Source: Anaerolineaceae bacterium (lineage in GTDB: Bacteria; Chloroflexota; Anaerolineae; Anaerolineales; Anaerolineaceae). From it: a DNA stretch of 61,372 bases. The DNA is taken from positions 1 to 61,372 of the forward strand of contig JAFGXF010000080.1 of assembly GCA_016936755.1 (NCBI GenBank), written 5' to 3'. Shown in pieces: positions 1 through 61,372 of this stretch. Numbering within the stretch: the first letter of the stretch is position 1; each line of letters opens with the position of its first letter. The translations under genes and the position numbers were made by a program. The notes beneath the pieces are model-generated. The model was given only the letters and a program-made list of their open reading frames with translations. It did not search any database and was not told where the DNA came from.

Positions 1-30
1 ACCTTATTATATTTATCACTGGAGAAAGCC

Positions 31-465
31 ATGAACTGTGTATTTCATACGGCACCCATTCGCTTCATTCCCGTCGATCCTGATGATCCTGATTACCTTT
101 CTGCGAATATCATTCATTGGCAAATCAACATGAAGCCGCATATCTGGCGTCCACCGACTGACCTGATCGAGACGGCCGAACGCCTGGTCATCCGCGTGGA
201 AATCGCCGGTATGAATGAACGGGAATTTTCCATCCGCTACGATCAGAAACGGGTGATTATCAGCGGGTGTCGTTCTGAGATTCCAGAAGAACGTTGCTTC
301 CACCGTATGGAAATTTCTTTTGGTGACTTTGAGACTGAAGTGGAGCTTCCTCAACCGGTAATGTTCGAAGAATTATCTGCGGAGTATAAAGATGGGTTCT
401 TGCTGGTCACCATACCAAAGGATCTTCCCAGGAACATACCCATCCAATCAGAGGAACATGCGTAA
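31..465 (+). CDS. Hsp20/alpha-crystallin small heat-shock protein
   Basis: A 144-residue protein of the small heat-shock (Hsp20) type, an ATP-independent holdase that binds unfolding proteins in the cytoplasm. From about residue 37 it follows the alpha-crystallin pattern: a PxxDLIET start, a hydrophobic strand (RLVIRVEIAGM), then FSIRYDQKRVIISG, a short ERCFHRMEISFG segment and a final strand ending KDGFLLVTIPK. The closing strand normally carries A-x-x-x-G-V/L-L, and here EYKDGFLLVTIPK fits. The ATG at 31 follows a ribosome-binding site (ggagaa, 21-26). The gene lies 21 bases upstream of lon in the same direction, so holdase and protease are probably co-transcribed for protein quality control. 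Its promoter lies outside the window. Confidence 0.9.
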   Translation: MNCVFHTAPIRFIPVDPDDPDYLSANIIHWQINMKPHIWRPPTDLIETAERLVIRVEIAGMNEREFSIRYDQKRVIISGCRSEIPEERCFHRMEISFGDFETEVELPQPVMFEELSAEYKDGFLLVTIPKDLPRNIPIQSEEHA

Positions 466-486
466 TTATTTCATGCAATTATAAAT

Positions 487-2991
487 ATGGAAAACAATCA
501 CGAACCCAAGAATCCCCCATTGAATCCGATGGATCCGGATGACCTGACCTTTGATATCAGCGATAACCTGGATAAGGCCATGAAGAATTTCCCGGATGAA
601 GTGGCCATCCTGCCACTGCGTGGTGTAGTTGTGTATCCACAGACGATCGTTCCATTGACGATTGGTCAGCCGCGCTCAATTAAGTTGATCGATGATGTCA
701 TCGCCAATAACAAGTTGGTCGGATTGGTAGCTTCAAAGAATGCCGAGCTTGAGAACCCAACTGTCAAGGAGATGTACAGAACCGGTACAGTCGGATCCAT
801 TCACCGCCTGTTTCGTGCACCGGATGGCACCATCCGTATATTAGTCCAGGGTATGGCCCGTTTTATTACAGAAGAATACACCCAGATCGATCCCTACTTC
901 CGTGCCAGGATAACATATCGGCCTGAAATACAGGAAAGCAACCTCCAGGTGGATGCCCTGGCGCGTAATGCACGGGATCAATTCGAACGTATCGCGGAGA
1001 TGATCCCCACTCTTCCCCGTGAGCTGGTATCCACAGTGGCTACATATACCGATGCATTGCAGACTGTCTATACGATCGCCAACTTTCAGCGCATGGATTT
1101 GGCAGATGCCCAGGCGATCTTGGAAATCGATAGAGTCATCGCCAAGCTGCGCCGCCTGGTATCCATTCTTACCCGTGAGCGGGATGTATTGGAGTTGGGT
1201 CAAAAGATCCAGAACGAAGCCCGTTCTGAGATGGAAAAAACCCAGCGTGAGTACTTTCTGAGAGAACAGCTTAAAGCCATTCAAGAGGAACTTGGGGAAG
1301 GAGATGAACAAACCGCGGATATCGAGGAATTCAGACTTAAAATCGATTCCGCTCACATGTCTGATGAAGCGTCCAAACAGGCTCGACGAGAACTGGATCG
1401 ATTATCACGCCTGCCGACTGCCGCAGCGGAGTATGGAGTCATCCGGACATACCTGGATTGGATGGTATCTCTTCCTTGGTCGGTGACCACCCCTGACAAT
1501 CTCGATATTGCTCATGCCAGACTGGTGCTGGAAAAAGACCATTACGGTTTGAAGGATGTTAAAACACGCATACTGGAATACCTGGCCGTCAGAAAACTCA
1601 GGCAGGATCGCAAGACTGAGATAAGCCGCCGCAAGAAAGACGAGATTCGCAAGGTACGAGAAGGTGTTATTTTATGTTTCATCGGCCCACCAGGTGTTGG
1701 AAAGACCTCATTGGGCCAATCCATTGCACGTGCCATGAACCGCAAGTTTATTCGTATTTCATTGGGGGGCGTGCGGGATGAAGCGGAGATACGCGGCCAT
1801 CGCCGGACCTATATCGGTGCCATGCCAGGTCGTATCCTGCAATCCATGCGGCGTATTGAAAGTCACAATCCGGTCTTCATGCTGGATGAGATCGATAAAC
1901 TGCGTTTCGATTTTTCAGGGGATCCAGCCTCCGCGCTTCTGGAAGTGCTTGACCCGGAACAGAACCGCGAGTTTCGAGATCATTACCTTGAAGTAGCCTT
2001 CGATCTGTCACAGGTGATGTTCATCACCACGGCCAACAGTCTTGAAACGATCCCCCCGCCTCTTTTGGATAGGATGGAAGTGATTCAGATTGCCGGTTAC
2101 ACAGAGGAAGAGAAATACCACATTGCCCGCCAGTACCTTGTGCCGCGCCAACTGAAAGAAAACGGATTACTGGATAAAGAAGTGAAATTCAGCTCAAAAG
2201 CATTACATACCATCATCCGTAATTACACCCAGGAAGCCGGTGTTCGCAATCTCGAGCGCCAGATCGGCAGTATCTGTCGCAAGCTGGCCACCGCCATCAC
2301 AGAAGGAAAGATCACCCGCGCCTCGGTAACCCCCGATTACGTCCGTTCGGAACTGGGTGCACCATTGTTCAAAGGCTCCCAGGAAATTTCCATGCGCACC
2401 TCCATTCCGGGAGTCGCCACAGGCCTGGCATGGACGGCATATGGTGGTGACATTCTGTTTGTAGAAGCCACACGCATGCCCGGAAGCAATGGCTTTATGA
2501 TCACGGGATCAATCGGCAACGTCATGCAGGAATCCGCCAAGGCAGGTCTTTCCTTTATTCGTTCACACGCTCACGAACTTCAGATTCCTGACAGCATCTT
2601 TACCGAATCGGATATCCATCTGCATGTGCCGGCTGGTGCGCAACCTAAAGATGGACCATCTGCTGGGCTTACGATGATCACTGCAATGGTTTCATTGTTT
2701 CGACAACAGCCAGTCAGATATGACACCGGAATGACCGGTGAGATCACCCTTCGTGGTCAGGTGTTACCAGTAGGAGGTATCAAGGAAAAAATCCTGGCAG
2801 CTCATCGCTCCGGACTTAAAAGGGTGATCCTGCCTAAACGGAACAAAGAAGATCTTGATGACCTGCCTGAAAGCGTTATCAAAACCATGGAATTCATCCT
2901 GGCGGATAATGTATTGGAGGTTCTGGACAACGCCCTGCTACCTGTAAAAAAGGCAGCCAAGCGTATACAAAAGTCTTCTGTGACCAGTTAA
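487..2991 (+). CDS. lon: ATP-dependent Lon protease (first copy)
   Basis: An 834-residue bacterial LonA, the cytoplasmic AAA+ serine protease that degrades misfolded and regulatory proteins. The order is canonical: an N-terminal substrate domain (from [13 protein letters not shown] near residue 39), a long helical linker with [19 protein letters not shown], the AAA+ module with Walker [10 protein letters not shown] (K406) and Walker B FMLDEIDK, then the protease domain. The catalytic dyad is S725 in KDGPSAG and K768 in the [12 protein letters not shown] segment. The spacing of 43 residues equals that of the E. coli enzyme. The start at 487 lacks an obvious strong ribosome-binding site and lies 21 bases after the Hsp20 stop. 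A second, divergent lon is present at 24312-26807, so this genome has at least two LonA proteins. Confidence 0.97.
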
Positions 2992-3077
2992 TATCTCTTT
3001 TAATCAGCTTGACGCCATAAGTCATTGATATTAAAATTAGATTAATGTTCTTGCTCTATTGCTCTTAGTTTTGTCAT

Positions 3078-3113
3078 ACCGGCCATCAGGCATTCTGAAA
3101 GGCCGGTTTTTAT
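3078..3113 (+). terminator. Rho-independent terminator after lon
   Basis: A perfect 7-bp stem (ACCGGCC at 3078-3084 with GGCCGGT at 3101-3107), a 16-nt loop and a T-rich tail lie 87 bases after the lon stop. It is also 41 bases before the cold-shock gene, so a role in the cold-shock mRNA leader cannot be excluded. Confidence 0.7.
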
Positions 3114-3153
3114 TGTTGTAGCAATGTTATAGAACCAAAGGAGGAGCAATCGA

Positions 3154-3366
3154 ATGAGTGAGCGTTTTATCGGAACCGTAAAATGGTTCAACACGAGCAA
3201 AGGCTTCGGTTTCATCCAGCGCGAGGGTGAAGCAGATGTCTTCGTGCATTATTCGGCGATCGCAAGCGAGGGATTTAAGAATCTCGTCCAGGGTCAAAAA
3301 GTTGAATTCTCTGTTGAAGAGGGTCCAAAAGGTATGCAGGCTGCACAGGTGACGGTTATCGAATAA
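3154..3366 (+). CDS. Cold-shock domain protein (CspA family)
   Basis: A 70-residue single-domain cold-shock protein, the usual length for the family. These proteins bind single-stranded RNA and DNA and melt RNA structure in the cytoplasm. Both nucleic-acid-binding motifs are visible: KGFGFIQ (RNP1, about residues 16-22) and VFVHYSAI (RNP2, about residues 29-36). The N-terminal GTVKWFN strand is typical. A strong ribosome-binding site (aaaggagg) precedes the ATG. Terminator-like hairpins flank the gene, so it is probably transcribed alone. Which stress induces it cannot be told from the sequence. Confidence 0.96.
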
Positions 3367-3387
3367 AAATATATCATAAAAACAATT

Positions 3388-3417
3388 AGCCCCTTCTTCT
3401 GAGGGGGCTTTCTTTTT
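3388..3417 (+). terminator. Rho-independent terminator after the cold-shock gene
   Basis: AGCCCC (3388-3393) pairs with GGGGCT (3404-3409) around a short pyrimidine-rich loop, followed by a T-rich stretch (3409-3417). It sits 21 bases after the stop codon of the cold-shock gene and touches the end of the leftward gene that follows. Confidence 0.8.
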
Positions 3418-3682
3418 ATACTCTCTTTTGCGGACTACTCAGCCATCTACCCAGTAACATGATCACAATACTGCATAGTGAGGCAGGAATAACATAAATC
3501 ACACCTATGTTGAAATATTTCCACTCTAATGCTGAACCCAGGTAATTTCCAATCGCAAATCCGATCCAACTGCAAATTACAAAGAAAATAATTCGCCAAC
3601 CACGTCCTCCGACGATCACATGGAACAATAAACCAAGTATCGTAGCAAAGACAAAAGCGAGAAGATAAGCAGATAATGTCAT
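3416..3682 (-). CDS. Small hydrophobic membrane protein, unknown function
   Basis: An 88-residue protein with three probable membrane helices (about residues 5-25, 29-48 and 58-79), short loops and a basic C-terminus (SSPQKRV). I do not recognise a family. It lies 12 bases after the mnmA stop on the same strand and may be read through from it. A TACAAT box on the coding strand (3689-3694) lies 6 nt before the ATG, so a separate near-leaderless transcript is possible, although the aaggaa between box and ATG could also act as a weak ribosome-binding site. There is no catalytic motif or cysteine pattern from which to infer a role. Confidence 0.6.
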   Translation of the reverse strand: MTLSAYLLAFVFATILGLLFHVIVGGRGWRIIFFVICSWIGFAIGNYLGSALEWKYFNIGVIYVIPASLCSIVIMLLGRWLSSPQKRV

Positions 3683-3694
3683 TTCCTTATTGTA

Positions 3695-4753
3695 TCATTC
3701 GATATAACCCATTCCCAGGCAGGCATCTTCTTGATACATCACCAAGGCCTGACCCGGTGTGATACCCCGAACAGCGTGATCGAGTTGAACTTCAAGTCGA
3801 CCATCGGATGTCAGATGGATCAACCCCTCGATCTCTTTTGATTGATATCTGATCTTCATATTGCCTCTGAAATCACTGGCTGGTGGTGATCCACTGATCC
3901 AATTGATATCCCTGGCGAATAATGCACTTCTTCCCAAATACTTCTCTTCCCCAATTATTAAACGATTCTTCTGAACATTCTTTTCGATAACATATAGTGC
4001 TTCAGGATATGGGACCTTGATACCTTTACGCTGTCCAATAGTGAAATTTGCCAGTCCTTGATGCATGCCTAATGTTTTTCCATTGACATGCATGATCTCT
4101 CCTTCTCTTAGCAATTCAGGTGCGAATTTATTCAGGAAGTCAACCTGTTTCATCCCTCCCAAAAAACAAAGATCCTGGCTCTCTGGCCGGTCGATTACCG
4201 GCAAATGATGCATTCGTCCAATTTTGCGTACCATTTCTTTTGTATAATTCCCCAATGGAAAAAGTGTCTTACTAAGTTCTTTTTGCCCTAATATTGACAG
4301 GAAATATGACTGGTCTTTTCGTTTATCTTTTGCTTTTAGCAGTTGTATCGTATTCGTTATATGCCTACGCGCATAATGTCCAGTTGCCAGATAACCTGCT
4401 CCATATTGGTCAACAGCATCCAGCATTGCACCCCATTTCACCATCTTATTGCAAACGATGCAAGGATTCGGGGTTAATCCTGTTTTCAGGCCATCTAAAT
4501 AATAATCCACCACTTTTTGCTTGAAGTTGTCATGCTGATCGATCAATTTCCAATCAATTTTTAATGCATCCGCCAATCTCCGCACATGCAAATAAATGTC
4601 TTTGGATTGGCGATTGCCGTCACCAGCCATATTCCACATCGACAGGGTAATTCCAATCACCCGGTAACCCTCTTCTTGTAATAAAAGTGCTGCGACAGCA
4701 CTATCCACACCCCCACTTAATCCGACCAATACTGCTTCCGGTTTATCCTTCAT
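3695..4753 (-). CDS. mnmA: tRNA-specific 2-thiouridylase MnmA
   Basis: A 352-residue enzyme that installs the 2-thio group on the wobble uridine (U34) of Lys, Glu and Gln tRNAs, using ATP and sulfur relayed from a cysteine desulfurase. The PP-loop SGGVDS is at residues 13-18. The catalytic cysteine is C101 in PNPCIVCNK and the partner cysteine is C196 in SQDLCFLGG. FTIGQRKGIKVP and the C-terminal barrel with GITPGQALVMY are also typical. I chose the ATG at 4753 (MKDKPEAVLVG) because family members begin just before the PP-loop; the longer frame to 4825 has no homologous content. A TGCTATAAT extended -10 lies upstream at 4772-4780. The likely sulfur donor SufS is encoded elsewhere in the window (39958-41172). 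Confidence 0.95.
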   Translation of the reverse strand: MKDKPEAVLVGLSGGVDSAVAALLLQEEGYRVIGITLSMWNMAGDGNRQSKDIYLHVRRLADALKIDWKLIDQHDNFKQKVVDYYLDGLKTGLTPNPCIVCNKMVKWGAMLDAVDQYGAGYLATGHYARRHITNTIQLLKAKDKRKDQSYFLSILGQKELSKTLFPLGNYTKEMVRKIGRMHHLPVIDRPESQDLCFLGGMKQVDFLNKFAPELLREGEIMHVNGKTLGMHQGLANFTIGQRKGIKVPYPEALYVIEKNVQKNRLIIGEEKYLGRSALFARDINWISGSPPASDFRGNMKIRYQSKEIEGLIHLTSDGRLEVQLDHAVRGITPGQALVMYQEDACLGMGYIE

Positions 4754-4771
4754 ATCGCGCCACAATGACGA

Positions 4772-4818
4772 ATTATAGCATTGCGGTTTAAAGCCAACAC
4801 CACGCCTGCTGTTATAAT
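4772..4818. promoter_or_regulatory. Divergent promoter region, mnmA / phosphohexomutase
   Basis: Two TATAAT -10 boxes face away from each other: 4772-4777 (read leftward, with TG upstream) for mnmA and 4813-4818 (read rightward) for the phosphohexomutase gene. No convincing -35 element is visible for either. Confidence 0.55.
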
Positions 4819-4843
4819 TATGCAATCAATTACTGGAGGCATC

Positions 4844-6265
4844 ATGGGATACGCAATTCATTTTGGTACGGATGGTTGGCGGGGTGTGATCGCTGAGGAT
4901 TATACCTATGACAACGTTCGGCGGGTGACCCAGGCTTTTGCAAATTATATGAATGAACAGAATCATGCAGGGGAGTGGATTGTTGTAGGCTATGACAAAC
5001 GTTTTGCATCTGAGGGTTTTGCAGCATGCACGGCGGAAGTATTGGCCGGAAATGGATTTAAGGTTTATCTGACCAATGCTGCCACACCCACGCCTGTGAT
5101 TGCATACGCGATTCTCGATAAAAATGCTGCTGGCGCCATTAATATTACAGCATCCCATAATCCACCAACAGACAATGGCTTTAAGGTCCGCGATCATCGT
5201 GGGGGTGCCATTGATCCCAAGGGATTGATTGAGATCGAAGCCAACATCCCAGATAGTGTGGATGATGTAAAAAGAATTACGATTCAGGAAGGGGAACAAA
5301 AAGGATCGATCGTAAGATTCGACCCTGCACCAGCTTACAGCAAGCATTTATTGGATCTGGTCGATCTCGAATCGATTAAAGCTGCCGGATTAAAAATTGT
5401 AGTGGACAGCATGTGGGGTAACGGTGCCGGTTGGTTTTCTACACTTCTGGGTGGCGGTAAGACCAAAGTATATGAAATTCATGATACACGTCATCCGTTA
5501 TTCCCTGAAATGCAACGCCCTGAACCAATTCCACCTAACATTGATGTCGGATTGAAGACAACAGTCGATACTCAATCTGATGTCTTACTTATATTGGATG
5601 GCGATGCAGATCGATGTGGTTTTGGCGATGAAAACGGCGTTTTCATTAATCAGTTGCAAGCGTATGGATTGCTCGCATATTATTTACTTGAGGTCCGTGG
5701 AGAACGTGGTCCAATTGTTAAAACCCTTTCCACAACCAGCATGCTGGAAAAGCTTGGCAAAATATATGATGTGCCTGTCTATCAGACCGGTGTTGGATTT
5801 AAATTTGTGGCTCCCAAAATGATCGAAACAGACGCGATGATCGGTGGTGAAGAATCAGGAGGCTATGCATTTCGGGACAATGTGCCTGAAAGAGATGGAA
5901 TACTGGCCGGTTTATATTTCCTGGATATGATGATCCGCCTGAAAAGAAAGCCTTCTGAATTGTTAAATATTCTCTTTGACAAGGTTGGGGCACACTACTA
6001 TGACCGTGTGGATACCACTTTTAAGGGAGACCGAAAAGAAAAGGAAAAGCGCATCCTGGAAGCACGTCCAACCACAATCGGTGGTCTTAAAGTTGTAGAC
6101 CTGATTACGACAGATGGTTTTAAATTCATCATGGAAGATGGTGGTTGGATGTTGATCCGGTTCTCGGGAACTGAACCCATCATGCGTGTGTATTGTGAAA
6201 CCACTCATCAGGATCGTGTGAAATCCATTTTGGATGATGGTTTACGCATTGCCGGGTTGAAATAA
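4844..6265 (+). CDS. Phosphoglucomutase/phosphomannomutase family protein
   Basis: A 473-residue alpha-D-phosphohexomutase, which interconverts hexose 6-phosphate and 1-phosphate through a phosphoserine and so links glycolysis to sugar-nucleotide synthesis. The active serine is S104 in TASHNP. The metal loop is DGDADR with D252, D254 and D256. GEESGGYAF is the sugar-binding loop, and the C-terminal phosphate-binding [12 protein letters not shown] segment is complete. The ATG at 4844 has a good ribosome-binding site (ggagg, 4835-4839); an upstream in-frame ATG at 4820 sits against the -10 box and is unlikely. Whether glucose, mannose or glucosamine phosphate is the main substrate cannot be decided from the motifs. 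It is translationally linked to the next gene, whose start codon directly follows the stop. Confidence 0.93.
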
Positions 6266-7063
6266 TTGCTCTTACTCTCTGACACACACTGTCACCTGGA
6301 CCTCGACACTTTTGATGAAGACCGCCAGGGTGTACTGGATAGAGCCTGGCAGGCTGATGTTCAAAGCATCCTGATCCCTGAAGTGGATGTCACTTCAACC
6401 AGCACTGCTGTAAACCTGTCAGAGACTGATCAACGCATTCACATTGCCATTGGGGTTCATCCCAACAGTGCAAATACATGGAACAATGACACACTATCTG
6501 TTTTACGCAGGTTGTCATCAAATTCCCGAGTATGTGCGATCGGTGAGATCGGGCTTGATTACTACCGCGATCGTTCCTCACCGGAATTGCAGCAAGATAT
6601 TCTGCTTCAACAATTGGCACTTGCAGCTGAAGTTGACAACCCGGTAATCATCCATTGTCGCAACGCATTTCCGGCACTGTTTGCTGTCTTAACCGAATGG
6701 CTGGCAAGCTTACCCGCATCAGCCAGACATTTGCGGGAAAACCCGGGTGTGTTACATAGTTTTGGAGGCGATGCGCAGCAGGCAATATCGGCTGTTTCTG
6801 CCGGTTTTTTCCTGGGTATCAATGGCAGCATTACATTTAAGAATGCCGTGACACTCCGATCAGTTGTGCAGGCGGTCGGTATTGATCATTTATTACTTGA
6901 AACAGACGCCCCTTACATCACCCCAGCTCCCCATCGTGGAAAACGAAATGAACCTTCCTTCGTGGTCTACACGAATGCAATGCTCGCCCAAATGCTGAAC
7001 ATTTCACCGGAGCATTGCGCGAGAATAACATATAATAATGCCTGCAAGCTTTTTCGGTGGTGA
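6266..7063 (+). CDS. tatD: TatD family metal-dependent deoxyribonuclease
   Basis: A 265-residue TIM-barrel amidohydrolase-fold nuclease of the TatD/YcfH type, acting in DNA repair or turnover in the cytoplasm. All six metal ligands can be located: H8 and H10 in DTHCHLD, E94 in GEIGLDYY, H130 in VIIHCRNA, H164 in VLHSFGG and D214 in LLETDAPY. The best start is TTG at 6266, immediately after the TAA of the mutase gene, because the family begins only a few residues before the DTHCH motif and no ATG or GTG lies there. The gene overlaps the prenyl synthase start by 7 bases, so mutase, tatD and the synthase look like one translationally coupled operon. Confidence 0.93.
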   Translation: MLLLSDTHCHLDLDTFDEDRQGVLDRAWQADVQSILIPEVDVTSTSTAVNLSETDQRIHIAIGVHPNSANTWNNDTLSVLRRLSSNSRVCAIGEIGLDYYRDRSSPELQQDILLQQLALAAEVDNPVIIHCRNAFPALFAVLTEWLASLPASARHLRENPGVLHSFGGDAQQAISAVSAGFFLGINGSITFKNAVTLRSVVQAVGIDHLLLETDAPYITPAPHRGKRNEPSFVVYTNAMLAQMLNISPEHCARITYNNACKLFRW

Positions 7064-8031
7064 ATCAATTGACACTGTCATACCAGGCTCTTATTCATAA
7101 CGAAATATCTCAGGTTGAGGACTTGATGCGTGCCCAGGCTGACGGCCTGACAGATGACCTCAAGGCTGCCACTCGCATCATGATCGCTGCCGGTGGCAAG
7201 CGGATCCGCCCCGCTCTGGCTTTACTGGTGGGTAAACTCCTGGGTGGTGATATTACCCGGTTGATTACTCTCTCGGCTGCCATCGAACTGCTTCATACCG
7301 CTACTCTGGTTCATGACGATCTGATCGATGGGTCATTGCTACGAAGGGGGGTTCCAACATTGAGTGCCAGATGGTCACCTGGCGCAACGATTCTCACTGG
7401 AGATTTCATGTTTGCACGTGCAGCAAAGTTGGCAGCAGAGACAGGGTCATTGGAAGTCATGAAGGTTTTTGCCCAGACCTTATCCGTTATTGTCAATGGG
7501 GAGATCGAACAGCTTTTTAGCAATCGTTACTCACCTGAGCGATCTGATTATCTTAACCGGATCTATGCCAAAACAGCCTCCTTATTTGAAACAACCGCAC
7601 TTTCAGCCGCAATTATTGGTACTCAAGACACACGCATCCATCAAAGTCTTGCCCAATTTGGATATTCACTTGGCATGGCCTTTCAAATTATCGATGACAT
7701 CATGGATTTCACTGCGGATTCCAACCAATTGGGGAAACCAGTTGGTAATGATCTTCGTCAGGGAATCGTGACCTTGCCTGTACTCATCTATAGGGATTCT
7801 CATTTGGACAATCAGGAATTATCAACACTTTTATCTGGAGAATGCTTTGATGAGGATCTCGTGCAATTGTTAATTGAAAAAGTTCGAAATAGCGATGCAA
7901 TTGATAATACGCGTGCAGTTGCTGAGGAATATATTCATCAAGCCAAAGAGATATTAGGTACACTGGAACCGGGAAAGTACAATTCCGCTCTGTCTGATCT
8001 GGCAGTATATATCACCGGCAGGGTTTCTTAA
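7057..8031 (+). CDS. Polyprenyl diphosphate synthase (trans-isoprenyl transferase)
   Basis: A 324-residue trans-prenyltransferase that condenses isopentenyl diphosphate units into a linear prenyl diphosphate. GGKRIRP is at 46-52, the first aspartate-rich motif DDLID at 87-91 and the second DDIMD at 213-217. Alanine and threonine occupy the positions four and five residues before the first motif. Small residues there leave the pocket open, which fits a long-chain product such as a quinone or carrier-lipid side chain (known for the family; product length here is inferred). The start is GTG at 7057 or 7060, overlapping the end of tatD. It converges with the response-regulator gene, and their stop codons overlap by 4 bases. 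Confidence 0.93.
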   Translation: MVNQLTLSYQALIHNEISQVEDLMRAQADGLTDDLKAATRIMIAAGGKRIRPALALLVGKLLGGDITRLITLSAAIELLHTATLVHDDLIDGSLLRRGVPTLSARWSPGATILTGDFMFARAAKLAAETGSLEVMKVFAQTLSVIVNGEIEQLFSNRYSPERSDYLNRIYAKTASLFETTALSAAIIGTQDTRIHQSLAQFGYSLGMAFQIIDDIMDFTADSNQLGKPVGNDLRQGIVTLPVLIYRDSHLDNQELSTLLSGECFDEDLVQLLIEKVRNSDAIDNTRAVAEEYIHQAKEILGTLEPGKYNSALSDLAVYITGRVS

Positions 8032-8681
8032 ATATACTCCCGTAGGCTGTGTTTGACCGCATAGGCAGCCGCTTCTGCACGATTGCTGACCCCCAATTTG
8101 GCTAAAATACTGCTGACATAATTTCGTACTGTCCCCTCCCCCAGGTAAAGTGATTTTGCAATCTCGCGATTGGTTTTGCCTTCGGAGACTAAAAGTAAAA
8201 CATGCTTTTCTTGTTGGCTTAAATTTGCAAATGCCTGGGCTTCTTCATCTTTGGCTGCCCGTCTGACTTCCTGCAAGATCCTTTGTGTCACCGATGGATC
8301 AAGTGGTACCTTTCCCTGACCTGCAGATTCCAACGCCCTGACGAGATCTTCACTGGCAATTTGCTTGAGTATATAACCCGATGCACCAGCTCGGATGGCA
8401 GAAAATAACATTTCATCTTCCTCGTATGAAGTGATCATTATGACACGAGTATTCTTATAATTCTTTGTTATCTCTTCACAAGCTTCGATACCAGACTTGC
8501 CTGGTAGACGTATATCCATTAATACAACATCTGGTGTGGTGGTGGCAACCAATTCTATCGCTTCCCTGGCCGTGCCGGCTTCACCGACAACTTCAAACTG
8601 AGGATGATGTCCAAGTAATGATTTCAACCCGAGACGAACCACCTCATGATCATCCACCAGAAGTATTCTTTGTCTATTCAT
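8028..8681 (-). CDS. Response regulator, NarL/FixJ type
   Basis: A 217-residue two-component regulator: an N-terminal receiver domain with the acidic pocket D10-D11, phospho-acceptor D56 (VVLMDIRLPG) and the conserved threonine region (VIMITSYEED), then a C-terminal LuxR-type helix-turn-helix (LSQQEKHVLLLVSEGKTN, then NYVSSILAKLGVSNRAE). Phosphorylation is expected to drive dimerisation and DNA binding. I prefer the ATG at 8681 over a TTG at 8693, because the receiver fold starts at RILLVDD. It is the last gene of the signalling operon, 14 bases after the OmpR-type regulator. No histidine kinase gene occurs in the operon or the window. Confidence 0.93.
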   Translation of the reverse strand: MNRQRILLVDDHEVVRLGLKSLLGHHPQFEVVGEAGTAREAIELVATTTPDVVLMDIRLPGKSGIEACEEITKNYKNTRVIMITSYEEDEMLFSAIRAGASGYILKQIASEDLVRALESAGQGKVPLDPSVTQRILQEVRRAAKDEEAQAFANLSQQEKHVLLLVSEGKTNREIAKSLYLGEGTVRNYVSSILAKLGVSNRAEAAAYAVKHSLREYI

Positions 8682-8695
8682 GTTTACTCGCAATC

Positions 8696-9418
8696 TTAAA
8701 TCGATTTTTTCCGATAATCGATAAAACGATATCCAACACCCCGTTCAGTTAATATGTATTTTGGTACAGCGGGATTCTCCTCGAGCTTTTGCCGCAAATA
8801 ATTGATATACAGCCTTACATAGTGAGGCTCGTCCCGATATTCATATCCCCAAACTTTAGACAGGATTTGATCGTGTGTAATGACCCAGCCCGCATTTTGT
8901 ACAAGATGGAATAAAAGCCGATATTCGGTGGGCCGTAATTTTACCAGTTCCCCTGCCACCCAAATTTCACGTCTGTCAAAATCGATCTTTAATCGCTCGT
9001 CCACTTCGATCAATCCATGCATCCCGCCACTCAACGGTTCTGCTCTTCGTAATACGGCCTTTACCCTGCTTGACAACTCACGAGGGCTGAAGGGTTTTGT
9101 AATGTAATCATCAGCGCCCAACTCCAAACCTTTAATACGATCGTCCTCTTCCGCTTTGGCAGTTAACATGATCACGGGTACATTATTTATTTCTCGCAAC
9201 ATCTTTAATACTTCAAATCCATCCAGATCAGGTAACATTACATCCAGCAAAATCAAATCAGGTATGGTATCGCGCACCTTTTGTATCGCCTGTGTCCCCT
9301 TGAATGCTTCTTCAACCAGAAAACCATCGTGTTCCAAATTCAAACGAATAAAACGCACCATGCGTTCTTCGTCATCGACCACAAGTATTTTACGATTTTT
9401 AAACTGGTCTTCTGCCAT
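8696..9418 (-). CDS. Response regulator, OmpR/PhoB type
   Basis: A 240-residue regulator with a receiver domain (acidic pocket D15-D16, phospho-acceptor D59 in LILLDVMLPD, T/K switch residues in VIMLTAK and ITKPFSPREL) and a C-terminal winged helix (LRPTEYRLLFHLVQNAG through VRLYINYLRQKLEENP and ILTERGVGYRF). This is the PhoB/KdpE architecture, a phosphorylation-controlled transcription factor. Its ATG directly follows the stop codon of the 80-residue gene upstream, indicating translational coupling. It is unusual to find two complete response regulators of different output class side by side without a sensor kinase. They may be served by an unlinked kinase or be targets of the operon's Ser/Thr kinase; the latter is inference. 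Confidence 0.93.
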   Translation of the reverse strand: MAEDQFKNRKILVVDDEERMVRFIRLNLEHDGFLVEEAFKGTQAIQKVRDTIPDLILLDVMLPDLDGFEVLKMLREINNVPVIMLTAKAEEDDRIKGLELGADDYITKPFSPRELSSRVKAVLRRAEPLSGGMHGLIEVDERLKIDFDRREIWVAGELVKLRPTEYRLLFHLVQNAGWVITHDQILSKVWGYEYRDEPHYVRLYINYLRQKLEENPAVPKYILTERGVGYRFIDYRKKSI

Positions 9419-9661
9419 TTATTGCTCTCTTACAAATGTGATGATCTTATCCTCTTCGTCTACCCCAACAACCTCGATCAGGTTGATCCGGGTAATTGGC
9501 CACAGAACAACCACGCAATCCACCTCAATATTATCCAGATCCCTTCCATCTTTTCTGCGAGGATGATGAACTGCGATCAGGTTATCACCCGCCGCCGGGA
9601 GTTTTTTGACCTCACCCTGCACCGGTTCTTCTCCGAGTATATGCAATATTACTGTTGGCAT
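9419..9661 (-). CDS. Small beta-rich protein of unknown function in the signalling operon
   Basis: An 80-residue protein I cannot assign. It begins with a hydrophobic strand (PTVILHILG), has a charged centre with HHPRRKDGRD, and continues with alternating hydrophobic strands (VDCVVVLWPITRINLIEVVGVD), which suggests a small beta-barrel. There is no signal peptide, membrane helix or cysteine. It has a good ribosome-binding site (aggaat) and lies 11 bases after the FHA gene and directly against the OmpR-type regulator, so it is a genuine operon member. A role as an adaptor between the FHA protein and the regulators is possible but unsupported. Confidence 0.6.
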   Translation of the reverse strand: MPTVILHILGEEPVQGEVKKLPAAGDNLIAVHHPRRKDGRDLDNIEVDCVVVLWPITRINLIEVVGVDEEDKIITFVREQ

Positions 9662-9672
9662 TTATATTCCTG

Positions 9673-10194
9673 TTAGAGTCTATTAATTGTTTTAATTTCC
9701 ATTGATAAACGTCCGAAACTGATCAGATCTCCCGTCTTAATCGGGTAATCCATATTGGGCGATAGTCGTATTCCGTTGATTTGTGTGCCATTGATTGAAG
9801 TCAGGTCCCTGATAAACATTTCCTTTTCCGTGGTCATGATCAATGCATGAATTCTTGAGACTCCTTTTTCCAATCCATCATAAGGGGTTAAATCGAAATC
9901 TGGTATTACCGCCTGGCCTAAGGCTGCCCTTCCCAGCGTATATTCGTTTTTCTGAATTCGAATAACCACATCTCTGTTATTAATCTTTGCTGCGATTGCC
10001 ACATTGATCTCGCCCTCCATTCTCATGGACTTCGATAGACCCTGGATCACACTACTATCAATAGTATCTATGGATGGCGTTAGATTGGCCTCTTCAACTT
10101 TAGTCTGTTCAGATAAGACCATTGTCTCACCGCATTTGGTACAAAAGAGTGTACCATCTGGTTCTTTATTGGAGCATTTCGTGCATATGGCCAT
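9673..10194 (-). CDS. Zinc-ribbon plus FHA domain protein
   Basis: A 173-residue protein with an N-terminal zinc ribbon (C4-x2-C7 and C18-x2-C21), a linker containing several Ser/Thr residues (LTPSIDTIDSS) and a C-terminal FHA domain. FHA domains bind phosphothreonine peptides. Visible signature elements are GRAALGQ, the SRIHALI segment and the IRDLTSINGTQINGIRL stretch. Threonines in the linker could be substrates of the operon's kinase, as in the GarA/OdhI type of FHA switch (analogy only). The start overlaps the stop of the J/VWA gene by one base, so the two are translated together. It is cytoplasmic, with no membrane segment. Confidence 0.9.
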   Translation of the reverse strand: MAICTKCSNKEPDGTLFCTKCGETMVLSEQTKVEEANLTPSIDTIDSSVIQGLSKSMRMEGEINVAIAAKINNRDVVIRIQKNEYTLGRAALGQAVIPDFDLTPYDGLEKGVSRIHALIMTTEKEMFIRDLTSINGTQINGIRLSPNMDYPIKTGDLISFGRLSMEIKTINRL

Positions 10195-11669
10195 CAGGGT
10201 GTCTCCAGCTTTCCGGGTAATAAGCAGAGCTCCCTGGTTCCATAGCGGATTTTTTTCTCTGCTTCTTCTGTATATTTACCCTTTACTCCCAATTGAAGTG
10301 CTTCAGATTGGATAAACTCTGATAGCTGGCTGACACCCATCTCGCCGATCTTCTTTGCAATGTTTTGCAGGGTTTTCGTACCATTAGCGATGTTACCTTT
10401 TTTAATATCCAGGTTCGCACGCTCTTCCATCCTGAATAAAACAGCTTTTTCAACATACTGGTATACATACCGATTTAATGTGGGCATTGATTTTTCGTCC
10501 ACATTGGGTACTTGTATTTCCTCAACGAAAGATCGGGCTCGAATATCACAGCTGGGAATTTCAGCATTCAGGATTAACGTATCCAATAGTACTGAATCGA
10601 CCGGTTTTTTGATTGGATGCACTTCGTACTCCAACAACACTCTGAGGGTGTCTCCACTACTAAGATGCCCCAGATTATCCATGTTCTTAATATCCAACAT
10701 CTTTACCAAAGGTGAAAGTTGCATCGCAAAAATCAGGTTAGTCGCCTTGCTTCCCAGGTTTTCCAATGTTACATTTTCAACTTCATGATTGGACATTCTT
10801 TTTAGCTTGCTTTCAATGAAAGTGTGAAGCGCTTCTCCATCAGAGATATATTGACTCGTGTCACCACTATAACTGGCAATCTTATCAAGAAAATGCTCAT
10901 CCCATTCAGAACCCATACCCAATGTGGTAATTCCAATATCATTGTTCGCCGCCAAATATGCCAGCTCAATACACTTTTCTTCATCTCCATAAGTATGTCC
11001 ATCTGTTAGAAGGATTACTTGATGAAGATATTCATCCACCTTGTTCTTTAATATTTCATCTATACCAGCAGAGAGTCCTGCGAACATCTCGGTACCGCCA
11101 CCAGCCTCGAGTCCGCTGATGGCAGTTGATATATCACCCACCTCATAGACCCTTTTCGCAGGTATCAGTATTCTCGCCCGATCATTAAAGACGACCAGTG
11201 AGATGACATCATTTTTATCTAATGACTCAAGCAAGCCGCCAAGTATTCTCTTCACTGCATCCAGACGACTTCCTGCCATGGATGTTGATGTGTCCACCAG
11301 TAACGCAAGGTTAAATCTTTTAGTGCTTACTTTACCACTGACCTCACCTGGATCCATTTCAAGAAGTACGTCAATGATCTGAGGATCATTACTCATCTTG
11401 AGAACATTCCAACTGGTATGCTTATTTAGCTTCAATTGAGGATATTCGATCGCATTGACGTTTGATGAGACATCATACATATTACGTTCATTCGAATCTG
11501 ATAAAACCCTATAAGCTTCCTGAACGATAAAGAATTGATCCAACGTTTTAATGAACGGATTGGAGTCAGGATGATACTTCTTTGCCAATCTTTGATAAGA
11601 GCGTTTGATCATATCTTGATTGGCGTCCCGAGGTATGTTCATAACGTTGTAGTGATTCTTTTCATTCAT
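10194..11669 (-). CDS. J-domain and von Willebrand factor A domain fusion protein
   Basis: A 491-residue protein with two recognisable parts. Residues about 5-66 form a DnaJ J-domain with the HPD tripeptide at H33-P34-D35 and the closing helix FFIVQEAYRVLSD, which should stimulate a DnaK-type Hsp70. Residues about 119-290 form a VWA domain with a complete metal-ion-dependent adhesion site: DTSTS (D126, S128, S130), T193 in GGTEMFAG and D223 in LLTDGH. The rest (about 290-491) resembles the beta-sandwich and helical tail that follow VWA domains in other bacterial proteins. There is no signal peptide or membrane helix, so it is cytoplasmic. The gene overlaps the PP2C stop by 4 bases and the FHA start by 1 base. 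The J-VWA combination is unusual; its client is unknown. Confidence 0.9.
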   Translation of the reverse strand: MNEKNHYNVMNIPRDANQDMIKRSYQRLAKKYHPDSNPFIKTLDQFFIVQEAYRVLSDSNERNMYDVSSNVNAIEYPQLKLNKHTSWNVLKMSNDPQIIDVLLEMDPGEVSGKVSTKRFNLALLVDTSTSMAGSRLDAVKRILGGLLESLDKNDVISLVVFNDRARILIPAKRVYEVGDISTAISGLEAGGGTEMFAGLSAGIDEILKNKVDEYLHQVILLTDGHTYGDEEKCIELAYLAANNDIGITTLGMGSEWDEHFLDKIASYSGDTSQYISDGEALHTFIESKLKRMSNHEVENVTLENLGSKATNLIFAMQLSPLVKMLDIKNMDNLGHLSSGDTLRVLLEYEVHPIKKPVDSVLLDTLILNAEIPSCDIRARSFVEEIQVPNVDEKSMPTLNRYVYQYVEKAVLFRMEERANLDIKKGNIANGTKTLQNIAKKIGEMGVSQLSEFIQSEALQLGVKGKYTEEAEKKIRYGTRELCLLPGKLETP

Positions 11670-12463
11670 ACAGCTATCTCCCTGCTCTCTACCAATATTA
11701 CACTGATATTATCGGGACCTCCAGCCTTATTTGCTTCTGCCACTAATTGATCACATGCAATCTGGATATTTTTTGCTTTGGAGACAATTTTAATTATTTT
11801 ATTCTCATTCACAACGCCCCATAAACCATCACTGCAGAGTAATAGCCGGCTGTCATTTCTGAATACATGAGTGACAATATCTGCTTTCACCGAATTATCC
11901 CTGCCTACGGCTTTATACAAATAGTTCCTGTTCGGATGACTCAATGCTTCATCTTCTGAAATCTCGCCAGTATCGATTAATTTTTGAATGATTGAATGAT
12001 CTTTGGTCAAGTATACAATACTTCCATCACGCCCGATGAAATATGCCCGGCTGTCACCAATGTGGGCTAGTGTCAGCTGGTGATCCAACAACAATCCTGT
12101 GATGATGGTCGTACCTCCACCAGGCGCCAGATTTACTACAGCCTGCTGGGCATCCGTTATACTCTTCTCCATCGCCTCATGCAGGCTCATCATATTGTCT
12201 GTCATCACATCACTGATAAAGGGAATCATCATGTTCTTGATCAGTGATACTGCTGATGCATTTGTAGCTGCTGAACTGGCTGCCTCTCCGGCCACATACC
12301 CACCCATTCCATCTGCCACGATAAACAAACCAAATGCTTTAACACCAGAATTGTCAAAGGATAAACCCGTATTGACATAGATGCTGTCCTCGTTGTGGTC
12401 GCGTTGTTTACCGATGCTTTGGGCAAATGCAGCCTGATAGTGGATGATAGCGTTGTTGTTCAT
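11666..12463 (-). CDS. PP2C-type Ser/Thr protein phosphatase
   Basis: A 265-residue bacterial PPM phosphatase of the PrpC/Stp type, expected to reverse the action of Ser/Thr kinases. The metal-binding acidic motifs are present: RDHNEDS (D26), VADGMGGYVAGE (D51), HIGDSRAYFI, LLCSDGLWG and GGPDNISVILV. There is no regulatory domain and no membrane segment, so it is a minimal soluble catalytic domain. The kinase gene lies 93 bases upstream on the same strand, and the stop overlaps the J/VWA start by 4 bases, the arrangement expected of a kinase-phosphatase pair. Its natural substrates probably include the upstream kinase and the FHA protein (inference from position). Confidence 0.95.
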   Translation of the reverse strand: MNNNAIIHYQAAFAQSIGKQRDHNEDSIYVNTGLSFDNSGVKAFGLFIVADGMGGYVAGEAASSAATNASAVSLIKNMMIPFISDVMTDNMMSLHEAMEKSITDAQQAVVNLAPGGGTTIITGLLLDHQLTLAHIGDSRAYFIGRDGSIVYLTKDHSIIQKLIDTGEISEDEALSHPNRNYLYKAVGRDNSVKADIVTHVFRNDSRLLLCSDGLWGVVNENKIIKIVSKAKNIQIACDQLVAEANKAGGPDNISVILVESREIAV

Positions 12464-12556
12464 AATTTCCGTCGTAGTAAATTTATATGTCAGTTTTTTC
12501 TTCAGCTACCTGTATTATTTTATCATTATTAATTCTGCACAAGGAATTTATTCCTG

Positions 12557-14446
12557 TTACACTTTGATTGCATACAGCCTGTGATCCATTGAACCAATAT
12601 ATAACATATGACTAAAAAGAACAGGTGATCCAGTGATTGGTCCTTCTGTTTTATATTTCCAGACCATTCGCCCATTGGTGGCATCCAGACAATACAGATA
12701 TCCATCTGTAGAACCACAATATATGTTTTCTTCATAAACAGCTGGTGAGCCTGCTATTTGACCACCTGTCTTGAATTTCCACTTTTCCACAGGTCGAAAA
12801 ACATCTACACAATATAAGTAGCCATCCGCAGAGCCCACATAAACATAATCCTTGAATACCAGCGGAGAGGATATCGATCCCTTCTGCATGCGGTATCTCC
12901 AGATGATCCAGCCTGAGTTTTTGTCCAAAGCAAACAGATGTCCTTCCAATGAAGCAAATATCACTTCTTCCTGGTATACTGCCGGGGAAGAAGTTACAGC
13001 TCGTTTGGTTTTATTCCGCCATTTAATCTCGCCAGATAAAGATGCGCAATAAAAGTCCCCTTCTTCACAGCCAAAATAGAGAAGATCGTCATCCACCAAA
13101 ACTGAAGAACGAACTGGTCCAGCGGCTTCTATTTTCCACAAGGCATGACCGGATTCGGCGCTAACGGCATGAAGGCGTCCATCATCTGATCCAATATAAA
13201 TGACTTTATTGTATATTCTTGGTGAAGACCGAATTGCATCATCTGTGCTATAAGCCCATTTCAGCGACCCATCTTTCAAATACAAAGAGTATAGTTTCTT
13301 ATCTTCAGAACCGAAATAAATAGCGTTTTCCAGAACTGCCGGCTTAGATGCAATTCCCCCCTCAGTCGGCGCCTTCCATTCCATTTTTCCAGTATTTGCA
13401 TTGATTGCATACAGGTTCCGATCATATGCACCTACATAAACCATATCATTATAATAATACGGTGCCTGTCTGATTTCATCTTCACATTCAAAAATCCAAA
13501 CAGGTCTTACAGAGAAAACATCATTTGAAGAAGCGGTTTCATCCAGGCTTTTTTCTGCTCGATGAGCAGGCCGGCTGCCATGTAAACATCGATCCAATGC
13601 CGTTTTCATTTCCAAAATATTCGAATATCGTTCTTCCGGCTTATATCTGACCGCTCGATTGATAATATTCTCGAATTCCTCAGAAATATCCTGATTAACC
13701 GACCTGACCTTTCGTTCATGGAAAGTAAAAGGCGGTTCTTCGCGAGGATCCACTTTTGTGAGCAGGTAGTGTAAAGTAGCACCGAGTGAATAGATGTCAG
13801 CCTGGGGAGTTGCTTCTCCACGATATTGCTCCGGAGGAGAAAATCCTTCTGTACCGATCATTGTTCCTTTAACGCCCGTTTCAAATACTTTCGCAATACC
13901 AAAATCGATTAGAAATACATGGCTGTTGTTATCGATCATGACATTGGATGGTTTCATGTCACGAAAAACAATCGGTTTCGGATGGTAGTTGTGAAGATAA
14001 TACAGTACATCACATATTTCCAAAGCCCACTTTATTACTTGATCCTCGGGGATAAACCCTGGTGTATCGTTGATGATCTTTTCGAGATCCTTTCCTTGTA
14101 TGAATTCCAGGATAAGGTAAGAACGGTCACCTCGTGTGAAGTAATCTGCGATATGCGGAATGGCTGGATGACTCAAGCTTGCCAATATATTGGCTTCTCG
14201 CTCGAAGTTTTGTATAATGGAATCACGCAGCAAGCTGTCATCAGTATGCATCATCATCTCTTTAATGGCAACAAGCTTGACGGTGTTGGGGAAATGCAAA
14301 TCCCTGGCACAGTAGACTCCGGCCATGCCACCTCGTCCAACCATGGATTGTATTAAATATCGTCCATCAAGCTTTGTTCCAGGATGGAGGCGAGATGGAT
14401 TTGCACCCTGGTTATTATTTCCGTCGTCGATGATCCTGGTTTCCGT
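12557..14446 (-). CDS. Soluble Ser/Thr protein kinase with C-terminal PQQ-type beta-propeller
   Basis: A Hanks-type kinase followed directly by a beta-propeller of PQQ-like repeats. Counting from the proposed start, the ATP lysine is K62 (LVAIKE), the catalytic loop is FRDMKPSN with D163 (Phe replaces the usual His) and the metal aspartate is D181 in IDFGIAK. From about residue 315 there are roughly seven repeats of the type YVGAYDRNLYAINANTGK. No membrane helix separates the halves, unlike membrane kinases such as mycobacterial PknD, so the propeller should be cytoplasmic. The first ATG (14344) would cut through the first strand of the glycine-rich loop. The open frame continues upstream with a normal kinase N-terminus (TKLDGRYLIQS) but contains no ATG, GTG, TTG or CTG. 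ACG at 14446 lies 9 nt after a strong AGGAG. Confidence 0.88.
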   Translation of the reverse strand, partial: TETRIIDDGNNNQGANPSRLHPGTKLDGRYLIQSMVGRGGMAGVYCARDLHFPNTVKLVAIKEMMMHTDDSLLRDSIIQNFEREANILASLSHPAIPHIADYFTRGDRSYLILEFIQGKDLEKIINDTPGFIPEDQVIKWALEICDVLYYLHNYHPKPIVFRDMKPSNVMIDNNSHVFLIDFGIAKVFETGVKGTMIGTEGFSPPEQYRGEATPQADIYSLGATLHYLLTKVDPREEPPFTFHERKVRSVNQDISEEFENIINRAVRYKPEERYSNILEMKTALDRCLHGSRPAHRAEKSLDETASSNDVFSVRPVWIFECEDEIRQAPYYYNDMVYVGAYDRNLYAINANTGKMEWKAPTEGGIASKPAVLENAIYFGSEDKKLYSLYLKDGSLKWAYSTDDAIRSSPRIYNKVIYIGSDDGRLHAVSAESGHALWKIEAAGPVRSSVLVDDDLLYFGCEEGDFYCASLSGEIKWRNKTKRAVTSSPAVYQEEVIFASLEGHLFALDKNSGWIIWRYRMQKGSISSPLVFKDYVYVGSADGYLYCVDVFRPVEKWKFKTGGQIAGSPAVYEENIYCGSTDGYLYCLDATNGRMVWKYKTEGPITGSPVLFSHMLYIGSMDHRLYAIKV

Positions 14447-14460
14447 AGCTAATCGCTCCT
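14444..14460 (-). promoter_or_regulatory. Ribosome-binding site and proposed ACG start of the kinase
   Basis: AGGAG on the coding strand (plus positions 14456-14460) lies 9 nt before an in-frame ACG (14444-14446). It is the only strong ribosome-binding site in the open frame upstream of the kinase domain. The frame is closed by TAA at 14471-14473. Confidence 0.5.
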
Positions 14461-14546
14461 TTTTATCTAATTATATTGTCCAATACGTCTGGATGCAATG
14501 TTTATTCCGACTCGTGTCTTCCTCAATCAGGCTTTTGTTTTGCATC

Positions 14547-14552
14547 TATAAT
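14547..14552 (+). promoter_or_regulatory. -10 box of glnA
   Basis: TATAAT 38 bases before the glnA ATG, with a ribosome-binding site (ggag, 14581-14584) downstream. No good -35 element is visible at 16-19 nt, so transcription may need an activator. Confidence 0.5.
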
Positions 14553-14589
14553 AGCATATATACCCAAAATACTTATCCTTGGAGATTAA

Positions 14590-16008
14590 ATGTTTAACAC
14601 ATTATCTGAAGCCGAAAAGTATATTGATTCAAATGACATTCAGATGATCGATCTGAAATTCATCGATCTGATCGGTCGCTGGCACCATGTCACCATTACC
14701 AGAAATGAATTCAATGAAGATCTGATTTCTGAGGGTATCGGTTTTGACGGATCAAGTGTCGGCCTAAAAAGTGTTAAATCTGGTGATATGGCACTTATTC
14801 CAGATCTTGCTACTGGTGTGATCGATCCATTCTGGGAAACACCCACTCTCAGCTTCATCTGTAATACCGTTGAAGCAGATTCAAAAGTCTTGTTTCAAGA
14901 TGGACCCCGCTATATCGCTTCACGGGCAGAAAAGTACATGGTTGACTCCAAAATCGCCACCAAAAGCCTCTGGGGACCAGAATTCGAATTTTATATCTTG
15001 GAAAGGATAACATTTACAAATAAAAGCTACCATGCTTCCTATCGCATGGATTCATCAGAAGGTATGTGGAACAGCAACTCACCAGATGATCACAATACAA
15101 TTCCCACTCATGGTGGTTATCACGCCCTGCCACCTCGCGATCATCATTATCAACTCCGCTCCGAGATGATTTCTGCATTGAAGGATTTGCAAATTCCGAT
15201 AAAGTATCACCATCACGAGGTAGGTGCACCCGGTCAATCTGAGATAGAAACCCCCATGCTACCTTTATTATTAGCGGCAGATGCCATCATGATGATCAAA
15301 TATGTATCCAAAATGGTAGCCAGCCAACATGGTAAACACGTAACCTACCTTCCCAAACCATTCTTTGACGAAGCAGGAAGCGGAATGCATTTTCATATTC
15401 AGTTATTCAATGACAAAACGAATCTTTTTTATGACGCTGATGCAGATGATTTATTAAGTCAAACTGCACTATTTTTTATTGGCGGGCTCCTGACGCACGC
15501 GCCAGCGGTACTTGCTTTTACCAATCCGACAACGAATTCCTATAGACGCCTGGTTCCCGGTCATGAAGCCCCGGTAAATTGTTTCTTTTCAAGTGGCAAC
15601 CGAAGTGCGGCCATCCGTGTACCAAAGTATGCCACGCAACCGGATAAAGTCCGTTTTGAATTCCGTCCGCCAGATGGGTCATCCAATCCATACCTGGCAC
15701 TCGCAGCCATGCTGATGGCTGGACTGGATGGCATTCGGAACAGGATTGATCCTACCAAAGCCGGGTTTGGACCGATAAATGAGAATATCTTCTCATGGAG
15801 TCCGGAACAACGTTCCAAAATAAAAGGTTTACCTTGTTCTTTAGCCGAAGCAATGGATGCGCTTGCCAATGACAACGCTTTTCTTAAAGAAAATCAAGTC
15901 TTTAGTGACAACTTGATCGCCAATTGGATACAGACCAAGCGAGATGAGGATGTGTTATTATCCACCCGGCCTCATCCATATGAAATTGAAATGTATCACG
16001 ATATTTAG
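14590..16008 (+). CDS. glnA: Glutamine synthetase type I
   Basis: A 472-residue class I glutamine synthetase (ATP + glutamate + ammonia to glutamine), cytoplasmic and expected to form a dodecamer. Recognisable elements are the N-terminal FDGSSVGLKS loop, GPEFEFYIL with metal-binding glutamates, the HHHEVGAPGQSEIE segment, GSGMHFHIQL, the ATP/glutamate region NPTTNSYRRLVPGHEAP and the C-terminal RPHPYEIEMYHDI. At the site where enterobacterial enzymes have the adenylylated tyrosine (NLY), this protein has NIF with Phe at residue 401, so control by adenylylation is unlikely. The gene stands alone between the divergent signalling operon and a convergent membrane-protein gene only 3 bases after its stop. 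Confidence 0.97.
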   Translation: MFNTLSEAEKYIDSNDIQMIDLKFIDLIGRWHHVTITRNEFNEDLISEGIGFDGSSVGLKSVKSGDMALIPDLATGVIDPFWETPTLSFICNTVEADSKVLFQDGPRYIASRAEKYMVDSKIATKSLWGPEFEFYILERITFTNKSYHASYRMDSSEGMWNSNSPDDHNTIPTHGGYHALPPRDHHYQLRSEMISALKDLQIPIKYHHHEVGAPGQSEIETPMLPLLLAADAIMMIKYVSKMVASQHGKHVTYLPKPFFDEAGSGMHFHIQLFNDKTNLFYDADADDLLSQTALFFIGGLLTHAPAVLAFTNPTTNSYRRLVPGHEAPVNCFFSSGNRSAAIRVPKYATQPDKVRFEFRPPDGSSNPYLALAAMLMAGLDGIRNRIDPTKAGFGPINENIFSWSPEQRSKIKGLPCSLAEAMDALANDNAFLKENQVFSDNLIANWIQTKRDEDVLLSTRPHPYEIEMYHDI

Positions 16009-16011
16009 ATT

Positions 16012-16479
16012 TTACGGTGATTGTATTATCTGAAGATATTGACCGGCAGCCCATCCCTGCCGGTTTTCATCATACGATGAAACCACCTTCCACCAGAAAA
16101 AACCATCTTTTAATTCAGGGCCATCCATGATGGTAAAAACCTCATTCTCCATCGCCACAAATCTTGCCTGATTATCGATTCCAGGTGCAGCGCGTATGGA
16201 TAAACCGATACCGCCCGTACCATAGATTTGTACATAAGCTCCGCTTGAAAAATACTCATCCGGGGTTTGTACTGGTGTTATTTCATCTAAGTAAGTCAGA
16301 GTAGCAGTAATGGTTGCTGTTGATACGGCAATTTTCGTAATCACTGCTGTATTGTAAAATGATCCCTGCGTTAATCTGTTGCGAAACATAATGCTGGTTC
16401 CAATCAACATGCAAACGCAGATGATTGCCAATCCTGCTCCGGCAAATATGTATTTGTAAGTATCCTGTTTTCTTATCAT
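16012..16479 (-). CDS. Membrane-anchored protein with a bacterial SH3-type domain
   Basis: A 155-residue protein with one N-terminal membrane helix (about residues 9-30, IFAGAGLAIICVCMLIG) after a short basic start, a Thr-rich linker, and an extracytoplasmic domain resembling bacterial SH3 folds (LSIRAAPGIDNQARFVAMEN, GPELKDGFFWWKVVS and RQGWAAGQYLQII). SH3b domains commonly bind peptidoglycan or peptides, but no enzymatic domain is attached here. I prefer the ATG at 16479 over 16506 because it places the basic residues directly before the helix. A TATAAT box lies 10 nt upstream of it. It converges with glnA and diverges from the kinase gene at 16562. Confidence 0.75.
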   Translation of the reverse strand: MIRKQDTYKYIFAGAGLAIICVCMLIGTSIMFRNRLTQGSFYNTAVITKIAVSTATITATLTYLDEITPVQTPDEYFSSGAYVQIYGTGGIGLSIRAAPGIDNQARFVAMENEVFTIMDGPELKDGFFWWKVVSSYDENRQGWAAGQYLQIIQSP

Positions 16480-16489
16480 GGACAAACCC

Positions 16490-16553
16490 ATTATACCTGA
16501 TGACATTGCTAATATCTATGCGCATGTTGTCGTTTCTGCCGCTATGTTATAAT
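16490..16553. promoter_or_regulatory. Divergent near-leaderless promoters
   Basis: TATAAT read leftward (plus positions 16490-16495) lies 10 nt from the SH3-protein ATG. TGTTATAAT read rightward (-10 hexamer 16548-16553) lies 8 nt from the kinase ATG. Normal initiation about 7 nt after each box would leave little or no 5' leader. Confidence 0.55.
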
Positions 16554-16561
16554 TTTCTGGC

Positions 16562-17599
16562 ATGCCTATCGAAAACACGCCCAATCTCATACTCGGTAAT
16601 CGCTATCGCGTCATAAAGAAGATCGCAACCGGCGGGATGGCTTATGTTTATCTCGGGCATGATACCACCCTGGATCGATCGGTTGCGATTAAGATCTTAA
16701 AACAAAGTCTCTCTCGTGATAAAGCGTTTGCCGATCAGTTCCATCATGAAGCAAAAGCAGCAGCAAACCTGACTCACCCCAATATCGTGACTGTTCATGA
16801 TTTCGGTTTTGACAATACCAAGTTATTTATTATTATGGAATTTGTTGCCGGTTATGATTTACAGACCACTCTTATTCGTCAGCCATCGATCACATTATAT
16901 GAAATCCTGCAGCTGTTGATTCAGGCCTGCGATGGTATCGGTTTTGCACATAAAGCCGGAATTATTCATTGTGATCTAAAACCTCAGAATCTTCTGGTAA
17001 CTCACGATCATAAATTAAAAGTTACTGATTTTGGTATTGCGCGTGCAGTATCCGCGGCGACTTCAGATAGTATACAGAATCTCGTTTGGGGCTCACCACA
17101 TTATTTTTCACCCGAACAATCAGCTGGCTATCCACCCACCCCTGCATCCGATGTCTACTCATTAGGAGTTGTTTTATTTGAAGCACTAACCGGGATTCTG
17201 CCCTTTGAATCAGTTGACAATACTGAACTGGCTCGCATGCACCAGGAGGTCCTCCCACCCCGACCACGATCCATCAACCCCATGATACCGGCCATGCTTG
17301 AACAGGTCATGATAAAACTGCTTTCAAAGGATCCATCGACACGATACAGGACTGCAGATCAACTGGCAATTATCCTTCGCAATATCGCTCGTGAGAATCC
17401 ACAGCTTGCGAAAAGTATCCGAACAGTCCCTGCTTCAACAATTCCTGGAGATTTGGATAAGGGTTTATATCATCGATTCATGTCATCCGTAAAAGATCTG
17501 GATTGGGGCACGATCGCCCTGGCTATCCTTTCAACCTTGGCGGTGGGTGGGTTAATTCCTTTTTGGTTTTATGTATGGTTATCAATGAACGGCTATTAG
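16562..17599 (+). CDS. Tail-anchored Ser/Thr protein kinase
   Basis: A 345-residue Hanks-type kinase. The glycine-rich loop is IATGGMAYVYLG (21-32), the ATP lysine is K44 in VAIKIL, the catalytic loop is HCDLKPQN with D138, and the metal-binding DFG aspartate is D156. Cys replaces the usual Arg of HRD, so activation-loop control may differ from RD kinases. One hydrophobic helix lies near the C-terminus (about 318-342) with only a few residues beyond it, so the kinase is held on the inner face of the membrane without an external sensor, unlike PrkC/PknB with PASTA repeats. It precedes rpe by 7 bases, as prkC precedes rsgA-rpe in Bacillus subtilis. The -10 box 8 nt upstream suggests a leaderless mRNA. 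Confidence 0.94.
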   Translation: MPIENTPNLILGNRYRVIKKIATGGMAYVYLGHDTTLDRSVAIKILKQSLSRDKAFADQFHHEAKAAANLTHPNIVTVHDFGFDNTKLFIIMEFVAGYDLQTTLIRQPSITLYEILQLLIQACDGIGFAHKAGIIHCDLKPQNLLVTHDHKLKVTDFGIARAVSAATSDSIQNLVWGSPHYFSPEQSAGYPPTPASDVYSLGVVLFEALTGILPFESVDNTELARMHQEVLPPRPRSINPMIPAMLEQVMIKLLSKDPSTRYRTADQLAIILRNIARENPQLAKSIRTVPASTIPGDLDKGLYHRFMSSVKDLDWGTIALAILSTLAVGGLIPFWFYVWLSMNGY

Positions 17600-17606
17600 G
17601 TGAAAA

Positions 17607-18269
17607 ATGTCATCAAAACTTTTATCCGCTTCCATTCTTTCTGCTGACTTATCCCACCTGGCAGATCAAATAAAGGAAGCCGAATTGGCTGGTGTGGATT
17701 GGATCCATGTGGATGTCATGGATGGCGCCTTTGTACCAACGATCACCATGGGTCCTGTAATTGTGGAAGCCTGCCGCAGGGTTACTGATCTGCCGTTGGA
17801 TGTCCATCTGATGGTAAATAACCCCTCCCGCCACATCGTAGATTTTATTAATGCAGGTGCCAATATCCTGACAATTCATATCGAGGCATGTCCGGATATA
17901 CGGGCTGATCTGTCCAATATCAGATCTCACGGATGTAAAGCCGGTATTGTCTTGAACCCAGATACATCTCCATCAACCATTAATTCCGTGTTTGATATTG
18001 TTGACCTTGTTCTGGTTATGTCTGTTTTCCCTGGTGCATCCGGTCAGAGTTTTCTTCAGAACAGCCTGGAAAAGATATCGCAGATACATCGTGATTTAGA
18101 GAGTATTAACAGCAAAGCCCAGATCGAAGTCGATGGAGGCGTAAATCTCGAAAATATAAAAAGCATATCAGATGCAGGGGCTGATGTTTTTGTGGCTGCC
18201 ACGGCAATCTTTCGCTCACCATTGGGCATCCATAACGCTGTCAAATCCTTGAAATCTGCGTTAAAATAA
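17607..18269 (+). CDS. rpe: Ribulose-phosphate 3-epimerase
   Basis: A 220-residue TIM-barrel epimerase that interconverts D-ribulose 5-phosphate and D-xylulose 5-phosphate in the pentose phosphate pathway. Family signatures are SILSADLSHLADQI, the metal and acid/base region HVDVMDGAFVPTITMGP, LDVHLMV, NPDTSPSTI, VLVMSVFPGASGQSF and EVDGGVNLENI followed by the phosphate-binding GADVFVAATAIF. The length is typical. The ATG at 17607 has a ribosome-binding site (aggtg) that overlaps the end of the kinase gene, so the two are co-transcribed. A GC-rich hairpin follows the stop. Confidence 0.97.
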   Translation: MSSKLLSASILSADLSHLADQIKEAELAGVDWIHVDVMDGAFVPTITMGPVIVEACRRVTDLPLDVHLMVNNPSRHIVDFINAGANILTIHIEACPDIRADLSNIRSHGCKAGIVLNPDTSPSTINSVFDIVDLVLVMSVFPGASGQSFLQNSLEKISQIHRDLESINSKAQIEVDGGVNLENIKSISDAGADVFVAATAIFRSPLGIHNAVKSLKSALK

Positions 18270-18272
18270 ATA

Positions 18273-18292
18273 ATCGCGGATCGAACCGCGAT
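18273..18292. terminator. Hairpin between convergent rpe and rpmB
   Basis: ATCGCGG (18273-18279) pairs perfectly with CCGCGAT (18286-18292) across a 6-nt loop. It lies between the ends of two convergent genes but lacks a clear T-tract on either strand, so it is only a candidate terminator. Confidence 0.45.
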
Positions 18293-18313
18293 CATAGTGG
18301 AACAGGATCGTGA

Positions 18314-18493
18314 TTAGCTTTTACCTAATGTTCGAATGCATTTGGCACACAGAATCGCCTTAACCTTTCGACCATCCTTAATAATTGTAACTTTTTGCAG
18401 ATTCGGTCGAAACACACGGTTGGTTGCCCTTAGCGAAAAACTTCGATTATGCCCAAAGGTGGTAATTTTGCCGCAATGATCACATTTTGCCAT
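18314..18493 (-). CDS. rpmB: 50S ribosomal protein L28
   Basis: A 59-residue L28 of the large ribosomal subunit. The sequence starts MAKCDHCGK, continues with GHNRSFSLRATNRVFRPNL and ends KAILCAKCIRTLGKS. Two CxxC pairs (C4/C7 and C49/C52) make it a zinc-ribbon version of the protein. The start has a good ribosome-binding site (aaagga) and an upstream TGCTATAAT extended -10. It is transcribed away from the asp23-like gene. In Firmicutes the divergent rpmB / asp23-like / fakA arrangement is the same, which supports the call. Confidence 0.95.
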   Translation of the reverse strand: MAKCDHCGKITTFGHNRSFSLRATNRVFRPNLQKVTIIKDGRKVKAILCAKCIRTLGKS

Positions 18494-18533
18494 CTATAAT
18501 TGTCCTTTCGAGTTACTTCGATAACGAGCGCCT

Positions 18534-18539
18534 ATTATA
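18534..18539 (-). promoter_or_regulatory. -10 box of rpmB
   Basis: On the coding strand this reads TGCTATAAT (an extended -10), about 40 bases before the rpmB ATG. Confidence 0.55.
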
Positions 18540-18591
18540 GCATAAATCGTAACCAAAACAGATTAATGAAGTTAATTACATAGGATGAACC

Positions 18592-18951
18592 ATGACCAAT
18601 AACACTGATAATCCTCTCGGAAATGTTTTCATTTCGCATCGTGCCATTGCCACCATCGCTGCACAAACTGCACTCAGCTCATATGGTGTCGTTGGATTCA
18701 CATCCAGGGATTTCCTCAGGGGTATTGTAAACCTGGTTATCCGCGATCAATCATATGGGGTTGAAATCTCAGTCGAAAATGATGTGGTTGGAATTGATAT
18801 CTATATCGTCGTTGAATATGGTGTTCGAATCACTGAGGTTGCCAGTAGTGTTGCCAGCAGTATTCGTTTCAATGTAGAGAAAATAACCGGGTTATCTGTA
18901 GATCGTGTGGACGTGCACATACGGGGTCTACGTATCAGTGATATGGATTAG
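18592..18951 (+). CDS. Asp23/Gls24 family protein
   Basis: A 119-residue member of the alkaline-shock protein 23 / Gls24 family (YloU-like). The family pattern is visible: an N-terminal GNVFISHRAIATIAAQTALSS segment, VVGFTSRD, and a C-terminal VEYGVRITEVASSVASSI plus GLSVDRVDVHIRGLRI region. These are small cytoplasmic or membrane-peripheral proteins linked to envelope stress; their biochemical activity is unsettled. The gene is 13 bases upstream of fakA on the same strand, the neighbour it has in Firmicutes (yloU-yloV). Confidence 0.9.
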   Translation: MTNNTDNPLGNVFISHRAIATIAAQTALSSYGVVGFTSRDFLRGIVNLVIRDQSYGVEISVENDVVGIDIYIVVEYGVRITEVASSVASSIRFNVEKITGLSVDRVDVHIRGLRISDMD

Positions 18952-18964
18952 TGATGGTTACCAA

Positions 18965-20650
18965 ATGAGTGATACCAATACCCATGCACACTTTCTTCCA
19001 CTTTCTGTTGATGATGATGATTCAATCATTAACGGATCAAACTTAAAAGCCCTAATACTGGCTGGTTTAACCTGGTTAAAGACGAATCAGCAAACCGTTA
19101 ACTCACTGAATGTATTTCCAGTTCCGGATGGTGATACCGGTACCAATATGGTTTTAACCATGCAGGCTGCTTATGATGAGATAGCTGATTCAAGCGAAAA
19201 TAATATCGGCAAACTTGCCCATGCCGTTGCCCAAGGGGCATTGATGGGCGCCAGAGGCAATTCGGGAGTCATTCTCTCCCAATTATGGCGCGGTTTCGCA
19301 CGTGGGCTCGATAATCTTGAGAGTATGGATGCGCCCACCCTGGTGAAAGCGCTTGAAGAAGCCAAGATTACTGCTTATAAAGGTGTTGTTAAACCTGTTG
19401 AAGGTACGATTCTGACTGTAGCAAAAGACATCTCAACTTCAGCCACGAAAACTCTGGGAAAAACGAGATCTCTGGAGGCTATTCTTGAGGCAATCGTCAC
19501 AGAAGCTGCTCAATCCGTCGAACGCACACCTGAATTGCTTCCGATTTTAAAACAGGCCGGTGTCGTTGACTCAGGTGGCAAGGGTCTCTATTTTATTCTG
19601 GATGGCATGTTACGTTTCATCCGAGACATGGATATGGAGACACCAGAAGCTGGAATTCTAAGCATATCATCCATGAATCTTGAAAACACAGAGGAAATGA
19701 TCGAACCAGGCCAGGATTACGAGATCGTACTGGATTTTTCTCCCAATTCCAATCTGGATATGGACACTTTCTACACCGACCTGGGGAAAATTGGAACCTC
19801 AATACAAATCGGTGAAGGAGATGGGTTTTACCGTTTGCACATCCATGTACCCAAAGAAAACAGGAATCGCCCGGTTGAATATGTGGAATCAATCGGTACC
19901 ATTTTTTCTGAAAAAACAGAAAATTTAATGGCACAGATGGAACAGCGCAGGAAGCAATCTGCAGAACAGATTGCCTTTAATACAGTTGTGGATGGCATGA
20001 TCGGCCTCATCGCAGTCTCACCTGGAGATGGTTTTGACAGGATTTTTGCCAGCCTGGATGTAAACGCAGTAATCAAGGGTGGGCAAACCATGAATCCAAG
20101 TACTGAACAGATCCTTCAGGCAGCTGAGAGCTTACCTACCGACAGAATAATTGTTCTGCCAAACAACAAGAATATCATCCTTGCTGCACAGACAGCTGCA
20201 ACAGTATCTAAGAAGAAGCTGGCAGTCGTCCCAACACGCAGTATTCCACAAGGATTGGCTGCCACGTTAAGGATGAATCCATCCGGAGATTTGGATACTG
20301 TTTATTCAGAAATGTGCGAGGCACTTGGTGAAGTCGAAACAGGCGAGATCACTCAAGCAACCCGCTCTGTCAAAGTAAATGATGTGAATGTTAAGGAAGG
20401 TGAAGTAATAGCCCTTCACAACGGGAATCTCGTGTACTCATCCGATAACCCCCTGGATGCCTGTCTTGGGCTGTTATCAAAAATCGATCTCAACTCTCAT
20501 GAGCGAATCACCTTCTTTTGGGGTTGTGACATGAAATCAGACGAAGTAGATAGAATTGCAGCAAAAGTCAAAGAGAAGTTTCCAGCTTTCGAAATTGAAA
20601 TCCATTCAGGTGGTCAACCTCATTATCAATTAATTTTATCCATCGAATAA
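18965..20650 (+). CDS. fakA: DAK2-domain fatty acid kinase FakA (YloV family)
   Basis: A 561-residue protein of the YloV/FakA type. Its N-terminal DAK2 (DhaL-like) kinase domain has the nucleotide and magnesium motifs NSLNVFPVPDGDTGTNM and GARGNSGVILSQLWRGFARG, followed by a middle domain and a C-terminal domain with ITFFWGCDMKSDEVDRI. In Firmicutes FakA phosphorylates fatty acids carried by the separate binding protein FakB. No fakB lies in this window. The start was set at ATG 18965 (MSDTNTHAHF), since the longer frame overlaps the end of the asp23-like gene. The gene is complete and of normal length. Confidence 0.92.
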   Translation: MSDTNTHAHFLPLSVDDDDSIINGSNLKALILAGLTWLKTNQQTVNSLNVFPVPDGDTGTNMVLTMQAAYDEIADSSENNIGKLAHAVAQGALMGARGNSGVILSQLWRGFARGLDNLESMDAPTLVKALEEAKITAYKGVVKPVEGTILTVAKDISTSATKTLGKTRSLEAILEAIVTEAAQSVERTPELLPILKQAGVVDSGGKGLYFILDGMLRFIRDMDMETPEAGILSISSMNLENTEEMIEPGQDYEIVLDFSPNSNLDMDTFYTDLGKIGTSIQIGEGDGFYRLHIHVPKENRNRPVEYVESIGTIFSEKTENLMAQMEQRRKQSAEQIAFNTVVDGMIGLIAVSPGDGFDRIFASLDVNAVIKGGQTMNPSTEQILQAAESLPTDRIIVLPNNKNIILAAQTAATVSKKKLAVVPTRSIPQGLAATLRMNPSGDLDTVYSEMCEALGEVETGEITQATRSVKVNDVNVKEGEVIALHNGNLVYSSDNPLDACLGLLSKIDLNSHERITFFWGCDMKSDEVDRIAAKVKEKFPAFEIEIHSGGQPHYQLILSIE

Positions 20651-20703
20651 TCATGTGTATCATGCGCATTGTGATTGACATATTCACAGCGTGTATACCC
20701 ATG

Positions 20704-20734
20704 TTGGATACTTTTCTCATCGATATCTTATAAT
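20704..20734 (+). promoter_or_regulatory. Possible recG promoter
   Basis: TTGGAT (20704-20709), a 19-nt spacer and TATAAT (20729-20734) lie 15 bases before the recG ATG. The long spacer makes this a moderate match. Confidence 0.4.
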
Positions 20735-20749
20735 GGGGTGAAACATTGT

Positions 20750-23236
20750 ATGATACCCGATGCGCTAAATAAAATCAGGAAGTACCTTCAAAGTGAACGA
20801 CAGCGTGGTTATGACAACCGTACAATCTTCGGGGGACTAGAAAAAGCAGTAAAAACGTGGGTAATTGAAGCAAAAACAGAAAACATACCTGAAGAACAAC
20901 TCCAGCATGTGTCTCAGTTGTTTTCTGCCTATGCAAAAATGGCTATAGAAGACAGAAAAAAAGGGATTGATATACTTTGGAAACAACTAAACCTGGATGA
21001 CTTGCCTGGAACAATCCATGGTCAAAAAAACACGAAACCTGATAAACCTGATTCATCCCTCACACAATATCAAACACCCGCAACTCCCCTATCTAACAAA
21101 CAATCATCGGTAACCCACTCCAATAAAAATGACCGTATAGCCACCAGCCCGAGGGATGATATCGGGGTTGGGCTCGATGCACCTCTTAATGTTGTTCAAG
21201 GTATCGGCCCTGCAAGGGCAAAATCGCTTGCGCTTCTTGAATTAAGAACTCTGGGCGACCTCTTATATTATTTTCCCCGGAGGTACGATGATTACAGTCA
21301 ATTGAAGACTATACGCGATATAACCTATGGGCAGGATGTTACCATCATCGCCAGTGTCCAGGATGTATCCAGTCGCCCGGCAAAGAACAGAAAAATCAAG
21401 ATCACAGAAGCCATCGTAAACGATGGCACATCCTCCTTACGCCTTACCTGGTTCAACCAGCCATGGATAATCAGACGTCTTCAAAAAGGCCGGTTGTTAT
21501 CCATATCAGGTCGCGTTGATCAATACCTGGGGCGCCCGGTAATCAACAATCCGGATTTTGAAGAGCTGGATTCCGAACAATTACATACCAACCGAATTGT
21601 CCCGGTATATTCCCTGACCAGCCACATCACCCAGCGATGGCTACGGAATTTACTTTTTCAGACTGTAAGATACTGGGCTCCGCGCGTGAAAGATATTCTG
21701 CCCGAAGTCTCCATCACCCGAAATTCTTTAGTGGATCTGCCAACGGCTCTTTTTCAAATTCATTTCCCTGATGATTCAGTATCACTTCAAGCTGCCAGAC
21801 AACGCCTCTCATTCGACGAAATATTCCTGCTTCAGCTGGGTGTTCTTAAACAAAAGGCCAGTTGGCAGGCATTAGAAGCACGTCAGTTTCCCGTTTCTGA
21901 TGATCTTCTTAACCGAATGATCGCTCATTTACCTTATCGCCTGACCGGTGCCCAGGAATGTGTCTTGTCAGAAATACGGAACGATCTTATATCTGGAAGA
22001 CCTATGAACAGATTACTGCAAGGTGATGTCGGTGCTGGTAAAACTGTCCTGGCAGCTCTGACAGTTGCAATGGTATGCCAGCAAGGCGCCCAATCCACTT
22101 TAATGGCGCCCACCAGCATTCTCGCCACACAGCATTATCAGACAATTCAGAAACTTGTATCATCTCAAAAGAATATTGCCATAAAACCTGATCAGATCAG
22201 ATTATTGATTGGTGACACATCGGTACAGGAAAAAGAAGAAATTCGACAGGGCTTGGCAGATGGTTCCATTACATTAGTCATTGGAACACATGCGCTCATT
22301 GAAAGCCCTGTTAAATTTAAAGACCTGCAACTGGTGATTGTTGATGAGCAACATCGCTTTGGGGTTTCTCAACGGGCGCTTTTACGTTCGAAAGGTCATA
22401 ACCCGCATTTACTGGTGATGACCGCCACTCCCATCCCGCGCTCACTGGCTTTAACGATATATGGTGATCTGGATCTATCCATTCTGGATGAAATGCCGCC
22501 AGGGAGACAGCAGATTGAAACCCAGTTGTTATCGCCACGTGAACGCGATCGGGCATACACCTTGATTCGCGATCAGGTATCACTGGGCTGCCAGGCATTT
22601 ATTATTTATCCTTTGGTGGAAGAGGGTGAAAACGAAGAGACGAAGGCTGCTGTGGAAGAGCATGAACGACTCCAAAAACATGTTTTTCCTGATTTACGAT
22701 TGGGGTTGTTGCATGGCAGACTAAAAGCTGAAGAAAAAGATACCATCATGGCTGGTTTTCGCTCAGGCGAATATCAGGTATTGGTATCCACATCTGTAAT
22801 TGAAGTGGGTGTGGATGTTCCGAATGCCACCATGATGATAATCGAGGGTGCGAATCGTTTTGGCCTCGCACAACTGCATCAATTTCGTGGTAGAGTTGGG
22901 CGTGGTTCTCAACAATCCTATTGCCTGCTTATTCCTGAGTCAGACGATGCACTGGAAAATGAACGATTATCTGCGATGACACAAACGAATGACGGGTTTA
23001 TACTTGCTGAAAAGGATCTTGAACAACGGGGGCCTGGAGATTTTCTGGGAACCCGCCAATCAGGTTTTTCAGATCTCAGGTTGGCAGATTTAACCGATCT
23101 TCACCTCATTGAAAAAGCACGGAAAGAAGCCCAGACTTTATTCCAACAAGATCCTGACTTGACTGACCCTGAGCACATCATTCTCTCAGGTACTTACAAG
23201 CGATTCTGGAAGGAAGGACAAGGAGACATCAGCTGA
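20750..23236 (+). CDS. recG: ATP-dependent DNA helicase RecG
   Basis: An 828-residue RecG, the double-strand DNA translocase that remodels stalled forks and Holliday junctions. The wedge/OB region starts near residue 145 (LNVVQGIGPARAKSLALLEL). The helicase core has Walker A GDVGAGKT (425-432, K431), the DEQH box (IVDEQHRFGV), MTATPIPRSLALT and the C-terminal QFRGRVGRG motif. It is about 130 residues longer than the E. coli protein because of an N-terminal extension with charged helices and a low-complexity linker, as also seen in some other non-proteobacterial RecGs. ATG at 20750 (MIPDALNKIRKYL) is the likely start. The stop codon overlaps the coaD start by one base. Confidence 0.96.
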   Translation: MIPDALNKIRKYLQSERQRGYDNRTIFGGLEKAVKTWVIEAKTENIPEEQLQHVSQLFSAYAKMAIEDRKKGIDILWKQLNLDDLPGTIHGQKNTKPDKPDSSLTQYQTPATPLSNKQSSVTHSNKNDRIATSPRDDIGVGLDAPLNVVQGIGPARAKSLALLELRTLGDLLYYFPRRYDDYSQLKTIRDITYGQDVTIIASVQDVSSRPAKNRKIKITEAIVNDGTSSLRLTWFNQPWIIRRLQKGRLLSISGRVDQYLGRPVINNPDFEELDSEQLHTNRIVPVYSLTSHITQRWLRNLLFQTVRYWAPRVKDILPEVSITRNSLVDLPTALFQIHFPDDSVSLQAARQRLSFDEIFLLQLGVLKQKASWQALEARQFPVSDDLLNRMIAHLPYRLTGAQECVLSEIRNDLISGRPMNRLLQGDVGAGKTVLAALTVAMVCQQGAQSTLMAPTSILATQHYQTIQKLVSSQKNIAIKPDQIRLLIGDTSVQEKEEIRQGLADGSITLVIGTHALIESPVKFKDLQLVIVDEQHRFGVSQRALLRSKGHNPHLLVMTATPIPRSLALTIYGDLDLSILDEMPPGRQQIETQLLSPRERDRAYTLIRDQVSLGCQAFIIYPLVEEGENEETKAAVEEHERLQKHVFPDLRLGLLHGRLKAEEKDTIMAGFRSGEYQVLVSTSVIEVGVDVPNATMMIIEGANRFGLAQLHQFRGRVGRGSQQSYCLLIPESDDALENERLSAMTQTNDGFILAEKDLEQRGPGDFLGTRQSGFSDLRLADLTDLHLIEKARKEAQTLFQQDPDLTDPEHIILSGTYKRFWKEGQGDIS

Positions 23237-23760
23237 TGAAAGTGCGTGCCATTTTCCCAGGAACTTTTGATCCCATCCATTATGGACATATTGATATTGC
23301 TACCCGCGCCACCAGGATCTTTGACCAAGTTGTGATTGCGGTATACGATCGTCCTTTGAAGAACCTGCTTTTTAGTCCTGATGAACGTCTGTCGCTGGTA
23401 AGCGATTCATTCAGTGATGTAAAAGGGATAAAAGTATGTGGTTATAGCGGAATGACTGTTGAATTCTGTCGTAAGATGAATGCAAAGGTTATCGTACGCG
23501 GATTAAGGGTTTTTTCTGATTTTGAAGCAGAATTCCGAATGGCATTAGCAAATCATCGACTTGCCCCGGATATCGAAGTGGTTGCATTAATAACCAATGA
23601 AGAACATACTTTTTTATCCTCTTCAACCGTGCGGGAAATTGTATCTTTGGGAGGCGATGTTACCAGCATGGTGCCTGGTCACGTAAAAAAAGCCTTATTG
23701 AAAAAATTTAAAGATTTCGATGATGGAGAATATTACCCCGTCCAGAGTCTTCGAGATTGA
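23236..23760 (+). CDS. coaD: Phosphopantetheine adenylyltransferase
   Basis: A 174-residue enzyme of the nucleotidyltransferase fold that transfers AMP from ATP to 4'-phosphopantetheine, giving dephospho-CoA in CoA synthesis. The signature GTFDPIHYGHIDI (with H15 and H18 of the HxGH motif) and the C-terminal FLSSSTVREI motif are intact, as is the phosphate-contacting VIVRGLR segment. The length is slightly above the usual ~160 because of a short acidic tail. It is coupled to recG by a TGATG overlap and followed by a coiled-coil protein gene. Confidence 0.97.
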   Translation: MKVRAIFPGTFDPIHYGHIDIATRATRIFDQVVIAVYDRPLKNLLFSPDERLSLVSDSFSDVKGIKVCGYSGMTVEFCRKMNAKVIVRGLRVFSDFEAEFRMALANHRLAPDIEVVALITNEEHTFLSSSTVREIVSLGGDVTSMVPGHVKKALLKKFKDFDDGEYYPVQSLRD

Positions 23761-23839
23761 TTTTCACTCAATAAGGTCATGCGAGTTTGGTGTGGTTCTT
23801 GCAACTATTCCAAACAAATAATAATTGCGGATGGTATGT

Positions 23840-24295
23840 ATGGATATCTTGCATCTTGTTGACCGGCTTGAAGAATTGTTCAATGAAAGCAGACCAATAC
23901 CTTTTACTCACCTTTTAATTGTGGATGAGGATAGGATGCTGGATCTGATCGATCAAATGCGCGTGTCAATCCCTGAGGAAATTAAAAAATCACAGCAGGT
24001 TCTTGTGCAACGCGATCGTATCCTCGCTCAAGCCCAGGAAGAGGCCAATCGTACAATCAGCCTTGCACGTGAAAAAAGTGAGGAATTGTTGAATCAGGAT
24101 CCAACAGTTCAAGCTGCCCAGGATAGGGCTGACCAGATCCTGGCAAAGGTTCGAGAAGAGGCAGAGCATTCCAAGCGTGAATCCGATGATTACGTTTTGG
24201 ATACTTTACGCAGACTTGAATTGGAAATGGATCGAATCCAGACCCAGGTGCGTAATGGTATTCAGGCATTGGAAGCAGATAAGCATCCAAAATAG
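23840..24295 (+). CDS. Coiled-coil protein of unknown function downstream of coaD
   Basis: A protein of about 151 residues that is mostly charged helix. From about residue 45 it has long heptad-like stretches rich in Glu, Gln, Arg and Ala (QRDRILAQAQEEANRTIS, AAQDRADQILAKVREEAEH), recalling the stalk of ATP synthase subunit b or DivIVA-type scaffold proteins. There is no membrane helix. A short N-terminal helix (MDILHLVDRLEELF) precedes the coil. A scaffold or cell-division role is possible but not shown. The start is uncertain: ATG 23840 looks best, with ATG 23831 and TTG 23825 as alternatives. A strong terminator follows. Confidence 0.7.
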   Translation: MDILHLVDRLEELFNESRPIPFTHLLIVDEDRMLDLIDQMRVSIPEEIKKSQQVLVQRDRILAQAQEEANRTISLAREKSEELLNQDPTVQAAQDRADQILAKVREEAEHSKRESDDYVLDTLRRLELEMDRIQTQVRNGIQALEADKHPK

Positions 24296-24311
24296 CATTG
24301 ATCTGTTCGTT

Positions 24312-26807
24312 TTATTGATGATCAAGAGGCACAGATGCATGTGCCTCTTTTTTATTCCTTTTTTCAGGTTTAATCGCTCCTGAAACCGGATGAAGTGCGT
24401 TTTTTATGATTTGATCCATATGGACTACTGGAATGACTTTCAGGTCCATTCTTACTTTTTTGGGAACGTCAACCAAGTCTTTTACATTCCGCTCTGGCAG
24501 ATACAATCTTTTCAACCCGGACCGGTGAGCAGCCAGGACCTTCTCCCTGACCCCCCCCACGGGCAGGATCTTCCCACGCAAAGTGATCTCACCTGTCATC
24601 CCAATATCCTTATACACCTTGCGGCCAGTCAATGCTGATGCCAAAGCCGTGGCCATGGTAATCCCTGCACTTGGACCATCCTTTGGAATAGCTCCTTCTG
24701 GTATGTGTATATGGATATCGGCTTTTTCAAATATATCCACAGGAATTCCCAGTTCTTTTTGTCTTGATTTGATATAGGAGAGTGCAGCCTGCGCCGATTC
24801 CTGCATGATCTCGCCAATCTGACCGGTGATCTGCAAATTTCCCTTGCCTTCCACGATGAGTACCTCAACTGGCATTATCTCACCGCCATTTTCTGTCCAC
24901 GCAACTGCTGTTGCAACACCAGATTCATCTTCGCGCTCAGCTATTGATAAGTAGTATTGGGGCGCTCCCAGGTGTTTCTCCAGAAGTTCCGGGGTAATGC
25001 TGCTTATATAGGTCTTTTTTTCGGACTTCTTCCGGGCGATCTTCCTGCAAACCCTGCCAATTTCCCGTTCAAGATTTCGCACACCCGCTTCATAAGTGTA
25101 TTCTTCAATGATTTTTCGTATTGCTTTTTCACCCAATAACATATCCTGGTCTGCCAGGCCACTCTCCTCCATTTGTCTTGGGATGAGGAACCTTCTGGCG
25201 ATTTCAATCTTCTCTTCTTCAATATAACCCGGAAAATCAATGACTTCCATTCGATCAATCAATGCTGCAGGTATCGAGTTCAATGAGTTCGCTGTAGTGA
25301 TAAAGAGCGCCTGCGAAAGATTATAGGGTAATTCAAGATAGTGGTCAGAAAATGCATGGTTTTGCTCAGGATCAAGCACTTCAAGCAATGCAGCAGACGG
25401 ATCTCCCCTGAAGTCGGCACCAAGCTTATCGATTTCATCCAGCATGAAAAGTGGATTAATGGTACCGGCCCTCTTCATCGTCTGTATCACACGACCAGGC
25501 AATGCGCCAATATATGTCCGACGATGTCCCCTTATCTCTGCTTCATCGCGTACACCGCCAAGAGACACTCTGACGAATTTCCTGCCCAAAGCCTGGGCGA
25601 TTGATTTCCCGAGTGAAGTTTTGCCCGTTCCCGGCGGTCCGACAAAACATAGTATGGGTTGCTTGTGTTTTTTGGGGTGCAGACTCAGAACAGCAATGTA
25701 CTCAAGTATTCGCTCCTTGGCTCGTTTCAACCCGTAATGATGTTTTTCCAGAATCCGTTGGGCATGTCTGACATCCAGATTATCCTCTGTACTCTCGACC
25801 CAGGGAAGTTCCAGTATCCAATCCATGTATGTGCGGATAATTCCCACTTCTGGTGCGAGCGATTGCATTTGGCTAAGCCGTTCGATTTCCTTTAGCGCCT
25901 GTTTGTTGACTTCTTCCGGCAGCTCTTTTCTTTCAATTTTCAATCGTAATTCAGCCATTTCGCGAGACCAAATGTCGCCTTCGCCCAATTCATTTTGAAT
26001 GGCTTTCATTTGTTCACGCAAATAAAATTCTCTCTGTGAACGGTCTACTTCAGTCTGAACCCTTTCCTGGATCTCATCCTCCAATCGCAGCACATCCAAC
26101 TCCTGAGCCAGCAGTGTATTTACTTTTCTCAGTCGCTCAATCGGATCCCGTAATATGAGTAACGCCTGTCGCTGCTTGATTGGGAATGACACTGCGGTTG
26201 CCACCATATCCGCCAGCCATCCTGGCTCGGTGATATTCATTGAAAATAGCTGGGCTTCCTCTGGGAGGCTGCGATCCAGCTGAACACACTTTTCAAACAG
26301 GTTCCTGGTAGCCCTCATAAGAGCTTCAATCCTTGAATTGATTGCCGACGCTTCGATTATCGGTTTCGCCCGAACCACGATAAATGGCTCCCGTTGTATC
26401 ACCTCAATGACTTCCACCCGCCGTCGTCCCTGTACCAATGCCGAATTGTTACCATCCGGCATGTTCAATAACCTGCCGACAGCAATTTCAACACCTATGG
26501 GTAACAGGTCTTCCGGATCCGGGACCTCAATTTCGGCATTTTTTTGTGGCAGACCAATTACGGTCATATCATTGAATTGCGCTTCCTGGATTGCCAACAA
26601 ACTTGGTCCCGGCTGTATGAAAATGGGAGAGATCATCCGTGGAAATACCACCAGATCCCTTAATGCCAATACCGGGCATTCTATTAATCCAGTATCATCC
26701 GGTTGTGAATTGGGTATCCGATATAATTCGTCAGTTCTTTGATGAAGTGACGATGCATAATCCTCGTCGTCATCTCTCGCCATCCACTCATTATTTTTCA
26801 TGTTCAT
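24312..26807 (-). CDS. lon: ATP-dependent Lon protease (second copy)
   Basis: An 831-residue LonA, clearly paralogous to but diverged from the copy at 487-2991. The N-terminal domain begins near [15 protein letters not shown]; the linker has [17 protein letters not shown]; Walker A is GPPGTGKTS with K396; the catalytic dyad is S713 (KDGPSAG) and K756 (in [13 protein letters not shown]). Compared with the first copy it has a shorter linker before Walker A and a longer acidic N-terminus (ARDDDEDY). The ATG at 26807 is preferred; the frame runs to 26864 but would overlap folC. It lies 13 bases after folC on the same strand. Its last codons double as a terminator for the convergent coaD transcript. 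Confidence 0.96.
24324..24353 (+). terminator. Rho-independent terminator of the coaD transcript, inside the lon 3' end
   Basis: AAGAGGCAC (24324-24332) pairs perfectly with GTGCCTCTT (24341-24349) over an 8-nt loop and is followed by T residues on the plus strand. It lies within the last codons of the leftward lon gene. Confidence 0.85.
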
Positions 26808-26820
26808 CCATCTCTCTTTT

Positions 26821-28194
26821 TCATCCAACGATACTTCCACGTACTGCAGCTGCAATAAAAACACTCCCAGCAGCCAATATCACATTTGAAGGTTCGGATG
26901 TTCCCAATACTTCTTTCAAGGTTTCTTCAACGCTATTAAATGCTACTGCGTGCCTGCCCATCTTATTGACGAATTCCACAATGACTTCCGGATCCAGCGC
27001 CCGCGGGTGCTCTGATTTAGTAGCGTAGATGCGATGAATTCTGGGTAATAGTTCCTTTAAGATATTGATAACATCCTTATCTTCTGAGGCCCCAAATATC
27101 AAATCTATTGTCTGGTCGGGTAAATAATCATCCAATGTTTGGCGTAAACGCCTGGCAGAATCCTGGTTATGCGCAGAATCCAAGATCACCAGGGGTTTTT
27201 CCTTGATAATTTCAAAACGTCCGGGCCATTTTGTTGATTTGAATCCCTGCATCACGGCTTCACGTGGGATATTAAACCCGGCTTTTTGGCATACATCTAA
27301 AACAGCATACGCTGTCGCTGCATTCTCCATCTGATGCGATCCGAGCATTCCAATCTCCAAAATAACCGGCTTCCAATCAACGTTCTTCGATCGACCCTTG
27401 AGATAATTATCCATCCCCTTTTGTTCATCTAGATACCATATATAAGCGGATTGCCCTTCCAATGAATGCTCGATTGGCTTCCATAACAGATCCCTGCCAA
27501 CCAGGGTTAATTCTGATCCGCGAGTTTCAGCGATATCCAGGATTGTGTGTAATGCTTCCGCTGGCTGAGGTGCACTGACGACCGGGATACCCGGTTTTAT
27601 GATGCCGCTTTTTTCCCTGGCAATATCTGATAATGTATTGCCCAATATACTGGTGTGATCAAGTGATATCGATGTGATGGCTGACACAACCGGGTTAACC
27701 ACATTGGTGGCATCCAGTCTTCCCCCCAAGCCAACTTCTGCCACAACGATATCCGTGTCCTGTTGGGAGAAATATTTGAATGCAATTGCCGTGGTAATCT
27801 CAAACGTGGATAATTTCGGTATCTTTGAAACAGCGTCTTTCACTGAATTTACCAGTTCGATCAATTGCTGATGAGTGATGGGTGTCCGATTAACCTGAAT
27901 ACGTTCGCAATAATCTTCCATATGGGGCGATGTATATAATCCAGCCTTATACCCTGCCTGCTGCAGAGCCTGCGCACAAAATACCGCGGTTGATCCTTTT
28001 CCTTTCGTTCCGGCGATGTGAATGACTGGATAATCATGATGCGGATTTCCAATCAAATCCAGAAATCGCACCATTCTTCCCAAATTGAATTTGTCAGCTG
28101 AATAGCGAAAAGCTCTGGTTAGACTGTAATCCACGAATGAATACAGGTAATCCAATGTGTCCTGGTACGCTTTATCGTTCTGATTGAAATCCAT
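26821..28194 (-). CDS. folC: Folylpolyglutamate synthase / dihydrofolate synthase
   Basis: A 457-residue Mur-ligase-family enzyme that adds glutamate to dihydropteroate and/or to folates, using ATP, in the cytoplasm. The ATP-binding loop GTKGKGSTA spans residues 62-70. Other typical segments are LYTSPHMEDYCERIQVN, the EVGLGGRLDATNVV signature, SLDHTSILGNTLSDIAREKSGI and the C-terminal SAHNQDSARRL. Its own promoter (TTGCAG, 17 nt, TACAAT) lies just upstream, and the second lon follows by 13 bases. Whether it is bifunctional cannot be told from the motifs. Confidence 0.95.
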   Translation of the reverse strand: MDFNQNDKAYQDTLDYLYSFVDYSLTRAFRYSADKFNLGRMVRFLDLIGNPHHDYPVIHIAGTKGKGSTAVFCAQALQQAGYKAGLYTSPHMEDYCERIQVNRTPITHQQLIELVNSVKDAVSKIPKLSTFEITTAIAFKYFSQQDTDIVVAEVGLGGRLDATNVVNPVVSAITSISLDHTSILGNTLSDIAREKSGIIKPGIPVVSAPQPAEALHTILDIAETRGSELTLVGRDLLWKPIEHSLEGQSAYIWYLDEQKGMDNYLKGRSKNVDWKPVILEIGMLGSHQMENAATAYAVLDVCQKAGFNIPREAVMQGFKSTKWPGRFEIIKEKPLVILDSAHNQDSARRLRQTLDDYLPDQTIDLIFGASEDKDVINILKELLPRIHRIYATKSEHPRALDPEVIVEFVNKMGRHAVAFNSVEETLKEVLGTSEPSNVILAAGSVFIAAAVRGSIVG

Positions 28195-28216
28195 ACATTC
28201 CTAATTAACTGGAGGG

Positions 28217-28245
28217 ATTGTACCCGCCTCAGGTTCAATCTGCAA
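28217..28245 (-). promoter_or_regulatory. folC promoter
   Basis: On the coding strand TTGCAG (plus 28240-28245), a 17-nt spacer and TACAAT (plus 28217-28222) form a good sigma-70/A promoter 22 bases before the folC ATG. Confidence 0.65.
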
Positions 28246-28276
28246 GCTATGCTTCCGGGAAAATCGTTATACTGCT

Positions 28277-28306
28277 TTGAATCAGGTCCCCAATATCGGG
28301 TAAAAT
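28277..28306 (+). promoter_or_regulatory. Promoter of the DUF503 gene, leaderless geometry
   Basis: TTGAAT (28277-28282), an 18-nt spacer and TAAAAT (28301-28306). The ATG at 28313 begins 7 nt downstream, where transcription itself should begin. Confidence 0.6.
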
Positions 28307-28312
28307 CGTATC

Positions 28313-28597
28313 ATGCCTGTCGGCGTTCTAACGATGGATATACGCTTGCCCGGGTGCAAATCACTCAAAGAGAAAAGGAGTAGAATTGCACCCATTATTC
28401 ACCAGGTTCATTCTCACTTTAATGTCTCCATTTCTGAAACCGATCATAACGATGCATGGCAAATCACATGCTTGACTTGTGCGATTGTTTCCAACAGTAA
28501 AAAACATATAGATAAAAGCCTAAATGAAGTATCTCATTTTATTGAATCACGCTGGCCAGACGAAATGCTCATCAATATGAAGTTCGAGATATTCTGA
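28313..28597 (+). CDS. DUF503 family protein (YlxP-like)
   Basis: A 94-residue member of the DUF503/YlxP family. The typical N-terminus MPVGVLTMDIRLPGCKSLKEKR is followed by a ferredoxin-like alternation of strands and helices and the conserved VSISETDHNDAWQITCL segment. The function is not established; in Firmicutes family members often sit beside ribosome-biogenesis genes such as rbfA, which is not the case here. It precedes larA by 13 bases on the same strand. There is no ribosome-binding site, in keeping with the leaderless promoter geometry. Confidence 0.88.
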   Translation: MPVGVLTMDIRLPGCKSLKEKRSRIAPIIHQVHSHFNVSISETDHNDAWQITCLTCAIVSNSKKHIDKSLNEVSHFIESRWPDEMLINMKFEIF

Positions 28598-28610
28598 TGG
28601 AACCACATAA

Positions 28611-29864
28611 ATGAGATATACATTTCCTTATGGAAACAAATCCATAACACTCGATTTATCCGGATTTCAATCCGTTGATCTTATTACGCCACGCGACATG
28701 GCAGCAGCCCCCCATCCCCTGGAAGAAATCAGGTCAGCGTTAATCAATTCATTGGGGAGTCATATCGATTCTTTTAACTCGACTCAGACTGTTGCAATCG
28801 GTATTAACGATAAGACCAGGCCGGTGCCTCATGAATACCTCTTACCGCCATTACTTTCAATGCTTGAAGAAAACGGTATCGAACGTAAAAATATCCACCT
28901 GATCATAGCCAGTGGAACTCACCAACCCATGTCCAGGGCAGAAATTCAAAGGATGTTACCCAGTGAGATCCATGAGAACTATGCGATATCCTGTCATGAT
29001 TGTGATAAAAGCAAGATGATATATCTTGGCAAAACCAGCTATGGAACACCCGCGATCATAAATAGCGCATTCCATGATGCCAATATACGGATTTGCGTCG
29101 GGAATATCGAGACACATCATTTCATGGGATATTCTGGAGGTGTGAAAACTGCAGCCATCGGCCTGGCTGGAAAACCAACGATCAACCATAATCACGCAAT
29201 GATGACACATCCCAATGCCATCAGTGGACATTATGAAGACAACCCGATGCGCCAGGATGTTGAGGAGCTCGGAAAAATGATTGGTGTCCATTTTGTCTTG
29301 AACGCAATATTGAACACTGATCAACAAATCATCAAGGTACTTGCCGGTAACCCGGTTTCCGTTATGCGAGCTGGTATCAAGCTATCCAGACAGATCAACC
29401 AGATCCCGGTTAATGGAAAGTATGATCTGGTGATCGTATCTCCAGGTGGATATCCAAAAGATATCAATTTTTACCAATCCCAGAAGGCAATGACGCATGC
29501 AGGCCTGATCACCCGGGAAGGTGGAGAAATTTTGTTATTGGCAGAGTGTCGCGATGGAATCGGTAGCTCTGCATATGAGAACGCCATGCAACAAATTTCA
29601 TCCCATTCAGCTGCCATGGAGTACTTCAACACCCATGATTTTAACATCGGGTCACATAAAGCTTACCTGGTTGCGCGTGATGGCCTGACCAAGCAAATCC
29701 ATCTTCATTCTTCTCTTTCCGATGACAAGACCAAACTGATCCTCTTGAATCCATTGGCAAATCCACAGGATTTTGTGGATCACTTCACAGATATTCAAAT
29801 GTCTAATATGAGAGTCGCCGTAATGCCGAATGGCACAAGCACCATTCCTCAAATCCTTAAGTAG
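28611..29864 (+). CDS. larA: LarA family nickel-pincer-dependent lactate racemase/epimerase
   Basis: A 417-residue LarA-family protein. LarA racemises lactate, and relatives act on other 2-hydroxy acids, using a nickel pincer cofactor bound to a lysine. The residues aligning with the characterised enzyme are all present: H104 (SGTHQP), H169 (NIETHH), cofactor-binding K179 in GYSGGVKTAA and H195 in NHNHAMM. The N-terminal NDKTRPVP motif is also typical. No larB, larC or larE for cofactor synthesis lies nearby, so the cofactor must be made from an unlinked locus. The exact substrate is open. It is flanked by DUF503 and an esterase on the same strand, with gaps of 13 and 8 bases. Confidence 0.9.
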   Translation: MRYTFPYGNKSITLDLSGFQSVDLITPRDMAAAPHPLEEIRSALINSLGSHIDSFNSTQTVAIGINDKTRPVPHEYLLPPLLSMLEENGIERKNIHLIIASGTHQPMSRAEIQRMLPSEIHENYAISCHDCDKSKMIYLGKTSYGTPAIINSAFHDANIRICVGNIETHHFMGYSGGVKTAAIGLAGKPTINHNHAMMTHPNAISGHYEDNPMRQDVEELGKMIGVHFVLNAILNTDQQIIKVLAGNPVSVMRAGIKLSRQINQIPVNGKYDLVIVSPGGYPKDINFYQSQKAMTHAGLITREGGEILLLAECRDGIGSSAYENAMQQISSHSAAMEYFNTHDFNIGSHKAYLVARDGLTKQIHLHSSLSDDKTKLILLNPLANPQDFVDHFTDIQMSNMRVAVMPNGTSTIPQILK

Positions 29865-29872
29865 GATTTAAT

Positions 29873-30616
29873 ATGGAATACATGAAAAACCCCCAACTCG
29901 ACGGAAATGAATTCTTCTTAAACGTCAACAAGGTCGGTTTTTTATTACTGCATGGCTTCACTGCCACGACCACTGAAGTCAGGTTGCTGGCCGGTAAACT
30001 TCACAAAGACGGCTACACCATCAGCGCGCCGCTATTGCCCGGGCATGGCACCACTCCGGTCGATATGAACCGCTGTAAATGGCAGGATTGGTATGGTGCC
30101 GTTGAATCACATTACCTTGAACTCAAGCAGAAAGTCGATACGGTTTTTGTAGGCGGTGAGTCGATGGGCGCGCTGCTTGGCTTACTGTTGGCAAGTCGAC
30201 AGCCCGGGATTCGGGGATTGTTATGCTATTCTCCTGCCCTGATCGTCAAGAACGTCTGGCTATCCCATTTCCTGAAATACTTCATCCAAGTGATGCCGAA
30301 AGGTGGCAAGGAAGATTCTCTGCCCTGGAAAGGTTACATAGTGAATCCGATACACGCCGCCGCTCAGCTGCACAAACTGCAGTTGCAAACCAGAAAAGTT
30401 CTCCCGACGATCACAGTACCCACCGCCATCTTCGCCAGCAGGATCGATACCTCGATCGAACCCCTTGGAGCCGAAATTGTTTATGAGAAGATCGGTTCAA
30501 AAGACAAGGAAATACACTGGTTCAATGAGTCTTCCCACTGCATGATCCTGGATAAACAGCTGGATGATATCTATGCGGTGACACACAAGTATATTCTTAA
30601 GGTGCTTAAGAAATAA
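29873..30616 (+). CDS. Alpha/beta hydrolase, carboxylesterase type
   Basis: A 247-residue alpha/beta hydrolase resembling Est30-type carboxylesterases and monoacylglycerol lipases. The oxyanion motif is LLLHGFT (H27-G28), the nucleophile is S97 in GGESMGA, and the acid and base are probably D192 (SRIDTSIEP) and H222 (NESSHCMILD), giving a complete triad. LLPGHGTTPVDMNRCKWQDW is a family-typical stretch. There is no signal peptide, so it is cytoplasmic. It follows larA by 8 bases. The substrate is not predictable beyond short or medium acyl esters. Confidence 0.9.
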   Translation: MEYMKNPQLDGNEFFLNVNKVGFLLLHGFTATTTEVRLLAGKLHKDGYTISAPLLPGHGTTPVDMNRCKWQDWYGAVESHYLELKQKVDTVFVGGESMGALLGLLLASRQPGIRGLLCYSPALIVKNVWLSHFLKYFIQVMPKGGKEDSLPWKGYIVNPIHAAAQLHKLQLQTRKVLPTITVPTAIFASRIDTSIEPLGAEIVYEKIGSKDKEIHWFNESSHCMILDKQLDDIYAVTHKYILKVLKK

Positions 30617-30657
30617 TTGTGGCCTGGTTCGTTCGTAATAAAGCAGGGAGAAAAGAA

Positions 30658-32825
30658 TCAAGGTATTCCCCATAAACGGATGGTGCCGTCGTAAGAAGTG
30701 GAAGCTAACAAGCTTCCGTCAGGAGAAAATTCCAGATCGGTAATCTTGTCTGTATGCCCATTCAATGAATGCAATAAGCTTCCACGATCAACATCGATAA
30801 GGAGAATGTCGTTTCTCGCGGTGGTGATTGCGAGAAGTTCGCTATTATGCGACCATGTAAAGACAATCTCTGAGTAAAACTCCCGCGCACGGTAGGTTAT
30901 CTCCCTGGCTGAACTTGACCAGCCATCCGGAATGATCGTAGGAGATCGGTCGGGGTGATAGAGATGGATGCTCCCGTTAGTATCAATAATTACCGATGAC
31001 TTGCCATCCAGGGAACAATGAATGATTTTATTGCAATCTGATGGACCAGACGGAATTAACTCCATATTTTCTGTCGCCCCCGTGGACAGATCCATCCGAA
31101 ATAGCTTCTTATAATCATCATTATCATCATATGCGTCCCAAATATCTACCAATAACTCTTTAGTACCTGGTGTGAATGCCATTGAATTGATGTATTGATC
31201 CTCATCAAGATCCCAGGATCGGATGATATCTAAATCGTCGGTATTCCTAATGTTGATCACTTGATGAGTATAGCCATCGAGATATCCACCCATGGCAAAC
31301 AAAGTGCCATCATCTGAAAACACAAATGCTCCCGCAGCCTCTCCGATCACCCAACTATCATTCCCCATGGAGCTTTCGGATATATTATATATTTTCAATT
31401 GATCAAATATCACATCTCCAAGAACGATCTTATTTTCCGGGTACGTCGGGATGAGTTCAGTGGAACCCCAATCATTATCACTTGGATAGTAATAGTGATT
31501 CTCAATGATCTCACCATCCTGAGATGAAAGGAGTTGTAAGGACCAGTAGCTAATATATCCGTTCTTTAACGCCAGGACGCTTCCATCTGATGACCAGTTT
31601 ATGGACCTGTGTTCTGCCATAAACCCCTCCAAACTCCTGGTCACAGTACCATTTGTGGCATCCCATATGATTGCGCTCTGTGCGTTAACAAGTACGCTAA
31701 GGTTGGCAGTCGTTGTGATTGATTTCCCATCCTTTGACCATGCCAGGTCAGTAAAGCCAAATACATATTGCGGAGGTTCATAACCGAAATAATGGTCGAG
31801 CTGGCCATCACTGATTTGCCAGGTGATAATATAATCGGACCCAGCTGCCAAATACCTGCCATCCGGCGAGAATGCGACGCTCTCCAAAGGCCCTCTGGTT
31901 GATCCTTCAATCCCTATATTTTTAAGCGTATTTATTAACGACCACCCCTCCATACTGTAAAGCAATACTTCATCATAAGTGGCTAAGGCGAAATACTTCC
32001 CATCAGGCGAAAAGATGATATCCTGAAAAGAGAAATAACCAGTTGAATATCGATCCCGAAAGAAGACTTCAGAGCTTTCTCCCAAATTCCAAACAATTGC
32101 CTGGTTCTTTGTCAGGAATGCCAACAACGATCCATCCGGAGAGAATTCAATCTCGTTGTTGATAGCATTGCTGTCAAACTTGTAATCATTCTCATACTTA
32201 TGAATAAAGAATGTTTGCAATAATGTCAAGTCATTTACTAAGTAGATTTGTACTTGATCCCCATAGTATCTATCCATCGTATAAGCTGAGACAGCGATCA
32301 GCTTTCCATCGGGAGAAATCGCAATTTGCCTGGCTTTCCAATCGATTTCTGCTTGAGATCCAATTCTGGAATCAGTAGTACATCGACGCTCTCTTCTGTT
32401 GTTACCATCAACGACCTGCCATCCGGAAAGAATGCAATATCAGCTGAACCCATGCGACCGGGCTCATAAGAGGAGATCAATTCATAGGATCCAGCGTCAA
32501 ACAAATACACACCGATCCTGCTTGAAATTGCCAGGTACCTGCCATCCGGTGAGTATTTTGTCCAGATAGCCACGCCTTTACCCCATTTTGCCAGCTGAAC
32601 GATCTGGTCGGCATTGGCAGCCGAAAGCTCCTCTCGGGCTGGATAGACTGGGGTACCCTGTAAAGCCGGGATATAAGCTGTGGGCGTGCGCATTGCGGTT
32701 GGATTTAATGATGGAGCCTGAGTCGATGTTGAAGGTGGACTTCCGGAACAAGAGGTCAGGATAATGATCATGATCATTGAAACGAACACGATATGCTTAT
32801 ACATTTGATGGTTTGTTATTTTCAT
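30658..32825 (-). pseudogene. WD40-repeat lipoprotein interrupted by a one-base frameshift
   Basis: Two adjacent frames together make one protein of about 722 residues, paralogous to the next gene. The upstream frame (32825 to 32298) starts MKITNHQMYKH, has a lipoprotein signal ending LTSCSG and a Thr/Pro linker, then WD40-type repeats. It goes out of frame at an AAA run (plus strand TTT, 32346-32348), where the paralog reads RRIDERADVIAISPDG. One extra A there would restore QKIDWKARQIAISPDG and continue into the second frame, which runs to 30658 and ends in an SPDGSLLAST-type repeat and RLWGIP. Without that base translation stops at 32298. It may be a true pseudogene, a phase-variable gene or a sequencing error. 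A strong ribosome-binding site (ggatggag) precedes the ATG. Confidence 0.8.
32581..32688 (-). repeat. 108-bp near-identical block shared by two WD40 lipoprotein genes (copy A)
   Basis: This block matches 34841-34948 with only 3 mismatches and no gaps. It encodes the region just after the lipoprotein linker (PTAYIPALQGTPVYP onward). The rest of the two genes is far more diverged. Confidence 0.9.
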
Positions 32826-32970
32826 AGTTACTCCATCCTCGCAACCAGGAGATTCCGGAAGTTTCCAACCCACAGATATGCTTCAATAATTCAGTATATT
32901 GTCACTTTCAAAGTAAAGCAGCGAGCGAGATACATTCATAATGGCAAGACCTCTCATCGTTTGATAAGGA

Positions 32971-35085
32971 TCAGGGAATACCCCACAAACGGACGGTGCC
33001 GTCATATGGGGTTGAGGCTAATAGGCTACCGTCAGGAGAGAATTGGAGATCAGTAATCTCAAAGCCAGAACCAGGTAATGAAGACAGTAATTGCCAATTC
33101 TCTGTGTCGATAAGAACGATTGATCCACCAAATGCTGAAACTGCAAGCAATTCACCATTCGGAGACCAGGTAATTACAGGATTAACACCAGCCTGATAGA
33201 CAATATTCCTGGCAGTATTTGCCAATCCCTCCACTATTACAACGGGCGTTTTATCTGGATAATAGATATTAATCGTTCCATCCATTGTGGAAACCGCAAA
33301 TGACTTTTGATCACAGGATACTGCAAATCTACTTACTCTACTCTCGTGTGTTAGTGGGTAATTATCTATGGTTTTTAAAGACCCATCCCTTATATCAAGT
33401 TTGATTATTCCATTATCCATTAATAAGATAAGTGATTCCTGATCATTTGGATCGAAAAAGAATTCCCAAAGATCCTGATACTGGTCCTTCGGAATATCGA
33501 CAGACAGTAGGATACTTAAATCATCTGTCTTTCTGATCTCCACAGTGAATTCTGTATAAATAGAGTCTTCTGAATAATTAATCATCGCCAGTAAAGTTCC
33601 ATCATCATTAAAGGTAAAAGGACTCATGCTTTTCCCTAACAACCAGTAGTCATTCCCGATAGAGTTCTCAGAGATTTGTCGGATTTCCAGCAAACCGGAT
33701 TGATTGATTCTCTCGACAATTGCATTCTCCGGAAATACTGGTAATAATTTTACTGTTGCCGGTTCAGAGCGAAGATCCCAGTAGTGATTCTCAACGATTT
33801 GGCCGTTGATCGCTGATAGTACCTGCATCGCATAAGAAAAATCGGCACCGCTGCTCAACATGATAAACTGACCGGAAGGGAACCAATCGATTGAAAAAAG
33901 CTCACTCGTAAAACCATCGAGTGAAATCTGCGGCTCGCCTTCTTCGACGTTCCAGACGGTTGCGCTATGATGATTTATATCGTAGTAACTGAATGGGGAT
34001 GTGATGGGTGCGGATGCGGTGGCTATGGATTTGCCATCCTGTGACCACGACAGATCAGTATAGAAATCTGGATACTCCAATGAATCCGCCCGAAAAGTAT
34101 GCATCAACTTGCCATCGCTGACCTGCCATACGTTGATATTATAGGATATGGCAGCAATTAAGCTTCCATCCGGTGAAAATTCGACACAAAATTTGCCATA
34201 ATAATTTGGCTGGATAGTTATTTGATTGATCAAATATCTGCTTTGCAACCCATACAACAATACTCCCGAGTTGGTGCTGATAGCAAAATAAAGCCCATCC
34301 GGTGAAAAGTCCAAGTCATAGGCCGTACTCATCATTTTCGTCGGACCGTAATGGAAGTATTCCGTTCGATCTGTCAAATTCCAGATCATTGCTTCAGACA
34401 CTCCAACACAACCCAATAACTGACCGTCAGCGGAGAATTCTAATTCGCGGACCCATGTATCTGTATCGAATGTATGAAGCAGTATCAGGTTCTCCGATAG
34501 GAATATCTTTACTTGTGGCTCTCCACTTTTATCGTTAAAACCTTCAGCGATGGCGATCATCTTTCCATCTGGTGAAATCGCGATCACGTCTGCCCGCTCG
34601 TCTATTCGCCGCAGCAAAGAAGCATCAGGAATTGAGAGAATTTCGGTACTCTCATCTGCAGCAACAACCAATGATTTGCCATCCGGGAAGAAAGCAATGT
34701 CCCCTGTTCCTCCCTTCAGGGGCTCGTATGATGCCAATAATGAATAGGTGTCGCCAGTATAGATATAAGTGCCCACCGTGCTGGAAACAGCCAGATAGCT
34801 GCCATCCGGTGAATACTTGACGTGTTTCGCCACCCCTTTTCCCCATTTTGCCAGTTGAACGATCTGGTCGGCATTGGCAGCCGAAAGCTCCTCGCGGGCT
34901 GGATAGACTGGGGTACCCTGTAAAGCAGGGATATAAGCTGTGGGCGTGAGCCTTGCGGTTGGGGTTGATGATGGTGCCTGGGTCGGTGTTGAAGGTGACT
35001 TCCCGGAACATGACGCCAGAATGATGGTCATGATAAGGGCAAATAATGTTGCTTGCCTGTACAGTATATGGCTTGTCTTTTTCAA
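32971..35085 (-). CDS. WD40-repeat lipoprotein
   Basis: A 704-residue secreted lipoprotein. After a basic start the signal sequence LFALIMTIILASC places the lipobox cysteine near residue 23, followed by a Thr/Pro/Ser-rich tether and a series of WD40-like repeats of the form xxFSPDGxxLAxxSxxGxIxxW, enough for one or two beta-propellers outside the membrane. The start is taken as TTG at 35085 (reading MKKTSHILYRQ), 6 nt after a strong GAGGAG. This aligns with the ATG of the paralog at 32825 (MKITNHQMYKH). An upstream ATG at 35226 would add a charged stretch that blocks signal-peptide function. The 236 bases upstream hold no gene I can support. The partner is unknown; propellers of this type usually bind proteins. 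Confidence 0.85.
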   Translation of the reverse strand: MKKTSHILYRQATLFALIMTIILASCSGKSPSTPTQAPSSTPTARLTPTAYIPALQGTPVYPAREELSAANADQIVQLAKWGKGVAKHVKYSPDGSYLAVSSTVGTYIYTGDTYSLLASYEPLKGGTGDIAFFPDGKSLVVAADESTEILSIPDASLLRRIDERADVIAISPDGKMIAIAEGFNDKSGEPQVKIFLSENLILLHTFDTDTWVRELEFSADGQLLGCVGVSEAMIWNLTDRTEYFHYGPTKMMSTAYDLDFSPDGLYFAISTNSGVLLYGLQSRYLINQITIQPNYYGKFCVEFSPDGSLIAAISYNINVWQVSDGKLMHTFRADSLEYPDFYTDLSWSQDGKSIATASAPITSPFSYYDINHHSATVWNVEEGEPQISLDGFTSELFSIDWFPSGQFIMLSSGADFSYAMQVLSAINGQIVENHYWDLRSEPATVKLLPVFPENAIVERINQSGLLEIRQISENSIGNDYWLLGKSMSPFTFNDDGTLLAMINYSEDSIYTEFTVEIRKTDDLSILLSVDIPKDQYQDLWEFFFDPNDQESLILLMDNGIIKLDIRDGSLKTIDNYPLTHESRVSRFAVSCDQKSFAVSTMDGTINIYYPDKTPVVIVEGLANTARNIVYQAGVNPVITWSPNGELLAVSAFGGSIVLIDTENWQLLSSLPGSGFEITDLQFSPDGSLLASTPYDGTVRLWGIP
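34841..34948 (-). repeat. 108-bp near-identical block shared by two WD40 lipoprotein genes (copy B)
   Basis: Second copy of the block at 32581-32688 (3 mismatches), in the same position relative to its gene. Confidence 0.9.
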
Positions 35086-35321
35086 ATTCAGCTCCTCGCA
35101 TTCAAGGGAGTGAAAAGCATCCCAAGAAAACCTTGAATCATCGTGAGGTTCGATCTTTTGGCTGGACGAATCAATGCATGGCCCTGGATGAGCAGGTGAA
35201 CAAAATCCATCCTGTGACGATGACATTTATCAAACGATTCACATCGAGAGGTTGTTTAGATTGAAGAACTCACAATCATCATCTCAGTTTATATCCTCAA
35301 TCGGCATCTGCCTTCGTCGGC

Positions 35322-36596
35322 CTAAGGGGCCAGTTTGCTCTCAATATTCCATAAGGAGATCACTCCATCGGACTTTATCGCCAACAAGTGATCATCCGGG
35401 CTGAAGGCCACATCATCAACAGAATAGCGATCGTCAATGAATTCCGGTTTGAATTCGAAAGGTGCCCGGAAGGTAGCGGTGTTCCAAATCTCAAATCTGT
35501 CCTCTGAATAGGTGACTGAATCATGAATGCAGAACATCAAGCTGGCATCCGTATTAAAGTATTTCTCACCCAATCGATAGGGTAACTTCTGAATCTGATC
35601 ATCAAACAAGTCGGTTGCCGTAAATGTCCCCGCGATATTATCCTGGTCCAACAACCTTGTCCCAACCAGGTACATTTCCCGATCGAATGGACGAACTTCT
35701 TCGAACCTGAGATCCCGCCAGAACGACTCCGTGTTGATGTGCCAGATCTGCACCCGGTATTTCCATTTATAATTACAACAAAAATCCATGTATTTATACC
35801 ATTCCATAAAGACATAGATAAATTCACCATCCTCCCGGATCGAAATATCTGTAGCATACATTTCCTTCCCCAAATCGATTGACGAGTGCAGGGTGTTCGT
35901 TAATGCATCCCGGATCTCGATCGTATTCCTGTTGGCGTATGCCAATTTGGTTGAATCGGGCAAAAACGCAAACGCATTGACCCTCCTATGGTATTCCCCC
36001 TGTCTCGGATCCACCATGATCGCATAATCCTGAAGCCAGTCCTGTAATAATTCTCCAGACTGGGTATCCCAGATCAGGATGTGATTCATATCTCTGCCAT
36101 CTACCCGGTACCTCATACTCACACTCAGAAGACCACCGTCGGAACTATAGGCCACCCCCGTCATGTTTAACCCTTCGGTATAAAGGGGTGGGATTGTCAT
36201 TTCGATAGACAGTTTTTGGGTTTCGACATCCCAAATCTTGATACTTGTCCCTGCATCAGCCAGATACTTTCCATCCGGACTGAAAGTGATGCTGGAATTA
36301 TTCGTATTTAAATAATCACCAAGTAGTCCCAGTAATTCAGGATCGCCCCCCTCGATATCACCTGATTTTGACGATATCTGTGGCAGGCTGGCTGCATTGG
36401 GCGTGGCAGTTGGTGTTTTCGTCGGTTGAGGTTTGCAAACGCGGGTCGGAACCGAGGAAGGAGCCAGATTGGGCAGGATGATAACATCCTGTGTTGTTGG
36501 GCGTACCTGGCTTGGAAAAGCCTGACAGGCGATAGACATGAATATTAATATCAGCGCCAACATGATAATGCGACCGAGAACACTATTTGACATCAT
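35322..36596 (-). CDS. WD40-like lipoprotein, third member of the cluster
   Basis: A 424-residue lipoprotein with signal peptide LALILIFMSIACQ (lipobox cysteine about residue 24), a Pro/Thr-rich linker (KPQPTKTPTATP) and WD40-like repeats (ITFSPDGKYLADAG, VAYSSDGGLLSVS, VAFSPDDHLLAIKSDG). It is shorter than and clearly different from its two neighbours, sharing architecture rather than close sequence. The ATG at 36596 has a ribosome-binding site (aaagggg). Several aromatic and cysteine residues (FCCNYKW) cluster in one repeat. It is probably anchored on the cell surface; the ligand is unknown. Confidence 0.85.
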   Translation of the reverse strand: MMSNSVLGRIIMLALILIFMSIACQAFPSQVRPTTQDVIILPNLAPSSVPTRVCKPQPTKTPTATPNAASLPQISSKSGDIEGGDPELLGLLGDYLNTNNSSITFSPDGKYLADAGTSIKIWDVETQKLSIEMTIPPLYTEGLNMTGVAYSSDGGLLSVSMRYRVDGRDMNHILIWDTQSGELLQDWLQDYAIMVDPRQGEYHRRVNAFAFLPDSTKLAYANRNTIEIRDALTNTLHSSIDLGKEMYATDISIREDGEFIYVFMEWYKYMDFCCNYKWKYRVQIWHINTESFWRDLRFEEVRPFDREMYLVGTRLLDQDNIAGTFTATDLFDDQIQKLPYRLGEKYFNTDASLMFCIHDSVTYSEDRFEIWNTATFRAPFEFKPEFIDDRYSVDDVAFSPDDHLLAIKSDGVISLWNIESKLAP

Positions 36597-36697
36597 AAGG
36601 ACCCCTTTCGCTTACAGGCCTCTGAAGGGCCACCTTCCCTGATTCCTCCAGTATAGTATTCAAACTGAGGTCCGTCAATCAAATCCTCCCAGTATGG

Positions 36698-36726
36698 TTG
36701 ACATTTCAACCCTGTCTCACTATAAT
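36698..36726 (+). promoter_or_regulatory. Consensus promoter of tRNA-Gly
   Basis: A perfect TTGACA (36698-36703), 17-nt spacer and TATAAT (36721-36726). The tRNA begins 10 nt after the -10 box. Confidence 0.85.
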
Positions 36727-36736
36727 GCTGAGACGT

Positions 36737-36808
36737 GCGGGTGTAGCCAAGTGGTAAGGCAGTAGCTTCCCAAGTTACCACGCGTGGGTTCGAATCCCAT
36801 CACCCGCT
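36737..36808 (+). tRNA. tRNA-Gly (anticodon CCC)
   Basis: The acceptor stem GCGGGTG (36737-36743) pairs with CACCCGC (36801-36807), with U as discriminator, normal for bacterial glycine tRNA. The anticodon loop TTCCCAA is closed by GTAGC/GTTAC (one G-U pair), giving anticodon CCC. The T-arm contains GGTTCGAATCC. CCA is not encoded. It has its own consensus promoter and a terminator. Confidence 0.95.
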
Positions 36809-36820
36809 CAGGCTTCCGAC

Positions 36821-36846
36821 ATGCGCCCTACGCCGGGGCGCATTTT
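36821..36846 (+). terminator. Terminator after tRNA-Gly
   Basis: ATGCGCCC (36821-36828) pairs perfectly with GGGCGCAT (36836-36843), and a short T-tract follows. It separates the tRNA from hypE. Confidence 0.75.
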
Positions 36847-36863
36847 CCATAATACAAAAAAGG

Positions 36864-36869
36864 TATAAT
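36864..36869 (+). promoter_or_regulatory. -10 box of hypE, leaderless geometry
   Basis: TATAAT ends 7 nt before the hypE ATG (36877), so transcription should begin at or next to the start codon. No ribosome-binding site is present. Confidence 0.6.
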
Positions 36870-36876
36870 TCCAGCC

Positions 36877-37953
36877 ATGCCCGATCAAAAACCCATCATC
36901 GATGGTGCGATATGCCCCCTGCCATTATCCCACCATGAGCAGATCGTCATGGGGCACGGCAGCGGCGGGCGGATGACGCGTGAACTGATTGAAGCCGTTT
37001 TTTCCAGGCATTTTTCCAATTCCATTCTGGACAGGAATAATGATGCAGCCAGCCTTGAACTCGATGCAGTCACAATGCCTGGGTCGAGGGTCGCTGTTTC
37101 AACTGACTGCCATGTCATCAGCCCGCTCTTCTTCCCAGGCGGTGACATCGGCCGGCTGTCTGTGTGTGGCACGGTCAACGACGTCGCCATGTTGGGGGCT
37201 GAACCTCGTTTCCTGACTGCCGGTTTTATACTGGAAGAAGGGCTCCTGATATCACGACTTGAAGAAATCGTCACATCGATGGCGTCTGCTGCCGGTGAAG
37301 CCGGTGTTCTTATTGTTGCCGGTGACACCAAGGTGGTCGAAAAAGGCAAGGCGGATGGTGTCTTCATAACGACGTCTGGCGTGGGGTTTATCCCACCGGG
37401 GCGTGATATTAATGGGTCATCCGCTCAGCCCGGCGATCAAATCCTCATATCGGGTACGATCGGCGATCATGGGATCGCTGTCTTATCTGCACGAGGTGAC
37501 CTGGGTATAGATAGCACCATACAATCTGACATGGCTCCCTTGAATCACATGATCGCAAATATGCTTGAGGCGGCACCACATACGCATGTTCTACGTGATC
37601 CGACACGCGGGGGTGTGGCAACCACATTGAATGAAATCGCGATCCAGAGTCAGGTTTGTATGCTCCTGGATGAAAAATCATTACCGATACGCCACGATGT
37701 AAATGCTGCCTGTGAATTGCTTGGTTTTGACCCGCTCTACGTGGCAAACGAAGGAAAAGTGATCGTAATCGTTACCGCTGCCGAAGCCAATCAGGCATTG
37801 ATCGCCTTGCAATCGCATCCTTACGGGGAAAACGCTGCCATCATCGGCAAGGTAGAGGAAAGTCCGGTGGCGAAAGTATTATTGAATACCGTGATTGGAG
37901 CGACCCGGATACTGGATATGCTTTCCGGATCCATGCTTCCCCGTATTTGCTGA
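36877..37953 (+). CDS. hypE: Hydrogenase maturation protein HypE
   Basis: A 358-residue member of the PurM/SelD-like ATP-binding superfamily, identified as HypE by the C-terminal LPRIC. Its final cysteine is the residue converted to thiocyanate to deliver the cyanide ligand of [NiFe]-hydrogenase. Other signatures are VMGHGSGGRMTRELI, the DAASLELDA and VAVSTDCHVISPLFFPGGDIGRL segments, GTVNDVAMLGA, VAGDTKVVEKGKADGVFI and RDPTRGGVATTLNEIA. HypE normally works with HypF, HypC, HypD, HypA and HypB. None of these, and no hydrogenase subunit, is in this window, so it is an orphan here. A terminator and tRNA precede it. It is cytoplasmic and of normal length. Confidence 0.95.
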   Translation: MPDQKPIIDGAICPLPLSHHEQIVMGHGSGGRMTRELIEAVFSRHFSNSILDRNNDAASLELDAVTMPGSRVAVSTDCHVISPLFFPGGDIGRLSVCGTVNDVAMLGAEPRFLTAGFILEEGLLISRLEEIVTSMASAAGEAGVLIVAGDTKVVEKGKADGVFITTSGVGFIPPGRDINGSSAQPGDQILISGTIGDHGIAVLSARGDLGIDSTIQSDMAPLNHMIANMLEAAPHTHVLRDPTRGGVATTLNEIAIQSQVCMLLDEKSLPIRHDVNAACELLGFDPLYVANEGKVIVIVTAAEANQALIALQSHPYGENAAIIGKVEESPVAKVLLNTVIGATRILDMLSGSMLPRIC

Positions 37954-38017
37954 GGAACCACGCAAATAAATAAGGTAAAATCATCCTGTTTCAATGACCA
38001 TTTATAAATGAGGTATT

Positions 38018-38821
38018 ATGAAAATCGACTATAAAGAAACAACCAATGATCTGTTGAAGCGCATTGATATCCACAACAAGTTTGGCGGACGAGATATAGA
38101 TCAATGGATGCTGGAACTTCTCAATATTGAAAAGGGTTCAAAAATCCTGGATGTCGGTTGTGGCGCAGGAAAACAGTGCTTTAAGTATTATGACACACTC
38201 AATGGTGATTGCACGATCACCGGCGGCGATGTATCGGAAGAGCTGCTGTCACAGGCCAGAAGTGAAAATGAGAAGCGCGGCAGCGCGATCACCTTCACCA
38301 AACTGGATTTCAACAAACCCTTCGACTTCCCGGATAACAGCTTTGACCTGGAATCCTGCTGTTTTGCCATTTATTATGCCGAAGATATTCCCTTTACCAT
38401 ACGTGAGATGCATCGTGTTTTGAAACCCGGTGGACGTTTGTTCACCTCCGGACCGATGCCCTCTAACAAGAAGCTGTTCTATGATGTCATCCGGGAAGCC
38501 ACAGATAATAAACCCACCCCCCCTATGCCGGGCAGTTCCCGCTATGGGAGTGCGATTCTGGAAACGATGAAAGCCTCCTTTTCAAAAGTGGATGTATCGA
38601 TCTTTGAGAACCCGCTTACCTTCACCGAAGTTCAACCTTTCCTGGATTACACGCGGGCTTCCCTTTCGGAAGACCGCAAACTGTGGACTTCTTTCTTCCA
38701 GGGTAAGGATGACTTCGATCAAATTATGAAGGCCATTCAGAAGGTTTCTGAAGACTGGCTGGCACGTGATGGCAAGCTGGTCATGACCAAGGTTGTTGGT
38801 GGTTTTTTAGCGACCAAATAA
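38018..38821 (+). CDS. Class I SAM-dependent methyltransferase
   Basis: A 267-residue methyltransferase of the UbiE/Methyltransf_11 type. Motif I is ILDVGCGAG (43-51), the acidic residue after strand 2 is in TITGGDVSEELL, and the later motif HRVLKPGGRLFTSGP is typical. The substrate cannot be inferred from the sequence. A ribosome-binding site (gagg) precedes the ATG. It is followed 7 bases later by a PIG-L deacetylase gene on the same strand. Methyltransferase and PIG-L deacetylase pairs occur in sugar and natural-product modification, which suggests a shared glycan or glycolipid substrate (inference). Confidence 0.88.
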   Translation: MKIDYKETTNDLLKRIDIHNKFGGRDIDQWMLELLNIEKGSKILDVGCGAGKQCFKYYDTLNGDCTITGGDVSEELLSQARSENEKRGSAITFTKLDFNKPFDFPDNSFDLESCCFAIYYAEDIPFTIREMHRVLKPGGRLFTSGPMPSNKKLFYDVIREATDNKPTPPMPGSSRYGSAILETMKASFSKVDVSIFENPLTFTEVQPFLDYTRASLSEDRKLWTSFFQGKDDFDQIMKAIQKVSEDWLARDGKLVMTKVVGGFLATK

Positions 38822-38828
38822 GGACTAT

Positions 38829-39461
38829 ATGAAACACAATATGACCTTCATCGGTAGAAAAATATGTTTTATCGGCGCTCATCCGGATGATATTGAGCTT
38901 GGTTGTGGCGCATTAATTGCCCATATTTCCGGTAAAAGTGAGATATTTTGTATTACTCTTTCTGATAATCAAAAGAATCCTTTACTGAAGAATCTTCTAG
39001 CTGAACACCAACGCAGCATGTCAATTCTGGGAGTTCAACCAGAAAATAATATTGTTAGCAAATTTGAGACACGTCGTTTTTCTCAACACCGCCAGGAAAT
39101 CCTGGAATACCTGATCGATTTTAATCACAAGCATCATCCAGAAATTGTCTTTGTCCATTCCAAATCAGACAATCACCAGGATCATGGTATCGTGACCAAT
39201 GAGGCTTTTAGAGCATTCCGCGGGTGTACGCTTCTCGGCTTTGAAATTATTCGTTCCAGTTCAGGTTTTACCCCATCATTCCTGGTGGAAGTTGACGAAG
39301 CTGATGTAAAAAAGAAAATCGATGCGCTGTCACAATACAAGACCTACCAAGGCAAATATTATTTTTCACCTGATTTAACCCGGGCAACACTTATCCGAAA
39401 TGGGGCGCTTGCAGAACGACCTTTTGCAGAAGGTTTTGATATCCTTCGAATCATTGAATAG
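38829..39461 (+). CDS. PIG-L (LmbE) family deacetylase
   Basis: A 210-residue zinc-dependent deacetylase of the PIG-L/LmbE family, whose known members remove acetyl from N-acetylglucosamine-containing molecules. The metal motif GAHPDDIELGCG has H18, D20 and D21, and the second motif SDNHQDHGIV supplies a further histidine. It is slightly short for the family, with an abbreviated C-terminus. A ribosome-binding site (aagga) lies 5 nt before the ATG, and the methyltransferase stop is 7 bases upstream. A second, longer PIG-L protein is encoded at 54117-54905. It converges with sufU across a strong hairpin. Confidence 0.88.
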   Translation: MKHNMTFIGRKICFIGAHPDDIELGCGALIAHISGKSEIFCITLSDNQKNPLLKNLLAEHQRSMSILGVQPENNIVSKFETRRFSQHRQEILEYLIDFNHKHHPEIVFVHSKSDNHQDHGIVTNEAFRAFRGCTLLGFEIIRSSSGFTPSFLVEVDEADVKKKIDALSQYKTYQGKYYFSPDLTRATLIRNGALAERPFAEGFDILRIIE

Positions 39462-39472
39462 TGTATCCACTT

Positions 39473-39504
39473 ATAACAAGCTGAGGACAACCTCAACTTG
39501 TTAT
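39473..39504. terminator. Bidirectional terminator between the PIG-L gene and sufU
   Basis: A long hairpin: ATAACAAG plus TGAGG (39473-39486) pairs with CCTCA plus CTTGTTAT (39491-39504) around an ACAA tetraloop, with one internal mismatch. It sits between convergent genes, with A/T-rich flanks on both sides. Confidence 0.75.
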
Positions 39505-39549
39505 TTAATATTCATTGATACTTTGCAGTTGTAGGGAATTATGGTTGTC

Positions 39550-39948
39550 TCAGTCATCCACCAGACTATCGTCCGCTGCTTTCAAACCATAGATACCGGC
39601 TTTTATCACCTTCAATGGCAACAGGGCACACTTTAATCGCACTGGTCCCAATTCGATTCCCAACATGTCAAGGATATCCTGTTTTGTCATCTTTTTTACT
39701 ATTTCGACATTCTTTCCGATCACACTCTCGAGCAACAAGTCTGCAGAAGCTTGAGAGATCGCACATCCATGTCCATCATAAGCAGCTTCTACAATCGTTC
39801 CGAATTCGTCCACCTTCAGATCAATCCGGATCTGATCACCACATAACGGATTCTCGTCTTCAAAGTTGACATTCCCACCTTGAATTGTGCCCTTAAAACG
39901 TGGATTTTTATAACGATCAACAATTATTTCTCGATATAGATCATCCAT
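39550..39948 (-). CDS. sufU: SufU-type iron-sulfur cluster assembly protein
   Basis: A 132-residue IscU-fold protein of the SufU type, which accepts sulfur from SufS with the help of zinc and assists Fe-S assembly. The three conserved cysteines are C36 (NPLCGDQI), C62 (GHGCAIS) and C107 (RLKCALLP). The stretch between C62 and C107 carries the insertion that separates SufU from IscU. It is the last gene of the suf operon, 9 bases after sufS, as in Firmicutes. A bidirectional hairpin follows. Confidence 0.95.
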   Translation of the reverse strand: MDDLYREIIVDRYKNPRFKGTIQGGNVNFEDENPLCGDQIRIDLKVDEFGTIVEAAYDGHGCAISQASADLLLESVIGKNVEIVKKMTKQDILDMLGIELGPVRLKCALLPLKVIKAGIYGLKAADDSLVDD

Positions 39949-39957
39949 GGCAATTTA

Positions 39958-41172
39958 CTAATGAAAAACTTTATTTACCTTGTAAAGTCCATCGACCAGT
40001 GCATCAACGTCTGCCCTGGTATTATAGAGATAAAAGCTAGCCCGTGAGGATGCCGTTATGCCCAGGTTCTGATGTAACGGCATGGCACAATGGTGACCAG
40101 CGCGAATTGCAATGCCTTCGCCGTCCAATATCTGAGCCACATCGTGAGGATGGATGCCCTCAAGTGTGAAGGACACCAAGCCGCCCCTGTCTTCCACCTT
40201 CGGCCCATAAACCGTCACTCCAGGTACCTCTTCAAGACGTTCGATGGCATAGGCAGTTAATTCACGTTCATATGCTGCAATTTGATCCATGCCGATGCCC
40301 GAAAGATAATCCACTGCAACTCCAAAACCAATCGCTTCAGCAATGGGTGGGGTTCCAGCTTCAAATTTATGTGGTAAATCATTTGGCTGAAACGACCTTA
40401 ACGCCACCTTTTTGATCATATCCCCGCCCCCTAAAAATACGGGCATCCCTGATAATAATTCCGCTTTTCCATAAAGAATGCCGATCCCAGTTGGTCCACA
40501 CATCTTATGTGCAGAAAATGCCGCAAAATCAACATCCAATTCTTTCATATTCACTGACATATGAGGCACTGATTGCGCAGCATCCAGTAATGTCACAGAG
40601 CCGGCTTGATGTGCCATAGATATCATTTCCTTTACAGGATTGATGGTCCCCAGGACGTTCGACATGTGTGTGAAAGCAACCAGTTTTGGTTTTCTCTCTA
40701 ATAATCTTTCGTAACAATTCAGATCCAGCAACCCATCAGGTGTTAAATCAATAAAATCCAGTTCAAGATCCTTTTCTGCGGCCAGAATTTGCCAGGGCAC
40801 AAGATTCGAATGATGCTCCATGGGTGTAAGGATAATCAGATCATCTTTACCAAGTGCCTGACGAGCCCAAGTCTTTGCCACCAGATTGATCGATTCAGTT
40901 GTATTTTTCGTAAAAATGATCTCTCGTGGGTCCTTCACACCTATAAAATCGCCTATACGCATCCTGGCTGATTCATAAGCCTGAGTGGCTTCTTCAGCCA
41001 GGGCATGAACTCCACGATGGATATTCGCATTCATTTCCTTGTAATACGCATCCATTGCATCGATTACAACCAAAGGTTTTTGAGATGTGGCTGCAGAGTC
41101 AAGATAGATCAAATGCTTACCTGCTTTGACCAGCCGCTTGAGAATTGGAAAATCCATATGGACTTTGTTCAT
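39958..41172 (-). CDS. sufS: Cysteine desulfurase SufS
   Basis: A 404-residue PLP enzyme of the group II desulfurases, taking sulfur from cysteine for Fe-S cluster and tRNA thiolation pathways. K223 in FSAHKMCGPTGIG binds PLP. The catalytic cysteine is C362 in RAGHHCAMPLHQ, with the short loop of the SufS type. YLDSAATSQKP and NIHRGVHALAEEAT are also family signatures. The start is placed at ATG 41172 (MNKVHMDF); the frame runs to 41298 but would overlap the previous gene. Neither possible ATG has a clear ribosome-binding site, so translation may depend on coupling. It precedes sufU by 9 bases. Confidence 0.95.
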   Translation of the reverse strand: MNKVHMDFPILKRLVKAGKHLIYLDSAATSQKPLVVIDAMDAYYKEMNANIHRGVHALAEEATQAYESARMRIGDFIGVKDPREIIFTKNTTESINLVAKTWARQALGKDDLIILTPMEHHSNLVPWQILAAEKDLELDFIDLTPDGLLDLNCYERLLERKPKLVAFTHMSNVLGTINPVKEMISMAHQAGSVTLLDAAQSVPHMSVNMKELDVDFAAFSAHKMCGPTGIGILYGKAELLSGMPVFLGGGDMIKKVALRSFQPNDLPHKFEAGTPPIAEAIGFGVAVDYLSGIGMDQIAAYERELTAYAIERLEEVPGVTVYGPKVEDRGGLVSFTLEGIHPHDVAQILDGEGIAIRAGHHCAMPLHQNLGITASSRASFYLYNTRADVDALVDGLYKVNKVFH

Positions 41173-41191
41173 GTTTATCAAACAGGTTTTC

Positions 41192-41485
41192 TTAGAACTC
41201 GACTTTATCGATGGATTTAGCTGACCGTTTAATCGGCAAACGGATATGGGCAGACGTTTGTGGATACCAGAGAATGTGATCCGGAACCATCCAGCCATCC
41301 GTCAGGTATACACTCGTTCTAAATTGAACAGCCACCATTTTGGAATCTACTTGCACCACGATGCCTTTCATCCAGCCTCTTACTCTCTGGCCTCCCTTTT
41401 CATGATCACAAAATACTTCCACTACCTCACCAACATCGTAATCGTGGTCATCCGATGGTGCCTTCATATAATTATATTCGGGCAT
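41192..41485 (-). CDS. Unknown 97-residue protein inside the suf operon
   Basis: A small protein encoded between sufD and sufS. It has an acidic N-terminal part (APSDDHDYDVGEVVEVF) followed by strand-rich sequence (GWMKGIVVQVDSKMVAVQF, SVYLTDGWMVPDHI) that looks like an SH3/KOW-type small barrel, and a basic tail (RLPIKRSAKS). I do not recognise a family. ATG 41485 follows an excellent ribosome-binding site (aaagga); a TTG start at 41554 would add 23 basic residues and cannot be ruled out. It has only one cysteine, so it is unlikely to hold a cluster by itself. Its position suggests an accessory role in Fe-S assembly. Confidence 0.65.
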   Translation of the reverse strand: MPEYNYMKAPSDDHDYDVGEVVEVFCDHEKGGQRVRGWMKGIVVQVDSKMVAVQFRTSVYLTDGWMVPDHILWYPQTSAHIRLPIKRSAKSIDKVEF

Positions 41486-41608
41486 TTTCTTATCCTTTAA
41501 TGATCCACTTCCTTGGGGAACCAAGCCTTTGGGTTTTACCTTTATCTTTTTCAATTTCCACTATCACCTTTCATTTTAGCATCGCTTATAAAAAGTACAA
41601 GCGTTGAT

Positions 41609-42874
41609 TTATATTTCTTCCAAGTTACTATCCACCAACTTAAGCATCTTTTTACGAACAGGCTCAAGTGCAACCTGATCGATGACTGGATTTAGAAATC
41701 CCTGAGTGATTAGTCTGCGGGCACCACGATCATCCAAACCCCGACTTTTCAGGTAAAAAAGTTCATCCATGTCAATCTGTCCAACTGTTGCGCCATGTGT
41801 ACATCGAACATCATTTGCCAGGATCTCCAAACCTGGTTGTGAATCTGCATGTGCATTTGAGCTTAGTATTAAATTACGGTTTGCCTGGTAACCATCGCTT
41901 TTTATGGCATTGGGTTTAACCTGTATCATTCCGCTGAATAATGTCCGGCTATCGCCCATCAGCACGCCTTTATACATCAGATCACTGCCAGTACCCTGTG
42001 AAAGATGGTTTTGACGCGTATTAAATTCCATCTCCTGCTTTCCACCAGCCAGATAAATGCAGGCAATTTTTGCTTTTGAATCTTGACCTTCGAGATCGAC
42101 CTGTAAGAATTGTTTTGAAAAATGGCTTCCGGTTTTTACAATTGTCCAGTTCAGTTCACTTTTTGCATCCAACTTTGCGACACTCTGATAAATATCCCAG
42201 GATCTATCACTTTCATTATGTGTCTCGATCAAGGTCAATTTTGCTCCTTCACCCAGATGAATGCTGAAATTGCTTACACTTAACTGAGCATCCCGATTGC
42301 TTGTATCACCATTGATGTCGATCACGACTTCAGCAGAAGCTCCAGATTCAAGCCAGATCATGTGGTTGAATAATCCAAGCGACTCTTCTTTATGTGATAG
42401 CGTGATTTCGACCGTTTCTTCTGTTTTAATATTTGGCGGTACATAAATAAAACTGCCAGAAGTACCGAACACGGCTGCCAGGTAACCAAATTTATTCCGA
42501 TCGTCATCCACCAGTTGTTCGTAAGCCAGAGTAAACTCTTCGGTATGCTTAAAGACAGCATCTTCACTGCATCCCAGGAATATATTCCTCACACGATTTT
42601 CTTCAGAAGATGCAAATAAGAGATCTGCTTTAATGTCTCCATTTAGCAAACGAATCGCCTTCATTTTATTGAATGGGAAATTCTTCAGATCAACTTTTTT
42701 CCATTCTTCATCTTTATTCGTCGGCCATGATAGAGCTTTGAATTTTTTCCAGGCCTTTTTTCGTAGCAGATCCAGCGGTTGAATAGCTGAAACGGGAATC
42801 TCTTCAGCCCCGAACCAGTTCTCAATCGAGTCCTGCAAATCCTTGGCAATGGATAATACTTGGTCTTTTTTCAT
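41609..42874 (-). CDS. sufD: Fe-S cluster scaffold subunit SufD
   Basis: A 421-residue SufD, partner of SufB and SufC in the SufBC2D scaffold that builds Fe-S clusters in the cytoplasm. An N-terminal helical region (DLLRKKAWKKFKALSWPTNKDEEWKKVDL) is followed by a right-handed beta-helix and the shared SufB/D C-terminal segment (NAHADSQPGLEILANDVRCTHGATVGQ, ending LDDRGARRLITQGFLNPVI). ATG 42874 (MKKDQVLS) lies 8 bases after the sufB stop. The C-terminal conserved cysteine (DVRCTHGAT) and the SRGLDD motif are present. Confidence 0.95.
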   Translation of the reverse strand: MKKDQVLSIAKDLQDSIENWFGAEEIPVSAIQPLDLLRKKAWKKFKALSWPTNKDEEWKKVDLKNFPFNKMKAIRLLNGDIKADLLFASSEENRVRNIFLGCSEDAVFKHTEEFTLAYEQLVDDDRNKFGYLAAVFGTSGSFIYVPPNIKTEETVEITLSHKEESLGLFNHMIWLESGASAEVVIDINGDTSNRDAQLSVSNFSIHLGEGAKLTLIETHNESDRSWDIYQSVAKLDAKSELNWTIVKTGSHFSKQFLQVDLEGQDSKAKIACIYLAGGKQEMEFNTRQNHLSQGTGSDLMYKGVLMGDSRTLFSGMIQVKPNAIKSDGYQANRNLILSSNAHADSQPGLEILANDVRCTHGATVGQIDMDELFYLKSRGLDDRGARRLITQGFLNPVIDQVALEPVRKKMLKLVDSNLEEI

Positions 42875-42881
42875 AATCCCA

Positions 42882-44297
42882 TCAACCAACTGATCCTGTC
42901 ATTTGTAACTGTACCAGGCGATTCATTTCCACCGCGTATTCCATGGGTAGTTCTTTCACAAGCGGTTCAATGAAGCCTGACACAACCATGGTAGTTGCTT
43001 CTTCATCATTTAATCCACGGCTTTTTAAATAGAAGAGCTGATCTTCATTAATTTTTGACACAGACGCCTCATGTCCCACAGAGACTTCTTTCTCCGCCAC
43101 ATCGATGGTTGGGTAAGTGTCAGACCTTGATTCCGGATCCAGCAATAATGCGTCACACACCACACTTGACCGGGTATTTCTGGCCCCTTTCATAACCCGC
43201 AACAAACCTCGATACGAGGCACGGCCATTCCCCCGGCTGATCGATTTGGAGGTGATCTTTGAAGTCGTGTCAGGCGCGAAATGAAGCATTTTTCCGCCTG
43301 CATCTTGAATTTGATCACGACCGGCAAATGCCATTGATAGGATCTCACCATGTGCACCCGGACCCATCAACATGCAGGATGGATATTTCATGGTCACCTT
43401 TGAACCCAAATTCGCATCCACCCACTCCATCGTACCCTTTTCAGCTACTTTTGCCCGTTGTGTGACCAGGTTATACACATTATTCGACCAGTTTTGAATT
43501 GTTGTATAGCGAACCCGGGCACCTTTTTTGACAATTATCTCGATCACACCACTGTGCAACGAATCCTTTGTATAAGTGGGTGCCGTACAACCTTCAACAT
43601 AATGCAGCTGGGAACCCTCATCCGCAATGATCAACGAGCGCTCGAATTGACCGATGGAGGCGATATTCAAGCGGAAATATGCTTGTAATGGAAGATCAAC
43701 CTTTACTCCCGGGGGCACATAAACGAATGACCCCCCAGACCAGACTGCGCTGTTCAACGCTGCAAATTTATTATCATTAACCGGGACAACCGTACTGAAG
43801 TACTGTTTGAAAATTTCAGGATATTGTTTCAATCCATCTTCGATGCTGAGGAATATGACACCCAATTCTTCCAGGTGTTTTTGAATGGAATGATATACCA
43901 TCTCAGATTCATATTGTGCACCCAAACCGGCCAGGAATTTACGTTCTGCTTCAGGTATGCCCAGCTTTTCAAATGTCTGTTTAATGGTATCCGGCACATC
44001 GTCCCAACTATTGCTGGAAAGTTCACCGGGTTTCACATAGTAGTATATCGAGTCAAGATCCAAACCTGAAATATCAGGCCCCCAATTGGGAAATGGTTTG
44101 GTCATATATAGATCATAAGCTTTCAACCTGAATTGCCTCATCCATTCAGGCTCACCCTTCATACTGGATATTTGCTCTACAACATCACGATTCAGGCCTT
44201 TTTGGCTTTTAAAAACCGATTCATCCGGATTGGAGAATCCATATTGATACTCTCCAAAATGATCAAGGAAATCGGGTTTGCTTTTATCATTAGTCAT
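42882..44297 (-). CDS. sufB: Fe-S cluster scaffold subunit SufB
   Basis: A 471-residue SufB, the core scaffold on which clusters are assembled. Recognisable regions are the N-terminal [59 protein letters not shown] with its cysteine, the [19 protein letters not shown] block and the C-terminal [23 protein letters not shown]. It is complete and of normal length. It follows sufC by 15 bases and sufD follows by 8, giving the usual C-B-D order. Confidence 0.97.
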
Positions 44298-44312
44298 TGT
44301 GATTGGTCTACG

Positions 44313-45086
44313 CTAATTACTATTTCCGTTGTATTTTTCTCGAACCCAGTCATAACCCTGTTCTTCTAAATGCAATGCCAGATCTGCATTTCCACTCTCC
44401 ACAATTTTCCCTCCGATCATGACATGGACGAATTCGGGTTTGATGTAATTCAAAACACGTTGATAATGCGTGATCACAAGTACGCCCATGGAATCATTGC
44501 ACAAAGTATTCACACCTTCAGCAACTATCTTAAGTGCATCAATATCCAGGCCAGAATCCGTTTCATCCAAGATAGCGATAGTTGGCTCCAATACCGCCAT
44601 CTGTAATATTTCGATACGTTTCTTTTCACCCCCAGAAAAACCCTCATTTAGATACCTTCCGGCAAAGGCAGGATCAATCTTCAATAATTGCATTTTCTCA
44701 TTTAACAATTTACGAAATTCCAAAATCGAAATTCCTTTATCCAGCGGGTCCTTAACTTTTCGCCGTGCATTCAATGCCATACGCAGGAAGTTTGCTACAC
44801 TCACACCCGGAATGGCTACCGGGTATTGGAAAGCAAGGAACATTCCCATTTGTGAACGCTCCTCCACGCTACTATTCGTGATATTCAGACCATCAAAGAA
44901 AATCTCTCCAGCCGTGATCTGGTAAGCAGGATGACCCATGAGAGAATAAGCCAGTGTTGATTTTCCGGTCCCATTCGGTCCCATGATTGCATGGATCTCG
45001 CCCTCCCTGATTCTCAGATTCACGCCCTTCAGAATTTCCTTCCCATCTATTGCCACATGGAGATCATTCACTTCCAGTTTTGCCAT
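44313..45086 (-). CDS. sufC: Fe-S assembly ATPase SufC
   Basis: A 257-residue ABC-type ATPase without a membrane partner, which powers SufBD. Walker A is GPNGTGKST (36-44), the signature is GFSGGEKKRIEILQMA and Walker B is TIAILDETDSGLDIDAL, the last being specific to SufC. The length is typical. It is the first gene of the leftward suf operon. Its promoter shares an 11-bp element with that of the regulator gene sufR. A weak ribosome-binding site (ggtga) precedes the ATG. Confidence 0.97.
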   Translation of the reverse strand: MAKLEVNDLHVAIDGKEILKGVNLRIREGEIHAIMGPNGTGKSTLAYSLMGHPAYQITAGEIFFDGLNITNSSVEERSQMGMFLAFQYPVAIPGVSVANFLRMALNARRKVKDPLDKGISILEFRKLLNEKMQLLKIDPAFAGRYLNEGFSGGEKKRIEILQMAVLEPTIAILDETDSGLDIDALKIVAEGVNTLCNDSMGVLVITHYQRVLNYIKPEFVHVMIGGKIVESGNADLALHLEEQGYDWVREKYNGNSN

Positions 45087-45114
45087 TATTTCACCGGTTA
45101 TTCTTATTATTATG

Positions 45115-45174
45115 ATATATATCTACTATATATAAAATGCTCTATAGTATATCATATCCGGCAAATAAATTCAA
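45115..45174 (-). promoter_or_regulatory. suf operon promoter and candidate SufR operator
   Basis: On the coding strand TTGAAT (plus 45169-45174), a 17-nt spacer and TATACT with an upstream TG (plus 45146-45151) form a strong promoter. Downstream lies TAGATATATAT (plus 45115-45125), the same 11 bases that overlap the sufR -10 box. A wider inverted repeat TATGATATA / TATATCATA (45111-45119 and 45148-45156) frames the start region. Confidence 0.6.
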
Positions 45175-45272
45175 TATTTATCAAATTTATCTGGTTAATA
45201 CTTTATCGCCCTTATCCGGATTGCGTGTTATATACAGGCATAATACAATTGCACCATCACTACGGAGAAAAC

Positions 45273-46421
45273 ATGACTGATCCAAACTCACCCATCACGG
45301 TTGAAAACCTGAACGCATATTTATCGCCCTGGATGGAATCGATCAACTCCCCCGCAATCGCCCAATCCTCAGTTCTGCAGAATCTGCTGTCAATATACAG
45401 CCAGACAAAATATGGTCAAGACCATCATGCTGACCTGGTGAAGTCGATTGACGATTATCGCCAGTCATTTCCAATACAAAACCATGAACAATACAAGGAA
45501 CTGATCGATGAAGTAATGGCTGGAAACCATCAAGTTCTCCTCAACGAAGTGCCTGTCGGATGGGCAATCACACGTGGCACAACGAAAGGAGAAACCAAAT
45601 TCATTCCCATGACAGCAACCGATCTGTCTCTGCGCGTTAGTGCCGGGAGGGCGATGTTGAATTATGTCGTTAAAACCGATCGGTTGGACCTCTTTGATGG
45701 GGTGAATCTTAACCTGAACTTTCCTTCTGAGGTTGGGAAGATCAATGTAAATGGACATGAAATCTCTTATGGATACAGTTCAGGTATATACACCAAGTAT
45801 GTATCTTCTTTTACGCCAATCCGCTCAGTACCCAGCCAGGATGATATTGATGCATTGGGTGGCGGAAGGACGATTCGCGATTGGGAAGCCCGTTTTGAGC
45901 TGGCTTATGAACAATGCAAATCCCTGAATGTCAGCCTGGTAGGGGGTGTAGCCCCTACCGCATTGGATTTCGCGCGTTATCTGAAAAAAAAGCACAACAA
46001 ATATCCTAAAAACCTATGGAAAACTCAAATCATGACACTCGGAAGCGTTCCAGGTATTAATACACGATTGTCAGCAGCATTAAAAGCATTGTACGGGAAT
46101 CCACAAATTCGTGAGATCTACGGAGCAACCGAGGGCATGTTCGGCCAGCAAATGGATGAAAAACGCGCCTGGGTGCCTAATTATGACATCTATCTTCTCG
46201 AGGTAAAAACCCGATCAGGCATTAAAATGCTGCATGAAATGAGCTCAGGTGAAATGGGAAGCCTGGTTGTATCCACCCCTGTTTTACCCCGCTATCAAAT
46301 TGGTGATGTGATCCTTGCACTTCGTCCACCCTATTTTCGTTGCATTGGACGCGAAAAGTGGTGGACTCCCCTTCGATATGCATGGGATGAGTTCACCACT
46401 TTTAACCTTGGCCGATTATGA
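45273..46421 (+). CDS. GH3-family acyl-adenylate ligase-like protein
   Basis: A 382-residue protein of the GH3 family, best known from plant enzymes that conjugate jasmonate or auxin to amino acids through an acyl-adenylate. The family's phosphate loop TRGTTKGETKFIPMT is at 100-114, and the adenylate-binding YGATEGMFGQQ starts at 283. VSLVGGVAPTALDFARYL is the region before it. It is much shorter than plant members (about 600 residues) because most of the C-terminal cap domain is missing, though QIGDVILA near the end is kept. ATG 45273 has a ribosome-binding site (ggag). It diverges from the suf operon. The substrates are unknown. Confidence 0.85.
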   Translation: MTDPNSPITVENLNAYLSPWMESINSPAIAQSSVLQNLLSIYSQTKYGQDHHADLVKSIDDYRQSFPIQNHEQYKELIDEVMAGNHQVLLNEVPVGWAITRGTTKGETKFIPMTATDLSLRVSAGRAMLNYVVKTDRLDLFDGVNLNLNFPSEVGKINVNGHEISYGYSSGIYTKYVSSFTPIRSVPSQDDIDALGGGRTIRDWEARFELAYEQCKSLNVSLVGGVAPTALDFARYLKKKHNKYPKNLWKTQIMTLGSVPGINTRLSAALKALYGNPQIREIYGATEGMFGQQMDEKRAWVPNYDIYLLEVKTRSGIKMLHEMSSGEMGSLVVSTPVLPRYQIGDVILALRPPYFRCIGREKWWTPLRYAWDEFTTFNLGRL

Positions 46422-46422
46422 T

Positions 46423-46881
46423 CTACTTACGCCTGATAATACCCTGCAATAGAAATATCAATCCGACTGCAATAATAACCACGGGCCACAGAACATTCCA
46501 TGTGACTATATCTCCAAGGCCAATCCCGATGAATATTGCTGCCAGGATAATGCTGCCGATTACTGATCGCCTGTAGGTGGGCACAAGCAACCGAATGACA
46601 ATCTCCAATAAGATCAGAATACCAGCTCCCAGAAAGATCAATGCAATGAATGGTGGCCGTAAATGATTCGCGCTGGTAAGGAATTGATTCAGAAAACTAT
46701 ATCGTGCAATTATTCCAAGATTCCATCCCAGCCAAACCAAACCTGCCCAGATCAGGATCAATGCCCATATCATGGAGCCAAGAGGATCCCGTTGCCACTT
46801 TTCCTCCATCGTTTTTTCCTCGTGTTTTTCGACTTCTTTCTCCTCTTTTTCTTCCTTCTCATATCGCTTTTGATCAGACAT
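46423..46881 (-). CDS. Membrane protein with highly charged N-terminus
   Basis: A 152-residue protein with a strongly charged, Glu/Lys-rich N-terminal helix (residues 1-30, EKEEKEEKEVEKHEEK) and four probable membrane helices (about 36-56, 78-100, 106-122 and 130-148). The helical part resembles the small four-helix membrane modules found in LiaF-like stress proteins, but no C-terminal domain follows, so I leave it unnamed. The ATG at 46881 has a ribosome-binding site (ggaga). Its end almost touches the GH3 stop, so the two genes converge without a terminator. It diverges from sufR. Confidence 0.7.
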   Translation of the reverse strand: MSDQKRYEKEEKEEKEVEKHEEKTMEEKWQRDPLGSMIWALILIWAGLVWLGWNLGIIARYSFLNQFLTSANHLRPPFIALIFLGAGILILLEIVIRLLVPTYRRSVIGSIILAAIFIGIGLGDIVTWNVLWPVVIIAVGLIFLLQGIIRRK

Positions 46882-46957
46882 GTCGATCTCCTTTCTTCAA
46901 ATGCATAATGATATTTTAGCACAATCAAACACACTTTTTATTCTTGATCGCCTCTGG

Positions 46958-46996
46958 TTGACGATAGTTATCCATTTTGTTATACTAGATATATAT
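46958..46996 (+). promoter_or_regulatory. sufR promoter and candidate autoregulatory site
   Basis: TTGACG (46958-46963), a 17-nt spacer and TATACT (46981-46986) make a near-consensus promoter. TAGATATATAT (46986-46996) overlaps the end of the -10 box and is repeated at the suf operon promoter. Confidence 0.65.
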
Positions 46997-47028
46997 GAAA
47001 TATATTATATATAAAGTAAGGACGATAA

Positions 47029-47649
47029 ATGTCTGACAGCCGAGAGAAAATTCTGTTGACGCTGCTAAATCACCCAAAAGCAAACATCAATGATTTAGCC
47101 GAGGCTGCGAATATCAATGCCATATCTGTTCGACACCATCTTTCGAACCTTCAGGCAGATAATTTAATACGCGCAGAAGAAGAACAACACGGCATCGGGC
47201 GCCCACGCCTTGTTTACTCTCTTACTGAAAAAGGCATCGAACAATTCCCGACCAGTTACTTGAAACTGGCTCACAGGCTGCTTGATCAAATACGCGCGTC
47301 TCTTCCGGATGCAACCATTAAAAAGCTATTTGATAAGATAGCTTCTGATATCGTACATGATCACCAGGAATCCGTAAAATTGCTGTCAATGAATGAACGT
47401 CTTGACCTGATTCAGACACTGTTGTTTGATGAGGGATTCATTATTGAATGGGAAAAACTTCCAGATCAGTATGTTATTCATGAAATGAGTTGTCCGTACC
47501 ATCACATCGGTCAAAATCATCCTGAGGTATGTTCAATCGATCAGGCGGTGATCACCAAAATAATGGGAGTATCTGTGGAACGCATAAAATGTATATTAAG
47601 GGGTGATGAACATTGCACCTATTCCATCCCAATTGACAGAATAGGATGA
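47029..47649 (+). CDS. sufR: SufR-like Fe-S-sensing transcriptional regulator
   Basis: A 206-residue regulator with an N-terminal winged helix (REKILLTLLNHPKANINDLA, ISVRHHLSNLQADNLI, GRPRLVYSLTEKG) and a C-terminal domain with four cysteines, C155 (SCPYHH), C168 (PEVCSID), C188 (IKCIL) and C196 (EHCTYSI). The first pair has the C-x12-C spacing known from SufR, the [4Fe-4S]-binding repressor of suf genes in cyanobacteria and actinobacteria. Closeness to the suf operon and the shared 11-bp promoter element support the same role. It precedes a DUF59 gene by 3 bases, so regulator and assembly factor share a transcript. Confidence 0.88.
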   Translation: MSDSREKILLTLLNHPKANINDLAEAANINAISVRHHLSNLQADNLIRAEEEQHGIGRPRLVYSLTEKGIEQFPTSYLKLAHRLLDQIRASLPDATIKKLFDKIASDIVHDHQESVKLLSMNERLDLIQTLLFDEGFIIEWEKLPDQYVIHEMSCPYHHIGQNHPEVCSIDQAVITKIMGVSVERIKCILRGDEHCTYSIPIDRIG

Positions 47650-47652
47650 ACG

Positions 47653-48000
47653 GTGACTGAAGACCCCAAGCCCCTGCCATTACGCTGGAATATCGAAGAC
47701 AGCAATTCTGATTTAATCGCCCCGTTGAAACATGCACTGCGTACGGTCAAGGACCCCGAGCTCGACTTGGATATACTACAACTTGGCCTGGTACGTGATG
47801 TCAGTATTATCGATGATGCAATCATAATAAAAATGATCCTCACAACCCCGTTCTGTCCATATGGACCATCCCTGCTGGAATCCACCCGCACAAGTGTTGA
47901 ATCAGCCTTAAACAGGACCACACGCATCGACTTCAGTCTTGAACCCTGGGATATCGGCATGATGGAAGAGGGCGCGAGCGATCAATTAGGTTTCTTTTAG
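47653..48000 (+). CDS. DUF59/MIP18-family Fe-S assembly factor (SufT-like)
   Basis: A 115-residue protein with a DUF59 (MIP18) domain. It has the DPELDLDILQLGLV strand-helix signature (D34, P35, E36) and the reactive cysteine C68 in TTPFCPYGPSL. Family members such as SufT assist maturation or carriage of Fe-S clusters. The start is GTG at 47653, 3 bases after sufR; no ATG is available near the N-terminus of the domain. The short Pro-rich extension before residue 20 is not conserved in the family as I know it. The assignment is secure at family level only. Confidence 0.88.
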   Translation: MTEDPKPLPLRWNIEDSNSDLIAPLKHALRTVKDPELDLDILQLGLVRDVSIIDDAIIIKMILTTPFCPYGPSLLESTRTSVESALNRTTRIDFSLEPWDIGMMEEGASDQLGFF

Positions 48001-48027
48001 CCACACGGGGTTACTCTGAAATTCATC

Positions 48028-48056
48028 TTGCCATGTGTTATTCACTCGGCTATAAT
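48028..48056 (+). promoter_or_regulatory. efp promoter
   Basis: TTGCCA (48028-48033), a 17-nt spacer and TATAAT (48051-48056), 39 bases before the efp ATG. A ribosome-binding site (gagg) lies between. Confidence 0.7.
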
Positions 48057-48095
48057 CATGCCCTGTTGATAGTAGAAAGAATGAGGCATTAATTA

Positions 48096-48653
48096 ATGAT
48101 AGATGTTAACGATCTTCGCAAAGGTGTGACCTTCCTGCTGGATGGAAGTCTATATAAGGTGCTGGAATACGCTCACAATAAACCAGGACGTGGTAACGCC
48201 ACGATACGGATCAAAGCCCGTGACATCCGAAAAGGGAATACACTTGAAAAGACTTTTCAGTCTGGTGAGCGCGTTCAGGATGTCCGTCTGGATTTTCACA
48301 ATGTTCAATACCTATTTCGCGATGGCGATAATTTTACTTTTATGGATATGGAGACCTTTGACCAACCTACTATAAAAGGCGCATTGATCGGTGAATACGC
48401 CGGATACCTTAAAGAAGGCATGGAAGTAAAATTGACCTTCTATGAAAATGAACCCATTGATATTGAACTCCCTACCACTGTTGACTTAAAGGTAGTCCAG
48501 GCGGAAATAGCAGTAAGAGGCGATACGGCGACGAATCTGACAAAAAAGGTGAAAACCGAAACAGGCCTTGAAATCAATGTTCCGAACTTTGTAAATATGG
48601 GTGACACGATCCGGATTGATACCAGGACAAGCGCTTACGTAACTCGCGTCTGA
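48096..48653 (+). CDS. efp: Translation elongation factor P
   Basis: A 185-residue EF-P of three beta-barrels (KOW-like N-domain and two OB folds), which rescues ribosomes stalled at polyproline stretches. The tip of the N-domain loop, HNKPGRGNA, has Arg at residue 32 where many bacteria carry a modified lysine. No modification enzyme gene (epmA/epmB, earP or ymfI type) is visible here. The C-terminal TGLEINVPNFVNMGDTIRID motif is canonical. It has its own promoter and is followed by an unknown cysteine-rich gene. Confidence 0.97.
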   Translation: MIDVNDLRKGVTFLLDGSLYKVLEYAHNKPGRGNATIRIKARDIRKGNTLEKTFQSGERVQDVRLDFHNVQYLFRDGDNFTFMDMETFDQPTIKGALIGEYAGYLKEGMEVKLTFYENEPIDIELPTTVDLKVVQAEIAVRGDTATNLTKKVKTETGLEINVPNFVNMGDTIRIDTRTSAYVTRV

Positions 48654-48702
48654 CCGTATACAATAATATATCAATTATTCAGATATTATTGAGAGAAGAA
48701 GC

Positions 48703-49026
48703 ATGCGTACCCCATCAAATGTTGAGTGCAAGTATTTCCACGGAGATTATTATCGCGGTCGTAACATCGAAACCTGCATGCTGATCGGTACTCAACCGCC
48801 CCCTCATCATTGGACTCCCGATTTATGCATTTCTTGTCCGGTTCCAGGCATCCTTCGAGCCAATGCCTGTGAACATATGATCCTATCAGGCAAGGTAAAA
48901 CGCGGGTTACTTTTCTGGCGCAGGCATGTTGTCATCGAAGCTTATTGCAACAAGTCCAATCAAAAAGTGGATAAACCTCATATTGGATGCGGTCTTTGCC
49001 ACCCCCTGCCCTTTGACATTAAGTAA
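48703..49026 (+). CDS. Eight-cysteine protein of unknown function
   Basis: A 107-residue soluble protein with eight cysteines at 9, 25, 42, 45, 56, 82, 96 and 99. Two are CxxC pairs (LCISCP and GCGLCHP). The pattern suggests bound zinc or an Fe-S cluster. There is no signal peptide, so it should be cytoplasmic. I do not recognise the family. It follows efp by 49 bases and precedes a membrane-protein gene by 12 bases on the same strand. The ribosome-binding site (gagagaag) is adequate. Histidines near the cysteines (PPPHHWTPDLC) could add ligands. Confidence 0.65.
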   Translation: MRTPSNVECKYFHGDYYRGRNIETCMLIGTQPPPHHWTPDLCISCPVPGILRANACEHMILSGKVKRGLLFWRRHVVIEAYCNKSNQKVDKPHIGCGLCHPLPFDIK

Positions 49027-49038
49027 CCGGCTCCCGAA

Positions 49039-50154
49039 ATGCCCAAAATCCAGAATCCCGATCCAAGTCATGAACGACCCTTCAAGCATTTAATTTTACG
49101 CAGGCATGCCGAACGATACATCCTGATTACCCTGCTGACCTTTGCGCTTACAGTTGCAGTCACCAGATTGTTTTTAAATATCACAGGATATCCCAAATTG
49201 GGTAGTGGCAGCTTGCACATTTCGCACGTGCTTTGGGGAGGCGTTTTTCTCTTTGCTTCAGTTATCTTACTCCTGGCATTCATTAACCAAAGAGTATTTA
49301 CACTCAGCGCCGCTCTCAGCGGAGTTGGTGTTGGCTTGTTCATTGATGAAGTGGGGAAATTCATAACATCTGAATACGATTATTTCGTGCCAACTGCCGC
49401 ACCGATCATATATTCCTTCTTCCTACTGACTGCCCTGGTGTATTCCCTGGTAGTTCACCGTAAACGATCGGATTCACGACTTCAACTGTACGGATTACTG
49501 GGTGACCTTGAAGAGATCCTGGATCTGGATTACACAGATGCTGAAGTGAAACAGCTGTTGTCGAGGCTTGATACCGTACAACAAGATCCCGCCATGACTG
49601 ATTTGAAACCCATCGCTCAAGGTCTTCACGCATATCTAACCCTTAATACAAGCAAAAAGAATAAATCCAAGCCTGGATTCATCGACCTGCTTTTTGAGCG
49701 CTGGATTACATTTCGTAACCGTTACATTACAAAACGCAGACTAAAATCCTTTTTAATTGGCGGATTACTGGGTCTTACGATCTGGGAGCTTTATTATCCC
49801 CTTGAGTTCATTATTCACATTGGCTCAACAGAAGAGATCATCGAAAAATTAGCCTACCTGGTCGCGAACGAATTAGTCACCGGCCCGGTTACCATTGGCC
49901 TTTTTGTTTTCCGGCTGGGATTCGACACCATTCTCGGGATTGCATTGCTCATCGCAGTTCTTTTATTCTTTCTGAACAAAGACCGAAAAGCCAGCGCTTT
50001 TGCTTATATCAGTCTACTGGTCATGTTAACTTCCGCCAATCTGGTCATTTTTTATTTTGACCAATTTTCAATGATATTGAATGCCGGTGTGCAATTCATT
50101 CTTTTCCTGGCTGTGATCTATTATCGTAAAAAATACCTTGAGATTGCCTTATAA
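49039..50154 (+). CDS. Polytopic membrane protein of unknown function
   Basis: A 371-residue protein with about four N-terminal membrane helices (roughly 28-48, 62-84, 90-108 and 118-140), a cytoplasmic region of about 90 residues (YGLLGDLEEILDLDYTDAEV onward) and about four more helices at the C-terminus (from about 235). No transporter or enzyme motif is apparent, and I do not recognise a family. Basic residues before the first helix (LILRRHAER) suggest the N-terminus is inside. It lies between the eight-cysteine gene and an FmdB-type gene, all on one strand with short gaps, so they may form one transcript. Confidence 0.65.
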   Translation: MPKIQNPDPSHERPFKHLILRRHAERYILITLLTFALTVAVTRLFLNITGYPKLGSGSLHISHVLWGGVFLFASVILLLAFINQRVFTLSAALSGVGVGLFIDEVGKFITSEYDYFVPTAAPIIYSFFLLTALVYSLVVHRKRSDSRLQLYGLLGDLEEILDLDYTDAEVKQLLSRLDTVQQDPAMTDLKPIAQGLHAYLTLNTSKKNKSKPGFIDLLFERWITFRNRYITKRRLKSFLIGGLLGLTIWELYYPLEFIIHIGSTEEIIEKLAYLVANELVTGPVTIGLFVFRLGFDTILGIALLIAVLLFFLNKDRKASAFAYISLLVMLTSANLVIFYFDQFSMILNAGVQFILFLAVIYYRKKYLEIAL

Positions 50155-50174
50155 GCAATCCAGATCGGACGAAT

Positions 50175-50399
50175 ATGCCAATCTATGTATATAAATGTCA
50201 AGCTTGCGGTCATGAAATTGAAATCATCCGGCCCATGTCAGACGCAGACAAGCCGGTTGTCTGCGATAATTGTAAAAGCAATAAAACAAGTCGTCAGCTA
50301 TCCACATTCAATGCGCAGCGCGGTGGAAAAGCCATTTCCGGATGTTCTCCCAGTTGTGGTGATTGTACCAGCCATAATTGTGCCAGTTGCCATCATTAA
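50175..50399 (+). CDS. FmdB-type zinc-ribbon protein
   Basis: A 74-residue protein with the FmdB/CxxC regulatory zinc-ribbon domain: MPIYVYKCQACGHE with C8 and C11, and VVCDNCKS with C30 and C33. After the ribbon comes a second cysteine-rich tail (SGCSPSCGDCTSHNCASCHH) with six more cysteines, seen in some family members. The function is unproven; regulatory and translational roles have been proposed for the family. Its stop overlaps the stop of the convergent PfkB gene by 4 bases. Confidence 0.85.
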   Translation: MPIYVYKCQACGHEIEIIRPMSDADKPVVCDNCKSNKTSRQLSTFNAQRGGKAISGCSPSCGDCTSHNCASCHH

Positions 50400-51334
50400 G
50401 CCGTTCCACCTAAACGTATTTTTCTGGGAAAGTTCTTGAGATATTTCTGTACCTCTTCTAGGCTGATTTTATAATCAGTTCCCCCGAACCCTTGAGTGGA
50501 CAATCCTCCAACCACATTCCCCCACATCAAACAAGCATCGATATCCAATTCGTCCAAATATGCCTTGATGAATCCAGCATCAAAACAATCTCCAGCACCG
50601 GTTGTATCCACACACTTCCTAATCGTTATTGCTTCCACGTGGTGAATCGTACCATCATGGATTGCATAAGAACCATTTTTGCCATCTTTTACAACCACCA
50701 ATTTGGTGAAGTCCCCCAGAATACTCAAACAGTCCGCCATTTCAGTACATCCGGTTAACCTGCGGGCTTCACTTGCATTGGGTATGAAAATATCCACCTC
50801 GTTTAATGATCGGGCAATCTGCTTATCAGATACAGTTCCAATGGATGAATTGCCATCCATAATCATGACCGTACCATGCTTGCAGCAATGCCTTTTTGCC
50901 AGCTGCAATAACCGCCCGGAATATAGCCCACTGATGAACATGACCCTGGAGGATACATCCATGATTTTTTTAACGAACTCCAGACCCAGCCGCTGTGGAT
51001 CGCTGTAGCTGATGAATTCTCGATCACCTTGAAGGGAAGCCGAAACGGTAATATTCCGAATTGGTCTTTTCTCATAAGAAAAGCACGATGCATCAAGTCC
51101 ATCATTTTCTGCAGCCTTGATCACATATTGACTGAACTCATCATTACCAAATTTTACCGCCCAGGCAGCCTTAACCCCCAATCGATGTAAAGTCGCCACA
51201 GTGTTATAGGATCCACCCGGTAACATGAAAAACTGCTTGCTGAATACCTCCCTCCCCAACCCAGGAGAATCCTCAAGCTCTGCGAAGATAAAATCCAGAA
51301 AATAACCCCCGATGACCAGTACGTCATATTTCAT
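50396..51334 (-). CDS. PfkB-family carbohydrate kinase
   Basis: A 312-residue ribokinase-fold sugar or nucleoside kinase. The N-terminal glycine motif MLPGGSYNTVATLHRLG binds substrate, and the C-terminal DTTGAGDCFDAGF holds the catalytic base D249 and the anion hole. VDIFIPNASEARRLTG is typical of the family. It is the last gene of a four-gene carbohydrate operon, starting 1 base after the GH4 stop. Its likely substrate is a sugar released by the GH4 enzyme or its derivative (inference). No phosphotransferase-system gene is present. Confidence 0.92.
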   Translation of the reverse strand: MKYDVLVIGGYFLDFIFAELEDSPGLGREVFSKQFFMLPGGSYNTVATLHRLGVKAAWAVKFGNDEFSQYVIKAAENDGLDASCFSYEKRPIRNITVSASLQGDREFISYSDPQRLGLEFVKKIMDVSSRVMFISGLYSGRLLQLAKRHCCKHGTVMIMDGNSSIGTVSDKQIARSLNEVDIFIPNASEARRLTGCTEMADCLSILGDFTKLVVVKDGKNGSYAIHDGTIHHVEAITIRKCVDTTGAGDCFDAGFIKAYLDELDIDACLMWGNVVGGLSTQGFGGTDYKISLEEVQKYLKNFPRKIRLGGTA

Positions 51335-51335
51335 G

Positions 51336-52709
51336 TCAGGTTAACCGCGGAAAATAATCACCATGCCGGGCCATATATTCATCAAGGATGCATTTGGCAG
51401 TCTGGTAATCCTGGATCAATGGATGAATAGTGAGCGCTTGCAAGGATTTTCCATATGATCTTTCCACAGCTGCCTGAACGGTCATCCGCTCATAAGCCTT
51501 AACAGTCTTCATCAAGCCCAGGCATTTATCAGGTATTTCACCAACCGGACATGGCGCGATATGATCTTTCGACACATTTGCCGGAATTTCAACAATATCA
51601 TCTTCAGCCATGGCGAGGATGGATGTCTTATTGGGGATGTTCAAGATCATCCGCCGATCATTAATACCCAGCAGACTCTCAATCAGATCCAAAGCCACCC
51701 CGGCATATCCCTCTTTTGAAGCTTGTTCGAATTGCTCGGGTATCATCTGCTTGGCATGAAATCCGCCTCCACCGGTTTCATTTTGCATGTAGGTTCCTCC
51801 ACGCTTCCCGATGTACTCCAAGTAGGTGTTTTCAATTCCAGGATAATCCGACTTCTCCGCCAGATATTCGATCTTGTTAAATAAGAGCTGGTTATCCCCG
51901 AGAATCTGCTCCCCACGTGTTATGCCGGCTCTTTGTATATTTTCCACAGCACGGCGGCTGTAATAATAATAAAAAAGGTACTCATTCGGGAACATACCCA
52001 GATCACGTATAAATTGCGGATCAAATGGATACTGTGGGAAGCCACCGGATGCGACCAGCATATCCATGAATTCCCTTATGTGATCTTTTCTCTTATATCG
52101 GATGGAGCGAATCCAACCGAGGTGATTTAGTCCGAAATAATCCAATTCCACGTCAGCCATCTCTGCGCCCAGCAGGTTAGCAAAAACAGACAGAAACTGG
52201 GATGGCGCGTCACAGATACCTGCCATCCTCTGCCATCCTGTTTCTGTGCTTAAAGCCTGGATCATCATTCCTGCTGGATTGGCAAAATTGACCAGCCACG
52301 CCTGTGGACATATACGCTCCATCACATGAACAATGTCAATCAATACCGGGATACTGCGTAAACCCATGGCAAACCCACCCGCACCGGTTGTTTCCTGCCC
52401 CAATACCCCCATGTTGATCGGCACCCGCTCATCGACAACTCGTGATTCGATTCCACCGACCCTAAATGTGGTTATTACAAAGTCAGCCTCACTCAATGCA
52501 TCCTGCAGGTCCTCTGTACGCTTGATCGAAAAATGAAGTTTTCCACTGCTTTCCAATTGATGCGTAACACCTGCCATTGCACTCAAGCGGATGGGGTCAA
52601 TATCCATCAGTGCCAGGTGGCGGATATCTAATCGTTCCTGGCGTTTATATAGAGCCTGAATCAGTAGAGGTGTGCGTACACCTCCCGCACCGATGATCGC
52701 CAGATTCAT
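51336..52709 (-). CDS. GH4-family 6-phospho-glycosidase
   Basis: A 457-residue glycoside hydrolase of family 4, which needs NAD and a divalent metal and usually cleaves 6-phospho-glycosides. The NAD-binding loop is IIGAGGVRTPLL (5-16). The metal ligands are expected at C166 (ICDAPSQF) and H196 (LNHLGW). The GQETTGAGGFAMGLRSIPV segment and NFANPAG are family signatures closest to 6-phospho-beta-glucosidases. A ribosome-binding site (aggat) precedes the ATG, which lies 6 bases after the MFS stop. Without a PTS gene in the operon, how a phosphorylated substrate arises is unclear; the kinase next door could supply it. Confidence 0.92.
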   Translation of the reverse strand: MNLAIIGAGGVRTPLLIQALYKRQERLDIRHLALMDIDPIRLSAMAGVTHQLESSGKLHFSIKRTEDLQDALSEADFVITTFRVGGIESRVVDERVPINMGVLGQETTGAGGFAMGLRSIPVLIDIVHVMERICPQAWLVNFANPAGMMIQALSTETGWQRMAGICDAPSQFLSVFANLLGAEMADVELDYFGLNHLGWIRSIRYKRKDHIREFMDMLVASGGFPQYPFDPQFIRDLGMFPNEYLFYYYYSRRAVENIQRAGITRGEQILGDNQLLFNKIEYLAEKSDYPGIENTYLEYIGKRGGTYMQNETGGGGFHAKQMIPEQFEQASKEGYAGVALDLIESLLGINDRRMILNIPNKTSILAMAEDDIVEIPANVSKDHIAPCPVGEIPDKCLGLMKTVKAYERMTVQAAVERSYGKSLQALTIHPLIQDYQTAKCILDEYMARHGDYFPRLT

Positions 52710-52715
52710 TCCATA

Positions 52716-54029
52716 TTATCCTTCGGCCGCTTGCCTGGCTCGTTCAATCTCGGCCCGCTCCCTAAGTTGACTCCGCAGAAGCTTGATATCCGGGGGTACC
52801 AGTTTCATTGCAAACGTGAAGAAGAATCCACACAGCAGCCACGTGCTGATACAGATGATCAGAATCGCATCTTTCAATGTGAGGATATCTGAAATGTATC
52901 CGGCAATCAAGGGTGCGAGGGCGGCACCGGCTGATTCGATGAAATATTCCACCGCAAGGGCTGAACTGCGCACCTCGGGTAATGAAATATCATAGACCGT
53001 GGCGATAACATTGGGGGCTGCGAATGGCATGAATAAAGCGGTCAGCACCAGATACACGGAGAACATCGTTTGATCCTCTATGGGGACCGCGAGTGTCATA
53101 TATAGGAAGAACGCACCGGTCAATACACCAATTATGGAAACGATTAACCTGCCTTTGGGTGTTCTCTTGAAGAAATAATCACCCAGTGCCCCGCCGATGA
53201 AATACCCGACTGCCATCACCAGGATTGCAGGGGCCATGGTGAATAATATGGAATCGGAATCGTATCCGCGCTCCCGCTCCAGATAGGCAAAAAACCAGTA
53301 GGTGATCACATTCCATGGGAAGACACCAAAGAATCCCTGCGTAAAAATGATGATCATGCTTTTCTTCTTGAACAAATCGCGGGCGATCTTCCAGTCAAAT
53401 TTATACACACCCAATTTTTCCAGATCAGCCAGTTCCGGCTCAGAAGCACCGCGGGCCGGCTCGCGCACACCCAGAAAAATGAATACCGATATGATGATGC
53501 CCATCGTTCCGGTGATGTAGAAGATCGCACGCCAGCCAATCACACCGGCAAGCATTAATGCCATCACCATGCCGATCAAGTAACCCAATGGCTGGGCGAT
53601 CTGAAGCAATCCATAAATACGGCCACGTTTTTTGGGTTCGAATAAATCTGCAACCAGACTATACAATCCTGGATAGCTTGAATCATCGATACCGGTCGAC
53701 GCGCGTGTGGCAACGAAAGTCGGGTATGTGGGGGCAATGGCACTCAACCAGGTGGATGCGCCCCAAAGGAATGATGCCAGTGCCAGAAGTTTGGCCCGAG
53801 AATAGCGGTCACACAACCAGCCCCATAAGGGGTATGCAATTACACCCACAATCAACGCCCCTGTAACAACCGCACCCATCTGGGTGTTGGTGATTCCAAA
53901 AGTCTCCTGGATTGGGGTCGTCAAAGGACCGATCATTAACTTATCGGCTTGATGCAATAACATGAAAAAGAAAAAGACTATGACAGCATACCAGCGGTTC
54001 TTCGCATACTTATCACTTTCAAGATTCAT
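52716..54029 (-). CDS. Major facilitator superfamily transporter
   Basis: A 437-residue MFS permease with about 12 membrane helices. The conserved loop between helices 2 and 3 reads GWLCDRYSRAKLLALASF, and the sequence after helix 4 (TGIDDSSYPGLYSLVADLF followed by KKRGRIYGLLQ) is typical of the sugar-phosphate/anion group. A soluble loop in the middle includes EPARGASEPELADLEKLG. The C-terminus is a charged helix. It follows the PIG-L gene and lies 6 bases upstream of the GH4 gene, so it probably imports the substrate of this operon. The ribosome-binding site is ggagaag. Confidence 0.93.
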   Translation of the reverse strand: MNLESDKYAKNRWYAVIVFFFFMLLHQADKLMIGPLTTPIQETFGITNTQMGAVVTGALIVGVIAYPLWGWLCDRYSRAKLLALASFLWGASTWLSAIAPTYPTFVATRASTGIDDSSYPGLYSLVADLFEPKKRGRIYGLLQIAQPLGYLIGMVMALMLAGVIGWRAIFYITGTMGIIISVFIFLGVREPARGASEPELADLEKLGVYKFDWKIARDLFKKKSMIIIFTQGFFGVFPWNVITYWFFAYLERERGYDSDSILFTMAPAILVMAVGYFIGGALGDYFFKRTPKGRLIVSIIGVLTGAFFLYMTLAVPIEDQTMFSVYLVLTALFMPFAAPNVIATVYDISLPEVRSSALAVEYFIESAGAALAPLIAGYISDILTLKDAILIICISTWLLCGFFFTFAMKLVPPDIKLLRSQLRERAEIERARQAAEG

Positions 54030-54116
54030 GATGATCTTCTCCAGGTTCAGTTTCTTTGGTTTGATATCTCGTCAACCCTGCTCGAGAGCTTTGTAATTTT
54101 ATCTCATATAAACCCA

Positions 54117-54905
54117 TCAGGTGATCAGTCCTTCAATCAATGGATGAAAACGTGCTCTTCGGAAAGCTTCGCCCATTGCGTATCCTGCTTTGGCTCCCAC
54201 TTCACCCGCTTTCATTTGCATCGCCAGTCGCATGGCTTCTTTGGGATCATTCAATAATTCTCCGGTTGCGGCTTTCAAATCAACCCCTGCAGCTTTTGCT
54301 TGATGTAGAATGTCTTCCACCAGAAAAATGATCTGACTTTTGTGCTCACACAATGCCGCCATTTTTTCTTCAAAGGTATCACTGATATCCACAAAATAAT
54401 TGGCAGCTTCCAGATCTTCTGTATAAAAATATTTCTCAGGTGTGAAATGAGGTGATAGCCCATCTCGAATATGCTCCGGGTGGAGCAAAGGCAGGTTGGC
54501 AAACGTCACCGCCTCGCTGGCCACGCGCGCCACGATACGATGATCTGGATGCGTCTCTTCAGCATACAGATAGTCTTCAGCAATTAATATATCGGGTTTA
54601 TATTCACGGATCGAACGAACATATTTTTCGCGCAGCTCATGTACTGGAACACGATCCAATTCCAGATCGGTATAACCCAAGAACAATACTTTTTCTGCAC
54701 CCAGGCGCATGGCGGCATTGATGGCTTCTGTCTTTCTCAATCTTATTAATTCATCCGCACAAAGTTCGAATGACCCCTTCGCGCCATCCGTGGTGGTTAA
54801 TATGATCACTCGATCACCATCTTTAATAAAACGTGCCAGCGTGCCGCCGGCATAAAACTCAGCATCATCAGGATGAGGGATAATTGCCAGAATTGTCTTT
54901 GCCAT
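54117..54905 (-). CDS. PIG-L (LmbE) family deacetylase, first gene of the carbohydrate operon
   Basis: A 262-residue zinc deacetylase. The metal motif IPHPDDAEFYAGG contains H11, D13 and D14, and the second histidine motif is EETHPDHRIV. It is longer than the PIG-L protein at 38829-39461 and has a helical C-terminal extension. ATG 54905 (MAKTILA) has a ribosome-binding site (aagg). A good promoter lies 28 bases upstream. With the downstream MFS, GH4 and PfkB genes it suggests uptake of an N-acetylated sugar conjugate, its deacetylation, cleavage and phosphorylation (inference). Confidence 0.9.
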   Translation of the reverse strand: MAKTILAIIPHPDDAEFYAGGTLARFIKDGDRVIILTTTDGAKGSFELCADELIRLRKTEAINAAMRLGAEKVLFLGYTDLELDRVPVHELREKYVRSIREYKPDILIAEDYLYAEETHPDHRIVARVASEAVTFANLPLLHPEHIRDGLSPHFTPEKYFYTEDLEAANYFVDISDTFEEKMAALCEHKSQIIFLVEDILHQAKAAGVDLKAATGELLNDPKEAMRLAMQMKAGEVGAKAGYAMGEAFRRARFHPLIEGLIT

Positions 54906-54932
54906 TTCATTTACCTTGCTTAATCGGTTTTG

Positions 54933-54962
54933 AGTATACCTTTTGTATAAAATAATCAACAA
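54933..54962 (-). promoter_or_regulatory. Promoter of the PIG-L/MFS/GH4/PfkB operon
   Basis: On the coding strand TTGTTG (plus 54957-54962), an 18-nt spacer and TATACT (plus 54933-54938), upstream of the PIG-L ATG. Confidence 0.55.
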
Positions 54963-55049
54963 GGTGTCATTTATCCCGGATTTTCATTAAATGTATAATT
55001 TGGGATTTCTGCCGTTATTTAGCAGTACCGTTCATTGAGAACATTCAGG

Positions 55050-55754
55050 TTACTTAAAGACGATGTGATTATTCTTCATGGATAAGTAACGATTACCACC
55101 AATAATGAGATGATCCACGACCTCAACGTTCAGCAACTCGCCGGCTTTCACCATCTCATGGGTCATGGCAATATCCTCCGGGCTGGCAGTCGTATCCCCA
55201 CTTGGGTGGTTATGGACCACGATCACTGCTGCTGCATTCTTGCGAATCGCATTTTTAAATAACTCTCCTATTCGGATTGCGGATGCATTTAAAGAACCTT
55301 TGTATAAAGCAACGATCTCAATCAATCGATAACGAGTGTCCAGCAGCATAACCCGCAACTCCTCCTGCTCCAACAGGCTCATCTCGAATTTTATTAAAGC
55401 AGCAGCATCCTCCGGGCTTAATATAGCCGGTTTCTGCTCCCCATTTTCATTTACTGTACGGCGTGCGATCTCCATGGCGGCCATGATCTGAGCTGCCCTG
55501 GCAGTGCCTATCCCAGGTTCTTCACACAACGCATCCAAGCCAGCGCGATATATACCAGAAAGGCTTTTATGGTTTACCAGAAGCCTTTGGCCGATCTGGA
55601 TCGCATTTTCACCGGGAATGCCAGAACCAATAATTATGGCCAGCAATTCCGGAGTGCTCAATCCAGAAGCACCATGCTTTATTAACCGCTCACGTGGGCG
55701 CTCATCCTGGTTGATGTCAGTAATACGATATCCCGGGGCAATCTCTTTTGGCAT
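55050..55754 (-). CDS. radC: RadC/JAB-domain protein
   Basis: A 234-residue RadC-family protein. The N-terminal part has a helix-hairpin-helix (EEPGIGTARAAQIMAAMEIA). The C-terminal JAB/JAMM metal domain has HNHPSGDTTASPED, giving two histidines and an aspartate. RadC was once linked to DNA repair, but its role is unclear. The sequence is complete and of usual length. TTGCCT, a 16-nt spacer and GATAAT place the -10 box 6 nt before the ATG, so the mRNA is probably leaderless. It diverges from the STAS-domain gene. Confidence 0.92.
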   Translation of the reverse strand: MPKEIAPGYRITDINQDERPRERLIKHGASGLSTPELLAIIIGSGIPGENAIQIGQRLLVNHKSLSGIYRAGLDALCEEPGIGTARAAQIMAAMEIARRTVNENGEQKPAILSPEDAAALIKFEMSLLEQEELRVMLLDTRYRLIEIVALYKGSLNASAIRIGELFKNAIRKNAAAVIVVHNHPSGDTTASPEDIAMTHEMVKAGELLNVEVVDHLIIGGNRYLSMKNNHIVFK

Positions 55755-55760
55755 ACATTA

Positions 55761-55788
55761 ATTATCGCATATTCTTAATATAAGGCAA
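55761..55788 (-). promoter_or_regulatory. radC promoter, leaderless geometry
   Basis: On the coding strand TTGCCT (plus 55783-55788), a 16-nt spacer and GATAAT (plus 55761-55766); the ATG follows 6 nt later. Confidence 0.6.
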
Positions 55789-55798
55789 ACAGGTGGTG

Positions 55799-55804
55799 TA
55801 TAAT
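55799..55804 (+). promoter_or_regulatory. -10 box of the partner-switching operon
   Basis: TATAAT 42 bases before the STAS-gene ATG, which has a ribosome-binding site (ggagaa). The -35 region is weak. Confidence 0.45.
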
Positions 55805-55846
55805 CAGTTGGCCTCTTACTAAATTTCATTTACATGGAGAATTGAA

Positions 55847-56182
55847 ATGGAAGTAACAACAAATCGTTTAAAACACTGCAACTTGATTACAGTGAAAGGT
55901 CGCGTTGACAGCGCAACTGCACCTGACTTGAGTAAAGCGATAGCACAATCCACTGATGCCGGTGATTACCATCTGGTGATCGATCTGGGTGGCGTTGACT
56001 TCCTCTCCAGCGCAGGTCTGCGTGTATTAATGCTGGCCCAGAAAACCTGCAAGCGTTACAACCGGGGTGAGATCAAACTGGCTAAAGTGCCACCAAAAAT
56101 CAAATCCGCGCTTGATCTCGTAGGATTCACCATTTTGTTCAACTTCTATGATGACGTTGTAAGCGCAGTCGGTCAATTCTAG
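55847..56182 (+). CDS. STAS-domain anti-sigma factor antagonist (RsbV/SpoIIAA type)
   Basis: A 111-residue single-domain STAS protein. In partner-switching systems it binds and titrates an anti-sigma kinase when dephosphorylated. The phospho-site region VDFLSSAGLRVLM contains serines S54 and S55, one of which is the expected target. The N-terminal VKGRVDSATAPDLSKAI is typical. It is followed 6 bases later by its likely partner kinase and then by a PP2C phosphatase, giving a complete switching set. The regulated sigma factor, or a non-sigma target, is not encoded nearby. Confidence 0.93.
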   Translation: MEVTTNRLKHCNLITVKGRVDSATAPDLSKAIAQSTDAGDYHLVIDLGGVDFLSSAGLRVLMLAQKTCKRYNRGEIKLAKVPPKIKSALDLVGFTILFNFYDDVVSAVGQF

Positions 56183-56188
56183 TAAATC

Positions 56189-56617
56189 ATGCATTTAATG
56201 GAACATGCTGTTTTTCCAGGCCGCTATGACAGCCTGGAAATTATTTGTGACCTGGTAACAGACCAGGCAACCAAGGCTGGTTTCGATGAAACAGCGATAT
56301 ATGCGATCCAAACGGCTGTGGACGAGGCCTGCTCGAATATCATTGAACACGCATATCAAGGTGAAGACAAGGGATCGATTGAAGTGACGGTCACTTCAAC
56401 CGATGACTGTATCACAATCAATCTGGCCGACCGCGGGATCCCTTTTAACCCAGCCAACATACCTGAGCCCAATATTAACGGCAGCTTGGATGAACGAGAC
56501 AACCATGGTCTGGGTTTATATTTTATGAACAAATTAATGGACAAAGTCTATTTCGAATTCTCTGAACAAGCTGGCAATACTGTCACCATGGTCAAATGCC
56601 TGCATCATCCTCATTAA
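56189..56617 (+). CDS. Anti-sigma regulatory kinase (RsbW/SpoIIAB type HATPase)
   Basis: A 142-residue GHKL ATPase of the RsbW type. The N-box is DEACSNIIEHAYQ, the G1 box is LADRGIPFNP and the G2 box is NHGLGLYFMNKL. It should phosphorylate the STAS protein encoded just upstream and sequester a target when that protein is phosphorylated. It overlaps the GAF/SpoIIE gene start by 22 bases, so expression of antagonist, kinase and phosphatase is tightly coupled. Confidence 0.92.
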   Translation: MHLMEHAVFPGRYDSLEIICDLVTDQATKAGFDETAIYAIQTAVDEACSNIIEHAYQGEDKGSIEVTVTSTDDCITINLADRGIPFNPANIPEPNINGSLDERDNHGLGLYFMNKLMDKVYFEFSEQAGNTVTMVKCLHHPH

Positions 56618-59600
56618 AACTGTTAGCCCATGCCAGCGCATCACTACAGTGGCGTCTTTTCTTCAGCGCTGGTGAGAGGCTGCTGGCGGCTTCTGACACA
56701 CTCGAACAACACACGATCCTGGTCGAATCCTACTCTGAGATCACCAATGCCAATACCACACTCTGGCTGGTGAAACCCGCCTACCCATTACCAGGAGATA
56801 CTTCCCTGGTTATTAAACACCCCGATAAGGACAGCCTGGCCGATAAAGCACTTCAAAGCGGACAAACCGCGGTCTGGTCAAAGAGTAGAAAAACCATCGT
56901 CACAGTTCATGACAAGCTGGCTATACCACTTATTGCCCAGGATACGATATTGGGGGTCGTTCAACTTGCGAGGGATGGTGACCGGGGCTTTGATGATGCT
57001 GAGAAGGAATTCCTTCAAAACCTGTCTTCGTACTTTGCATTGGCGCTGCAGGCCAATCGTCAGGTGGCGCTTAAGAATTGGCGTTATGAACAGATCAACC
57101 TTGTGCGGATGGTCAGCAACCAGATGGCGAATGTTTTCGACATTGATGAACTGGCCAAACGCGTTACCAGTCTGATCCGTGAGACCTTCCAATATTACTA
57201 TGTGGGTATTTTCACACTGGAACCGGATCGCATCCACCTGCGCCTGAAAGCCAGCGCGGCATCTCCGCGAGTAAAGAAATCTCAGATTTCCAGGTTATTT
57301 TCTGTTGAATTCAAGGTAGGCATCGGTCTCATCGGACAAGCGGTATTTCGCAGGAAAGCGGTATATTCTCCGGATGTAACCAGGGATGGCAATTTCCGCT
57401 ATAACGATATCATCCCTGAAACTCGATCTGAATTGGCGATCCCGATCAAAGTCGAGGATCAGGTGATCGGTGTTTTGGATGTGCAAAGCAAACAAGTCGA
57501 TGCATTTCACAATCTGGATCAAATGCTGCTGGGTGCACTGGCTGATAATATCGCTATCGCAATTGAGAACGGAAAGCTTTATAACCAGCTTGAAAAAAGA
57601 GCGGATCAGATCAACACCGTATCTCTGGTAAGCAAGAAGATTGCATCCATACTCGATCAGGAAATCCTATTAAACGACCTTGTAAAGATCATCCATGAAC
57701 AACTGGATATTCCCTATGTGCATTTATGGATGATCCATCGTGGCAGAAAACAGATCTTGTTCCAGGCTGGAAGCGGCTCACGCAGCCAGGCGATACTCGA
57801 TTCCGGGTTGTCTTACGATTTGGAATCCCCGCGTGGTCTGATTCCCTGGGTAGCTCAAAATGGGAAACCGGCATTGTCTGCGGATGTTGATCAGGATCAT
57901 CGCTATGAACCATTTACACTTGGTCCCTCGGATACCAAATCCGAACTGGCATTGCCTTTGATCTTTGCAGGTGGTGTTACAGGTATTTTGGACCTGCAGA
58001 GTGATCAGGTCAATGCATTCAAGGAAGAGGATCTGGATATCTATACAACGTTGGCTGATAATGTCGCCACTGCTTTGCGGAACGCAGCCCTGTATCGTAC
58101 ACAAAAATGGCGCACAGAGATCGCTGAAAGCCTGCGCGATGTGGCCGGCATGTTAAACAAAAACCAGGTTCTAAATGATCTTTTGTTGGCCATCCTTGAA
58201 GAATTGATGCGCTTGCTGCCATGTGAGGTGTCGGCGATCTGGTTACTCAATGAAACCTATGATCCGGAAACGGCATCCTTATCCAGCCAACTTGAAGTGG
58301 CTGCTGTAATTGGTTGTTGCGACAACACGGTTAACAAGCTGAGAACTCTTAACCCGCAAAAAGAATATTGGTTCCAGGCTGCCATTCATGCCAGCCACCC
58401 GATCATACGTCAATCAGGTGAAGATGTCGGACCATTAGGTGAAGCCATGGGTTATCAGGGAGATTATTCATCGGTCGCCACTGGCTTGATGGTGGATGGC
58501 AAACCGTTGGGTGTCATTGCCCTGGCCCACCCCACTGCCAACCGTTATGGCGAAGAGGCGCGCAGCATGGTTGAGGCTTTCGCCAGTTATGCTTCTGTGG
58601 CAATTGGCAACGCACGCTTGTATGCATCCACCCAGGAGCAAGCTTGGGTATCCACAGTCCTTTTACAGGTTGCATCTGCAGTTCAATCGGTTGCTTCACT
58701 GGAAGAGATGTCTGCCACCATTGTCAGACTCACACCACTTTTGGTCGGTGTTAAATCCTGTGCCATTCTTTTATGGGATCCCATACAGGAAGTCTATCTT
58801 TTACAAGCAGTGCATGGTTTCAACCATATCCCATTTAATGAATTCTCCCAACATCCCGTCAGTTTTCAGGATCATCCCATCTATCATGAATTGATCACCA
58901 GCAACCAACCGGTCACAAGCTTGAAACCAGCAACCGAGTTGGCGTTTCTCTCTGAATTGATCAATTGGGGTGAAGAAAAATATGCCTCGCTGTACCCCCT
59001 TATTTCACATTCAGAATTATTGGGGCTGCTGGTTGTTGCCTTCGATGATCCTGTTGCCGGGGTTCAGATGACTCAATTCACAGAAGAATATCGTTCAGCA
59101 ATCATCACCGGTATCAGCCAGCAGGTAGCTGTAACAATCGAAAACATCCACCTTCTTGAAACACGCCAGGCTGAAGCGTATGTGACTGCAGCCTTGTTGC
59201 AAATTGCCCAGGCGGTGGTTACCATGAATGATCTGGATGAGATACTGGAATCGATCATCTATTCCCTCCCGATCCTGGTGGGTATTGAAAATGCATGTGT
59301 TTTATTAACCGATCCGGTTGAAAACAACCTGGTTATGCACCAGGTTTTGCTCGGGGGTGAGCTGGTAACAGCACGATATGCCAATCAACGCCTGGAGCCT
59401 GGGGAAACCCCCCTTTTATCAGCTGTCCTGAATACCAACAAACCGGTTGTTGTTCCCTTTAATGTCAACCAAGATGCACCTCTGGATTGGCGCCATTTGG
59501 AAATCAATGATGGCGCATTCAACGTAATGGATAACCTTGGTCAAAAGGAGGAACTGCTGATCGCCCTACCGCTTGCAGTAAAAGGCGATCGTTATGGTGT

Positions 59601-60465
59601 GCTGGTGGTCATGGATGAAAACACTGCCCTGACCGCTCGCGAGAAACGTTTTGAGATCATCACCGGTATCACCCAGCAAGCATCACTGGCAATCCAAAAT
59701 GAACGCCTTAATCTGGAGATAATCGACCGCGAACGGCTGGAGCGCGAGTTCCAACTGGCACGCCAGATCCAGGAAACCTTCCTTCCCAGTCATTTACCAA
59801 CAATTCAAGGTTGGGATCTGAGTATCCGCTGGATACCAGCGCGCCAGGTTGGAGGCGATTTCTATGATATCTTCACCCTGCCAGATGAACGCATCGGCAT
59901 CGTAATTGCAGATGTATCGGATAAAGGCATGCCAGCTGCGCTCTATATGACCGTTACACGCACATTAATCCGTGCAACAGTGCGTGAGATCGAAAAACCA
60001 TCCGAGGTATTGGAAAAGGTCAATTCCCTGATGTTGCTGGACAGTGAGGTCGGTTTGTTCGTGACTGCAGTTTATGCCATTTTGGATACACGCAGCGGGG
60101 AACTGGTGTATGCAAACGCCGGGCATAACCTGCCATTTATCATCCGGGAAGGCGGAAACAGTGTCCTTCCCCTTGAGGGTGGAGGTATATCGCTGGGAGC
60201 ATTGCCTGACATCCAATTACCTGAACATCACCTCACCCTTGAGAAAAACGACTGCTTGTTGCTGTACACCGATGGCGTACCAGACACCCTTTCAGAAAGT
60301 GGCGAGGCCTTCGGTGATGCCCGCCTGGTGGACACACTGGGTCAGATAGGAGAATGCACCTCTCAATCAGTGATCGAGAAGGTCCAGGAACAACTGCATT
60401 CCTTCCGTGGCAGTGCTCCGCCCAGTGACGATATCACGTTGGTATCTATTCGTAGGATAGTCTGA
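56596..60465 (+). CDS. Multi-GAF sensor phosphatase (RsbU/SpoIIE type)
   Basis: A 1289-residue cytoplasmic protein made of about six GAF-type modules (roughly 20-150, 175-325, 340-490, 500-680, 690-850 and 860-1035) and a C-terminal PP2C/SpoIIE phosphatase. Module ends recur as AIAIENGKLYN, VATALRNAALYR, ASVAIGNARLY, VAVTIENIHL and ASLAIQNERL. A coiled linker with REFQLARQIQETFLP joins the phosphatase. Catalytic metal motifs are DVSDKG (D1106), YANAGHNLPF, LLYTDGVPD (D1226) and SDDITLVSI (D1278). It should dephosphorylate the upstream STAS protein in response to ligands of the GAF modules. There is no membrane helix. Six tandem GAFs is a high number. The ligands are unknown. Confidence 0.93.
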   Translation: MPASSSLKLLAHASASLQWRLFFSAGERLLAASDTLEQHTILVESYSEITNANTTLWLVKPAYPLPGDTSLVIKHPDKDSLADKALQSGQTAVWSKSRKTIVTVHDKLAIPLIAQDTILGVVQLARDGDRGFDDAEKEFLQNLSSYFALALQANRQVALKNWRYEQINLVRMVSNQMANVFDIDELAKRVTSLIRETFQYYYVGIFTLEPDRIHLRLKASAASPRVKKSQISRLFSVEFKVGIGLIGQAVFRRKAVYSPDVTRDGNFRYNDIIPETRSELAIPIKVEDQVIGVLDVQSKQVDAFHNLDQMLLGALADNIAIAIENGKLYNQLEKRADQINTVSLVSKKIASILDQEILLNDLVKIIHEQLDIPYVHLWMIHRGRKQILFQAGSGSRSQAILDSGLSYDLESPRGLIPWVAQNGKPALSADVDQDHRYEPFTLGPSDTKSELALPLIFAGGVTGILDLQSDQVNAFKEEDLDIYTTLADNVATALRNAALYRTQKWRTEIAESLRDVAGMLNKNQVLNDLLLAILEELMRLLPCEVSAIWLLNETYDPETASLSSQLEVAAVIGCCDNTVNKLRTLNPQKEYWFQAAIHASHPIIRQSGEDVGPLGEAMGYQGDYSSVATGLMVDGKPLGVIALAHPTANRYGEEARSMVEAFASYASVAIGNARLYASTQEQAWVSTVLLQVASAVQSVASLEEMSATIVRLTPLLVGVKSCAILLWDPIQEVYLLQAVHGFNHIPFNEFSQHPVSFQDHPIYHELITSNQPVTSLKPATELAFLSELINWGEEKYASLYPLISHSELLGLLVVAFDDPVAGVQMTQFTEEYRSAIITGISQQVAVTIENIHLLETRQAEAYVTAALLQIAQAVVTMNDLDEILESIIYSLPILVGIENACVLLTDPVENNLVMHQVLLGGELVTARYANQRLEPGETPLLSAVLNTNKPVVVPFNVNQDAPLDWRHLEINDGAFNVMDNLGQKEELLIALPLAVKGDRYGVLVVMDENTALTAREKRFEIITGITQQASLAIQNERLNLEIIDRERLEREFQLARQIQETFLPSHLPTIQGWDLSIRWIPARQVGGDFYDIFTLPDERIGIVIADVSDKGMPAALYMTVTRTLIRATVREIEKPSEVLEKVNSLMLLDSEVGLFVTAVYAILDTRSGELVYANAGHNLPFIIREGGNSVLPLEGGGISLGALPDIQLPEHHLTLEKNDCLLLYTDGVPDTLSESGEAFGDARLVDTLGQIGECTSQSVIEKVQEQLHSFRGSAPPSDDITLVSIRRIV

Positions 60466-60484
60466 TCCATATGGGAAAGTTGCT

Positions 60485-60802
60485 ATGAAAAGATTATGGT
60501 CATTAATAAAGCCTGATCCAGAGAGAATAATACTCTTCGTGTTTATGACATTCCTATTCACGATCAATACGGTTGAGACAATTCCCTCATCAAATGTTAT
60601 CTGGATTTCATCGTTCGGTTTTCCATTCAGGTTCTTAATCTTGACACTCTCGTTTGCCAGCAATCATATTAAAGTGTTGCATTTTTATGTTGGGTTATTG
60701 ATGGCAGATTTCATTTTTTGGTATCTCATCACCTGTGTGACTTTGAAGGTTATTACAGAAATCATTAAAGCGTACCGTGGCTATCGAATCATTGATTTTT
60801 AG
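60485..60802 (+). CDS. Small membrane protein of unknown function
   Basis: A 105-residue protein with probably three membrane helices (about 17-32, 43-60 and 67-90), a basic N-terminus (MKRLWSLIK) and a C-terminal amphipathic stretch (IIKAYRGYRIIDF). I do not recognise a family. It follows the GAF/SpoIIE gene by 19 bases, with a weak ribosome-binding site (gggaaag) at its start, so it may be read from the partner-switching transcript. A role as its membrane tether is only a guess. Confidence 0.55.
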   Translation: MKRLWSLIKPDPERIILFVFMTFLFTINTVETIPSSNVIWISSFGFPFRFLILTLSFASNHIKVLHFYVGLLMADFIFWYLITCVTLKVITEIIKAYRGYRIIDF

Positions 60803-60888
60803 AACATGTTTTTCGTGAAATAAAATCACCAGGTTTGTTTGAAAAATGCCAGGATTCACAACAACAATTAACACGCATGGATGTTGTC

Positions 60889-60917
60889 TTGACTTGAAAT
60901 CTGGTGTATGATATATT
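60889..60917 (+). promoter_or_regulatory. tRNA-Asp promoter
   Basis: TTGACT (60889-60894), a 17-nt spacer and TATATT (60912-60917); the tRNA begins 12 nt after the -10 box. Confidence 0.75.
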
Positions 60918-60928
60918 ATGTCCTCGCT

Positions 60929-61005
60929 GGGGGCGTGGTGTAGTGGCTTAACATGCGGCCCTGTCAAGGCCGAGACCGCGGGTTCAAATCCCGTCGCTCC
61001 CGCCA
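60929..61005 (+). tRNA. tRNA-Asp (anticodon GTC)
   Basis: The acceptor GGGGGCG (60929-60935) pairs with CGCTCCC (60995-61001, one G-U), with G discriminator and encoded CCA (61003-61005). The anticodon stem CGGCC/GGCCG closes loop CTGTCAA, giving anticodon GTC. The T-arm has GGGTTCAAATCCCG. It differs from the tRNA-Gly in having CCA encoded. Its 3' end (from 60995) is repeated 113 bases downstream. Confidence 0.96.
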
Positions 61006-61080
61006 GAAGAAGATCCTCGTTTACCGGGGATCTTTCGCTATCAGTCTTCGGTTCAAATCCTCCCCACACGGGACACAATG
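60995..61080 (+). repeat. tRNA-end repeat, copy 1
   Basis: This copy starts with the 3' acceptor strand of tRNA-Asp (CGCTCCCGCCA) and continues with a 10-bp hairpin (AAGATCCTCG at 61010-61019 with CGGGGATCTT at 61025-61034, a likely terminator). It ends with a tRNA T-arm-like GGTTCAAATCC followed by TCCCCACA. The first 74 bases match copy 2 with two differences; the last part is more diverged. Confidence 0.9.
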
Positions 61081-61107
61081 TGCTGCACCTGAAGGGGTCC
61101 TTTGGAG

Positions 61108-61193
61108 CGCTCCCGCTAGAAGAAGATCCTCGTTTACCGGGGATCTTTCGTTATCAGTCTTCGGTTCAAATCCTCCCCACAGGAAACATTATG
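61108..61193 (+). repeat. tRNA-end repeat, copy 2
   Basis: Direct repeat of 60995-61080 at an offset of exactly 113 bases. It again holds CGCTCCCGC (with TA instead of CA after it), the same hairpin (61123-61147) and the GGTTCAAATCC motif, but no tRNA body precedes it. Confidence 0.9.
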
Positions 61194-61372
61194 TGATGTG
61201 TCTTAAAGTGCCCTTGAGGATTCCCAAATGGATGCACGGCGCGTCTCCCGACTCAGTAAAAGATCCACAACGTTCGAAGATGTTTCGTTTTCTTGGATCG
61301 ATAAAACTTCGGTGTAAATTGCTCAATACATTGATTCTTTCTAATCTATTAATTGATTCATATCTCATCAGT
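61194..61372. other. Window end without a supported gene
   Basis: No known gene or RNA is visible here. One short leftward reading frame (61189-61368, 59 codons) exists, but it lacks a recognisable domain and partly overlaps the repeat. Confidence 0.5.

Follow-up and report, generated by a model that had tools for sequence, protein, structure and literature searches.

We found that a 491-aa protein of an Anaerolineaceae bacterium joins a J-domain to a von Willebrand factor A (VWA) domain carrying an intact metal site (MIDAS), and that it is encoded in a gene order nearly invariant across Anaerolineae: kinase, PP2C phosphatase, this protein (J-VWA), a zinc ribbon-FHA protein (ZnR-FHA), an 80-aa protein (SM80) and usually an OmpR-type regulator. 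Behind the J-domain, J-VWA is modelled with the three-domain fold of archaeal ArnB. By analogy with the ArnA-ArnB system of Sulfolobus, we think it somewhat probable that J-VWA serves as scaffold in a bacterial phosphoswitch in which the kinase and PP2C set FHA docking on a helix bundle and the J-domain brings in DnaK. The features discussed below lie in the window, the whole 61,372-nt stretch of DNA that we analyzed.

Features of the J-VWA operon in the window, with locus counts taken, among 80 loci, from those with sufficient flank
Feature	Position	Strand	Evidence	Conservation
J-VWA protein, 491 aa: J-domain (residues 5-68), split beta-sandwich with inserted VWA (80-390), C-terminal four-helix bundle (400-480)	10194..11669	-	Pfam DnaJ and VWA; AlphaFold2; PDB folds	
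J-domain, residues 5-68, HPD at 33-35	11466..11657	-	Pfam DnaJ	HPD in 110/115 J-carrying homologues
VWA domain, residues 118-293, MIDAS D126-x-S128-x-S130, T193, D223	10791..11318	-	Pfam VWA	MIDAS conserved
C-terminal helix bundle, residues 400-480, ArnB RHB-like (predicted), T478-x-x-L481 at end	10230..10472	-	AlphaFold2 model; homologue alignment	T478-x-x-L481 near-invariant
ZnR-FHA protein, 173 aa, zinc ribbon C4, C7, C18, C21	9673..10194	-	Pfam FHA; family profile best PDB matches ArnA 5a8i, 8s05_C	adjacent in 75/75 loci
PP2C-type Ser/Thr phosphatase, 265 aa	11666..12463	-	Pfam PP2C; NCBIfam Stp1-like	76/76 loci
Ser/Thr protein kinase, 595 aa counted from its first ATG, C-terminal PQQ/BamB-type beta-propeller	12557..14344	-	Pfam Pkinase, PQQ_2	74/74 loci
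SM80, conserved protein of 80 aa, predicted to form a small Sm/LSm-like beta-barrel of five strands	9419..9661	-	AlphaFold2 pLDDT 87; Foldseek	72/72 loci
OmpR/PhoB-type response regulator	8696..9418	-	Pfam Response_reg and Trans_reg_C	68/69 loci
LuxR/NarL-type response regulator, less constant neighbour	8028..8693	-		29/63 loci

A J-domain ahead of an ArnB-like core

An earlier note, made from the letters of the sequence, had read a J-domain with HPD and a complete VWA metal site in this ATG-initiated frame, and had proposed a domain-profile search and a structure prediction as checks. Both readings hold. Residues 5-66 score 69.1 bits against Pfam DnaJ (E 3e-19, with a cut-off of 27.8 bits), and residues 120-284 score 73.6 bits against Pfam VWA (E 3e-20, cut-off 23.8), so far above the cut-offs that chance can be dismissed; the DnaJ score and the conservation of the motif likewise rule out a fortuitous HPD. 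The five MIDAS residues are invariant across 151 homologues, save one gapped row. Helix II of the J-domain, IKRSYQRLAKKYHPD, is basic, as is typical of J-domains that bind DnaK. The DnaJ zinc finger and DnaJ C-terminal domain are absent from J-VWA (Pfam scan at E<=1), which, given its HPD J-domain, makes it by definition a class C J protein. Mean pairwise identity among homologues is 0.51 for the J-domain, 0.46 for the VWA and 0.27 for the sandwich, indicating conservation of the J-domain on a par with the VWA and above the sandwich.

The AlphaFold2 model (pLDDT 84.5), built from 20 window and locus sequences, runs from the J-domain through a linker to two strands, the VWA, six strands and four helices, with strands 80-106 and 295-390 flanking the VWA and the helices spanning 400-480. 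ArnB and its paralogue vWA2 have the same plan, in which a VWA interrupts an eight-stranded sandwich and a helix bundle comes after them (PMC6509490, PMC12852372). Foldseek ranked 4fx5 first for the model, with the two chains of the ArnAB complex 8s05 next and 5a8j behind them, and VIA-align gave Z 34.1 over 395 residues for 4fx5, 31.1 over 372 for 8s05 and 25.7 over 352 for 5a8j; the ArnB superposition (8s05_A, Z 31, 372 residues) covers core residues 77-485. On this model J-VWA is the ArnB fold with a J-domain in front. Two points count against carrying the likeness over to function: 4fx5 fits better than ArnB does, and the ArnB-type architecture is widespread, mostly outside phosphoswitches (PMC12852372).

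The fold also bears on a more generic role, raised by the earlier note, as an assembly factor working with an AAA+ ATPase. If J-VWA were a VWA adaptor for a MoxR-type ATPase, with the J-domain adding Hsp70 to the assembly step, the intact MIDAS would be accounted for, and the genome does hold one clear MoxR gene. That gene, however, lies on contig C106 and the window on C16, AAA+ proteins are absent among the operon genes, and the VWA sits in an ArnB-type fold rather than that of a CoxE/BatA-type MoxR partner, the CoxE Pfam model reaching only 14 bits. We regard this explanation as very improbable and have dropped the generic role.

An operon conserved across Anaerolineae

Of 201 genomes from the same order, 149 have a J-VWA homologue, usually a single copy, and since most of these matches are full-length (at about 25-35% identity), the fusion is evidently real and no assembly artefact. 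The nearest relatives on the tree are from Anaerolinea and Leptolinea, with a top identity of 34%. A phylum-wide profile search returned full-length J-bearing relatives from further families of the class (f17, f20, f22, f23 and f24) and from f35 outside it. It also picked up relatives that lack the J-domain, about 420 aa long and often present three to a genome, in other families of the phylum (f36, f46, f72 and others). Two further J-bearing relatives outside the class belong to f48 and f57.

The best 80 loci were all from Chloroflexota, and where flank sufficed, each had the propeller kinase, PP2C, an adjacent FHA gene and the 80-aa gene (table). In the window, the PP2C stop overlaps the J-VWA start (ATGA), the J-VWA stop overlaps the ZnR-FHA start (TGATG), and the SM80 and response regulator genes abut, which suggests coupled translation. 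Promoter and terminator scans gave no greater signal than in shuffled sequences. In one assembly (G169; loci L074 and L118), J-VWA and FHA form a single 666-aa frame, which is weak evidence. An apparent FHA-SM80 fusion at L058 was an artefact of ORF picking, as L078 on the same contig shows a separate FHA ORF.

The four cysteines and the FHA residues are invariant in the ZnR-FHA family alignment (A3), and the best PDB sequence matches of the family profile, the two ArnA chains, span both zinc ribbon and FHA domain. Against the ArnAB reading, ArnA tops this list only through summed ribbon and FHA scores, and other FHA domains outscore it on FHA alone. The phosphatase, too, is of the PP2C family and not PP2A-type. 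SM80 matched no Pfam family, and nearly all the Foldseek matches listed for it were Sm/LSm folds, at weak E values (0.02 or worse); no Hfq was found in the assembly, which is 87% complete. The first ATG of the kinase sits just before the glycine loop, placing the true start upstream, where the frame is open to 14470 with no ATG, GTG or TTG; the true start is therefore non-canonical, or the assembly is in error.

Several other genes of the window were recorded. In many Anaerolineae, as here, the surroundings of the operon also include a second PknB-like kinase (16562-17599, +) and a small SH3_3-like protein (16012-16506, -). Two Lon protease genes lie within 27 kb of each other (487-2991, +, and 24312-26864, -), and at 30658-36596 (-) WD40 beta-propeller proteins of 539, 751 and 424 aa follow one another. 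We also considered a defence system and rejected it: J-VWA, FHA and SM80 had no PADLOC match, and those of the kinase were generic.

A candidate phosphoswitch and the place of Hsp70 in it

In Sulfolobus, the ArnA zinc finger loosely holds ArnB; once ArnC has phosphorylated threonines in the helix bundle of ArnB, binding by the FHA domain is tight (PMC12852372; see also PMC6509490). PP2A dissociates the complex (PMC7472852). Transferred to the operon, this scheme would have the propeller kinase phosphorylate threonines of the J-VWA helix bundle; the ZnR-FHA protein, loosely held through its zinc ribbon, would dock its FHA domain on the phosphorylated bundle, and PP2C would undo the phosphorylation. 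The J-domain would recruit DnaK, whose ATP hydrolysis could load, open, remodel or reset the complex. The late phosphosites of ArnB are buried and need a conformational change, which would make the bundle a natural DnaK client. The co-encoded OmpR-type regulator may relay the output. What the analysis establishes is the domains, the fold, the motifs and the conserved gene order; phosphorylation, docking, the DnaK step and the output are inferred by analogy. Two full-length DnaK copies are present in the genome, the second (G000:C82:31060-32838) located away from the dnaK-dnaJ pair on contig C79.

Our leading candidate for the phosphothreonine on which the FHA domain would dock is T478, with L481 at +3. 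It sits where the last helix ends, within the motif K-x-I-K-Y-G-T-R-x-L, and is present in 148 of 151 homologues (L481 in 145), J-bearing and J-less alike. The sequence alignment of J-VWA to the ArnB PDB entry stops short of this residue, and the ends of the structural alignment suggest that it may fall near ArnB T371/T375. T478 may instead be structural.

How far Hsp70 matters can be judged from the versions of the module that do without it. Five of the J-carrying homologues, in three families, keep the J-fold with HPD replaced: QPN in f24, GSS and AAG in f20, and SRS and SRL in f11 (loci L178, L183, L184, L065 and L204). The J-domain is absent altogether from f2 and from G199, a genome of the window's own family, and because both nest among J-bearing relatives on a quick tree, it was most likely lost there. 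Among the loci scored for the J-domain, L205 is truncated at a contig end. J-less loci of other classes and of f2 have the identical core gene order, f2 retaining the operon down to the response regulator, and J-less paralogues in f14 stand among FHA, PP2C and kinase genes. At L199, L200, L202, L203 and L215, J-less ArnB-type VWA paralogues occur beside genes for FHA, PP2C and kinase proteins, and some of these clusters contain two or three VWA genes. A J-domain tree (64 columns, mostly unresolved) sets the J-domains of J-VWA apart from DnaJ and CbpA (95 SH-aLRT), except for that of G276, making a second J fusion possible.

As the core occurs without J in other Chloroflexota lineages, the J-domain is an add-on to an ArnA-ArnB-like core, and a cluster that exists J-less or with an HPD-less J-domain cannot have Hsp70 at the core of its mechanism. 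The earlier note had proposed an Hsp70-driven step controlled by the neighbouring kinase and phosphatase. Such a step is plausible given the HPD J-domain, the intact metal site and the conserved kinase/PP2C/FHA operon, but it would be an accessory one.

The same losses raise the question of whether Hsp70 stimulation was selected at all. The J-domain might serve mainly as a contact fold within the complex, which would fit both the families that keep the fold without HPD and the retention of the operon where the domain is gone. HPD is nonetheless intact in 110 of the 115 J-carrying homologues, and helix II stays basic, as expected for DnaK binding, so we rate this explanation as distinctly unlikely. 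We give a little more credence, though still not much, to the J-domain as a sensor of chaperone availability. DnaK on the J-domain would hold one state, and unfolded protein drawing DnaK off would flip the switch, so that the operon would report proteotoxic stress to the response regulator; control of sigma-32 by DnaK/DnaJ offers an analogy. An HPD J-domain fused to the scaffold, a response regulator at nearly every locus and DnaK in the genome are all in keeping with sensing. The J-less f2 version nevertheless has the same operon, regulator included, and no sequence evidence splits sensing from remodelling.

Returning to the phosphoswitch with DnaK as a remodelling factor, we put forward only tentatively its widest form, in which DnaK is an ATP-driven step of Ser/Thr phosphosignalling in an ArnA-ArnB-type switch that is conserved in Chloroflexota, feeds a response regulator and works with a small Sm-like protein.

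Comparison with known systems

We found no description of a bacterial ArnA-ArnB-like operon, or of a J-domain on one, in the openly readable literature. The closest structure over the whole VWA/sandwich/helix-bundle core is 4fx5, a VWA protein of Catenulispora acidiphila, for which, unlike J-VWA, no J-domain is indicated. Like other class C J-domain proteins, J-VWA pairs an HPD J-domain with a partner domain of the kind thought to define the client, although here the partner would be the ArnB-type scaffold of a phosphorylation module. The threonine phosphorylation pathway of type VI secretion (PpkA/PppA/Fha1) also brings together a kinase, a PP2C, an FHA protein and a VWA domain, with the VWA fused to the kinase and without a J-domain; no T6SS gene was found among the Pfam-scanned proteins, which cover part of the window. 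MoxR-VWA ternary systems (VMAP and others; PMC7159879) share a VWA scaffold, occur in Chloroflexota and in some cases have FHA or kinase domains, but they need an adjacent MoxR AAA+, and the Pfam-scanned operon genes include none.

If the proposed mechanism is right, the ArnA-ArnB kind of FHA/VWA phosphoswitch, known from work on Sulfolobus, is present in a bacterial phylum, complete in one operon, and Ser/Thr phosphosignalling is directly linked to Hsp70; with natural J-less and HPD-less operons to compare, what the chaperone contributes can be tested. With ArnA-ArnB of the archaellum regulatory network, the operon shares a VWA with intact MIDAS in a split beta-sandwich followed by a helix bundle (as modelled here), a partner with an N-terminal four-cysteine zinc domain and a C-terminal FHA domain, and a dedicated Ser/Thr kinase and phosphatase. 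It differs in that a J-domain precedes the VWA core, a single operon encodes every part, the phosphatase is PP2C where Sulfolobus has PP2A, the kinase is of the beta-propeller type where ArnC is OB/TPR, an Sm-like protein and a response regulator are added, and the host is a bacterium, with no known link to motility.
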